From the NCBI RefSeq assembly GCF_003946885.1, contig NZ_RWKQ01000004.1, positions 1 through 45,406 on the forward strand: a stretch of 45,406 nucleotides of DNA. Direction: 5' to 3'. The position numbers and the translations under genes are program-made. This document shows, piece by piece, positions 1 to 45,406 of the stretch. This DNA is from Specibacter cremeus. GTDB taxonomy: Bacteria > Actinomycetota > Actinomycetes > Actinomycetales > Micrococcaceae. Positions within the stretch are counted from its first letter, which is position 1. Each line of letters opens with the position of its first letter. The notes beneath the pieces are model-generated. The model saw only the letters and a program-made list of their open reading frames with translations, was not told where the DNA came from and made no database searches.

Positions 1-78
1 ATGCAAGGACATTCAGACCACCGCTGAGCTCAGCACATCACGAGGATTGCGGCGAACCGGCTGTGCGGAAATCCGCGT

Positions 79-84
79 TAGCGT
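79..84 (+). promoter_or_regulatory. putative -10 box of a leaderless promoter (VOC gene)
   Basis: TAGCGT lies 7 nt before the ATG at 92. That spacing puts the transcription start at or next to the start codon. No purine-rich ribosome binding site is visible before the ATG and no clear -35 is seen. It is one of a recurring set of such boxes in this window. Confidence 0.4.
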
Positions 85-91
85 GTGGGCC

Positions 92-469
92 ATGGACTGG
101 AAACTTGAACTCGTGTTCGTGCCCGTATCCGACGTGGACCGCGCCAAGGATTTCTACGTGAACAAGGTCGGCTTCAACGCCGACTTCGACGAACGTCCCG
201 GAGGCGGCATCCGTTTCGTCCAGCTGACCCCGCCGGGTTCCGCGTGCTCCATCTGCATCGGTGAGGGCCTGACCGATGCCCCTCCCGGGACCGCGCCGAA
301 CCTGCAGATCGTGGTCAGCGACATCCAGGCCGCCCACGACCAGCTCAAGGCCAACGGCGTGGACGTCAGCGACGTCGACATCCAGGCCTGGGGGCACTTT
401 GTGACCTTCGCCGACCCCGACGGCAACAAATGGGCGGTGCAGTACATCCCGGGCCGGCCCAACGGGTAG
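92..469 (+). CDS. VOC-fold (glyoxalase/bleomycin resistance/dioxygenase superfamily) protein
   Basis: This is a 125-residue single-domain protein of the vicinal oxygen chelate fold. The N-terminal beta-alpha half carries [20 protein letters not shown]. The C-terminal half ends with the family-typical [12 protein letters not shown] near residues 105-116. The His and Glu metal ligands of true glyoxalase I are not obvious, so neither the substrate nor metal dependence can be assigned. The start is set at ATG 92 because the reading frame upstream lacks family-like sequence and a -10-like box sits 7 nt before this codon. The gene stands alone, 73 bp upstream of argS, and is probably a separate transcription unit. 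Membership of the superfamily is fairly sure; any function (antibiotic binding, aldehyde detoxification) is unsupported. Confidence 0.85.
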
Positions 470-530
470 GCCCGGCACGGCGGGCAGTGCCAAGGACGCG
501 CCGGATTCGGGCCGCGGTACACCGCCCCCG

Positions 531-536
531 TATGCT
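531..536 (+). promoter_or_regulatory. putative -10 box of argS promoter (leaderless)
   Basis: TATGCT is followed by 6 nt and then the GTG start of argS at 543. The spacing implies transcription begins at the start codon. No Shine-Dalgarno sequence is present in the 6-nt gap. Confidence 0.45.
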
Positions 537-542
537 TGGACG

Positions 543-2195
543 GTGACCCCAGAAGAACTTTCCGCCGCCATCACCTCCGCCCTCACCGCGTCCGTCGACG
601 CCGGTGAACTCGCCGTTCCCGCCGAGGCCCTGCCGAAGGAAGTTCGGGTCGAGCGACCCAAGAACCGTGAGCACGGCGACTGGGCCACGAACATCGCCCT
701 GCAGCTGGCCAAGCCGGCCGGGGTCCCGCCACGGAAGATCGCCGAGGTGCTCACCGCCCGGCTGGCCGAGATCCCGGGCGTGTCGAGGGTCGAGATCGCC
801 GGTCCCGGCTTCCTGAACATCACCGTCGATGCGGCCGCCGCCGGCGAACTGGCCAAGGCCATCGTCGAGGCCGGCACCGCGTTCGGCAGCAACACGGCCA
901 TGGCCGGCACCAGGATCAACCTGGAGTTCGTCTCCGCCAACCCGACCGGCCCCATCCACCTCGGCGGCACCCGCTGGGCCGCCGTCGGGGACTCGCTGGC
1001 GCGCATCTTCCAGTCCCAGGGCGCCGACGTCACCCGCGAGTACTACTTCAACGACCACGGCATCCAGATCGACCGATTCGCCCGGTCCCTGCTGGCCAGC
1101 GCCAAGGGTGAGCCGGCGCCGGAGGACGGCTACGGCGGCGACTACATCACCGAGATCGCGGATGCGGTCACGGCCGCCCACCCGGACATCCTGGCCGCCG
1201 CGGACCCGCAGGAGGAGTTCCGGTCGCACGGCGTGGAGCTCATGTTCGCCGCCATCAAGGAGTCCCTGCACGAGTTCGGCGTGGACTTCGACGTGTACTT
1301 CCACGAGAACTCGCTGTTCGAGGACGGCGCCGTCGAGAAGCTGCTCGAACAGCTGAAGGGCCTCGGACACCTGTATGCCAAGGACGGCGCCTGGTGGCTG
1401 AAGTCCACCGCGTTCGGAGACGACAAGGACCGTGTCGTCATCAAGTCCGACGGCCACGCGGCCTACATTGCCGGGGACATCGCCTATTTCAAGAACAAGC
1501 GCGACCGCGGCTTCGACCTGTGCATCTACATGCTCGGCGCCGACCACCACGGGTACGTGGCGCGCTTGAAGGCCGCCGCCGACGCCTTGGGTGACGATGC
1601 CGACCGTGTCGAGGTGCTGATCGGCCAGATGGTGAACCTGGTCAAGGACGGGGTCCCCCTCCGCATGTCCAAGCGCGCCGGCACGGTCGTCACCATGGAG
1701 GACTTGGTCGACGTGGTCGGCACGGACGCCGCCCGGTACTCGCTGGCCCGTTTCTCGTCTGACTCGAACATCGACATCGACCTGGACGTGCTGACGAAGC
1801 GTTCCAATGAGAACCCGGTGTTCTACGTCCAGTACGCGCACGCCCGCACCTGCGCCGTGGCCCGCAACGCCGCGGCGACAGGTGTCGAGCGCACCGCATT
1901 CGACGCCGCGGCCCTGACGCACGCCACCGAATCGGAACTACTGGCCGTCCTGGGCCAGTACCCGGGCGTGCTCGCCCAGGCGGCCGCCTACCGCGAACCG
2001 CACCGCGTGGCCCGCCACCTCGAGGTCATCGCCGGGGCGTACCACCGGTGGTACGACGTCTGCCGCGTCACGCCCCTGGGCGACGAACCGGTCACGGACG
2101 TCAACCGCACCCGCCTGTGGCTCAACGACGCCACCTCCCAGGTGCTCGCGAACGGCCTGGGCCTGCTGGGCGTCACGGCCCCGGAACGGATGTGA
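543..2195 (+). CDS. argS: arginyl-tRNA synthetase
   Basis: This class I aminoacyl-tRNA synthetase attaches arginine to tRNA-Arg in the cytoplasm. The 550-residue length is normal. Residues 1-90 form the Add-1 (Arg_tRNA_synt_N) domain. The HIGH signature appears as HLGG at 139-142 after NPTGPI. The KMSK loop appears as RMSK at 374-377. The C-terminal DALR anticodon-binding domain ends in the typical [10 protein letters not shown]. The GTG start at 543 directly follows a -10-like box and fits the usual N-terminus. The gene leads the argS-lysA-hom-thrC-thrB cluster; its stop overlaps the probable lysA start (GTGA, 2192-2195), so translation is probably coupled. Linkage of argS with lysA is a long-known actinobacterial arrangement. 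Confidence 0.97.
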
Positions 2196-3826
2196 CCGTG
2201 GACGGCGCGGAGCTGGCCCCCGCCTGGCTGCCGGTCCCCGGCGACCTCAACGCGCTGACGCCGGCGATGTGGGCCCGGGACGTTGCGAGGAACGACGACG
2301 GCGGTCTCGCCGTGGGCGGGACCGGCGTGGAATCCCTCAAGGAGCAGTTCGGCACGCCGCTGTTCGTGCTCAGCGAGACCGACTTCCGCGCCCGCGCCCG
2401 CCTGTTCAAGGAGTCCTTCGACGAGGCGTTCGCCCAGCTGTGTGGCGGCGTGGACGTGTACTATGCCGGCAAGTCGTTCCTGTGCACCGAGGTGGCGCGC
2501 TGGGTCGAATCCGAGGGCCTGCGGCTGGACACCTGTTCCGGCGGCGAACTGGCCGTCGCCGCCCGGGCCGGGCTGCCGGGGGAGAAGCTGGGACTGCACG
2601 GCAACAACAAGTCCGACGCCGAGATCGGCCGCGCGCTCGACATGCGGCTGGGCCGCATCGTCGTCGACAGCCTGCACGAGCTCGCCCGGGTGGCCGCGAT
2701 TGCCGCACGCCGCGGCGAGGTGGCCAGGGTCATGCTGCGGCTGACCCCGGGCGTGCACGCGCATACGCACGAATTCATCGCCACCGCGCACGAGGACCAG
2801 AAGTTCGGCCTGTCCATGGTTTCGACAACCGGTGATCGAGCCTGTCGAGATCAGGTTTCGACAGGCTCAACCACCGGTGATCGAGCTTGTCGAGATCAGG
2901 TTTCGACAGGCTCAACCACCGGTGATCGAGCTTGTCGAGATCAGGTTTCGACAAGCTCAACCACCGGTGATCGAGCTTGTCGAGATCAGGTTTCGACAGG
3001 CTCAACCACCGGGGTTTCGACAGGCTCAACCACCGAAATGAGCGCCGCGGAGGCCGCCGTTGTCGCGGCCAAGGACGCGGACAGCATCGAGCTGCTCGGC
3101 TTCCATGCCCACATCGGCTCGCAGATCTTCGAACCCGACGGCTTCGAGATGGCCGCGCGCAGGCTGCTCACGTTCACCGACGCGATGCAGCGCAAGTACG
3201 GCATCACACTGCCCGAGCTGGACCTCGGCGGCGGCTACGGCATCGCCTACACGGCCGCCGACACGCCGCGACCGACGGCCGACATCGCCAAGGCGATGGC
3301 CGCCGTCGTCCGCGAGACCTGCGACGAGCTGGGACTGGCCTGCCCGCGCATCTCCATCGAACCGGGCCGCGCCATCGCCGGCCCCTCGACGTTCACGTTG
3401 TACGAGACCGGCACGCTGAAGACCGTCCAGGTCGACGTTCCCGGCGGCGACGGACGGACCGCCCCGCGCCGCTACGTGTCGGTCGACGGCGGCATGAGCG
3501 ACAACGCCCGGCCCGTGCTGTACGACGCCGATTACTCGGCCGTGCTGGCCAACCGTTCCTCCGATGCCCCGCCCGTGCTGTCCCGAGTGGTGGGCAAACA
3601 TTGCGAGAGCGGCGACATTGTTGTTAGAGATGTATATCTGCCCAGTGACGTGGCCGCCGGCGATCTGCTCGCGGTCCCCGGTACGGGCGCGTACTGCTGG
3701 GCACTGGCCAGCAACTACAACTATGTGCCCCGGCCGCCCGTGGTCGCCGTCAAGGACGGCGCCGCGCGGCTGATCGTGCGGGGCGAGACCGAAGACGACC
3801 TGCTGGCACGCGACTTAGGGGCCTGA
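2192..3826 (+). CDS. lysA: diaminopimelate decarboxylase with an in-frame repeat insertion
   Basis: This PLP enzyme decarboxylates meso-diaminopimelate to L-lysine, the last step of lysine synthesis. It belongs to the fold-III group IV decarboxylases. The PLP lysine is K94 in YYAGKSF. The phosphate-binding glycine loop GGGYG is at 346-350, EPGR starts at 390, and the active-site cysteine of the partner subunit is C471 in CESGD. The protein is 544 residues long. The excess over the usual 420-475 comes from residues 210-282, encoded by a tandem repeat array (2819-3037) inserted between KFGLS and the HAHIGSQIF strand without breaking the frame. The start is taken as GTG 2192, which overlaps the argS stop by 4 bp; GTG 2198 is the alternative. 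All catalytic motifs are intact on both sides of the insert, so the enzyme may still work, but this is inferred. Confidence 0.95.
2819..3037 (+). repeat. palindromic 45-bp tandem repeat array inside lysA
   Basis: Four 45-bp units start at 2831, 2876, 2921 and 2966. A truncated copy precedes them (2819-2830) and two partial copies follow (2990-3037). Each unit carries GAGCYTGTCGA, a 9-nt spacer and TCGACARGCTC, which is an 11-bp hairpin stem. The first and third units pair perfectly through matching C/G or T/A changes; the second and fourth have one G-T wobble. Total length is 219 bp, or 73 codons. The period is divisible by three and encodes a 15-residue peptide repeat ([15 protein letters not shown]). 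The unit is free of stops in three of six frames. It belongs to the same family as 22461-22545 and 45121-45207. Confidence 0.93.
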
Positions 3827-3830
3827 CACC

Positions 3831-5212
3831 TTGACCGAGCACACCATCGCCACGGAATCCGTGGCCGACACCGTGGCGCCCTCCGCCGCGAAAACACTGA
3901 AGGTCGCCCTGCTGGGCGCCGGGAACGTGGGCGCCGAGGTGGCCCGGATCCTGCTCACCGACGCCGACGCGCTGGCCGAGCGCACCGGGGCGCGGCTGGA
4001 ACTGGCCGGCATCGCCGTGCGGAGCATCGACGCGCCGCGCACGTTCCCGCTGCCGCGCGAGCTGTTCACCACGGACGCCTCGGCGCTGGTGCGCGGCGCC
4101 GACATCGTGATCGAGCTGATGGGCGGGATCGAACCGGCCCGCACACTCATCCTGGAGGCCATCGAGCACGGCGCCACCGTCGTCACCGGCAACAAGGCGC
4201 TGCTGGCCGTGGACGGACCCAGCCTGTACGAGAAGGCCGACGCCGCCGGCGTCCAGCTCTCCTACGAGGCCGCGGTGGCCGGTGCCATCCCGATCCTTCG
4301 CCCCATCCGCGACTCGCTGGCCGGGGACAAGATCACCCGCGTCATGGGCATCGTGAACGGCACCACGAACTACATCCTCGACCAGATGGACACCACGGGT
4401 GCACAATTCGCCGACGCGCTGGCCGAGGCGCAGCGCCTGGGCTACGCGGAGGCCGATCCCACCGCCGACATCGAGGGACACGACGCCGCCGCCAAGGGCG
4501 CCATCCTCGCCTCGCTGTCGTTCCACACCCGGTTCGCGCTCGAGGACGTGCACTGCCAGGGCATCACGTCCATCACGGCGAACGACATCGCCGCCGCCAG
4601 GGAGGCCGGCTACGTCATCAAGCTGCTCGCCATCGCCGAGAAGATCGATGGCATGGACGACGACGGCACGGAAACCTCGGGCGTGAGCGTGCGCGTCCAC
4701 CCGACGCTGCTGCCCCGCGATCACCCGCTCGGCGCGGTGCACGGTGCTTTCAACGCCGTGTTCGTGGAAGCCGAGAACGCCGGCCAGCTCATGTTCTACG
4801 GCCAAGGCGCCGGTGGCGCGCCGACCGCGTCGGCCGTGCTCGGCGATGTCGTCTCCGCCGCCCGCCGCCTCGTCCTGGGCGGGCCGGGCCGCACCGAGAC
4901 CACCACCGGACGGTTGCCGGTGCTGGGCATCGACGCGGTCACCACGCGCTACTACATCGGCATGGACGCGGCGGACCAGCCCGGCGTGCTGTCCAAGATT
5001 TCCGCGCTGTTCGCCGAGCATGGCGTCTCGATCGAGACCATGCGCCAGACCGTGCACACCGAGCCGGGCGATGGCGAATCAGCCGGCTCGGCCGAGCTGC
5101 GCATCGTCACGCACCGTGCCGGCGAGGCCGCCCTGGCGGCCACCGTCAAGGCGATCGAGGGCCTTGACGTCATCAATTCCGTAACCAGTGTCCTGAGGGT
5201 GGAGGGAGTCTA

Positions 5213-5213
<1 letters not shown>
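3831..5213 (+). CDS. hom: homoserine dehydrogenase
   Basis: The enzyme reduces aspartate semialdehyde to homoserine with NAD(P)H, at the branch to threonine, methionine and isoleucine. It has 460 residues. The Rossmann glycine motif GAGNVG is at 29-34. The catalytic-domain signature NGTTNYIL starts at N176, and GNKALL precedes it. A C-terminal ACT domain (about 374-455, beginning [18 protein letters not shown]) is typical of Gram-positive enzymes under threonine feedback control. The start is TTG 3831, 4 bp after lysA; an internal GTG about 10 codons later is also possible because the first 20 residues look non-conserved. It runs straight into thrC with a 1-bp stop/start overlap. Confidence 0.96.
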
Positions 5214-6316
<1,103 letters not shown>

Positions 6317-6324
6317 CCCGCCCC

Positions 6325-7371
6325 GTGACTGACGCCGCCATGACGCTTCCACCCCCGGCCGCCAAAACACCTGAAACACCTAAAACACCGCCGCTCAAGT
6401 CTCCGGCCGCCGGGCGCACCGCCACCGTGCGGGTGCCGGCCACGAGCGCCAACCTGGGCCCCGGCTTCGACAGCCTCGGCCTGGCCGTGTCCCTGTATGA
6501 CACGCTGGTGATCGAGACGCTGCCCCCGGGTGCCGGCACGGAGGCGGGTGCCGCGCCGCACCTTGAGTTCGACCTGCGGGGCGAGGGCGCCGCGGACCTG
6601 CCGCGCGACGCGTCCCACCTGGTCGTCAGGGCCATGGACATCGCGTTCGCCCGGCTCGGCTACCGGCGCGGCCCGCTGCGCCTGGGCGCCGAGAACGTAT
6701 TGCCGCACGGCCGCGGCCTGGGCTCGTCGGCCTCGGCCATCGTGGCGGCCATCGTCGCCGCGAACGCCCTCGTGGACGCGGCGGATCGCCGCGACCGCCA
6801 ATGGGTCCTGCAGCTCGCCTCCGAGCTGGAGGGCCATCCGGACAATGTGGCCCCGGCGATCTTCGGCGCCCTCGCCGTCTCGTGGCGGGAAGGTGAGACG
6901 TATGCGTCGGCCCGCGTGTCGCCGTCGGAGGCGGTGATCCCCGTTGTGGCGATCCCCGCCGTCGAGCTGAAGACGGAGAAGGCCCGTGGCATGCTGCCGG
7001 CCACCGTGCCGCACGCCGACGCCGCCGCGAACGCGGGCCGCGCCGCATTGCTGATCCACGCCATCAAGGACGCCCCGGCGCTGCTGCCGGCCGCGACCCG
7101 CGACTACCTGCACCAGGACTACCGGGCCGAGGCCATGCCGGAGAGCGCCGCGCTCGTCGCCGCGCTGCGCGCAGCCGGGCATGCGGCCTTCATCTCGGGG
7201 GCCGGCCCGACCGTCATGACCCTGGCCAACGGCGTCGCCGAGGCGGACGCGGTGGTCGGGTTTGTCGAATCGCACGCGCGCGCCGGCGGGCGCAGTGGTG
7301 CGTTCTGGCGTGTTCTACGGCTGGAAGTTGACTCCGAGGGTGCTAAAGTGGAAGTGCAGCCGGGCGCGTAG
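6325..7371 (+). CDS. thrB: homoserine kinase (GHMP family)
   Basis: The enzyme phosphorylates homoserine at O4, giving the substrate of ThrC. The protein has 348 residues from GTG 6325; ATG 6340 is an alternative start. GHMP motif 1 is PATSANLGPGFDSLG (about 38-52). The ATP-binding motif 2 is PHGRGLGSSASA from 127. The C-terminal motif 3 is FISGAGPTVMTLA. The first 36 residues form a Pro/Thr/Lys-rich extension (AAKTPETPKTPPLKSP) encoded by short near-repeats of AAACACC; it is probably disordered and may be partly untranslated if ATG 6340 is used. It lies 8 bp after thrC and ends the threonine cluster. Confidence 0.95.
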   Translation: MTDAAMTLPPPAAKTPETPKTPPLKSPAAGRTATVRVPATSANLGPGFDSLGLAVSLYDTLVIETLPPGAGTEAGAAPHLEFDLRGEGAADLPRDASHLVVRAMDIAFARLGYRRGPLRLGAENVLPHGRGLGSSASAIVAAIVAANALVDAADRRDRQWVLQLASELEGHPDNVAPAIFGALAVSWREGETYASARVSPSEAVIPVVAIPAVELKTEKARGMLPATVPHADAAANAGRAALLIHAIKDAPALLPAATRDYLHQDYRAEAMPESAALVAALRAAGHAAFISGAGPTVMTLANGVAEADAVVGFVESHARAGGRSGAFWRVLRLEVDSEGAKVEVQPGA

Positions 7372-7685
7372 GCGCGGGCGCCAACCGCTTTCCGATCTGG
7401 AATGCCTGTTGGTCGCACGACCGCCACGTGATTCCGCTGCCGCTCTTCCGGCCGGCTTTCTCTTGCACAACGGCCAACGACGGAACCTCTAGGCACCTGC
7501 CGCAAGCACGCCGTCGCTTGGAGGGCGTATTGCATATCAGCCAAAGCCGCGATCCCCAAGGCGGCGAAAGTTGGAACCCTTGACTCACGCAAGCGGGTTC
7601 GGTCCCCCGGACACCTGCCATGGTCAGGTATTAAACACCCAAGGTCTTCATTGAAAAGACCTCGATCGAGGGGGAAGGATCCTTC
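7372..7685 (+). other. thrB-rho intergenic region, probable long rho leader
   Basis: These 314 bp hold no convincing gene. Immediately before rho there is a small hairpin (AGGTCTT 7642-7648 paired with AAGACCT 7656-7662). The strong ribosome binding site GGGGGAAGGA follows at 7670-7679. TTGACT at 7580-7585 resembles a -35, but no -10 lies at the right distance. Long leaders used for Rho self-regulation are known in other bacteria; here that is only inference. Confidence 0.4.
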
Positions 7686-9902
7686 GTGACAGAAACGGCA
7701 AACCTGACTGCAGGTTTGAATGACACCGCCAACACCACCAGCAACGCCAAGAGCAATGGACTCGCCGGGCTGAAGCTGGCCCAGCTGCAGGTCCTCGCGG
7801 GCCAGTTGGGCATCACCGGCGGTTCGCGCATGCGCAAGGGCGACCTGGTCGCCGCCATCTCCGCCCACCAGCGCGGTTCCTCCGTGGCCGACCGGCCCGC
7901 GGCGAAGTCCCCGGACACCGGCACAGCGCCTGCGAAGTCCGCCGGACGGACGCGCGGCACCAAGGCCACCGACACCAAGGCCACCGGCGCGACCGCCCCG
8001 GCCGAGAAGGCCGCGGACAATGGTTCCGCTGCCGCCGCCGGTTCCGCCGCCGCCCCGCCGGCCGAGCGCCCCGCCCGCGGGCGGGGCGGACGTCGTCGTG
8101 CCGCGAGCAGCGACGGCGTCATCACGACCGACGCCGCTGCCACCACTGGGGCCAACACTGGGGCCAACACGGTCCAGGCCGAACCGGCCGCCAAGGTGGA
8201 TGCCGCCGCAGGCACCCTCGCCGAGGCCCCTGCCGCGGAAGACGGTGACACCCGCCGCCAGCCGCGCACCCGCAACCGCCGCGCCCAGGGCGGTGGCCGT
8301 CCCGAGGGCGCCGACGCCGCGGAGGCGCCGGCATCCCAGTCCACCGCATCCCAGTCCACTACGGCTCAGGCCGCCCCGGCCGAGGCCGGCGAGGCTGCCA
8401 CGGCGCAGGCCGCTCCGGCCGAGGCCGGCGAGGACCAGGGCGGGCGCAACCAGCGCAGCAACCGCGACCGGAACAACCGCAACCGCAACGAGCGGACCGG
8501 CGAACGGGTCGCTGAGCGGACCACCGAGCGAACCACCGAGCGGACGGATGACGAGGATGGCGGCCGCAACAGCCGTAACCGTCGGAATCGCCGCGACCGC
8601 AACGATGGCAACGACCGCAACGAGCGCGGCAACAACAACCGCAACGATCGCAACGACCGCTTCCGCGACCGCAACGAACGCCGCCGCGGCCGCACCCAGG
8701 GCCCCGACTTCGACGACACCGAGGTGACCGAGGACGACGTGCTGCTGCCCGTCGCGGGCATCCTGGACGTGCTCGACAACTACGCGTTCGTGCGCACCTC
8801 CGGCTACCTGCCCGGCTCCAACGACGTGTACGTGTCGCTGTCCCAGGTCAAGAAGTACAACCTGCGCAAGGGCGACGCCGTCGTCGGCGCCATCCGCGCC
8901 CCCCGCGACGGCGAGGACCGCAGCCAGGGCCAGAGCGCGCGCCAGAAGTTCAACGCCCTGGTGCGCGTCACCAGCGTCAACGGCAAGAAGCCGGAAGAGC
9001 TGAATCACCGCGTCGAGTTCTCCAAGCTCGTCCCGCTCTACCCCTCCGAGCGCCTGCGCCTCGAGACCGACCCCAAGAAGATCGGCCCTCGCGTCATCGA
9101 CCTGGTTGCCCCCATCGGCAAGGGCCAGCGTGGCCTGATCGTGTCCCCGCCCAAGGCCGGCAAGACGCTGATCCTGCAGTCCATCGCGAACGCCATCACC
9201 ACCAACAACCCCGAGGTCCACCTCATGATGGTGTTGGTGGACGAGCGTCCCGAGGAAGTCACGGACATGCAACGGACCGTCAAGGGCGAGGTCATCGCCT
9301 CGACGTTCGACCGTCCCGCCGACGACCACACCCAGGTCGCCGAACTGTCCATCGAGCGGGCCAAGCGCCTGGTCGAAATGGGCATGGACGTCGTCGTGCT
9401 GCTCGACTCCATGACCCGCCTGGGCCGTGCCTACAACAACTCGGCCCCCTCCTCCGGGCGCATCCTCTCCGGTGGTGTCGACTCCGCGGCCCTGTACCCG
9501 CCGAAGCGCTTCTTCGGTGCCGCCCGCAACATCGAGAACGGCGGCTCGCTGACCATCCTGGCCACGGCCCTGGTGGAAACCGGGTCCAAGGCCGACGAGG
9601 TCATCTTCGAGGAGTTCAAGGGCACCGGCAACATGGAACTGCGCCTGTCCCGCCAGCTGGCGGACAAGCGCATCTTCCCGGCCGTCGACGTCAACGCCTC
9701 CGGCACGCGCCGCGAGGAGAACCTGCTCTCGCCCGAAGAGGTCAAGATCATGTGGCGCCTGCGCCGCGTCCTCTCCGGCCTGGAAATGACGCAGTCCCTG
9801 GAACTGCTCACCTCCAAGATCCGCGAGACGGCGTCCAACGTCGAATTCCTCATGCAGATCCAGAAGACCACGCTGGGCGCCAAGGGCGAAAACGACAAGT
9901 AG
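7686..9902 (+). CDS. rho: transcription termination factor Rho with large N-terminal insertion
   Basis: This hexameric RNA-dependent ATPase/translocase ends untranslated transcripts. The protein has 738 residues against about 420 in E. coli. A Rho_N helical domain is at about 26-61. A long low-complexity segment (about 62-340) follows: first Ala/Pro/Thr-rich with two near copies of AQAAPAEAGE, then dominated by Arg, Asn and Asp (DRNERGNNNRNDRNDR). The RNA-binding cold-shock fold begins at G358 (GILDVLDNYAFVRTSGYLPG). Walker A is SPPKAGKT with K493, and Walker B is VVVLLDSMTRLGRAYN. The GTG start at 7686 is fixed by the ribosome binding site at 7670-7679. Such arginine-rich insertions are typical of actinobacterial Rho and are linked to extra RNA binding; the effect of this exact insert is unknown. 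Confidence 0.97.
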   Translation: MTETANLTAGLNDTANTTSNAKSNGLAGLKLAQLQVLAGQLGITGGSRMRKGDLVAAISAHQRGSSVADRPAAKSPDTGTAPAKSAGRTRGTKATDTKATGATAPAEKAADNGSAAAAGSAAAPPAERPARGRGGRRRAASSDGVITTDAAATTGANTGANTVQAEPAAKVDAAAGTLAEAPAAEDGDTRRQPRTRNRRAQGGGRPEGADAAEAPASQSTASQSTTAQAAPAEAGEAATAQAAPAEAGEDQGGRNQRSNRDRNNRNRNERTGERVAERTTERTTERTDDEDGGRNSRNRRNRRDRNDGNDRNERGNNNRNDRNDRFRDRNERRRGRTQGPDFDDTEVTEDDVLLPVAGILDVLDNYAFVRTSGYLPGSNDVYVSLSQVKKYNLRKGDAVVGAIRAPRDGEDRSQGQSARQKFNALVRVTSVNGKKPEELNHRVEFSKLVPLYPSERLRLETDPKKIGPRVIDLVAPIGKGQRGLIVSPPKAGKTLILQSIANAITTNNPEVHLMMVLVDERPEEVTDMQRTVKGEVIASTFDRPADDHTQVAELSIERAKRLVEMGMDVVVLLDSMTRLGRAYNNSAPSSGRILSGGVDSAALYPPKRFFGAARNIENGGSLTILATALVETGSKADEVIFEEFKGTGNMELRLSRQLADKRIFPAVDVNASGTRREENLLSPEEVKIMWRLRRVLSGLEMTQSLELLTSKIRETASNVEFLMQIQKTTLGAKGENDK

Positions 9903-9910
9903 GCACGTCA

Positions 9911-9968
9911 GCGAAACCGCCGCAGTAGTGAAGGGGGCGGGCCCCCTTCACTACGCAGGCGGTTTCGC
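9911..9968 (+). terminator. two-part hairpin between rho and prfA
   Basis: The outer stem pairs GCGAAACCGCC (9911-9921) with 9958-9968. A 3x3 internal loop separates it from an inner 14-bp stem, GTAGTGAAGGGGGC (9925-9938) with 9941-9954. No T-run follows. It lies 8 bp after the rho stop, so it may be a terminator, a transcript-stabilising structure or a palindromic repeat. Confidence 0.6.
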
Positions 9969-9992
9969 GCATTAAGGGGACGCCCGGCTTAT

Positions 9993-9998
9993 TAGACT
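9993..9998 (+). promoter_or_regulatory. putative -10 box upstream of prfA
   Basis: TAGACT lies 27 nt before the prfA ATG and downstream of the rho hairpin. It would give a short leader containing the AGAGGA ribosome binding site. No clear -35 is seen. The same TAGACTTA string occurs before atpD. Confidence 0.25.
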
Positions 9999-10025
9999 TA
10001 GCGGTAGTCGAAAGAGGAATTGAAC

Positions 10026-11099
10026 ATGTTTGAATCCATCCAGGGCCTGTTGGATGAGCACGCGGAGCTGCAGCAGCGCCTGAGCGACCCGGCCGTGCAT
10101 GCGGACCAGTCGCTGGCACGCAAGCTGGGGCGCCGGTATGCGGAGCTCAGCGGCATCGTCGAGGGCCACCACCAGGTGGAGCAGCTCACCGACGACCTCG
10201 CCGCCGCGCAGGAGATGGCCGCCGAGGACGCCGAGTTCGCCGCCGAGGTGCCGGTGCTGGAGGCGTCGCTGGCGCAGGCGCAGGAGAAGCTGCGCCGCCT
10301 GCTCATCCCGCGCGACCCGGATGATGCCCGCGATGTGATCCTCGAGGTCAAGGCCGGCGAAGGCGGTGACGAGGCGGCCCTGTTTGCCGCCGACCTGGTC
10401 CGGATGTACACCAAGTACGCCGAGAGCCGCGGCTGGAAGACCGAGGTCATCTCGTCCACCGAGTCGGACCTGGGTGGGTACAAGGACATCTCCATCGCCG
10501 TCAAGGGCCGCTCCAACGACCCCGCCGAGGGCGTGTACGCGCGGCTGAAGTTCGAGGGCGGCGTGCACCGCGTGCAGCGCGTGCCGGCCACCGAGTCGCA
10601 GGGCCGCATCCACACGTCGGCCGCCGGCGTGCTCGTGCTGCCCGAGGTCGACGAGCCGGAGGAGGTCGACATCAACCAGAACGACCTGAAGATCGACGTG
10701 TACCGGTCCTCGGGCCCCGGCGGCCAGTCCGTGAACACGACCGACTCGGCCGTGCGCATCACGCACATCCCCACCGGCATCGTCGTGGCCATGCAGAACG
10801 AGAAGTCGCAGCTGCAAAACCGTGAGGCCGGCATGCGCGTGCTCCGGGCCCGCCTGCTGGCCCACCAGCAGGCCATCATCGATGCGGAGAACTCGGCCGT
10901 GCGCAAGTCCCAGATCCGCACGATGGACCGCTCCGAGCGCATCCGCACCTACAACTACCCGGAGAACCGGATCGCCGACCATCGTACCGGCTACAAGGCC
11001 TACAATCTGGACACCGTCATGGACGGCGAGCTGGAACCGGTGGTTCGGTCCGCCATCGAGATGGACGAGCAGGCCCGCCTGGACGCGCTGGGTGACTAG
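10026..11099 (+). CDS. prfA: peptide chain release factor 1
   Basis: RF1 recognises UAA and UAG in the ribosomal A site and triggers peptide release. The 357-residue length is normal. The tripeptide anticodon PAT (P187-A188-T189, within [10 protein letters not shown]) marks it as RF1 rather than RF2. The catalytic GGQ is at 232-234 in [17 protein letters not shown] 10026 is chosen over TTG 10020 because AGAGGA at 10013-10018 sits at ideal spacing. Its stop (TAG 11097-11099) overlaps the most plausible start of prmC, the enzyme that methylates the GGQ glutamine, so the pair is functionally and probably translationally coupled. Confidence 0.97.
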
Positions 11100-12045
11100 T
11101 CCCCAATTGCCAGGTACCGACGAAACCGCTGGCGCGGTTTCGTCGGTACCTGGCAATCGTGGGCCCAAGTCCGCCGGCGACGCGGCCGTAACACTTGCCG
11201 CCGCGGTGGAGCGTGCGACGACGGTGCTCACCGCCGCCGGCGTGCCGTCACCGGCGGTGGATGCGCGGCTGCTCGCGGCCCACATCCTGGGCATCGGCAT
11301 GGGCGAGCTGCTGGCGTTGCTATTCGGCGGCTCGCCCGCGCCGGAGGGGTATGACGCGCTGGTCGCCCGCCGGGCCGCCCGCGAACCATTGCAGCACATC
11401 ACCGGCGTGGCGTACTTCCGCCACCTCGAGCTGGCCGTCGGCAAGGGCGTGTTCGTGCCGCGGCCCGAGACGGAGACGGTCGTGCAGGTCGCACTCGACG
11501 TGCTCGTCGCGCTCGGTGACGGCGCCCACCCGAACCGGGCACCCGTCGTCGTCGATCTGGGCACCGGGTCCGGGGCGATCGCCGCCGCCATCGCCACGGA
11601 ACTGCCGGGTTCACGCGTGCATGCCGTGGAACTGAGCGACGAGGCGTTCCCGTGGGCGCAGGAGAACCTTGCCGGCACCGGCGTCGAACTCATCCAGGGG
11701 GACCTGCGCACCGCGTTCCCGGAACTTGACGGCACCGTCGACGTCGTCGTGTCCAATCCGCCCTACATCCCCGCCGGGGCGGTACCCCGCGACCCCGAGG
11801 TGCAGCTGCACGATCCGCACATGGCCCTGTACGGCGGGGGAGCGGACGGCATGGAGCTGCCGATTGCCGCCGCCGCGACGGCCGCGCGACTGCTCGTCCC
11901 GGACGGGTTCTTCATCATGGAACACGCCGAGGTGCAATCCGCGGACATGGCGGCCATGCTGCGGGCCCAGGGCCACTGGACGCGCATCGAGGGGCACCGG
12001 GACCTGACCGGGCGCGACCGGGCCACGAGCGCGCACCGAATCTGA
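11092..12045 (+). CDS. prmC: peptide chain release factor N5-glutamine methyltransferase
   Basis: PrmC methylates the GGQ glutamine of release factors with SAM. The SAM-binding motif is [10 protein letters not shown] from D155, and the substrate-binding catalytic NPPY is at 222-225. An N-terminal helical domain ([16 protein letters not shown] onward) is present. The start is uncertain. GTG 11092, overlapping the prfA stop, gives 317 residues; TTG 11107 is also possible; GTG 11206 would give 279 residues but would remove part of the first conserved helix. With either upstream start, the coding sequence runs through the 24-bp palindrome at 11106-11157, which encodes [17 protein letters not shown]. 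tsaC follows 12 bp later. Confidence 0.9.
11106..11157 (+). repeat. perfect 24-bp inverted repeat at the 5' end of prmC
   Basis: The left arm 11106-11129 (starting ATTGCCAGGTACCG) and right arm 11134-11157 are exact reverse complements, with loop TGGC. It directly follows the prfA stop and stays open in the prmC frame. It shares the string CGAAACCGC with the hairpin after rho. No T-run follows. It could be an inserted palindromic element, or a structure controlling prmC translation. Confidence 0.85.
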
Positions 12046-12051
12046 AAGAAT
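12046..12051 (+). promoter_or_regulatory. putative -10 box of tsaC promoter (leaderless)
   Basis: AAGAAT lies directly after the prmC stop and 6 nt before the GTG start at 12058. It could allow tsaC to be transcribed apart from prmC. The match to TANNNT is imperfect. Confidence 0.3.
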
Positions 12052-12057
12052 GGACTG

Positions 12058-12975
12058 GTGAGTACCACTTCCTACAACTGCACGACCGCGGACCAGCGCT
12101 CCGAGGGGCTGGCGCACGCGCAGCGGGCCATCGCGGCCAAACAGGTCATCGTCATGCCGACCGACACCGTCTACGGGATTGCGGCCGACGCGTTTTCCGC
12201 CCAGGCCGTGGCCACGCTGCTCGCGGCCAAGGGCCGGGGCCGGAACATGCCCCCGCCCGTGCTGATGCCGCGCCGGCAGACCATGGAGGGGCTCGCCACC
12301 GAGATCGGCGAGGACGCCAGGAAGCTGGCCGAGAAGTTCTGGCCCGGCGGGCTGACGCTGATCTTCCACGCCCAGCCGTCCCTGACCTGGGACCTGGGCG
12401 ACACGCACGGGACCGTTGCACTACGCGTGCCCGACGACGAGCTGGCCCTCGACCTGCTGACGCTGACCGGGCCGCTGGCCGTCTCCAGCGCCAACCGCAC
12501 CGGGCAGCCGGCCGCCCAGTCGGCGTCCGAGGCCCGCGCGCAGCTGGCCGAATCGGTCGAGGTGTACCTGGAGGGCGGCTTCCGCCCCCTGCAGGGCACC
12601 AGCGCCGTGCCGTCGACCATTGTCGATGCCACAGGCCTGCGGCTGCGGATCGTCCGGGAGGGCGCCATCAGCCTGGAGCAGATCCGTGAAGTGGTACCCA
12701 GCGCCCTGGGACTTGGCGAGGAACCCGTCATGTGGTCGCCCACCGGCGACGGGACCGCGGAAGTCGAGGTCGAGGAATCGACCAACGACGCCCCGGAGGA
12801 GAACTCCGTGACCACCGGCGAGGACACCGACACTCCGGAATCCGGAAACGTCGAGGAGACGCCCGACGCCGGTGACGTACCCGCCGCGGTCGATGCCGCC
12901 GGCGCGACCGAAAAGGACGCTACCGTGGACGCCACGGCAGAGGAAACGGCAGAAACCGCAGCCGACGGGCACTGA
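12058..12975 (+). CDS. tsaC: L-threonylcarbamoyladenylate synthase with acidic C-terminal tail
   Basis: TsaC/Sua5 uses threonine, bicarbonate and ATP to make threonylcarbamoyl-AMP for the t6A modification of ANN-decoding tRNAs. The YrdC/Sua5 domain covers about 15-210: VIVMPTDTVYGIAADAF near the start, KFWPGGLTLIF in the middle, and the nucleotide-binding SSANRTGQPA at about 143-152. Residues about 222-305 are a highly acidic, low-complexity tail rich in Glu, Asp, Thr and Ala, with no Sua5 domain, and probably disordered. The start is GTG 12058. Position after prfA-prmC is the conserved actinobacterial order. The tail's role is unknown. Confidence 0.93.
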   Translation: MSTTSYNCTTADQRSEGLAHAQRAIAAKQVIVMPTDTVYGIAADAFSAQAVATLLAAKGRGRNMPPPVLMPRRQTMEGLATEIGEDARKLAEKFWPGGLTLIFHAQPSLTWDLGDTHGTVALRVPDDELALDLLTLTGPLAVSSANRTGQPAAQSASEARAQLAESVEVYLEGGFRPLQGTSAVPSTIVDATGLRLRIVREGAISLEQIREVVPSALGLGEEPVMWSPTGDGTAEVEVEESTNDAPEENSVTTGEDTDTPESGNVEETPDAGDVPAAVDAAGATEKDATVDATAEETAETAADGH

Positions 12976-13032
12976 CGCACGCAACGGACTCACCCATAGG
13001 CGCACAACGGCTGATTTCCGAAGGTCAGCGAC

Positions 13033-13053
13033 GGCCAAGCTTCGGCTTGTGCC
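13033..13053. terminator. UUCG-tetraloop hairpin between convergent genes
   Basis: GGCCAAGC (13033-13040), loop TTCG, then GCTTGTGCC (13045-13053) pair as an 8-bp stem with one bulged T. It lies between the tsaC stop and the stop of the minus-strand glycosyltransferase gene, where a bidirectional terminator is expected. Confidence 0.5.
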
Positions 13054-13066
13054 TTCCGAGTGCGGT

Positions 13067-14008
13067 TCAGACCAGCGGCGGCATCGGCTTCCATTGGGCG
13101 TCGGCCATGATGGGCCGTGAGTCCCGCCAGCCGCGCCAAATCCGGCCGGTTCCGCGCATGGTTCTTTCCACGGCCACGAGGCGCAGGAATTCCTTGCCTG
13201 CCGTCAGGGCCGTCCCCACACCGAAGCCAAACCGGTTGAAGCGGCCATGTTCGCGCAAGTACTGCGAGACGAGGCCGCGGTTGCGCATGACGTAGTACCG
13301 GCTGAGGTCCGAGGAATCGTTGAGGTGGCGGATGCCGAGGTTGATCTGGCGTTGCGGACGAACCTTGCGCAGCACGAACACGTTGACGTACATGACCTCA
13401 CGCTGCAGCGAGACCAGCCAGCCATAGATGGCGTCGTCCCAGGTGATGAAGAACCGGGGGTCGGGCAGGCCCACGCGGCGGACGGCATCCGCATGCAGGA
13501 GCATTCCCTCGAAGACGCCCACGTTGGTGGGGAACGCGTTCGACTGTGCGAACACGTCGCCGAGCACGGGCAGGTGGATCCCGAGGAAGTCGACGAACTT
13601 GTGCTGCCAGAAGAACGGTTTGCCATTCGCGTCGTAACGGCGCCCAACGATGGCGTCGTACTTTTCCATCCATGGGCCAAAGGCGGCCAGCGCGTCCGGC
13701 TCAACTTCGACGTCGTCGTCCATGAGCCACAGCCATTGCGCACCCTCGGCCAGTGCGCGCTCGACACCATGAGAGAAGCCGCCGGCGCCACCCAAGTTGG
13801 TGTCCAGCCGGTGGTGGATCAAGGGCACGGCGGACTCCGCGGCGGCACGCGCAACGACGTCAGCCGTGTTGTCGGTGCTGGCGTTGTCGACCACGATGAT
13901 GCAGTCCGGTGCCGGGTTCATCGCGGCCACCGACGCCAGCAGCCCGGTCAGGTAGTCAGCCCGGTTGAACGTCGTAACGACCAGGTGGAAGGGGCCTTGG
14001 GAAGCCAT
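13067..14008 (-). CDS. family 2 glycosyltransferase (galactofuranosyltransferase-like)
   Basis: This 313-residue GT-A fold enzyme transfers a sugar from a nucleotide donor, probably to a cell-envelope glycan on the cytoplasmic side. Visible features are VVTTFNRADYL (10-20), VVDNASTDNT (39-48), LGGAGGFSHG (72-81), the metal-binding DDD at 97-99 in WLMDDDVEVEP, and ITWDDAIYGW (188-197), which places the likely catalytic base near D191/D192. This layout resembles GlfT-type galactan transferases, but the sugar cannot be told from sequence alone. The start is ATG at 14008: it lies 2 bp after the upstream gene's stop and has AGGAG at ideal spacing. It forms a two-gene operon with the next glycosyltransferase. 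Confidence 0.88.
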   Translation of the reverse strand: MASQGPFHLVVTTFNRADYLTGLLASVAAMNPAPDCIIVVDNASTDNTADVVARAAAESAVPLIHHRLDTNLGGAGGFSHGVERALAEGAQWLWLMDDDVEVEPDALAAFGPWMEKYDAIVGRRYDANGKPFFWQHKFVDFLGIHLPVLGDVFAQSNAFPTNVGVFEGMLLHADAVRRVGLPDPRFFITWDDAIYGWLVSLQREVMYVNVFVLRKVRPQRQINLGIRHLNDSSDLSRYYVMRNRGLVSQYLREHGRFNRFGFGVGTALTAGKEFLRLVAVERTMRGTGRIWRGWRDSRPIMADAQWKPMPPLV

Positions 14009-14010
14009 GC

Positions 14011-14910
14011 TCAGAACTCCTGTTCGGCGGGCGGCCCGAATTTCTTTCCGCGCAGGCCCGCAGAGTAGGTGGACGCCCATTTCGCCAAACCGCGCAGGTC
14101 GCCTCGCCGGAGGAAGTACGCCGGATACCCCACCGTGTCCGCCACCAGGGAGCGGATGCGCCGGTGCTTTCGGGTCAGGTAGCCGCGATTACGGTAGAAG
14201 TAGAAGCGCTTGAACGCCGTTTCGGGCACCAGCACGTGCAGCCGGTCGCCCAGGACGTGCTGGACTTCGCCCCAGCCGGCCGGATGGGTCAGGGCAACAG
14301 TGGTCAGGGTGCCGAAGGGAATCTTGGCGGCCCGCAGGCGCAGCATGAAGTCAACTTCATCGCCGCGAATAAAAAGTCGGATGTCGGGGAGTCCAACCTC
14401 ATGGAAAACCCGTGTCCGGATGAGGGCACCGTTGAAGAAATGGCCCGTGTCCTTGAGGAAGCCGCGTTGTTCGATCTCGGCGCGATCATGGGTGAGGTGG
14501 CCGTCGAAGCGGAAGGGGAAGGAAAGCTTGTCCGGTTCGCCCGGGGCGACAACGAGAGGGAGGACGACGTCGAGTCCCTGCTCGTTTGCTGCTGCGAGCA
14601 GCTTTTCCAAGCAGGAGACGTCCTCGGGGAAGGCATCGTCGTCCATGATCCATACCCATTCGGCACCCGAGGCCATCGCGCTGAGGATGGCCAGCGAAAA
14701 TCCGCCCGCACCGCCAAGATTGGCCAGAGAACGGATATAGGTGACATTGGCGGGGGAGTCGCCGGCGATCTCGGCTACGTCGGCGGTGCCGGCGTCGACC
14801 AGGGAAATTGAATGGAGGGTGTGGGTCTGGTCGGCCAATGCGGCGAGGAGTTTTTGGACATCTGCCGGGCGGTCAAACGTGAGAGCAGCAGCCGCTACGG
14901 TGTCGGGCAA
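14011..14910 (-). CDS. family 2 glycosyltransferase
   Basis: This second GT-A fold enzyme has about 299 residues and is the first gene of a minus-strand pair. LANLGGAGGFSLAI (62-75), the metal-binding IMDDDAFPED with DDD at 90-92, and FIRGDEVDFMLR (180-191) are visible. HPAGWGE follows and may carry an active-site histidine. The start is TTG 14910, chosen because GGAAGGA ends 7 nt before it; TTG 14913 and TTG 14937 are alternatives. Local GC is lower than in neighbouring housekeeping genes. With wecA transcribed divergently, a role in an undecaprenyl-linked wall polymer is plausible but inferred. Confidence 0.85.
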   Translation of the reverse strand: MPDTVAAAALTFDRPADVQKLLAALADQTHTLHSISLVDAGTADVAEIAGDSPANVTYIRSLANLGGAGGFSLAILSAMASGAEWVWIMDDDAFPEDVSCLEKLLAAANEQGLDVVLPLVVAPGEPDKLSFPFRFDGHLTHDRAEIEQRGFLKDTGHFFNGALIRTRVFHEVGLPDIRLFIRGDEVDFMLRLRAAKIPFGTLTTVALTHPAGWGEVQHVLGDRLHVLVPETAFKRFYFYRNRGYLTRKHRRIRSLVADTVGYPAYFLRRGDLRGLAKWASTYSAGLRGKKFGPPAEQEF

Positions 14911-15460
14911 CAAGGATTCCTTCCAGCCACAACGCAAAGGTCTGGTATGCGAATATGACTACATTTTTATACTGTTATTCATTTTACCATGGCCGGTTTG
15001 CGACATATCCGGATCCGGCGGCCGTGCACACACTGCGGGCGGCACTGCCGATACAACACTTGACGCGGCCAAACGGCGCCAAGTGGTTGCTCTGCGGAAC
15101 ACGGCGAATCCGCAGGCGGGACACGGCCCGCGGGCCGGCCAGCGCCGCCGGTGCACGTCGCCAGCACGCGGTTCCGGGCGAACAACCATTGGCCGGGCAT
15201 GTACAGTAGAGTCACGCAACGAAGCGGCGAATTGCCTGGCAATGACACGACTCATGTTCCCCCTTCGACACACGATTTGGGGCCGGCAACGGCGCCTCAA
15301 CGGGCGGTCAAGTAGTCTCGGATCGGGTTTGGAAAAGCAGCGTCGACCCTGGACGCCATGCCGCGCCAGTTTGATGGGCCGTTGGACGCGTGCCGTGCGC
15401 CAGCTCATCGAAGGCCCAGAAGCAGAACTAACGACCGACCGGAAGACAACGGCAAGAGAC
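14911..15460. other. divergent intergenic region between glycosyltransferases and wecA
   Basis: These 550 bp hold no gene I can support. The segment 14950-14992 is strikingly AT-rich for this genome, with TATA-like and TTTTTAT strings, and probably contains the promoter of the minus-strand glycosyltransferase operon. The remainder (15000-15460) is ordinary GC-rich sequence, with open frames that resemble no protein I know, and would act as the wecA leader. No clear -35/-10 pair could be assigned. Confidence 0.4.
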
Positions 15461-17152
15461 ATGTCCATTTACCTTATCGTCGGACTCCTTGCTGCGGTTG
15501 TCGTCTACCTTTCCACCCCCGTGGTGAGGTTGGTTGCGGTGCGAAACGGCATTTACTCACCGTTGCGGGACCGTGACGTGCACACCGTCATGATGCCAAG
15601 GCTCGGCGGCGTGGGCATGTTCCTGGGGCTCGCGGTTGCCCTGCTGGTTGCCTCGCAAACGGACTGGATCAAGGCCATCTTCCATGACTCAACAGTGTTG
15701 TGGGCGATTTTGGCCGGCGCCGCGGTCATCCTGGTGGTCGGGGCGATTGATGACGTTACCGACCTCAACAGCTTCGTCAAGCTGGGCGGCCAGATCCTGG
15801 GCGCCCTGGTGGTGGCCGTGTGGGGTCCGCGCCTGCGCGTGCTGCCGCTGGGACCGATTGAAATTCAGAGCGTCCCGCTGCAGATTTTCCTGACGGTGTT
15901 CGTCATCGTCCTCACCATGAACGCGATCAATTTCATCGACGGCTTGGACGGCCTGGCGGCCGGCGTCGCCGCAATCGGCGGCGTGGCGTTCTTTGTCACC
16001 GCTTATTGGGTGCACCGCAGCGCGCTCCTGCCCAACTACACCGACCTGGCCACGCTGTTGATGGCGATCATGGTGGGAATCTGCATCGGCTTCCTGCCCT
16101 ACAATTTCTATCCCGCGAAAATCTTCATGGGCGACTCCGGATCCATGCTGCTGGGCCTGATCCTGGCCTCCGGGTCGGTCGTCGCGGCCGGACAGATCAG
16201 CTCCGGCCTGTATGACCGGGCCAGCGGGCTGCCCACGTTCCTGCCCATTATTTTGCCCCTGGTCGTAATCTCACTGCCGCTCGTTGACCTCAGCCTTGCC
16301 GTGGTCCGGCGGACGGCCGCCGGGCGCTCACCCTTCACGCCCGATCGCGGCCACCTGCACCACAAACTGCTCGACTTCGGCTATTCACAACGCCAGGCAG
16401 TGGTCGTCATGTACATCTGGACGGCGTTCCTCGCCTTCGGCGGTGCAGCGTACGCCTTCATGTACTGGGTGCCGGTGACGATCTTCAACCTCATTGTGCT
16501 GCCCGTTGTCGGGTTCCTGACCATGAATCCCTGGCTGCGCCAAAATGCCGTCGCGTCGGCAGGCCAGGAGTCCGCACAGAAGCAGGCGCCCGCCCAGACC
16601 CTGCACGCGCACACCGGGCCGCTGCCGGCGATCCCGGTGCCCGGCCCCCGGCTCAAGTCGGAACTGGCGCGCTACGGCGGCGACGCCAACTCAGCAGACG
16701 GTGAGGGCCCCGGCCTGTCCGCCGATCCGGCCGTCCTGCCCTCACCTCTGCTTCGTCGACTGCACAGAAGTGTCGCCACTGTGACCTGTGTTTCCGTGGT
16801 GGCCAGCTTCATCGCGCTCAATAGTGTGGGAGTGGTGGGCATCTACAGCATCATGACCGCGAGCCTGGCGATTACCGTCGCTTTCGGGGCGAGCCTGCTG
16901 GTCCTGCATTTTGCCGTGCCGGCATCGGCGGCCGTCGCGGGCCGGACGCTGATCGTCGGTATGATGATCAAGGTTGTCGCCTTTGCCACGGTGTTCATTT
17001 GGCTCCAGACGCCGTCCTGGGTGAATTACGAGTGGTACCAGTGGGGGATTGTGCTTGCGGCGGCCGCGTGGGTCGCGGCCGAGGTCCTGGTCTTCGCCCA
17101 CCAGCGCAATGCCGTCCGCGCCGACACCTTCGGAGCGGTGGAGGAGGCGTAG
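15461..17152 (+). CDS. wecA: WecA-like undecaprenyl-phosphate sugar-1-phosphate transferase fused to an AtpI-like domain
   Basis: The N-terminal part (1-360) is a multi-pass polyprenyl-phosphate N-acetylhexosamine-1-phosphate transferase of the MraY/WecA family. It starts lipid-linked polymer synthesis at the inner face of the membrane. Catalytic aspartates are in AIDDVTD (D97-D98) and NAINFIDGLDG (154-164). The family motifs FMGDSGS (222-228) and RGHLHH (296-301) are present. A disordered linker (362-430) rich in Ala, Gln and Pro follows. Residues 433-550 then form a separate four-helix domain resembling the next gene: compare TPSWVNYEWYQW...AAEVLVFAHQR here with VPSWLHGQWFAF...ATEVVTFSRQR there. 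Usual WecA length is about 350-400, so 563 is long. ATG 15461 is chosen because it starts the first conserved helix. Confidence 0.92.
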   Translation: MSIYLIVGLLAAVVVYLSTPVVRLVAVRNGIYSPLRDRDVHTVMMPRLGGVGMFLGLAVALLVASQTDWIKAIFHDSTVLWAILAGAAVILVVGAIDDVTDLNSFVKLGGQILGALVVAVWGPRLRVLPLGPIEIQSVPLQIFLTVFVIVLTMNAINFIDGLDGLAAGVAAIGGVAFFVTAYWVHRSALLPNYTDLATLLMAIMVGICIGFLPYNFYPAKIFMGDSGSMLLGLILASGSVVAAGQISSGLYDRASGLPTFLPIILPLVVISLPLVDLSLAVVRRTAAGRSPFTPDRGHLHHKLLDFGYSQRQAVVVMYIWTAFLAFGGAAYAFMYWVPVTIFNLIVLPVVGFLTMNPWLRQNAVASAGQESAQKQAPAQTLHAHTGPLPAIPVPGPRLKSELARYGGDANSADGEGPGLSADPAVLPSPLLRRLHRSVATVTCVSVVASFIALNSVGVVGIYSIMTASLAITVAFGASLLVLHFAVPASAAVAGRTLIVGMMIKVVAFATVFIWLQTPSWVNYEWYQWGIVLAAAAWVAAEVLVFAHQRNAVRADTFGAVEEA

Positions 17153-17197
17153 CCGGCGGCAAAAAATAGTGCGGTCGAACCATAGTTCTATCTCATG

Positions 17198-17203
17198 TAG
17201 AAT
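17198..17203 (+). promoter_or_regulatory. possible -10 box for the atp operon
   Basis: TAGAAT lies in an AT-rich stretch (17155-17215) between wecA and the AtpI-like gene. TCGAAC is a weak -35 candidate 17 bp upstream. A second possible box, TACGAT at 17262-17267, is 9 nt before the AtpI-like start. Either could start the ATP synthase operon. Confidence 0.3.
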
Positions 17204-17276
17204 TGATTGCGGCGATTCTCGCCAATTGTGTTTCCCGAGCCCGACGAATTCAGGGCCCACCTACGATGGGGTATCC

Positions 17277-17768
17277 ATGATGGACAAGCGTGCCGGCAAC
17301 GGCGACGCCCGGACGCAGCGCCCTGCCTCCGGCCCCAGCGCGACGCCTTGGCTGGCCATCCTGACTCGGTGCCTGGTCGTCTCCGGCGGCGCCGTCGTCA
17401 TCATGGCCGTCATTGCCGCGATCTTCGTCGGGCTCCCCGGCGCCGGCAGCGTCGTCTTCGGCTCCGTCGTCGTCATCGCCTTCTTCGCCCTGAGCCTGCT
17501 GGTCGGGCACATCTATGGCAAACGGAACCCCTCCGGTGCGCTCGGCGTCTTCGTCGTCACCTACCTGGTGAAGGTGGTCGGCTTTGCCGTCATCCTGTTC
17601 AGCCTGGGGGTGCCGTCCTGGCTGCACGGCCAGTGGTTCGCGTTCGCCGCCGTCGTCGTGGTGGTGCTGTGGCAGGCCACCGAGGTCGTGACGTTCAGCC
17701 GGCAACGCCTGCAGCTGTACAACGATCCCGGGCCGGGCTCCGGGACGGAGTCCGACAATGGCGGGTAG
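17277..17768 (+). CDS. AtpI-like ATP synthase accessory membrane protein
   Basis: This 163-residue protein has a polar N-terminus (1-25) and four predicted membrane helices at about 28-52, 58-80, 88-110 and 120-140. A short charged tail is rich in Gly, Ser and Asp. Its position just ahead of the Fo genes, and the helix pattern, fit the ATP synthase protein I family, which is thought to help c-ring assembly or ion supply. It resembles the C-terminal domain of the preceding WecA protein. ATG 17277 or ATG 17280 may start; GGGG lies at suitable distance. It overlaps the next gene by 11 bp. Confidence 0.75.
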   Translation: MMDKRAGNGDARTQRPASGPSATPWLAILTRCLVVSGGAVVIMAVIAAIFVGLPGAGSVVFGSVVVIAFFALSLLVGHIYGKRNPSGALGVFVVTYLVKVVGFAVILFSLGVPSWLHGQWFAFAAVVVVVLWQATEVVTFSRQRLQLYNDPGPGSGTESDNGG

Positions 17769-18072
17769 GCGGCACGGCGGGGACCGGTATTCCGTCGCCT
17801 CCGGCGGCACCGGCAACCCCGATGGCAGCGGCGGATACAACGCCGGAATGCGGGTCTTCAGCTACATCCTTGGCGGAATCCTGATCTGGAGTTTGATAGG
17901 CTGGGGTTTGGATATCTTGCTCGGAACACGGTGGTTTGTTCTGGCCGGGGCTTTCGTCGGTCTCGTCGGTGGTTTCTACCTGTCCTTTGCCCGCCGCTTC
18001 AAAAGCACCCGCACCAATGACGCTGCCGGAGCCGATCCGGAGGCCGGCGGCAATGGAGACGAGCAATCGTGA
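17758..18072 (+). CDS. AtpZ/AtpI-family small membrane protein
   Basis: This 104-residue protein has a Gly/Ser-rich N-terminus and two membrane helices at about 32-52 and 58-78 (MRVFSYILGGILIWSLIGWG and WFVLAGAFVGLVGGFYLSFA). A polar tail follows. The two-helix hairpin, conserved glycines and place before atpB fit the AtpZ (F0F1-ATPase subunit, putative Mg/Ca transporter) family. The start at ATG 17758 overlaps the previous gene by 11 bp; ATG 17848 just before the first helix is an alternative. Confidence 0.75.
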   Translation: MAGRRHGGDRYSVASGGTGNPDGSGGYNAGMRVFSYILGGILIWSLIGWGLDILLGTRWFVLAGAFVGLVGGFYLSFARRFKSTRTNDAAGADPEAGGNGDEQS

Positions 18073-18175
18073 TCCCACATTTTTTCAATTTCAATAACGT
18101 TGGGGGCAGCATGGCGATTTCCGCCGTGATTCCCCGGACCGTGCCCAGTAATGGACCCTGCAGAGAGGAATCGCG

Positions 18176-18970
18176 TTGATCGCGCTTACGCTCCCCGCCC
18201 AAGATGGTGGAAGCTTCACCCCGCCCAGCGTCTCAAGCCATTTGACACCGTTCTTCAGCATCGGTGGGTTTGAAGTCACCAAGCAGATGATCTTGGTGGC
18301 GCTCTCCGTGGTGCTCATCGCGTGGTTCTTCGTGGCCGCGGCACGCAAGCGCCAGCTGGTTCCCGGCAAGCTGCAGTTCATGGGTGAGATGGGCTACAGC
18401 TTTGTGCGCAACTCGGTGGCCAAGGACGTTATCGGCGCCAAGGACTACCGCAAGTTCGTGCCGTTGCTGTTCACACTGTTCTTCTTCATCCTGGTGAACA
18501 ACCTCTTCGGTGCCATCCCGGTCCTCCAGCTGCCCAGCTTCTCGCACGTCTCCGGCGCGTACCTGCTGGCCGTCATCGTCTACATCACCTGGATCGGTGT
18601 CGGACTCAAGGCCAACGGGCTGCGCTACTTCAAGCTGGCCGTGGTGCCCTCCGGTGTGCCGTGGTACATCCTGCCGCTGGTCGTGCCGATCGAAATCATC
18701 TCCAACTTCGTGGTGCGCCCGATGACGCACAGCCTCCGTCTGTTCGCCACCATGCTCTCCGGCCACCTGATCGTCCTGATCGCCGGCTCCGGCATCGAGT
18801 TTCTCCTGGCTCAGGAGAGCATCTGGCTCAAGGGCACCTCGCTGCTCGTGCTGGTCGGCTCGATCGCCATGTACATGCTCGAGGCACTGATCATGGTCTT
18901 GCAGGCGTACGTGTTCGTGCTGCTGACGGCGATCTACATTGAAGGTGCCGTCCACGCGGACAGCCACTGA
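18176..18970 (+). CDS. atpB: F1Fo ATP synthase subunit a
   Basis: Subunit a forms the proton half-channels beside the c-ring. The protein has 264 residues and five to six membrane helices. The essential arginine is R188 in [13 protein letters not shown], equivalent to E. coli R210. The TTG start at 18176 is supported by AGAGAGGAA at 18162-18170. The 103 bp before it contain a T-rich stretch (18081-18100, TTTTTTCAATTTCAATAACG) that could hold an internal promoter, but no gene. Confidence 0.97.
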
Positions 18971-19044
18971 CTCCACAGCATTCCCCCCGGGGGATATCTC
19001 GACCCAAACAACCTGCCCAACAAGGGCATCTTGAAAGGAACAAC

Positions 19045-19263
19045 ATGAACGGCACAATCAACGGCTCCCTGAACCTCATCGGTTACGGTCTCTCCGCAAT
19101 CGGTGGTGCCATCGGCGTCGGTCTGGTCTTCGCCGCCTACATCAACGGTGTCGCCCGCCAGCCGGAGGCCCAGCGCGTGCTGCAGCCGCTGGCGTTCCTC
19201 GGCCTGGCCCTGACCGAAGCCCTCGCCATCCTGGGCCTCGTGTTCGCGTTCGTGCTCAAGTAA
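19045..19263 (+). CDS. atpE: F1Fo ATP synthase subunit c
   Basis: This 72-residue hairpin protein forms the rotor ring. Helix 1 has the [21 protein letters not shown] signature. The polar loop is R38-Q39-P40. The proton-carrying acid is E58 in [10 protein letters not shown]. No sodium-binding pattern is evident around E58, so proton coupling is expected. GAAAGGA upstream is the ribosome binding site. Confidence 0.98.
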
Positions 19264-19306
19264 AGACTCACGCGTTCCCTTCACACGAGTAGAAAAGGAC
19301 GGGTGA

Positions 19307-19863
<557 letters not shown>

Positions 19864-19864
<1 letters not shown>

Positions 19865-20706
19865 TGGCAGGTGTATCGAGCGAATCGCTGACGGCGGCAC
19901 TGGGTGACTTGGAAGCAGTGCTTCCTTCCGCAACGCTGACGTTGGCCCAGGAACTTTTCGGTGTGCTGGCCACGCTGGACAGTTCGGCCGGCTTGCGCCG
20001 TGCCCTGACCGATCCGGCCCGTCGCGGCACGGAAAAGTCGGCCCTGGCCTCCAACCTGGTCAAGGGCAAGGTCGGCACCACGGCCGAGTCCATTGTCGCC
20101 AAGCTGGCCGCCTCGCGCTGGGCAGATGCACGTGACATCGGCGATGCACTCGAGACCTTGGCCGCCACGGTGGTCATTGCCGTTGCCGAAAACCGCACCG
20201 CGCCTGCACTCTCCGGTTCCCCCGTTTCGGGCTACAACGCTCTGGAGCAGTTGGAGAACGACCTGTTCTCCTTCAATCAGGCCGTTGCCTCCAGTCACGA
20301 GGTGCAGCGCGCCCTGACGGAGCCGCAGGCAAGCGTGGCAGCACGCACGACGCTGGCACGCCGGCTTGTGCCCGGCGCCTGCGAGGAAGCCAAGGTGTTG
20401 ATCGACCAGGCGGTGACCAATCCGCGTGGCCTGAAGACCACCAAGCTCATCGAACGGTTCGCGCACCTGGCCGCGGCACGCCAGCGGCGCTGGATTGCCA
20501 ATGTCACGGTCAGCCGGCCGCTCGATGCCGCGCGCGTCGAACGCCTGCAGCGCGGTCTCAACTCGCTGTATGGGCGCGAGCTGAAGGTCAACATCAGCGT
20601 TGACCCGACGCTCATCGGCGGTGTGCGCGTGCAGGTGGGCGATGAAGTGGTGGATGCGTCCGTCACGGCCCGCCTCGGCGAACTGCGCCGCCAACTGGCT
20701 GGATAG
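19864..20706 (+). CDS. atpH: F1Fo ATP synthase subunit delta
   Basis: The delta subunit (OSCP homologue) joins the peripheral stalk to F1. At 280 residues it is longer than the 177 of E. coli but normal for actinobacteria. The C-terminal signature [26 protein letters not shown] is in place (about 240-266), as is the conserved final LGELRRQL. The start is set by the 1-bp overlap with atpF. Confidence 0.96.
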
Positions 20707-20731
20707 CCAGGCAAAATCAAAGAATCGGGCC

Positions 20732-20752
20732 GCCCGCCCAATTGGGGCGGGC
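20732..20752 (+). other. small hairpin between atpH and atpA
   Basis: GCCCGCCC (20732-20739) pairs with GGGCGGGC (20745-20752) around a 5-nt loop in the 112-bp atpH-atpA gap. No T-run follows. It may tune relative expression or mRNA stability within the operon. Confidence 0.4.
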
Positions 20753-20818
20753 AAGGCCCAAAGCCAGGTCATCGTGAACCCTCTCGATGATCGCGAAACA
20801 GGAGAGCAGGGACTGCAG

Positions 20819-22456
20819 ATGGCCGAATTGACCATCAACGCCGACGACGTCCGCCATGCGTTGAACGAGTTCGCGGCGTCCTACGAACCGGGCAACGCCG
20901 AACGTGTAGAAGTGGGCCGGGTCATCTCGGCCGGTGATGGTATTGCCCGTGTGGAGGGACTTCCCTCCGTCATGGCCAACGAGCTGCTTCGCTTCGAGGA
21001 CGGCACGCTGGGCCTGGCCCAGAACCTGGATGTGCGTGAAATCGGCGTGATCATCCTCGGTGACTTCACCGGCATCGAGGAAGGCCAGGAAGTCCACCGC
21101 ACCGGCGACATCCTGTCCGTGCCGGTCGGCGATGCCTTCATGGGTCGCGTGGTTGACCCGCTGGGCCAGCCCATCGACGACCTGGGCCCGATCGCCGCCG
21201 AGACCACCCGTGCGCTTGAACTGCAGGCCCCGGGCGTGACCCAGCGCAAGAGCGTGCACGAGCCGCTGCAGACCGGCCTGAAGGCCATCGACGCGATGAT
21301 CCCGGTGGGCCGTGGGCAGCGTCAGCTGATCATCGGTGACCGCCAGACCGGCAAGACGGCCCTCGCCGTGGACACGATCATCAACCAGAAGGCCAACTGG
21401 GCTTCCGGCGATACCGACAAGCAGGTCCGCTGCATCTACGTGGCCATCGGCCAGAAGGCGTCGACCATCGCGGCCGTCCGCCAGACCCTGGAGGACCACG
21501 GTGCGCTGGAATACACCACCATCGTGGCGTCCCCGGCCTCGGATCCGGCCGGCTTCAAGTACCTCGCCCCGTACGCCGGTTCCGCCATCGGGCAGCACTG
21601 GATGTACGGCGGAAAGCACGTGCTGGTGGTGTTCGACGACCTGTCCAAGCAGGCCGAGGCCTACCGTGCCGTGTCCTTGCTGCTGCGCCGCCCGCCGGGA
21701 CGCGAAGCCTACCCCGGCGACGTGTTCTACCTGCACTCCCGCCTGCTGGAGCGTTGTGCCAAGCTCTCCGACGAGCTGGGCGCCGGCTCGATGACCGGCC
21801 TGCCGATCATCGAGACCAAGGCCAACGACGTCTCCGCCTACATCCCGACGAACGTGATCTCCATCACCGATGGCCAGATCTTCTTGCAGTCGGACCTGTT
21901 CAACGCCAACCAGCGTCCCGCCGTCGACGTCGGTGTCTCCGTGTCCCGCGTCGGTGGCGCCGCCCAGGTGAAGTCGATGAAGAAGGTCTCCGGCACGTTG
22001 AAGCTGGACCTGGCCCAGTACCGCGACATGCAGGCGTTCGCCATGTTCGCCTCGGACCTGGACGCCGCGTCGAAGCAGCAGCTGACCCGCGGTGCGCGCC
22101 TGATGGAGCTGCTCAAGCAGGGCCAGTATGCGCCGTTCCCGGTCGAGAACCAGGTCGTGTCCATCTGGGCCGGCACCAACGGCTACCTGGACGACGTCCC
22201 GGTCGAGGACATCGGACGCTTCGAGCGCGAATTCCTGGACCACCTGCGCCACTCCTCCTCGATCCTGACCACGCTGGCGCAGACCAACGTGCTGGCCGAC
22301 GAGACGGTTGATGCACTCAAGACGGCCATCGTCGATTTCAAGGCGGGCTTCTTCGGCGAGGGTGACAACCGTCTGGTCGGTGCCGGTCACGAGGAGCACG
22401 CGCCGCTGGCCGACTCCGAGGTCGACCAAGAGAAGATCGTCAAGCAGAAGCGCTAG
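20819..22456 (+). CDS. atpA: F1Fo ATP synthase subunit alpha
   Basis: This is the non-catalytic nucleotide-binding subunit of F1. It has 545 residues. The P-loop is GDRQTGKT at 173-180. Other alpha landmarks include [16 protein letters not shown] and the alpha signature [14 protein letters not shown]. The C-terminus is extended and charged ([21 protein letters not shown]), as in other actinobacteria. ATG 20819 is preceded by AGGAGA. A palindromic repeat array begins 4 nt after the stop. Confidence 0.98.
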
Positions 22457-22460
22457 CTTC

Positions 22461-22545
22461 GTGGGTTGAGCTTGTCGCTGGTTGAGCTTGTCGAAACCTA
22501 AGGTTTCGACAAGCTCAACCAGCGGTTTCGACAGGCTCAACCACC
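22461..22545 (+). repeat. palindromic repeat array between atpA and atpG
   Basis: A short copy (GGTTGAGCTTGTCGCT, 22464-22479) is followed by a perfect inverted repeat. Its left arm 22477-22499 and right arm 22501-22523 are 23 bp each, separated by a single A. A further copy, GGTTTCGACAGGCTCAACCA, follows at 22524-22543. It belongs to the same family as the lysA insert. It fills nearly all of the 112-bp atpA-atpG gap and begins 4 nt after the atpA stop. The atpG ribosome binding site (AGGAAAGGA) lies just after it. Confidence 0.93.
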
Positions 22546-22568
22546 GGGATTCCTAGGAAAGGAAAAGT

Positions 22569-23462
22569 ATGGGAGCCCAGATCCGGGTCTACCGCCAGAA
22601 GATTGCCTCGACCACGTCGATGCGCAAGATCTTCAAGGCGATGGAGCTGATCGCTACCTCGCGCATCGGCAAGGCGCGTGCCCGTGTGGCAGCCTCATTG
22701 CCGTACTCGAACGCCATCACCCGTGCCGTTTCTGCCGTTGCGACGCAGTCCGAAATCGACCACCCCCTGGTCAGGGAACCGGAGCAGATCCGCCGCGCCG
22801 CGGTGGTCATCGTTGCCTCCGACCGCGGTCTCGCCGGCTCCTACTCCGCCGGTGTCCTGAAGCAGGCGGAACAGCTGGCCGAGCTGCTCGGCAAGGAAGG
22901 CAAGGAAATCGAGTACTACCTGGTCGGCCGCAAGGCGCAGGCGTACTTCGAATTCCGTGACCGCTCCTTCACGCGGGTGTGGACCGGGGGCACGGACGCC
23001 CCCGAGTTCGCCACGGCACGGGAGATCGGCGCCGCGGTGCTCGAGGCCTTCGCCACCGACTACGAAAAGGGTGGTGTGGACGAGATCCACATCGTCTCCA
23101 CCCGCTTCCAGTCGATGGTTGTGCAGGTGCCGCAGGTTGTCCGCCTGCTGCCCCTGGAGGTTGTCGAGGAGGAGGCGGCCAGTGAGGCCGAGCTGCTGCC
23201 GCTGTACGAATTCGAACCGGAGACGGAGCAGGTGCTGGACGCCCTGCTGCCGCGCTACATCGAGGTGCGCATCTTCGCCGCCCTGTTGCAGGCGGCGGCC
23301 AGCGAGCTTGCCGCGCGCCAGCGCGCCATGAAGTCCGCCGGTGACAATGCCACCGAGCTGATCAAGAAGTACACGCGACTGCGCAACACGGCCCGCCAGG
23401 CCGAAATCACCCAGGAACTGTCCGAGATCGTGGCCGGTGCCGACGCGCTCAACGCGTCGTAG
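22569..23462 (+). CDS. atpG: F1Fo ATP synthase subunit gamma
   Basis: Gamma is the central rotor shaft. The protein has 297 residues. The N-terminal helix [29 protein letters not shown] and C-terminal helix ([34 protein letters not shown]) are typical. The central Rossmann-like domain contains [19 protein letters not shown]. The start ATG 22569 follows AGGAAAGGAAAAGT. The internal repeat array just upstream does not affect the coding sequence. Confidence 0.97.
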
Positions 23463-24986
<1,524 letters not shown>

Positions 24987-24988
24987 CC

Positions 24989-25279
24989 ATGGCCGTTCTC
25001 GACGTGGAAATCGTGGCGGCGGACCATTTTGTGTGGTCCGGCGAGGCGAAGATGGTCAAGGCGCGAACCAGCGACGGCGAGATCGGCATCCTGGCCGGTC
25101 ACTCGCCGCTGCTGGCGATCATGGCACCCGGCGAGCTGGTCATCGACCCCGTCGACGGAAGCCGCATCACGGCCGACGTGGATGGTGGATTCTTCTCGGT
25201 TGACAGCAACCGCGTCGTCATCGTTGCGGACAACGCCCAGCTGCGCGATGGCGTGTCCGCGACCGCAGGGACTCGATAG
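24989..25279 (+). CDS. atpC: F1Fo ATP synthase subunit epsilon, short form
   Basis: Epsilon sits at the foot of the rotor. The protein has only 96 residues, against about 130-140 in E. coli. The N-terminal beta-sandwich is present (VEIVAADHFVWSGEAKMV, GEIGILAGHSPLLAIMAPGE, GGFFSVDSNRVVIVADNA). The chain ends near the point where the C-terminal helical hairpin would begin. That hairpin inhibits ATP hydrolysis in other bacteria, so self-inhibition by epsilon is probably lost here. The start ATG 24989 lies 2 bp after atpD. Short epsilon forms exist in some actinobacteria, so this is probably natural and not a frameshift. Confidence 0.95.
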   Translation: MAVLDVEIVAADHFVWSGEAKMVKARTSDGEIGILAGHSPLLAIMAPGELVIDPVDGSRITADVDGGFFSVDSNRVVIVADNAQLRDGVSATAGTR

Positions 25280-25290
25280 CAACGCCCTAG

Positions 25291-25722
25291 ATGAACCAGC
25301 CGGGTACAGCCTTCCTTGCCATAGCAGCCTGCTTCCTGCTGGTCATTCTCTCGCTCTGCCTGTTCGGGGTGCGCCGCTTTCAACTGCGGCGCGCCCTGGG
25401 CACGGTGGACGCCTCCATTTGCCTGGCCAATCGCCGTTGGCGGATGGGGGTTTGTCGTTACCAGGAGTCGGAACTCGAGTGGTTCCGGCTTTTGTCGTTA
25501 AGCCCGCGCCCGCGCGTTCGCATGCAACGCAGCGCCATCGTGCTGGTGGGCCGTCGCAAGCCCACCGAGGAGGAACGCACCCAGGTGCAACCGGACACGG
25601 TGATCGTCACCCTCGAGTTCCAGGGCCGGGAGATCCTGATGGCCATGAAGTTCGACGCCTATGCGGGCCTGTCGTCCTGGCTGGAAGCCGGTCCGGTCAT
25701 CGGCGTCGGCACCTGGCGCTAG
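25291..25722 (+). CDS. DUF2550 membrane-anchored protein
   Basis: This 143-residue protein has one N-terminal membrane helix at about 7-26 (FLAIAACFLLVILSLCLFGV). A basic, cytoplasmic single-domain region follows: WRMGVCRYQESELEWFRLLSLSPRPRVRM, then a region ending in AYAGLSSWLEAGPVIGVGTWR. This composition and its position right after atpC match the actinobacterial DUF2550 family, whose function is unknown. It lies 11 bp after atpC and is probably the last gene of the atp transcript. Confidence 0.85.
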   Translation: MNQPGTAFLAIAACFLLVILSLCLFGVRRFQLRRALGTVDASICLANRRWRMGVCRYQESELEWFRLLSLSPRPRVRMQRSAIVLVGRRKPTEEERTQVQPDTVIVTLEFQGREILMAMKFDAYAGLSSWLEAGPVIGVGTWR

Positions 25723-25811
25723 CCCTCCCAGCGTGTATCCAGTCTGCACAGCTACTCTTTTAACGGTTTTCGCTGGAAGACCGCAGGAATCTGGGAGATT
25801 GCGGGACTTGA

Positions 25812-27125
25812 GTGCACAAGCTGCTGTATGGCATCAATGTCATTGATGGATGGCTCCCTGTGACCGTCATGGTCCTGGCATTGGTGTCGTTGGCGTTCTT
25901 GCTCTTGCGGCGGCGCTGGCACTGGTGGGTCTACTGCGTGGTGACCGGTGCTGTGGCCGCCGGGCTTGCCGCACTGTGCGGCTGGCTGGTCATCCATGCC
26001 TGGTACTGGTGGCCCGAGGACCTGCCCTTCGATGTGATCGTGTGGGCTGGCGTGGCGTTCTGGGGGATCCTGCTGGCCGTCGGGACGTTCGTCTACCGGC
26101 CCTCCTGGTTTCGCCGGCTCCTGGCCCCCGTGGCCGCCGTCGTCATCGTCGTGTTCGGCGGCCTGCAGATCAACGCCTATTTCGGCGAGCTGACCACCGT
26201 TGGCGACGTCGTGTTCGGCGCCCCGGCCGTGCCCAAGGGGATTCCGCCATTCCTGCGGAAGCGAAAGGGGCCGGACCCGTTCGAGCGTGCGGCCGTCGCG
26301 GCCGGCTGGACTGCACCCAAGGGCGTGAAGGCGCACGGCGTGGTCCGCCAGGTGCCCATTCCGGGCACCCTCTCGCATTTCCACGGCCGCCCGGGGCTCG
26401 TCTACCTGCCCCCCGCATACTTCGTCCAACATCGTCCGGCACTGCCCGTGCTCGTGCTCGTGACCGGCCAGCCAGGGTATCCGGGCAACTGGCTCGACTC
26501 GGCACACCTGCCGGCGGCGCTGGACAGTTTCGCGGCCGAACACGGCGGGCTCGCGCCCATCGTCGTCATGCCGGACCCGAACGGCAGCGAAACGGGCAAT
26601 ACTATGTGCATGGACACTCGTTTGGGGCATGCCGACACTTACCTGTCCAAGGATGTGCCGAACTGGATCAAGTCCACCCTTGACGTGGACACGAACCCGC
26701 GGCATTGGGCGTTTGGCGGGTTTTCCTTCGGGGCCACCTGCGCCGTCCAGATGGTCACGCGCCACCCGGACATCTACCCGACCTTCGTGGCCCTTGCACC
26801 CGAGGCGGAGCCGGCCCTGACGGTCAACCGGCAGATCACCATCGACCACGCATTCGGCGGGAATACGGCCGCCTTCGAGGCGCAGGTGCCGCTGACCCTG
26901 ATGGCCGAACACCGCTACCCCGAGGCCCAGGGCTGGTTTGCGGCCGGGCAGGAGGATGCGGTCTTCACGCACAATGCGAAGGTCTTGCGGGCCGCGGCGC
27001 AGAAGGCCGGCATGCACACGGAGATGACCTCCTTCCCGGGGAATCATTCCTGGCTGATGGTCACCTCGGCGCTGCCGTCGTTGCTCGGTTTCCTCGCCAA
27101 GCCGCTGGGGTTGGTTGCCCGGTGA
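25812..27125 (+). CDS. membrane-anchored alpha/beta-hydrolase (esterase family)
   Basis: This 437-residue protein has four N-terminal membrane helices (about 14-33, 39-62, 72-93, 101-120) and then an extracytoplasmic alpha/beta-hydrolase domain of the esterase D / antigen-85-like family. The nucleophile is S305 in GGFSFGATCA. D382 (GQED) and H412 (PGNHSW) complete a plausible triad. LPPAYF and VLVLVTGQPGYPGNW form the oxyanion-side strands. The start is GTG 25812. It overlaps the next gene by 4 bp (GTGA), so the pair is translationally coupled. The neighbour is an MprF-like aminoacyl-phospholipid synthase; aminoacyl-lipid hydrolases paired with such synthases are known in Gram-positives, so hydrolysis of modified lipids is an attractive inference. 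Confidence 0.85.
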   Translation: MHKLLYGINVIDGWLPVTVMVLALVSLAFLLLRRRWHWWVYCVVTGAVAAGLAALCGWLVIHAWYWWPEDLPFDVIVWAGVAFWGILLAVGTFVYRPSWFRRLLAPVAAVVIVVFGGLQINAYFGELTTVGDVVFGAPAVPKGIPPFLRKRKGPDPFERAAVAAGWTAPKGVKAHGVVRQVPIPGTLSHFHGRPGLVYLPPAYFVQHRPALPVLVLVTGQPGYPGNWLDSAHLPAALDSFAAEHGGLAPIVVMPDPNGSETGNTMCMDTRLGHADTYLSKDVPNWIKSTLDVDTNPRHWAFGGFSFGATCAVQMVTRHPDIYPTFVALAPEAEPALTVNRQITIDHAFGGNTAAFEAQVPLTLMAEHRYPEAQGWFAAGQEDAVFTHNAKVLRAAAQKAGMHTEMTSFPGNHSWLMVTSALPSLLGFLAKPLGLVAR

Positions 27126-29623
27126 ATCCCGCGTCGGGTCTGCGACAGGCCGTGGCCGGCCTGCGCCGGATCCCGTTCTCCGCCTCCCTGTCCGTGGCGC
27201 TGCTGGTGGCCGGCATCGTCCTGAACACGTTGTTGTTCAACGGCAGCCGGCTGCCGGGGCGCAATGCCGCGTTCCACGCCCATGACCTGCTCACGACCCG
27301 GTGGTGGTCCTTCCTGAGCTCCGTGTTCTTCACCGGGAACCCGGCCCAGCTGCTGCTCGCCATCGCGTTCGTGCTTGCCGCGCTCGGGCTGGCCGAGCGG
27401 ACCATGGGCACCGCGCGCACCGTGGTGGCCTTTTTCGGGACCCAGCTGGCCGCCGTCGTGCTGTTCACGGTGATCGTGGAGATCTCCGACCGGCTCGACG
27501 TGGAGTGGCTGGCGAGCATGGACGACGCCGTGATGCTGGGGCCGTTTGCCGGCGTCGCCGGTGCGCTGATGGCGGCCAGCCCGATGATCAGCGTCCTGTG
27601 GCGGCGCCGGCTGCAGTCCCTCGCGATCGCCGTGGCGTTGATGCTGCTGCTGTACGTGGGGCACGCGCAGAACCTGCTCGTCCTGCTGGGGGTGCTGTCC
27701 GGGCTGCTCCTGGGGCTGGTGTTGGTGCCGCATCCGGGCACGGCGCACATCATCCGATCGTCCAGCCACGAGTCGCGCACAACGCTGGCCATCGTGGTGG
27801 CCGTGTTCGCGGCAGGACCGCTCATGGCCGCCATCGCGTACGCCCCGGTGGGCCCGTTGGCCGTGCTGCGCAATGTCATCATCAACCCGCTGCCCACGCT
27901 CGCGCAGATGAACCTGGACTGCCCGCCGGGGGTGCGCCTGACGTGCGGGCAACTCATCCATGGGGCTGGCATGGTCGGCCCCGGCCGGCACCTGATGGCG
28001 CTGGTGCCGATGCTGCTGCTGCTCGCCTGCGCCGAGGGCCTGCGCCGCGGCTCCCGCATGGCCCTGTGGGTGACGATCTTCGCCCACCTGACCATCGGCG
28101 TGGCGTCCTTCGTCTACCTGCAGGTCTTCACGCTGCTCGGGCTGCCGTTGCGCCGCGGCAGCCACACACTGAGCATGAGCTCCTCGGTGATCGAGCTGCT
28201 GCCCGTCGTACTGGTGCCGTTCCTCATCGCCCTGGCACTGTTCCTGAATCGCCGGCACTTCACCATCGACGTGGACCCGCAGCTGCGCCGGCGCACCGTG
28301 GCCCTGCTCCTGCTGGCGCTCGGCGGCTTTATCGGGCTATACGCCATCGCGTGGTTCGCGGAAGGCAACTACAACGCGGGCACCGGCATCATGGGGTTCG
28401 TGGCGGGCCTGCCCCGGCTGCTGCTGCCCTACCCGTTCCCCGTCAGCTACGGCATCGACGTGTATCCGCAGGGGTTCTTCAGCACGTTGCTGTTCAGCCT
28501 GGGCGGTGCGGTGTTCTGGCTGTTTTGCGTGCTGAGCGTGCTGCTGCTGTTCCTCAGCCGGCGAATCGGGGAGGGGCCGGCCCGGCATGACCGGGCGACG
28601 GCGAAGGAACTGGTCATGCGCGGTGGCGGCTCGCTGTCCTGGATGGCATTGTGGCCCGGGAACTCGTACTGGTTCAACGAAGCGCGCACCGTCGGGGTGG
28701 CCTACCAGGCGCACTTCGGCGTGGCCGTCACGGTGGCGGGGCCGTTCGGGGAGCCGGGCGACGTCGAGGGCGCCCTGGGCGAGTTCGCGCACTTCTGCGC
28801 CGACCAGTCGCTGACGCCGTGCTTCTACTCGGTCGCGGACGACCACTGGGGCTCGCTCGCCGCCATGGGGTTCCGCCGCGCCGCCGTTGCCGAGGAAACC
28901 CTGCTGGACATCCAGGACATGGAGTTCAAGGGCAAGGAGTGGCAAAACGTGCGGACCGCGCTCAACAAGGCCCGGCGTCTGGGCATCAGCGCCCAATGGT
29001 TCCACTACAGCCAATTGCCCGCCACGCTGCGCACCCAAATCCATGAAATTTCCGAGGAATGGGTGTCGGAGAAGGCGCTGCCCGAAATGGGGTTCACCCT
29101 GGGCGGCGTGCAGGAACTGCGCGACGACAATGTGCTGATCTGCCTGGCCGTGGACGCCGACCAGAAGGTCCACGGCATCACCAGCTGGCTGCCCGTGCAT
29201 TCCGCCGGTGTCGTGGAAAGCTGGACGCTTGACTTCATGCGCCGCAATAGCGGGGCGTTCAACGGCGTCATGGAATTCCTGATCGCGGAGGCCGTGTCGC
29301 ACTTCCGCGACCAGACGAAGGTGATCTCGCTGTCCGGCTCGCCGCTGGCGCACACGGAGGGCGTCACGGACGAGCCGCAGGGCCCGGGGGACGCGACCAT
29401 GCAGGCCCTGCTGCGCCTGTTGGGCCGGGCGTTGGAACCGGTGTACGGGTTCCAGTCGCTGGCCGCGTTCAAGCGCCGGTTCCAGCCGCGGCACCGCACG
29501 CTCTACATGATGTACCAGGACCCGTTGGCGCTGCCGAGCATTGGCCGCGCCGTCGGCGAGGCCTACATGCCCAACCTGTCCGTGCGGCAGAGCGCCAAGC
29601 TGCTGCGCGAGGTCGTGGGCTAG
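27122..29623 (+). CDS. MprF-like DUF2156 protein (probable aminoacyl-phosphatidylglycerol synthase)
   Basis: The 833-residue protein has an N-terminal membrane part (about 1-490) and a C-terminal DUF2156/GNAT-like catalytic domain (about 495-815). MprF enzymes transfer an amino acid from aminoacyl-tRNA to phosphatidylglycerol and flip the product, reducing surface charge. The catalytic part shows MALWPGNSYWF, GFRRAAVAEETLLDI, KGKEWQNVRTALNKARRLG, MEFLIAEAV and YGFQSLAAFKRRFQPRHRTLYMMY, all typical of the family. The first about 210 residues resemble a rhomboid-like helix bundle (RWWSFLSSVFFTGN, GPFAGVAGALMAA), but no Ser-His protease pair was identified. The start GTG 27122 overlaps the esterase gene. 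Whether lysine, alanine or another residue is transferred cannot be told. Confidence 0.88.
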   Translation: MNPASGLRQAVAGLRRIPFSASLSVALLVAGIVLNTLLFNGSRLPGRNAAFHAHDLLTTRWWSFLSSVFFTGNPAQLLLAIAFVLAALGLAERTMGTARTVVAFFGTQLAAVVLFTVIVEISDRLDVEWLASMDDAVMLGPFAGVAGALMAASPMISVLWRRRLQSLAIAVALMLLLYVGHAQNLLVLLGVLSGLLLGLVLVPHPGTAHIIRSSSHESRTTLAIVVAVFAAGPLMAAIAYAPVGPLAVLRNVIINPLPTLAQMNLDCPPGVRLTCGQLIHGAGMVGPGRHLMALVPMLLLLACAEGLRRGSRMALWVTIFAHLTIGVASFVYLQVFTLLGLPLRRGSHTLSMSSSVIELLPVVLVPFLIALALFLNRRHFTIDVDPQLRRRTVALLLLALGGFIGLYAIAWFAEGNYNAGTGIMGFVAGLPRLLLPYPFPVSYGIDVYPQGFFSTLLFSLGGAVFWLFCVLSVLLLFLSRRIGEGPARHDRATAKELVMRGGGSLSWMALWPGNSYWFNEARTVGVAYQAHFGVAVTVAGPFGEPGDVEGALGEFAHFCADQSLTPCFYSVADDHWGSLAAMGFRRAAVAEETLLDIQDMEFKGKEWQNVRTALNKARRLGISAQWFHYSQLPATLRTQIHEISEEWVSEKALPEMGFTLGGVQELRDDNVLICLAVDADQKVHGITSWLPVHSAGVVESWTLDFMRRNSGAFNGVMEFLIAEAVSHFRDQTKVISLSGSPLAHTEGVTDEPQGPGDATMQALLRLLGRALEPVYGFQSLAAFKRRFQPRHRTLYMMYQDPLALPSIGRAVGEAYMPNLSVRQSAKLLREVVG

Positions 29624-29649
29624 CGCAGGGCGCTGGGGGCGCCACCGAA

Positions 29650-29691
29650 AACAGGTTGGGCCCCCGGCATATGCCGGGGGCCCAACCTGTT
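29650..29691. terminator. perfect 42-bp palindrome, bidirectional terminator
   Basis: The left arm 29650-29670 (AACAGGTTGGGCCCCCGGCAT) and right arm 29671-29691 are exact reverse complements. It lies between the stop of the MprF-like gene and the stop of the minus-strand cold-shock gene, as expected for a shared terminator. No long T-run is present on either side. Confidence 0.8.
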
Positions 29692-29711
29692 CGTCGCGAT
29701 GTCGCTACGGC

Positions 29712-29915
29712 CTACAGGCCGACGACGCCGGTGGCCTGCGGGCCCTTGGAGCCCTGTCCCACCTCGAACTCGACACGCTGGTTCTCATCCAGGGTCTTGA
29801 ATCCCGTGGACTTGATTTCCGAATAGTGGACGAAGACGTCGGTATCGGCGTCGTCCGGGGTGATGAAGCCGAAGCCTTTTTCAGCGTTGAACCATTTGAC
29901 GGTCCCCTGTGCCAT
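29712..29915 (-). CDS. cold-shock protein (CspA family)
   Basis: This 67-residue single cold-shock domain binds single-stranded RNA and DNA as a chaperone. RNP1 is KGFGFI (13-18) and RNP2 is VFVHY (27-31). The start ATG at 29915 has GAGGAG 7 nt upstream. It has its own promoter at 30082-30110, giving a leader of roughly 160 nt that is AT-richer than its surroundings, as in many csp mRNAs. It lies downstream of nagA in the same direction but seems independently transcribed. Confidence 0.97.
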
Positions 29916-30081
29916 CTGAATTTCTCCTCATAAATGAATTGATGCCGGTCCGCACGGTTCATCCGGACCGTTGGTAACAATGCGAGAAGAAACCGGATGC
30001 ATTGGCGACCAATTCACCGGGTGCCTCACGCCCGCACCGCGTCTGGCGAGCATGAAACACACTTGCACTAAGACTGTTGCC
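29916..30081 (-). promoter_or_regulatory. long 5' leader of the cold-shock mRNA
   Basis: The roughly 160 nt between the putative promoter and the cold-shock ATG hold no gene. Long, structured csp leaders control mRNA stability and translation at low temperature in other bacteria; no specific structure was confirmed here. Confidence 0.4.
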
Positions 30082-30110
30082 AGCATGGCATGCCCGCCAT
30101 TGAAGGTCAA
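30082..30110 (-). promoter_or_regulatory. putative promoter of the cold-shock gene
   Basis: On the minus strand, TTGACC (30110-30105) and CATGCT (30087-30082) are separated by 17 bp. This is the best-matched -35/-10 pair noticed in the window. Confidence 0.5.
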
Positions 30111-30140
30111 CGCATGAATGGCAATTTTGGCAACTATTAA

Positions 30141-31388
30141 CTAATTGCGCAGCCATTGGCCGGCGCGCAGGACGTTCAGCAGTTCCAACCGGTGGTCCAC
30201 GACCAGGACGTCGGCGCGCAGGCCGCGGCGCAGCGCGCCGACCTCATCGTCCAGGCCGAGCACGCCGGCGGGCACGGCCGTGGCGGCGCGGACGGCGTCC
30301 AGCAGGCCCACGCCGGCGTCGTGGGTGCGGCGCACCACGTCGAGCAGCGTGGCGGTGCCCCCGGCGATCGAACCGGTGCCCTCGATGGTGGCGACGCCGT
30401 CGGTCACGGTCACGGGGGACGGGCCGAGCATGTACGTGCCGTCGGCCAGCCCGGCCGCGGCCATCGAATCGGTGACCAGCAGGACGTTCGCCGCCCCGAC
30501 CAGGTCGAAGACCGTCAACACGGTTTGCGGGTCGAGGTGGGTGTTGTCGGCGATGAGTTCGACGGCGGCCCGGCCGGCCTTCGCGGCACGCAGGCACGCG
30601 GCCACGGGGCCCGGGGAGCGGTGGTGCAGCGGCGGCATGCCGTTGAACAGGTGCGTGACGGTGGGCCGGCCGCTGACGCCGTCGAACCCGGCCCCGTCCA
30701 GGCCCTCGCGGGCGCGCGCAAGGGACGCGTCCGCCGTCGGGGTATCGGACTCGGTGTGGCCGAGCGACGGCACTATGCCGTGCGCCGTGAGCAGGTCGAC
30801 GAGGTCGTCGGCCCCGGGCAGCTCGGGCGCGTACGTCATGGTGGCAATGGTGCCGGCGCCGGCCTCGATGAGGCGTGCGGCCAGCTCCAGGTCCGGTTCG
30901 AGCAGGAAGGCCGGATTCTGCGCCCCGCACCGGGCGTGGGACAGGAACGGGCCCTCGAGGTGGATGCCGGCCAGCAGGCCTTCGGTGGTCAGCCGGGCAT
31001 AGCATTCGATGCCGCGGAGCAGGTCCTCCGGGGCGGCCGTGACCATGCTCGCCAGCAGTGTGGTGGTGCCGGCGCCGTGCAGGAACTCGATGGCCGCGCG
31101 AGCCGCCGCCTCGTCGCCGCTGGGGAAATCGCCGCCATGGGCGCCGTGGTTGTGGATGTCCACCAGTCCCGGCAGGAGGTAGCCGTCATCGGGCGCCGTC
31201 ATGTCCTCCGTGACATCGCCGGGACCGAACCCGGGCTCGTCGAAGTGGACTTCGAGGCCGGCGTAGACGATCCTGTCCCCGTCCGTGGCAACCAAACCGT
31301 GGGGGATGATCTTATGGTCGGTGACAACGGTTCCCCGGAGCAGCTTCTTGCCGGCAGGGAGCGTGCCGGGGGTGTCGAGTTGGGTCAT
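30141..31388 (-). CDS. nagA: N-acetylglucosamine-6-phosphate deacetylase
   Basis: NagA removes acetate from GlcNAc-6-P, feeding NagB in amino-sugar use and wall recycling. The 415-residue amidohydrolase carries HNH (H79, H81) in GLVDIHNHGAHGG. E145 is in HLEGPF, H211 in SLGHTESD, H246 in THLFNGMPPLHH and the catalytic D307 in LVTDSM, all in the expected order. The start ATG 31388 sits 6 nt after TAGACT, so a leaderless transcript is likely; GGAG 1 nt before the ATG is too close to act as a normal ribosome binding site. nagB is 12 kb away in the same window, not in an operon with it. Confidence 0.96.
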   Translation of the reverse strand: MTQLDTPGTLPAGKKLLRGTVVTDHKIIPHGLVATDGDRIVYAGLEVHFDEPGFGPGDVTEDMTAPDDGYLLPGLVDIHNHGAHGGDFPSGDEAAARAAIEFLHGAGTTTLLASMVTAAPEDLLRGIECYARLTTEGLLAGIHLEGPFLSHARCGAQNPAFLLEPDLELAARLIEAGAGTIATMTYAPELPGADDLVDLLTAHGIVPSLGHTESDTPTADASLARAREGLDGAGFDGVSGRPTVTHLFNGMPPLHHRSPGPVAACLRAAKAGRAAVELIADNTHLDPQTVLTVFDLVGAANVLLVTDSMAAAGLADGTYMLGPSPVTVTDGVATIEGTGSIAGGTATLLDVVRRTHDAGVGLLDAVRAATAVPAGVLGLDDEVGALRRGLRADVLVVDHRLELLNVLRAGQWLRN

Positions 31389-31394
31389 GCTCCA

Positions 31395-31400
31395 AGTCTA
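31395..31400 (-). promoter_or_regulatory. putative -10 box of nagA promoter (leaderless)
   Basis: On the minus strand TAGACT is followed by 6 nt and the nagA ATG. A 15-bp tandem repeat (31406-31435) lies where a -35 or operator would be. Confidence 0.45.
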
Positions 31401-31405
31401 GACAC

Positions 31406-31435
31406 TGCGGTTGCTAGAACTGCGTTTGCTAGAAC
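31406..31435 (-). repeat. 15-bp tandem repeat at the nucS 3' end / nagA promoter
   Basis: TGCGGTTGCTAGAAC (31406-31420) is followed by TGCGTTTGCTAGAAC (31421-31435), differing at one position. The second copy contains the nucS stop codon (31429-31431), and the first lies 5 bp upstream of the nagA -10. It could be a tandem regulator site or a chance duplication. Confidence 0.6.
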
Positions 31436-32124
31436 AGGCGGGAGGCGCTGTCGTCGACGCCGCGCAGGGCGTCGTAGTCCAGGGTCAGGCATTCGATGCC
31501 GCGGTCCTCGGCCAGCACGCGCGCCTGCGGCTTGATCTGCTGGGCGGCGAAGACCCCGCGTACGGGGGCCAGCAGCGGGTCGCGGTTGAGCAGTTCCAGG
31601 TACCGGGTGAGCTGTTCGACGCCGTCGATGTCGCCACGGCGCTTGAGTTCGACGGCGACCGTGGCGCCGGCGGCGTCGCGGGCCAGGATGTCCACCGGCC
31701 CGATGGCCGTGAAGTACTCGCGCCGGACGAGCGTGAACCCGGTCCCGAGCGTCTCGATCTGGGCGGCCAGCAGCCGCTGCAGGTCGGCCTCGACGCCGTC
31801 CTTGATCAGGCCCGGGTCCACGCCCAGGTCGTGGCGGCAGTCGTGGATGTGCTCATGGATGTTGATGATCAGCCGGTCGTCGGTCTTGGCCGACTGAACC
31901 GTCCACTGCTCGACGACACCGTCCTCAAGCTCGGCCTCGTCCGGCTGCCGCGTACGCAACGACGCCGGGGGGCTCATCCAGTTCAGCGGCTTGTACGATC
32001 CGCCGTCGGAATGGACCAGGACGGAGCCGTCGGCCTTCACCAACAGCAACCGGGTGGCCAACGGCAGGTGGGCCTTCAGGCGGCCAACGTAGTCGACCGA
32101 GCACTTCGCAATCACAACTCGCAC
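31429..32124 (-). CDS. nucS: mismatch-specific endonuclease NucS/EndoMS
   Basis: NucS cuts both strands at mismatches and provides non-canonical mismatch repair in actinobacteria that lack MutS/MutL. It has 231 residues from GTG 32124, giving the usual [16 protein letters not shown]-terminus. The N-terminal DNA-binding/dimer domain is followed by a RecB-like nuclease core with D145 (GPVDILA) and E159-x-K161 (AVELKRRG), then Q171. The chain ends in ASRLF, which resembles the C-terminal beta-clamp binding tail of the family. TAAAGT lies 7 nt before the GTG, suggesting a leaderless transcript. Confidence 0.95.
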
Positions 32125-32189
32125 CGAACCGACTTTACCGTCTCGGGACCCTCCCGCTCGCGGTGTGCCGGACCCCGCCGGTGGCAATT

Positions 32190-32235
32190 CCCCAGATCAT
32201 GCAGATTATGCTGCGGAAACGTGCATTATCTGGGG
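32190..32235. repeat. 14-bp inverted repeat with 18-nt loop
   Basis: CCCCAGATCATGCA (32190-32203) pairs with TGCATTATCTGGGG (32222-32235), with one mismatch. It lies 65 bp upstream of nucS, in unassigned sequence. It could be an operator for a dimeric regulator or a small palindromic repeat. Confidence 0.55.
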
Positions 32236-32592
32236 ATGGGGTATTCATTTGACCGGAGTCGGACAGGGCGATCGGCGTGTGGAGGCGGATAGCCGGGACT
32301 GTTCGACGTTGCTCAACGGCGGCAGGCAGGCTTTCCCGGCGCCACACTTACACACCGCTCCGGTTGGGTGGATGGTCCAACTGACGACCGCGCCCGCTGC
32401 CGGCGTCTGGCGAACCAGTGGACAGTAGGTGTCCGATCTCGAACGAGTGGGCGGTAAATGCTGGTTTCGGGCCGTTTTGCCCGGATTTTCGACATCTGCT
32501 GCCCACCAGTTGCGGAACGGGTGTGTCAGGGGCGGACCCGGGCCCGGTGTCCGGGGACGCGGGTGGGGCATGAGCCGTTGGCGCCCGTGCGG

Positions 32593-32598
32593 CACAAT
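32593..32598 (+). promoter_or_regulatory. putative -10 box (leaderless) before small zinc-ribbon gene
   Basis: CACAAT is followed by 6 nt and ATG 32605. GGTGAG in the gap could also serve as a weak ribosome binding site if a longer transcript exists. Confidence 0.3.
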
Positions 32599-32604
32599 GG
32601 TGAG

Positions 32605-32937
32605 ATGCCCCGTAGCAACCGTCCGCGCCGCCACCGTCCTCCCGGAAGCGGGGGCAAATACGGGGCAGAGCCGGCGGAACTGGACCTGGACCGGGCCCGG
32701 AACGGGTTCGCACAGCGCCAGTCAGCGCCGGACGGCGAATGGATGGTGCGGCCCGTCACGGCGGGGAACGCGCAGAAGGCGTACACCTGTCCCGGATGCA
32801 ACCATCCGATCCAGCCGGGCGTGCCGCACCTGGTCGTCTGGCAGGAGGATGCGATGTTCGGCGCCGAGGCCGGCATGCGGGACCGGCGGCACTGGCATGA
32901 GAACTGCTGGCGGGGGCGCAGCTACCGGTACCGCTAA
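32605..32937 (+). CDS. small zinc-ribbon-like actinobacterial protein of unknown function
   Basis: This 110-residue basic protein has an Arg/Pro-rich N-terminus (MPRSNRPRRHRPP). A conserved-looking metal site follows: TCPGC (C62, C65), H75, and RRHWHENCW with H96, H98 and C101, suggesting a single bound zinc. Homologues are widespread in actinobacteria and sometimes carry the name ATP/GTP-binding protein, which nothing in this sequence supports: there is no P-loop. The next gene starts 10 bp downstream. Confidence 0.7.
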   Translation: MPRSNRPRRHRPPGSGGKYGAEPAELDLDRARNGFAQRQSAPDGEWMVRPVTAGNAQKAYTCPGCNHPIQPGVPHLVVWQEDAMFGAEAGMRDRRHWHENCWRGRSYRYR

Positions 32938-32940
32938 GGT
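32935..32940 (+). promoter_or_regulatory. possible -10 box before the alpha/beta-hydrolase gene
   Basis: TAAGGT overlaps the stop codon of the previous gene and lies 7 nt before ATG 32948. GGAAGG in the gap is an alternative explanation, as a ribosome binding site. Confidence 0.25.
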
Positions 32941-32947
32941 GGAAGGC

Positions 32948-33763
32948 ATGGTTTTCGACCCCGCCTCCCTGGCCTTCCACGACTCCGGCGCGCCCGTCGC
33001 GGTGCGTGCGGCAACGATCCTGCCGGCCGTGCGGGAGAACATCGAACTGACGACGGCGGACGGGCTCACCCTGGTCGGTGAGCTGGCGGTCCCCGTCGAC
33101 GGGATCATCCGGGCCACGCTGATCACCCTCCACCCGCTGCCGACGCACGGCGGTTTCATGGATTCGCACGTGTTCAGGAAGGCCTCCTACCGGCTGCCGG
33201 CACTGGCCGGCGTGGCCGTGCTGCGTTTCAACACCCGCGGCACCTCATCGCCGCGGGGGACCAGCGACGGCTCCTTCTCCGACGGGGTCGCCGAGGCCGC
33301 CGACGTGGCCGCGGCCGTGCAATTCGCCGTGGATCGCGGGCTGCCCAACCGCTGGCTGGTGGGCTGGTCGTTCGGCACGGAGCTGGTGCTCAAATACGGC
33401 GCCCTGGCCCCCATCGCCGGCCAGGTTGAGGGGGCCGTGCTGCTCTCGCCGCCGCTGCACAGGGCGACGGATGCCGACCTCGCCGCCTGGGCCGTGTCCG
33501 GCAAGCCGCTGACCGTGCTCGTCCCGGAGCACGACGACTACCTGCGGCCGGAGGCCGCCCGCGCGCGGTTCGCGGCCGTGCCGCAGGCCCGCGTCATCGC
33601 CGTGGACGGGGCCCGCCACCTGTGGGTGGGGGAGAAGTATGCCGGCCGGGCCCTCAATGAGATCCTTGCGGCCATCGGCTGCCCCGGGACGCCGCTGGCG
33701 ACGCACTGGGCGGGGCCCGTGGCCACGGCGCCGGACCCTACAGCTTGTCCTGCCGGGCGATGA
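32948..33763 (+). CDS. alpha/beta-hydrolase
   Basis: This 271-residue cytoplasmic hydrolase has LHPLPTHGG (61-69) as the oxyanion loop, FNTRGTSSPRG (94-104), nucleophile S141 in VGWSFGTE, acid D196 or D197 in PEHDDYL, and H224 in GARHLW. It resembles dienelactone hydrolase / YqiA-type small hydrolases; the substrate is unknown. The last 26 bp overlap the 3' end of the convergent AI-2E-type transporter gene, and the C-terminal residues in that overlap (DPTACPAGR) are probably not functional. Confidence 0.85.
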   Translation: MVFDPASLAFHDSGAPVAVRAATILPAVRENIELTTADGLTLVGELAVPVDGIIRATLITLHPLPTHGGFMDSHVFRKASYRLPALAGVAVLRFNTRGTSSPRGTSDGSFSDGVAEAADVAAAVQFAVDRGLPNRWLVGWSFGTELVLKYGALAPIAGQVEGAVLLSPPLHRATDADLAAWAVSGKPLTVLVPEHDDYLRPEAARARFAAVPQARVIAVDGARHLWVGEKYAGRALNEILAAIGCPGTPLATHWAGPVATAPDPTACPAGR

Positions 33764-35042
33764 ACACCTCCTTGACCAGCAGCATGACGGCGGCCGCCGT
33801 CGGGATGGCGATCAGGGCGCCGAGGACGCCGAGCAGGCTGCCGCCGGCGATGACGGCGATCACGGCCACGGCGCCCGGGACGGCCACCGCACGGCTCATG
33901 ATGCGCGGCGAGATGAAGTACGCCTCGAACTGCAGGTAGGCGAAGTAGAGCACGGCGAAGCTCAACGCCGCCTGCCAGCCCACTGTCAGCTCGACCAAGA
34001 TGACGATGACGGCGGCGATCATGCCGCCGACCAGCGGGATGAACGCCATGAGCGCCACGATGAACGCCAGCAGGACGCTGAACGGCGTGCGCAGGACGCT
34101 CATCACGATGAACGCGTACAGGGCGTTGGCGACGGCCACGCAGACCTGCCCGATCACGTAGTTGCCCACGCCGCGGGTGATCTCCTCGCCCAGTTCCTCC
34201 ACCCGGGCCCGCCGGGAGCGCGGCGCCAGCCGGTAGCCCCACATCTTGATGGCCGGCAACGAGGCGAGGAAGTACAGGCTCAACACCAGCACGATCAGGG
34301 TGCCGAACAGCGCGTTCGCGATCGTGGAGCCGACGCCCACCACGCCGCCGAAGATGCCCCCGACGGCCCCGGCGTTCTGGAAGAACTTCGCCACCTGGGC
34401 GTTGATCGTGTCAATGACGTGGTATTGGGTGTCGAGGCGGTGGAAGAAATCGGAATTCAGGAATCCGGTGATCCAGCCCGGCGCCTTGTAGATCAGCTGC
34501 GTGGTCTGATCGATGATCGTGGGGATCAGCGTGGCGAAGAACGCCGCGACGAGGCCCAACAGCGCGGCCAGCACCACGATGATGCCCAAGGGCCGGGGGA
34601 CCTTGCGCCGCTCCAGCCAGCGCACCACGGGATCGAGGCCCAGGGCGATGAACAGTGCGGCCACGATCCACAGCAGCAATTGGGTCGTGTTCTGCAACAT
34701 GACGTAGAGGAACAGGGCCACACCGACGCCGACGGTGCCCATGAATCCCAGGTAAATGGGCTTCTGCATGAGTGAAGCCGATCTGCGCTCCTGCGCCGCG
34801 GCCGCCTCCTCGGCGGCCGCCTCGGCGTATTCGGCCGGGATCTCGAAGCGGACCCGCGGCTGGGCGCCGGGAATGGGGCGCAACACCTGGTGCAACACCC
34901 GGTGCGTCCACGACTCCCGGCCGGCCGGGTCGGGCGACGCCGGTCCGGCTTCGGTCGCGTCCGCACCCGCCGACTCCTCGGGTGCATCTGCCCCGCCGGG
35001 CGTCGGATCGGACGGGGGGGCCGGGTCGGGGGTGGAAGTCAC
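33738..35042 (-). CDS. AI-2E family transporter
   Basis: This 434-residue membrane protein belongs to the AI-2E exporter superfamily (PerM/TqsA-like). A long polar, acidic N-terminus (1-92) rich in Pro, Glu and Ala precedes about eight membrane helices. Family landmarks are ALGLDPVVRWLERRKVPRPLG (133-153), ALMAFIPLVGGMIAAV and SLLGVLGALIAIPTAAAVM near the end. Members export signalling molecules, indoles or sodium/protons; nothing here identifies the substrate. The start GTG 35042 fits the extended N-terminus. It overlaps the convergent hydrolase gene by 26 bp. Confidence 0.9.
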   Translation of the reverse strand: MTSTPDPAPPSDPTPGGADAPEESAGADATEAGPASPDPAGRESWTHRVLHQVLRPIPGAQPRVRFEIPAEYAEAAAEEAAAAQERRSASLMQKPIYLGFMGTVGVGVALFLYVMLQNTTQLLLWIVAALFIALGLDPVVRWLERRKVPRPLGIIVVLAALLGLVAAFFATLIPTIIDQTTQLIYKAPGWITGFLNSDFFHRLDTQYHVIDTINAQVAKFFQNAGAVGGIFGGVVGVGSTIANALFGTLIVLVLSLYFLASLPAIKMWGYRLAPRSRRARVEELGEEITRGVGNYVIGQVCVAVANALYAFIVMSVLRTPFSVLLAFIVALMAFIPLVGGMIAAVIVILVELTVGWQAALSFAVLYFAYLQFEAYFISPRIMSRAVAVPGAVAVIAVIAGGSLLGVLGALIAIPTAAAVMLLVKEVFIARQDKL

Positions 35043-35178
35043 GTGCGGGTTCTGCCTTACGTTGCGAGTGGGGCGCGGGCGGGCCCGGCCCGGATGATGG
35101 ATCCGAGACTACCAGCGCCGCCGCGCTGGTGCCGGAAGGCCGGTGGGTGTGATGATCACCGCAAAAACTGCCCCGATT

Positions 35179-35194
35179 GTAACGATTCCGTTAC
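35179..35194 (+). promoter_or_regulatory. short palindrome upstream of the envelope-protein gene
   Basis: GTAACG, 4-nt spacer, CGTTAC is a perfect 6-bp inverted repeat 33 bp before ATG 35227, in an otherwise AT-richer patch. It may be an operator, but no regulator can be named. Confidence 0.3.
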
Positions 35195-35226
35195 CCTTAA
35201 GAGTGGATCCGAGTAACTGTCCGCCG

Positions 35227-37392
35227 ATGTTAGGTAACTTCTTGCGTTCAAAGATTGCAATCGTTCTGGCCATTGTGGGCCTGCTGCTGCTGGCTGCGGG
35301 CATCGGTCAGCGAACCGTCTGGCTGCCGCCGGAAACGCTGACGGCCACCGCCGCCGCGCCCGCGAAGGCCGTCCCCCTGACGGTGGTCGACCCCGCCGTG
35401 CTCAACGCCAAGGACGGCAATGTCACGCTGACTTTTCGGTCCAAGGGCGCCTTCCAGGTCGCCGTCGGCCGGGAACGGGACGTGGCCGGATGGGTTGGTG
35501 ATGCCTCGCACCAGACGTTGACGGGGCTCAGTGACGACTCCAGGCAAGTCAACACCTCGACGAGCGCCGGCCCGGCCACCGTGCCCAACCCGAGCGGGTC
35601 GGACATGTGGGTGAGCCAGGACGGGGGCACCGGTGAGCTGACCTACACCTGGCACGCGCCCGGGCACGGCAATGACTGGGCCCTGCTCGTCTTCTCGGAC
35701 GGCAAGGCTCCGGCACCGACGGACATCTCCGTGACCACACCCAACGACAACAGCACTCCCTGGGCCGTGCCGCTGATGGTGTTCGGCTCCATCGCGCTGG
35801 TGCTGGCCGCGCTGCTGTTCCTGATCCGGCCCAAGGCCGCACCCGAGGGCGGCCGCCGTGCCGCCCGCCAACCGGCCGACCCGGCCGCGGGCACCGTGGC
35901 GGTGGACAAGATCGTGGCCGCGCGTGGCAGGGCGAACGCCCCCAAGACGATTGCCGGCACCCGTGTGCCGGCCCGAGGACAGCACGACGGCGGCCCGGCC
36001 GTTCCAGCCGACGGTGCCGGGGGCCCGGGGGAGCCTGGCTCGCACTGGCCGCACGCCGACGGCACGACGAGCATCCCGCTGGCCGGCGCCGTGCACGGCC
36101 TGGACGGGCAGGAGGCACGCACGAAGCGCGCCAAGGACAACGACTCCGGCAACAACGGCTCGGATGACACCCACCACGACGGCCCCGATGACGGCCCCGA
36201 CGACAACGCGGGCGGCGGCCCCACCGGCAGCGGTGCCACATCCGGCGACGCGCCCAAGCCCGGCGACGCGCCCAAGAACGAGGACACCGGAAAATCGTTC
36301 TTCCATGCCGTGTCCCGGCCCGCGACGTCCCGGAAGGTGCGCTGGGGCGCCGCCGTCGCCGTCGTCCTTGCCGCCGGCGGCATCAGCCCCGCCGTCGCCG
36401 CGGACCCGACGACGCCCGCCGCCTCAAGCACTGCATCCAGCACGGCCTCAAGCACTGCTTCCAGCACGGCCAGCCCGACCGGCACCGCAACCCAGGCGAC
36501 GACCGCCGCCCCCGCCCCCGGCACGACCGTGCTGCTGGACAGCCAGCTGACGCGAATCCTGTCGGCCGTGGCGACGACCGTCGGCACCGGCGACAATGCG
36601 AAGAACGCCAAGGAGCTCGATTCCCGGGTGGCCGGTTCGGCACTGGCCATGCGCACGGCGAACTACAAGATCCGGTCGCAGGTGTCCGGCTACGCGGCCC
36701 TGCCGCCGGTCGCCAACACGGAGCTGCTCACGCGCGCCGTGACCACGCAGCCGTCCTGGCCGCGCGCCGTCATGGCCGTCACGCAGGGCGACAAAAACCC
36801 GCTGCCGCAGCTGCTCACGCTGGTCCAGGCCACGCCGCGCGACAACTACAAGCTCGTGCAGGCGACGGAGCTGCTGCCCGGCCAGACGTTCCCCAAGGTG
36901 GACAACCAGGGCAGCGCGCCCGTGCCGGCGGGCGCCGACAACGGGCTGGTGCTCAGTCCCAACAACGCCGTGAGCGCGCTCAGCGACGTGCTGGTGAAGT
37001 CCGACAGCAAGTGGAAGGCGTCGTTCAAGGACAGCGTCTTCGTCAAGGCCGTCGCCGACTACCAGGCGGAGTTGAAGAAGACGTCCCCGGACGCGACGCT
37101 CGTGTTCAGCCACAAGGCCGACCCGGCATCGCTGCGCACGTTTGCCACCGCCGACGGCGGCGCCCTGGTGGTGGCCGACTACACGTTCGGGGTGGACATC
37201 ACCCCGAAGACCGACGCCAAGCTGCAGATCGGCCCCGAGGCGGCCGTCTTCACCGGCGGCAAGGAGACGACCAAGGGCTTCGTGCAAACGTTCGCCGAAC
37301 CGGTCGTCATGTACATCCCGCCCGCCGCGGACAAGGCCCAGGTCACGATCGTCGCGGCCGGGCGCGGGCTCGTCGGGGCCCAGTTCAAGTGA
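35227..37392 (+). CDS. large membrane/envelope protein of unknown function
   Basis: I do not recognise this 721-residue protein. A membrane helix at 8-27 is followed by an extracytoplasmic segment of about 150 residues, a second helix at 179-203 ending in a stop-transfer RPK, and a disordered cytoplasmic region (205-365) rich in Gly, Asp and Pro. A third helix at about 373-390 looks like an internal signal anchor (RKVRWGAAVAVVLAAGGISP). A Ser/Ala/Thr linker encoded by a tandem repeat follows (36421-36468). The secreted C-terminal domain is about 310 residues and Lys/Asp/Thr-balanced, with no cysteine. ATG 35227 is chosen because it starts the first helix; ATG 35152 would add 25 non-helical residues. 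A palindrome GTAACG-ATTC-CGTTAC (35179-35194) lies upstream. Confidence 0.8.
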   Translation: MLGNFLRSKIAIVLAIVGLLLLAAGIGQRTVWLPPETLTATAAAPAKAVPLTVVDPAVLNAKDGNVTLTFRSKGAFQVAVGRERDVAGWVGDASHQTLTGLSDDSRQVNTSTSAGPATVPNPSGSDMWVSQDGGTGELTYTWHAPGHGNDWALLVFSDGKAPAPTDISVTTPNDNSTPWAVPLMVFGSIALVLAALLFLIRPKAAPEGGRRAARQPADPAAGTVAVDKIVAARGRANAPKTIAGTRVPARGQHDGGPAVPADGAGGPGEPGSHWPHADGTTSIPLAGAVHGLDGQEARTKRAKDNDSGNNGSDDTHHDGPDDGPDDNAGGGPTGSGATSGDAPKPGDAPKNEDTGKSFFHAVSRPATSRKVRWGAAVAVVLAAGGISPAVAADPTTPAASSTASSTASSTASSTASPTGTATQATTAAPAPGTTVLLDSQLTRILSAVATTVGTGDNAKNAKELDSRVAGSALAMRTANYKIRSQVSGYAALPPVANTELLTRAVTTQPSWPRAVMAVTQGDKNPLPQLLTLVQATPRDNYKLVQATELLPGQTFPKVDNQGSAPVPAGADNGLVLSPNNAVSALSDVLVKSDSKWKASFKDSVFVKAVADYQAELKKTSPDATLVFSHKADPASLRTFATADGGALVVADYTFGVDITPKTDAKLQIGPEAAVFTGGKETTKGFVQTFAEPVVMYIPPAADKAQVTIVAAGRGLVGAQFK
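36421..36468 (+). repeat. two 24-bp tandem copies encoding a Ser/Ala/Thr linker
   Basis: GCCTCAAGCACTGCATCCAG plus CACG (36421-36444) is repeated with one change at 36445-36468. It encodes the ASSTASST linker after the internal signal-anchor helix. It is probably a simple replication-slippage expansion. Confidence 0.8.
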
Positions 37393-37451
37393 CAGCGCCC
37401 ACGTGACGGCGCCCACGTAAGAGTGTTCACATAACAGTCGGAACGCAGGAT

Positions 37452-37490
37452 CGCGCCGGCGCCCTCCCGGTGCGGGAGGGCGCCGGCGCG
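37452..37490 (+). terminator. perfect 18-bp hairpin after the envelope-protein gene
   Basis: Left arm 37452-37469 (CGCGCCGGCGCCCTCCCG), loop GTG, right arm 37473-37490. There is no T-run. It ends 6 nt before the -10 box of the next gene, so it also covers that promoter's -35 position. Confidence 0.8.
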
Positions 37491-37496
37491 CCCGGA

Positions 37497-37502
37497 TAGA
37501 GT
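37497..37502 (+). promoter_or_regulatory. putative -10 box (leaderless) before the CnoX-like gene
   Basis: TAGAGT is followed by 6 nt (GGTTTC) and ATG 37509. The usual -35 position falls within the right arm of the hairpin 37452-37490. Confidence 0.45.
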
Positions 37503-37508
37503 GGTTTC

Positions 37509-38444
37509 ATGAGCCAGAACAGCGTAAACCCGGCCGCCGGCATCAACCTGCGCGGCGCCGTCGACCTTTCCGCATTGAAGAACCGTCCCGCCGCGCCCGC
37601 CGACGCCGGGGGTGCCGCCGGATCCGGTGCGTCCCAGTACGCCGTCGACGTCAACGAGGCCGGTTTCCAGGAACTCGTCAACCTTTCGGCCCAGGTGCCG
37701 GTCGTCGTGTCGCTTGGTTCGGGGCGCTCCGCCCAGTCGGCCGCGCTCAACGGCGTGCTCGAGACGCTCATGAATGAGTACAACGGCCGGCTCGTGCTCG
37801 GTCGGGTCGACGCGGACGCGAGCCCGCAGATCGCCCAGGCGTTCGGCGTCGCCGTCGTGCCCACCGTCGTGGCGCTCGTCAAGGGGCAACCGGTGCCGTT
37901 GTTCGAGGGCGACTTGCCCGAGGAGGCGATCCGCCGGTTCCTGGAGGAGCTGCTGAAGGTCGCCGCCGGCAATGGCGTGACCGGCACGCTGGGCGGCGGC
38001 GGCGAGGACACCCCGCCGCCGCTTCCGCCGCTGCATCAGGCCGCCTTCGACGCCATCGAGGCCGGTGACCTGGATGTGGCCGAGGAGGCGTACACGAAGG
38101 CCCTGGCCGACATGCCCGCCGACACCGACGCGAAGGTCGGGCTGGCGCAGGTGCACCTGATGAAGCGCACGGCCGTCCTCGACACCGTCCAGGCCGCCGA
38201 GGTGCGCACCCGCGCGGCCGGCGACGTGGACGACCTCGAGGCGCAGCTGGCCGTGGCCGACCTGGACGTGTCCGGCGGCCACGTGGAGGACGCGCTCGCC
38301 CGGATCGTGACGTACATCGCCGGCCACTTCGGCCCGGAACGCGAAAGCGCGCGCGTGCGGCTCCTTGAGCTGTACGACGTGATCGGGGTGTCCGACCCGC
38401 GTGTGTCGGCCTCCCGCCAGGCCCTCGCCCGGGCGCTGTTCTAG
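37509..38444 (+). CDS. CnoX/YbbN-like thioredoxin-fold co-chaperone with TPR tail
   Basis: This 311-residue cytoplasmic protein has a thioredoxin-like domain (about 43-145) and C-terminal TPR repeats (about 170-310; AAFDAIEAGDLDVAEEAYTKAL and LLELYDVIGVSDPRVSASRQALARALF). The usual WCxxC is absent: the position reads SLGSGRSAQSA (69-79). The cis-proline loop remains (VVPT, P118). This fits the actinobacterial CnoX/YbbN-like family (tetratricopeptide co-chaperones of GroEL/DnaK), which often lacks redox cysteines, so a holdase rather than oxidoreductase role is likely. Confidence 0.88.
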   Translation: MSQNSVNPAAGINLRGAVDLSALKNRPAAPADAGGAAGSGASQYAVDVNEAGFQELVNLSAQVPVVVSLGSGRSAQSAALNGVLETLMNEYNGRLVLGRVDADASPQIAQAFGVAVVPTVVALVKGQPVPLFEGDLPEEAIRRFLEELLKVAAGNGVTGTLGGGGEDTPPPLPPLHQAAFDAIEAGDLDVAEEAYTKALADMPADTDAKVGLAQVHLMKRTAVLDTVQAAEVRTRAAGDVDDLEAQLAVADLDVSGGHVEDALARIVTYIAGHFGPERESARVRLLELYDVIGVSDPRVSASRQALARALF

Positions 38445-38448
38445 CCCG

Positions 38449-39558
38449 ATGCGGGATCAGCACCGGGCGCCGGCCCTTTTCGCACCTTTGCGCCTGCGCG
38501 ACCTGGTGCTTGCGCACCGCGGCTGGGTGCCGGCCATGTGCCAGTACTCCTGTGACCCGGTTGACGCCCCCGGCGTGCCGCACGACTGGCACCTGGTCCA
38601 CCTGGGCCAGTTCGCCGTCGGCGGTGCCGCCCTGATCCTGACCGAGGCGACCGCCGTCAACGCGGCCGGGCGGATCAGCCCGCGTGACACCGGGCTGTGG
38701 AACGACGAGCAGGCCACGGCGTGGGCCCGGATCGTCGACTTCGTCCACCGGTCCTCGGCCGTGGGGACGAAGATCGGCGTCCAACTGGCCCACGCCGGCC
38801 GCAAGGCGTCCACGTACTGGCCGTTCGCCGCGCAGCGCGGCAGCGTCCCGGCCACCGAGCACGGCTGGCAGGCGCTCGGGCCGACCGGCGAGCCGTTCGG
38901 CTCCTATGCGGCCCCGCGCGCCCTGACCGACGAGGACATCCGGGCCGTCATCGCCGACTTCGCCGCGGCCGCCGCGCGCGCCGTCCGGGCCGGCTTCGAC
39001 ACGGTGGAGATCCACGGCGCGCACGGCTACCTGCTGCACCAATTCGCCTCGCCGCTGGTCAACACGCGCACCGACGCGTGGGGCGGGGACGAGGAGCGCC
39101 GCTTCGCCCTGACGCTGGCCGTGGTCGATGCGGTGCGCTCCGCCGTGCCCGGGGACATGCCGGTGCTGCTGCGTGTCTCCGCCACCGATTGGGTCGAGGG
39201 CGGGCTGGACGCCGCCGCCGCCGTCCGCCTGGCCCGGGCGGCGGCCGCCCGCGGCGTCGACCTGGTGGACGTGTCCACCGGCGGGGCCGTGCCCGCCGCC
39301 GCCATCCCGGTGGAACCCGGCTACCAGGTCCCCTTCGCCCGGGCGATCCGGGAGCGTGCCGGCGTGCCGACGGCCGCCGTCGGACTCATCGACGACGCCG
39401 CCCAGGCCGACCGGGTCATCCGGGACGGGGCGGCCGACGCCGTCCTGGTGGGCCGCGGCGCACTGCGCGACCCGCACTGGTGGCAGCGGGCCGCGCACGA
39501 GCTCGGCACGGAACTGCCGTGGGCGCCACAATACGAGCGGGCGGCCTGGTGGCGCTGA
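38449..39558 (+). CDS. NADH:flavin oxidoreductase, Old Yellow Enzyme family (YqjM-like)
   Basis: This 369-residue FMN-dependent ene-reductase has a TIM-barrel fold. C31 in PAMCQYS corresponds to the redox-tuning cysteine of YqjM-type enzymes. H189 and H192 in IHGAHGYLLHQF bind the substrate, and Y194 is the proton donor. The NxRxDxYGG motif reads NTRTDAWGG, with Trp in place of Tyr. Phosphate-binding residues VGLID and LVGRGALRDPHW close the barrel. It starts 4 bp after the CnoX-like gene (ATG 38449), so the two are probably co-transcribed. The physiological substrate is unknown. Confidence 0.92.
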   Translation: MRDQHRAPALFAPLRLRDLVLAHRGWVPAMCQYSCDPVDAPGVPHDWHLVHLGQFAVGGAALILTEATAVNAAGRISPRDTGLWNDEQATAWARIVDFVHRSSAVGTKIGVQLAHAGRKASTYWPFAAQRGSVPATEHGWQALGPTGEPFGSYAAPRALTDEDIRAVIADFAAAAARAVRAGFDTVEIHGAHGYLLHQFASPLVNTRTDAWGGDEERRFALTLAVVDAVRSAVPGDMPVLLRVSATDWVEGGLDAAAAVRLARAAAARGVDLVDVSTGGAVPAAAIPVEPGYQVPFARAIRERAGVPTAAVGLIDDAAQADRVIRDGAADAVLVGRGALRDPHWWQRAAHELGTELPWAPQYERAAWWR

Positions 39559-39599
39559 AGTCATCCTTTCGGATGTCTCGATCGACGCGCGCCCTTTGT

Positions 39600-39605
39600 T
39601 AGCGT
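39600..39605 (+). promoter_or_regulatory. putative -10 box (leaderless) of the ABC exporter operon
   Basis: TAGCGT is followed by 6 nt (GGCCGT) and ATG 39612. No ribosome binding site is visible. Confidence 0.45.
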
Positions 39606-39611
39606 GGCCGT

Positions 39612-40406
39612 ATGCCTGATTCCTTGCTGAATGACACCCCACCGCCCGGCCCGCCGCCCGCGCTCGCACTGCGCGGGCTGGCCAAGACCTTCGGGCCCAA
39701 GGTGGCCGTCAACGGCATCAACCTCGACGTGCCCGCCGGGTCGTTCTACGGGCTCGTGGGGCCCAACGGCGCCGGCAAGACCACATCCCTGTCGATGGCC
39801 ACCGGCCTGCTGCGCCCCGACGCCGGGGCCGTGTGGGTGCACGGGATCAACGTGTGGGAGCAGCCGCTGGAGGCCAAACGCCTCATGGGGATCCTGCCCG
39901 ACGGCGTGCGCCTGTTCGACCGGCTCTCCGGCGAGCAGCTGGTCACCTACGCCGGCCTGCTGCGCGGCATGGACAGGGACACGGTCGCCGAGCGCGTCGC
40001 GGACCTGCTGGCGACCCTGGACCTGGCCAAGGACGCCGGCACCCTGGTGGTCGACTACTCGGCCGGCATGACGAAGAAGATCGCGCTGGCGTCCGCGCTC
40101 ATCCACGCCCCGAGACTGCTGGTCCTGGACGAGCCCTTCGAGTCGGTCGACCCGATCTCCGCCGCGAACATCCGCGACATCCTCGACGGCTATGTCGCCT
40201 CCGGGGGAACCGTGATCGTCTCCAGCCACGTCATGGACCTGGTCCAGCGCATGTGCGACCACGTGGCCGTCATCGCCGCCGGCAATGTGCTGGCGGCCGG
40301 GACCGTGGACGAGGTCCGCTCGGGTGAAAGCCTGGAGGACCGGTTCGTGGCGCTCGTGGGCGGGCGCAACCACTCGACGGGGCTGCAATGGTTGCGCACC
40401 TCGTAA
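39612..40406 (+). CDS. ABC transporter ATP-binding protein
   Basis: This 264-residue ATPase subunit powers the adjoining permease. Walker A is GPNGAGKTT (50-58). Walker B is LLVLDEP with catalytic E174. The signature motif is a degenerate YSAGMTKK (149-156), and the H-loop is SSH. The Q-loop position reads LPDGVR, with Asp instead of Gln, as in several CcmA-type exporters. A Pro-rich N-terminal extension (1-18) is present. The stop overlaps the permease start by 19 bp, giving tight coupling. An exporter is likely since no binding protein is present; the cargo is unknown. Confidence 0.94.
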   Translation: MPDSLLNDTPPPGPPPALALRGLAKTFGPKVAVNGINLDVPAGSFYGLVGPNGAGKTTSLSMATGLLRPDAGAVWVHGINVWEQPLEAKRLMGILPDGVRLFDRLSGEQLVTYAGLLRGMDRDTVAERVADLLATLDLAKDAGTLVVDYSAGMTKKIALASALIHAPRLLVLDEPFESVDPISAANIRDILDGYVASGGTVIVSSHVMDLVQRMCDHVAVIAAGNVLAAGTVDEVRSGESLEDRFVALVGGRNHSTGLQWLRTS

Positions 40407-41959
40407 GGCTGAAGCTGGCGCTGCTGCGCAATTCCCTGCGGCGCAGCCCGATGCAGCTGGTCGGCATCATCTTCGGCGCCGCCTACGGGCTGTTCATCCT
40501 GGTGATGCTGTGGATCGGGATGGCACTGCTGAGCACCCAGGACGCGTCCCTGGCCGCTCTCGTCATCACGCTGGGCGGCTCCGCCGTCCTGCTCGGCTGG
40601 CTGCTCATCCCGGTGCTCGCCTCCGGTGTCGACATGACCCTGGACCCGGCCCGGTTTACCACGTACGCCATCCCGATGCGGTCGCTGCTGGTCGGGCTGG
40701 CCCTGTCCAGTTTCGTCGGCGTGCCGGCGGCCGTGACACTGCTGGCGTCCCTCGGCACGGTGGTGGCCTGGTGGCGGCATCCGCTGGCGGCCGGCGCCGC
40801 CGTCGTCTGTGCCGTGCTGGCGGTGCTGACGTGCATCGTCGCCTCGCGGGCCATGACCGCGGCCAGCATGTCCCTGGCCGCCTCACGGCGGTTCAAGGAC
40901 GTCAGCGGCATCGTGCTGCTGGCCCCGCTCGTGTGCCTGGGCCCGATCATCGCCGGCGTCAGCACCGGTGTGACCAACCTGCGGGCGTACCTGCCGGCGC
41001 TGGCCGGCACCCTGTCGTGGACACCGCTGGGCGCGGTCTGGGCCGTGCCGGGCGACCTCGCCGCGGGCTCCCCGGGCACGGCCGCGGCCAAGTTCCTCGT
41101 GGCGCTGGCGACGGCGGCCGCGCTGGCCTGGCTGTGGAAGGCGAGCCTGGCCCAGGCCCTCGTCACGCCCGCCTACAACGCCGGCAAGAGCCGGGCCGCG
41201 GGCAACACCGGCTTCTTCCGCCGGTTCCCGGGCACCCCGACGGGGGCCGTGGCCGCCCGGGCCCTGACGTACTGGTTCCGGGACCCGCGGTATTCGGCCG
41301 GCCTGGTCATCGGCTTCCTGCTGCCCGTGGTGCTGTCGTTCGCCGGCATCTCCGCCGGCACGCTGTCGGTGCTCGGCTACGCCGGCAGCCTGGCCGTGTT
41401 CCTCATCGTGTGGTCGATCTCCGCCGACATCTCCTACGACAACACGGCGTTCGCCCTGCACGTCTCCAGCGGTGTGGGCGGCTTCGCCGACCGCGCCGGG
41501 CGGGCGTTGGCCTGCGCCCTGCTGGCGGTGCCGCTGGGTGCCGTCTACGCCATCGCCGGGGCGATCCTGGGCGGCAACTGGTGGCATCTGCCGGGCACCC
41601 TGGCGCTGGTGCTCGGCGTGGCCGGCAGCGGCCTGGGCATCGCCAGCGTCTTCTCCGCCCAGTTTACCTACAACGTGCCGCTGCCCGGCGACAGCCCGCT
41701 GAAGTCGCGGCCGGGCAACAACCTCGCCACGGTGTTGGTCCAGCTGGCGGGCATGGCCGGGATGGCCGTGCTCGTGCTGCCGGAGGCCGTGCTGGTCATC
41801 GTGGCGCTGGCGACCGGCCAGATCCTGTGGGCGTGGCTGGCGCTGGCCGCCGCGCTCGTCCTCGGCGCCCTGTTCCTGGTCCTGGGGCTGCGCCTGGGCG
41901 GACGGATCTACGACAGGCGGGCGCCGGAACTGCTGCTGGCGGTGTCCCGCAACGCGTAG
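40388..41959 (+). CDS. ABC transporter permease
   Basis: This 523-residue, strongly hydrophobic protein has about twelve predicted membrane helices in two halves (about 20-240 and 300-510) separated by a cytoplasmic loop with ALTYWFRDPRYSAG (about 295-308). The long hydrophobic stretches (LLGWLLIPVLASGVDMTLDP, VLVIVALATGQILWAWLALA) and the partner ATPase identify it as an ABC-2-like exporter permease. The start ATG 40388 lies within the ATPase gene. Substrate is not predictable. Confidence 0.9.
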   Translation: MVAHLVRLKLALLRNSLRRSPMQLVGIIFGAAYGLFILVMLWIGMALLSTQDASLAALVITLGGSAVLLGWLLIPVLASGVDMTLDPARFTTYAIPMRSLLVGLALSSFVGVPAAVTLLASLGTVVAWWRHPLAAGAAVVCAVLAVLTCIVASRAMTAASMSLAASRRFKDVSGIVLLAPLVCLGPIIAGVSTGVTNLRAYLPALAGTLSWTPLGAVWAVPGDLAAGSPGTAAAKFLVALATAAALAWLWKASLAQALVTPAYNAGKSRAAGNTGFFRRFPGTPTGAVAARALTYWFRDPRYSAGLVIGFLLPVVLSFAGISAGTLSVLGYAGSLAVFLIVWSISADISYDNTAFALHVSSGVGGFADRAGRALACALLAVPLGAVYAIAGAILGGNWWHLPGTLALVLGVAGSGLGIASVFSAQFTYNVPLPGDSPLKSRPGNNLATVLVQLAGMAGMAVLVLPEAVLVIVALATGQILWAWLALAAALVLGALFLVLGLRLGGRIYDRRAPELLLAVSRNA

Positions 41960-41971
41960 CGGTGGCCCCGT

Positions 41972-42001
41972 CTGGCACATGCCGGGCGGGTCCGCTATGT
42001 T
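41972..42001 (+). promoter_or_regulatory. putative promoter of nagB
   Basis: CTGGCA (41972-41977) and TATGTT (41996-42001) are separated by 18 bp. The -10 lies in the loop of a 7-bp inverted repeat (GGTCCGC 41989-41995 with GCGGACC 42009-42015), which could be an operator. Confidence 0.35.
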
Positions 42002-42067
42002 CGAGGTTGCGGACCAGCGTCGCCCCGCAGTTGCCCACTGTTGTCGCGCGTGAAAGGAACGTGTTTC

Positions 42068-42850
42068 ATGGAGGTCATCATCCTCCCCAGCAGCAAGGAG
42101 ATAGGGGCGCTCGCCGCCGACGCCATCGAGGCACTGGTGCGGCGCAAGCCGAACGCCGTGCTCGGACTGGCCACGGGATCCTCCCCGTTGCCCATCTACG
42201 ACGAGCTGGCCCGCCGCCACGACGAGGAGGGCCTGTCGTTCACGCAGGCGCACGGCTTCGCCCTGGACGAGTATGTCGGGCTGCCGCCGGGCCACCCCGA
42301 GTCCTACCGGGAGGTGATCCGCCGCGAGTTCACGAACCGCGTCGACATCGCACCGGAAAACGTGCACGGCCCCGACGGCGCCGCGGCGGACGTCCTGGCC
42401 GCCTGCGACGCGTACGAGCAGGCCATCAAGGACGCCGGCGGCGTCGACCTGCAGATCCTGGGCGTCGGCACGGACGGGCACATCGGTTTCAACGAGCCCG
42501 GCTCCTCGCTGGCGTCCCGGACCCGCATCAAGACGCTGCTGGAGCAGACCCGGGCGGACAATGCCCGGTTCTTCGACTCGATCGACGACGTCCCGCACCA
42601 TGTCGTCACGCAGGGCCTGGGCACCATCATGGACGCCCGGCACGTGGTCCTGGTCGCCACCGGCGAGGGCAAGGCCGCGGCCGTGCGCGACTTGGTCGAG
42701 GGCCCCGTGGCGGCGATCTGTGCCGCCTCCGTGTTGCAGTTCCACCCGCACGCCACGATCCTGGTCGACGAGGCCGCCGCGTCCGCGCTGCGCCTCGCCG
42801 ACTACTATCGTCGCACCTACGCCACGAAGCCCGCCTGGCAGGGCCTGTGA
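42068..42850 (+). CDS. nagB: glucosamine-6-phosphate deaminase
   Basis: NagB converts glucosamine-6-P to fructose-6-P and ammonia, completing amino-sugar catabolism begun by NagA. The 260-residue length is typical. The catalytic D67 is in ALDEYVG. The substrate-binding GVGTDGHIGFNEPG contains D136, H138 and E143. The phosphate loop is ATGSSP (35-40). The start ATG 42068 has AAGGAA at 42053-42058. A strong terminator follows at 42865-42915, so it is a single-gene unit. Confidence 0.96.
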   Translation: MEVIILPSSKEIGALAADAIEALVRRKPNAVLGLATGSSPLPIYDELARRHDEEGLSFTQAHGFALDEYVGLPPGHPESYREVIRREFTNRVDIAPENVHGPDGAAADVLAACDAYEQAIKDAGGVDLQILGVGTDGHIGFNEPGSSLASRTRIKTLLEQTRADNARFFDSIDDVPHHVVTQGLGTIMDARHVVLVATGEGKAAAVRDLVEGPVAAICAASVLQFHPHATILVDEAAASALRLADYYRRTYATKPAWQGL

Positions 42851-42864
42851 CGCCGCTTTTGACG

Positions 42865-42915
42865 TACGACGGCGGTCGGTGCGGTGGGCAGCCCACCGCA
42901 CCGACCGCCGTCGTA
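42865..42915 (+). terminator. perfect 24-bp hairpin after nagB
   Basis: Left arm 42865-42888 (starting TACGACGGCGGTCGG), loop CAG, right arm 42892-42915. No T-run follows. It stops 5 nt before the TAGAAT box of the next gene and therefore covers the -35 region of that promoter. Confidence 0.82.
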
Positions 42916-42920
42916 CCCGC

Positions 42921-42926
42921 TAGAAT
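42921..42926 (+). promoter_or_regulatory. putative -10 box (leaderless) of the DUF3039 gene
   Basis: TAGAAT is followed by 6 nt (GGTTGC) and ATG 42933. No ribosome binding site is present. Confidence 0.5.
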
Positions 42927-42932
42927 GGTTGC

Positions 42933-43241
42933 ATGAGCCTGCCACCAGACCCCTTCGAGAACGATCCGATGCGGAGCCCGGGCGGGCCTGGCGGATCGAC
43001 GGCCACCATTGAGCGCGAGGAACTGCGCCAGCATGTGGAACCCGGCGACGCCGAACGGTTCTCGCACTATGTCCGCAAGGAAAAGATTATGGAGTCCGCC
43101 CTCACCGGCGAGCCCGTGGTGGCCCTGTGCGGCAAGGTCTGGACGCCCGGGCGCGACCCGGAGAAATTCCCGGTCTGCCCGGAGTGCAAGGAGATCTACG
43201 ACGGCCTGCGCCCCGGCAAGGACAAGGGCCCGAAGAAATAA
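42933..43241 (+). CDS. DUF3039 domain-containing protein
   Basis: This 102-residue actinobacterial protein has a disordered N-terminus, then RFSHYVRKEKIMESALTGEPVVALCGKVWTPGRDPEKFPVCPECKEIYDGL. H45, C66 and the C82-x2-C85 pair suggest a zinc site. This is the DUF3039 family, of unknown function, commonly found beside the DEAD/DEAH-box helicase that follows here. It probably starts as a leaderless transcript. Confidence 0.88.
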   Translation: MSLPPDPFENDPMRSPGGPGGSTATIEREELRQHVEPGDAERFSHYVRKEKIMESALTGEPVVALCGKVWTPGRDPEKFPVCPECKEIYDGLRPGKDKGPKK

Positions 43242-43341
43242 CCTCCCGGTATTGGATGGCCGTGGGCGCCCCGGCACTTTTTGCGCGCCCGAAAACAAGT
43301 GACTGACCCGATGGGGGATGGTTTTTCGTGACGGAGACCCT

Positions 43342-45117
43342 TTGACTGAGACCTTGTTTGGCGGTCCGTCGCTGCCCCCCGCGTACCCCGAGCGGGCGGC
43401 GTGGGGGACGGCCCGGAAGCTGCGTGCCTGGCAGGCCGAGGCCATGGAGAAGTACTTCGCGCGGGAGCCGCAGGACTTCCTGGCGGTCGCCACCCCGGGC
43501 GCCGGCAAGACGACGTTCGCCCTGCACATCGCCACCGAGCTGATCAACCGGGGCACCATCAACCGGGTCACGATCGTCGCCCCGACCGATCACCTGAAGC
43601 GCCAGTGGGCCGACGCGGCCGCCCGTGTGGGCATCGCCATCGACCCGAACTTCAAGAACGCGGACGGCAAGCACGGGGCGGCGTACCGCGGCGTGGCCGT
43701 CACCTACGCCCAGGTGGCCAGCAAGCCCCTGCTGCACCGGGCCAAGACGGAGGCGGCGCGCACGCTTGTCATCCTCGACGAGATCCACCACGGCGGCGAC
43801 GCGCTGTCCTGGGGCGACGGCATCCGCGAGGCGTTCGAGCCGGCCGCGCGCCGGCTGGCCCTGACCGGGACGCCCTTCCGCTCCGACACGGCCGCCATCC
43901 CGTTCGTGGAGTACGCGGAGGACCGCGACGGCATCCGCCGCTCCCGCGCCGACTACACGTACGGCTATGGCGAGGCGCTCAAGGATCACGTGGTCCGGCC
44001 CGTCATGTTCATGGCGTACTCCGGCCAGATGCGCTGGCGCACGAGCGCCGGCGAGGAGATAGCCGCGTCCCTGGGCGAGCAGGTCACGAAGGACATCACG
44101 GCGCAGGCCTGGCGGACGGCGCTGAACCCGCAGGGCGAATGGATCCCGGCCGTGCTGGCCGCCGCGGACAAGCGGCTCACCGAGGTGCGCCGTGCCGTGC
44201 CCGACGCCGGCGGGCTCGTCATCGCCACCGACCACGACGACGCGCGAGCCTATGCCGGCCAGTTGAAGAAGATCACGGGCCAGTCGGCCACCATCATCCT
44301 CTCCGACGACGCGAAGGCGTCCGGGAAGATCGAGGCGTTCTCCGAGGGGGAGCAGCGCTGGATGGTGGCCGTGCGCATGGTGTCCGAGGGCGTCGACGTG
44401 CCGCGGCTGGCCGTGGGCGTGTACGCGACTTCGACGGCCACGCCGCTGTTCTTCGCCCAGGCCGTGGGCCGTTTTGTGCGTGCCCGCAAGCGCGGCGAGA
44501 CGGCGTCCGTGTTTCTTCCGTCGGTGCCGAACCTCATGCTGCTGGCCAACCAGCTGGAACTCGAGCGCGACCATGCCCTGGACCGGCCGGAGGCGGATCC
44601 CGACGGGTTTGCCACCGAGGACGCCGAGATGCTCGAGGCGAACCGGACCGAGAAGGCGTCGGATTCACTGGAGAAGATGAAGTTCGAGGCGCTGGAATCC
44701 CAGGCGGCGTTCGACCGGGTGCTGTTCGACGGCGGCGAGTTCGGCACCGGCGGCGCGATCGGCAGCGACGACGAGCTCGACTTCCTCGGCATTCCCGGGC
44801 TGCTGGACGCCGACCAGGTGGGCGTGCTGCTGCGCCAGCGCCAGGCCGACCAGCAGACGCGCAAGCGCCGGACGTCCGGTTCCGTTCCCGCCGAGCCGGA
44901 GGCGCCCGCCGTCGTCGACCACCGCCAGCTCATGGACCTTCGCAACGACCTGGCCAAGAACGTGTCGGCGTGGAGCGCCCGCTCCGGCATGCCGCACGGG
45001 GTGGTCCACAGCGAGTTGCGGCGCATCTGCGGCGGACCGCCCGTGGCGCAGGCGAACGAATCCCAGCTGCAACAGCGCCTGAAGAAGCTCCAGGACTGGT
45101 TCGTCGGCCGGAAGTAG
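43342..45117 (+). CDS. DEAD/DEAH-box (superfamily 2) helicase
   Basis: This protein of about 591 residues has an SF2 helicase core: Q-like WQAEAM, Walker A ATPGAGKTT (50-58), Walker B ILDEIHHGG with DEIH at 146-149, motif III LALTGTPFRSD, then the second RecA domain with VRMVSEGVDVPRL and motif VI QAVGRFVRARKRGE. A Glu/Asp-rich region and a C-terminal helical domain of about 100 residues follow. TTG 43342 is preferred because GGAG at 43332-43335 is well spaced and TETLFGGPSLPP looks like the true N-terminus; ATG 43318 would add 8 residues. The cellular role (RNA or DNA repair) is unknown. Confidence 0.9.
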   Translation: MTETLFGGPSLPPAYPERAAWGTARKLRAWQAEAMEKYFAREPQDFLAVATPGAGKTTFALHIATELINRGTINRVTIVAPTDHLKRQWADAAARVGIAIDPNFKNADGKHGAAYRGVAVTYAQVASKPLLHRAKTEAARTLVILDEIHHGGDALSWGDGIREAFEPAARRLALTGTPFRSDTAAIPFVEYAEDRDGIRRSRADYTYGYGEALKDHVVRPVMFMAYSGQMRWRTSAGEEIAASLGEQVTKDITAQAWRTALNPQGEWIPAVLAAADKRLTEVRRAVPDAGGLVIATDHDDARAYAGQLKKITGQSATIILSDDAKASGKIEAFSEGEQRWMVAVRMVSEGVDVPRLAVGVYATSTATPLFFAQAVGRFVRARKRGETASVFLPSVPNLMLLANQLELERDHALDRPEADPDGFATEDAEMLEANRTEKASDSLEKMKFEALESQAAFDRVLFDGGEFGTGGAIGSDDELDFLGIPGLLDADQVGVLLRQRQADQQTRKRRTSGSVPAEPEAPAVVDHRQLMDLRNDLAKNVSAWSARSGMPHGVVHSELRRICGGPPVAQANESQLQQRLKKLQDWFVGRK

Positions 45118-45120
45118 CCG

Positions 45121-45207
45121 GTGGGTCGAGCCTGTCGGTGGTCGAGCCTGTCGAGACCCCGCTGGTCGCGCCGGTCGAGACCCCGCTGGTCGAGCCTGTC
45201 GAGACCC
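45121..45207 (+). repeat. 24-bp tandem array of the palindromic repeat family
   Basis: A short copy (GGTCGAGCCTGTCGGT, 45124-45139) is followed by three 24-bp units starting at 45140, 45164 and 45188, based on GGTCGAGCCTGTCGAGACCC. The middle unit has two changes. The first 38 nt align with 22461-22498. The array begins 3 nt after the helicase stop. All copies point the same way, so no long hairpin forms, unlike the atp locus. Confidence 0.88.
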
Positions 45208-45287
45208 AGGCTGCGGCCCGCCGTTTTTCCGGCGGCTAGGGCCTCGACGGCCGCGGGCGGCCTTACGAGTCCTTTGACGCCGCCTAC

Positions 45288-45315
45288 AAAAAACGCCGGC
45301 TCCGCAGCCGTGGCG
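45288..45315 (-). terminator. Rho-independent terminator of the minus-strand gene
   Basis: On the minus strand CGCCACGGCT (45315-45306), a GCGG loop and AGCCGGCG (45301-45294) form an 8-bp stem with a 2-nt bulge, followed by six T (45293-45288). It is the only classical hairpin with a T-run noted in the window. Confidence 0.75.
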
Positions 45316-45316
45316 G

Positions 45317-45406
45317 CTACTTTACCTCGACGCCGGCGTCCGCCAGCTCCTCGAGTGCTTTCTCGCTGGCTGCCTCGTCCACGCCCGCCACGTAGTCCCG
45401 CAGCAC
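45317..45406 (-). CDS. C-terminal fragment of probable nicotinamidase/isochorismatase-family protein (partial)
   Basis: Only the last 29 codons are in the window. They read VLRDYVAGVDEAASEKALEE, then LADAGVEVK, ending at TAG (minus strand, 45319-45317). The sequence VAGV...A..ALEELADAGVEV resembles the C-terminal helix and strand of nicotinamidase (PncA) proteins. In many Micrococcales genomes a nicotinamidase gene follows the DUF3039-helicase pair, as here. The terminator just after the stop supports a real gene end. The family call is tentative because no catalytic residue is visible. Confidence 0.5.
   Translation of the reverse strand: MLRDYVAGVDEAASEKALEELADAGVEVK

Follow-up and report, generated by a model that had tools for sequence, protein, structure and literature searches.

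A palindromic repeat array lies in frame within lysA

We analysed a 45,406-nucleotide stretch of DNA (the window) in which a diaminopimelate decarboxylase gene, lysA, lies between two genes that we take, from their protein sequence, to be argS and hom, in the order argS–lysA–hom (Table 1). The score of its product against TIGR01048, the NCBIfam lysA model (406 bits; cut-off 298), and its conserved residues place it in the LysA family: in an alignment with 39 other LysA proteins, all 103 invariant columns are preserved. LysA motifs are kept on both flanks of the array, as a preliminary description of this DNA had claimed; the residue that we presume to be the PLP lysine is K92 in GTG-start numbering, and had earlier been given as K94.

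Table 1 Features of the window
Feature	Position	Strand	Details	Basis
lysA, diaminopimelate decarboxylase	2198..3826	+	542 aa; GTG start	flanked by argS and hom
In-frame insert	2819..3037	+	219 bp = 73 codons, residues 208–280; stop-free	absent from 22/22 genus relatives
First core, 9 nt shorter	2818..2832	+	GGTTTCGACA-ACCGG	direct reading of sequence
45-bp tandem unit, 4.1 copies	2828..3012	+	unit = inverted GATC-type core + direct GGTT-type core	TRF
Inverted core 1	2829..2852	-	GATC stem type	sequence, frames
Further inverted cores	2874–2897, 2919–2942, 2964–2987	-		sequence, frames
Direct core 1	2854..2877	+	GGTT stem type	motif matches
Further direct cores	2899–2922, 2944–2967, 2989–3012	+		motif matches
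Extra direct core	3013..3036	+	24 bp past the preceding one	TRF, motif matches
Three-core cluster	22475..22547	.	same family; between two co-directional genes	motif matches
Cluster	45119..45207	.	same family; directly after a TAG triplet	TRF, motif matches

Our analysis confirmed that a repeat array lies in frame inside this gene. It begins with a truncated core, continues with four 45-bp pairs, each of an inverted and a direct core, and ends with a final direct core. TRF scored 97% matches among the 45-bp units and reported an additional 24-bp pair at 2989–3035. Within the window, the core was matched ten times at up to three mismatches, against none in 100 dinucleotide shuffles. The 45 bp that had been taken for the repeat unit hold as a period, but the basic unit is a core of 24 bp, GRTYTCGACARGCTCRAYCACCGG, with a covarying outer 4-bp stem, and 45 bp is the length of an inverted pair. 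A frame check bore out two further claims, that the 45-bp unit is free of stops in three of six frames and that 45-bp steps preserve the reading frame. Frame preservation, together with the strong folding of the insert RNA (−135 kcal/mol, z −14), would suit a regulatory or phase-variation device, acting either as an mRNA hairpin or through a loop length that tunes enzyme activity; given the single strain available and the lack of the array in relatives, we regard such a role as highly improbable.

The insert occupies a length-variable loop

lysA is present in all 23 genomes of the genus, and the array is missing from all 22 relatives of the window's genome (G000): 21 of their loops were read directly, and that of G006 was taken to be empty because its two matches lie 15 nt apart. 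A comparison with relatives had been put forward as a check, and among these genomes only the window's has the array. The loop is short in the 21 relatives that were read, at 9–10 residues (for example, FIAEDPEAPGMSAAEAA). Because these relatives have a native segment there, the 73 codons said to have been added to LysA (at residues 210–282 in the earlier numbering) are correct as an insert length, and the net gain is only about 63 residues, with the native loop replaced. Resemblances to the element in LysA of G022 and G005 were not counted, as both have 6 mismatches of 19 and that in G022 covers 13 nt only.

Across actinobacteria, the segment from DQKFG to HIGS ranges from 31 to 144 residues (79 of 80 named loci were readable). 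The insert therefore sits at a naturally length-variable loop, in keeping with the preliminary description. By eye, the repeat peptide occurs in none of the 79 readable loops, and we rejected the idea that the segment is ancestral across the family. Bifidobacterial LysA proteins (L066, L073, L081, L090 and L095–L098) have loops of 99–144 residues at the site of the array, without the element peptide.

The coding sequence on either side of the insert looks constrained. Compared with G005, differences at codon positions 1/2/3 number 16/12/55 over 160 codons on one flank and 13/10/34 over 90 codons on the other; against eight relatives (G007 dropped), third-position changes exceed those at first and second positions about two- to fivefold. 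A LysA tree places this genome on a long branch (0.3), as sister to 20 of the relatives. The lysA gene of G001 (L030) was split over two reading frames in our search, which points to a frameshift or a sequencing error.

G000 also carries a full-length LysA paralogue on contig C10 (positions 1333–2547; 38% identity; 371 bits against the cut-off of 298), and the only extra lysA-family match in the 22 other genomes of the genus, in G012, is weak. Because of this paralogue, essentiality cannot be claimed for the window lysA, contrary to the preliminary description, which had itself named a second intact lysA elsewhere as evidence against its reading; a gene of that kind exists, in part, as this diverged family member. 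The paralogue may relieve selection on the window lysA, which could then be dispensable or decaying, its insert tolerated for lack of selection, and the long branch fits this explanation as well. We consider it unlikely, however, because the lysA frame is intact, the invariant columns are all retained, third positions are in excess, and inserts are also found in RecG, Mfd and MenD, with no second high-identity copy among the matches listed in this genome.

The array belongs to a high-copy palindromic family

Allowing up to 2 mismatches, the core in the form GGTTTCGACARGCTCAACCACCGG matches the genome 340 times; a wider form, allowing up to 1 mismatch, matches it 414 times; the control gave 0 for each. 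A chance motif was rejected: at up to 3 mismatches in the sampled DNA, the real pattern gave 408 matches (one cluster counted twice), and the reversed and four shuffled patterns gave none. The element is present in 16 of the 23 genus genomes and absent from 7, with 144 copies in G016 and 103 in G011, which is Arthrobacter sp. ERGS1:01. In an order-wide sample, which included one other genome of the genus, 11 of 297 genomes carried it, the second highest with 29 copies. Searches of a plasmid collection found it in one record, from Arthrobacter sp. ERGS1:01 (754,192 bp), and a phage collection gave no match; both collections may omit records close to the window's genome.

A census of 470 cores, for which the inner 11 nt alone served as the seed, characterized the outer stem. 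Positions 2 and 18 and positions 4 and 16 of the core covary, since 349 of the 470 carry a perfect outer stem of one of four kinds (GGTC/GACC, 145; GGTT/AACC, 89; GATT/AATC, 73; GATC/GATC, 42). Of 166 pairs of inverted neighbours, 131 have different bases at both variable stem positions, and among direct neighbours 76 of 89 pairs agree; the alternation between inverted neighbours is weak in G011 (6/12) and absent in G016 (1/7). A single core folds no better than its shuffles, and inverted pairs reach about −22 to −39 kcal/mol, so that inverted neighbouring cores would form strong hairpins. Three other possibilities were set aside. Strand-specific selection on the RNA is not reflected in any asymmetry of mismatches in tandem clusters (130 G–U versus 141 A–C). 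A perfect-palindrome model was rejected for G000, as adjacent inverted arms are alike at 14.5 of 19 positions against a shuffled mean of 15.9. Rfam returned nothing at the gathering score for window positions 2000–4000, and the sub-threshold hits there were generic hairpins, not a known RNA family.

Sampled intergenic copies lie mostly 3' of stop codons

We determined the location of copies in the window and 80 stretches picked around listed copies, a large but incomplete sample that by its design favours copies; for a recount, L142, which is part of the window again, was excluded, leaving 79 non-overlapping stretches and the window. Genes were called with our own simple codon-score caller, and two were compared with public annotation. 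Among 123 clusters, 50 lay between convergent genes, 48 between tandem genes and 3 between divergent genes, with 19 inside genes and 3 at an edge. The same DNA has 57 convergent, 149 tandem and 58 divergent gaps of at least 40 bp (chi-square p ~1e-8), and 85% of it was called as coding.

The sampled intergenic copies are found almost only 3' of stop codons. A stop codon is found at most 30 bp away from 46 of the 50 convergent clusters; for the tandem clusters, 39 of 48 lie within that distance of the upstream stop and 9 of 48 within that distance of the downstream start. Most sampled copies, a few bases beyond stops, probably act as transcript-end hairpins. In the window itself, the genes flanking the cluster at 22475–22547 are, we presume from their protein sequence, atpA and atpG, for the ATP synthase alpha and gamma subunits.

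In-frame copies recur in other genes

In G000, internal in-frame copies occur in LysA, a RecG-type helicase (899 bits with the best model, below its cut-off of 995), Mfd (at two sites, in a gene cut by the edge of the sampled stretch), MenD, an E2 acyltransferase, SucB, an HsdM-type methylase, a TM0106-type nuclease/helicase, a GH38 mannosidase, a tricorn-type protease and a RhaD-type aldolase. In-frame copies near the ends of genes were found in a thiolase, SfnG, a Gfo/Idh-type dehydrogenase (C-terminal) and CysD (N-terminal), and two further single copies lie in one L182 gene. When ten internal sites were compared with Pfam, five fell between two matched domains (E2, RecG, TM0106, GH38 and MenD), those of tricorn and SucB fell outside any match, Mfd site 1 was at the edge of a match, and HsdM and Mfd site 2 were inside one. 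Six clusters in five stretches (L126, L148, L191 with two, L197 and L199) were inspected by eye for gene disruption; none looks broken, and three of these five possible split-gene stretches hold in-frame C-terminal tails. The palindrome that the preliminary description regarded as coding-tolerant thus lies in frame well beyond lysA, in other genes and in other species.

Reading frames are strongly biased. Across 16 gene copies in G000, cores with up to 5 mismatches are read in frame F1 24 times, R0 22, R2 10, F0 2 and F2 or R1 never; the wider consensus gives F1 20, R0 17, R2 10, F0 2 and R1 2. The corresponding peptides are VSTGSTT (F1), PVVEPVET (R0) and GDRACRD (R2), with R2 tied to F1 by the 45-bp spacing. 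Genic clusters make up 8 of 29 in G011 and 5 of 26 in G016 (20 stretches each), with frames R0 17 and F1 1 in the former and R0 8, F1 3, F2 1 and R1 1 in the latter. Over the three genomes sampled, this amounts to R0 42, F1 24, R2 10, R1 3, F0 2 and F2 1, totals that cannot be treated as independent, since cores in tandem have the same frame; the N-terminal genic copies (CysD in G000 and 4 of 13 in G011 and G016) may precede the true start. All 27 genic spacings between cores of the same orientation are divisible by three, versus 55 of 117 intergenic ones (Fisher p ~3e-8), although in G011 alone the intergenic spacing is mostly a multiple of three too (13/15).

Several element-bearing genes have counterparts. 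RhaD-type aldolase genes at the starts of contigs C16 and C18 (L128:1–1020 and L129:1–828) have the in-frame element at an identical position; 26 of 828 bases differ between them, the element accounting for 3, which suggests either a duplication or unresolved assembly. A gene found in both G000 and G011 (L191 and L302), presumably encoding CoA-transferase subunit A, ends in an in-frame VVEPVE tail. Gfo/Idh-type oxidoreductases of the same two genomes (L151 and L296) have similar C-terminal ends with element-derived tails.

The same protein loops carry the element in different species

We compared the RecG, MenD and Mfd loops of G000 with those of its relatives. Among 22 relatives, the RecG loop contains the core at 0–1 mismatch of 19 in G001 and G022 and at 2–3 in G002 and G011; the MenD loop contains it at 0–1 mismatch of 19 in 8 of 21. 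Judged against up to 200 same-length windows per locus, 11 of these 12 matches had no equal, and for MenD of G002 2.7% of windows were as good. In Mfd, again among 22 relatives, the core is matched without mismatch and in frame F1 at site 1 in G016 and G011, and at site 2 in G016, G008 and G022; at all these loops, the remaining relatives are empty or too diverged to judge. The presence of the core in the MenD, RecG and Mfd loops of other species means that certain loops have been hit repeatedly, and the patchiness over species implies repeated gain, loss or both.

When filled Mfd sites are set beside empty ones, the junctions look like replacements, with net gains of 3 and 6 residues as against the 8 of a whole core, and no target-site duplication was found at them. 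The hexamer CACCGG is common to the element and the empty Mfd site in G001, which hints at microhomology.

These comparisons bear on whether the lysA array could be an assembly artefact, that is, a dispersed repeat mis-joined into lysA or assembled with the wrong copy number. The genome is in 98 contigs, two of which (C16 and C18) begin inside an element-bearing gene, which speaks for an artefact. The lysA array, by contrast, runs unbroken and in frame within a 129-kb contig, with both halves of lysA in order. In the ERGS1:01 record, which is described as complete, two arrays lie in frame inside annotated coding sequences, for an ABC transporter ATP-binding protein and a Gfo/Idh/MocA oxidoreductase, whose limits equal our own calls, and the matching loop sites are filled in several independent assemblies. 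We therefore regard an artefact as highly improbable.

Origin and significance of the insert

We think it likely that an orphan family of REP/BIME-like repeats, expanded in this Arthrobacter-group genome, supplied the in-frame copy seen in lysA, and that the array is linker-like and tolerated. Some copies of the family have ended up in protein loops and linkers. They could survive in genes and persist in proteins because core and pair, at 24 and 45 bp, each divide into whole codons and are open in most frames, and because the two main frames give flexible, linker-like peptides that would be made and tolerated inside proteins. In lysA, an element copy probably replaced the 9–10-residue loop; the array would then have grown in 45-bp steps by unequal recombination or slippage, as the 97% match between units suggests.

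An ordinary REP or MITE mobilized by an IS200/RAYT enzyme, with the transposase outside the assembly or since lost, would account for the REP-like anatomy and 3' location, which fit REPs as described in PMC3733652. A search for Y1/RAYT transposases (PF01797), however, gave no match in G000, G011 or G016 (5 of 14 in the control), and the two of 23 genus genomes that do have PF01797 carry 0 and 3 copies of the element. The ends also lack a GTAG or CGTC tag, and the Mfd junctions lack a target-site duplication. We hold this origin to be possible, if doubtful.

Alongside the REP/BIME-like reading, we tentatively propose that the coding properties of the family themselves help it to persist. With an eight-codon core, a fifteen-codon pair and almost no stops, it would be a frame-neutral REP, a mobile linker cassette that has repeatedly remodelled the same housekeeping loops (Mfd, RecG and MenD, and here LysA and E2).

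In the sources we consulted, Rickettsia and scattered intragenic REPs have been the basis for asking whether selfish palindromes contribute to protein evolution. The present family can be traced across 23 genomes of a soil-bacterium group, in conserved genes whose sites are filled in some genomes and empty in others. With intact frames, a clear frame bias and recurring loops, it becomes possible to study by direct experiment how such DNA enters proteins and if the added peptide is useful or simply neutral. Element-derived loops could also pass for conserved protein motifs, which calls for caution.

Comparison with known repeat families

In the broad sense, the family is a REP/BIME-type repeat: a high-copy dispersed palindrome located 3' of genes. 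Escherichia coli BIMEs are built of alternating Y and Z REPs. The family resembles them in that inverted neighbours mostly differ in stem type and direct neighbours mostly agree; it differs in that the alternation is strong in G000 only and that no RAYT was found by the Y1 search.

The REPs of the GTAG and CGTC groups, as described in PMC3733652, lie mostly between convergent or co-directional genes near 3' ends. Some are inside open reading frames, many of them DNA synthesis or repair genes, where clusters encode 43–82 amino acids, possibly in flexible linkers or loops (PMC3733652). Our family is likewise made of short dispersed palindromes with a 3' location and some copies in open reading frames. 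It lacks the marks of both superfamilies: GTAG is missing from the consensus and from both strands of the core, and no Y1 transposase was found in G000, G011 or G016; CGTC is missing from the ends of the consensus, and the stem is 4 bp rather than the 8–9 bp of CGTC REPs. Compared with the REPs of that source, whose main text makes no mention of Arthrobacter or Actinobacteria, it has a covarying outer stem, an actinobacterial host and a strong bias to two frames, and it sits in the same Mfd, MenD and RecG loops of several species within a genus.

Rickettsia palindromic elements, of about 150 bp (PMC10969869, PMC3733652), had been suggested as the closest parallel. The likeness holds, as both are palindromes in frame in unrelated proteins with a conserved encoded peptide, which here is predicted for 16 gene copies in G000; on the account in PMC3733652, intragenic GTAG/CGTC REPs are a closer parallel than these elements on their own. 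Going by their description, the Rickettsia elements differ from our 24-bp core, with its 45-bp pairs and its hundreds of copies, mostly intergenic in our sample. Nematomorpha mitochondria carry long perfect inverted repeats in coding sequence (PMC6649704); both cases involve coding sequence, there in organelle genes and here in a dispersed bacterial family.

None of six core sequences and four peptides matched in print in the literature searched, and no comparable actinobacterial family stood out in the titles and abstract openings of papers on REPs, BIMEs or palindromes in actinobacteria or in genes. Palindromic repeats inside genes are a kind already known, from intragenic REPs and Rickettsia palindromic elements (PMC3733652, PMC10969869). 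What sets this family apart is that it combines an eight-codon core and a two-frame bias with the absence of GTAG/CGTC tags and, in the Y1 search of G000, G011 and G016, of RAYT, and that the same protein loops are used repeatedly within a genus.
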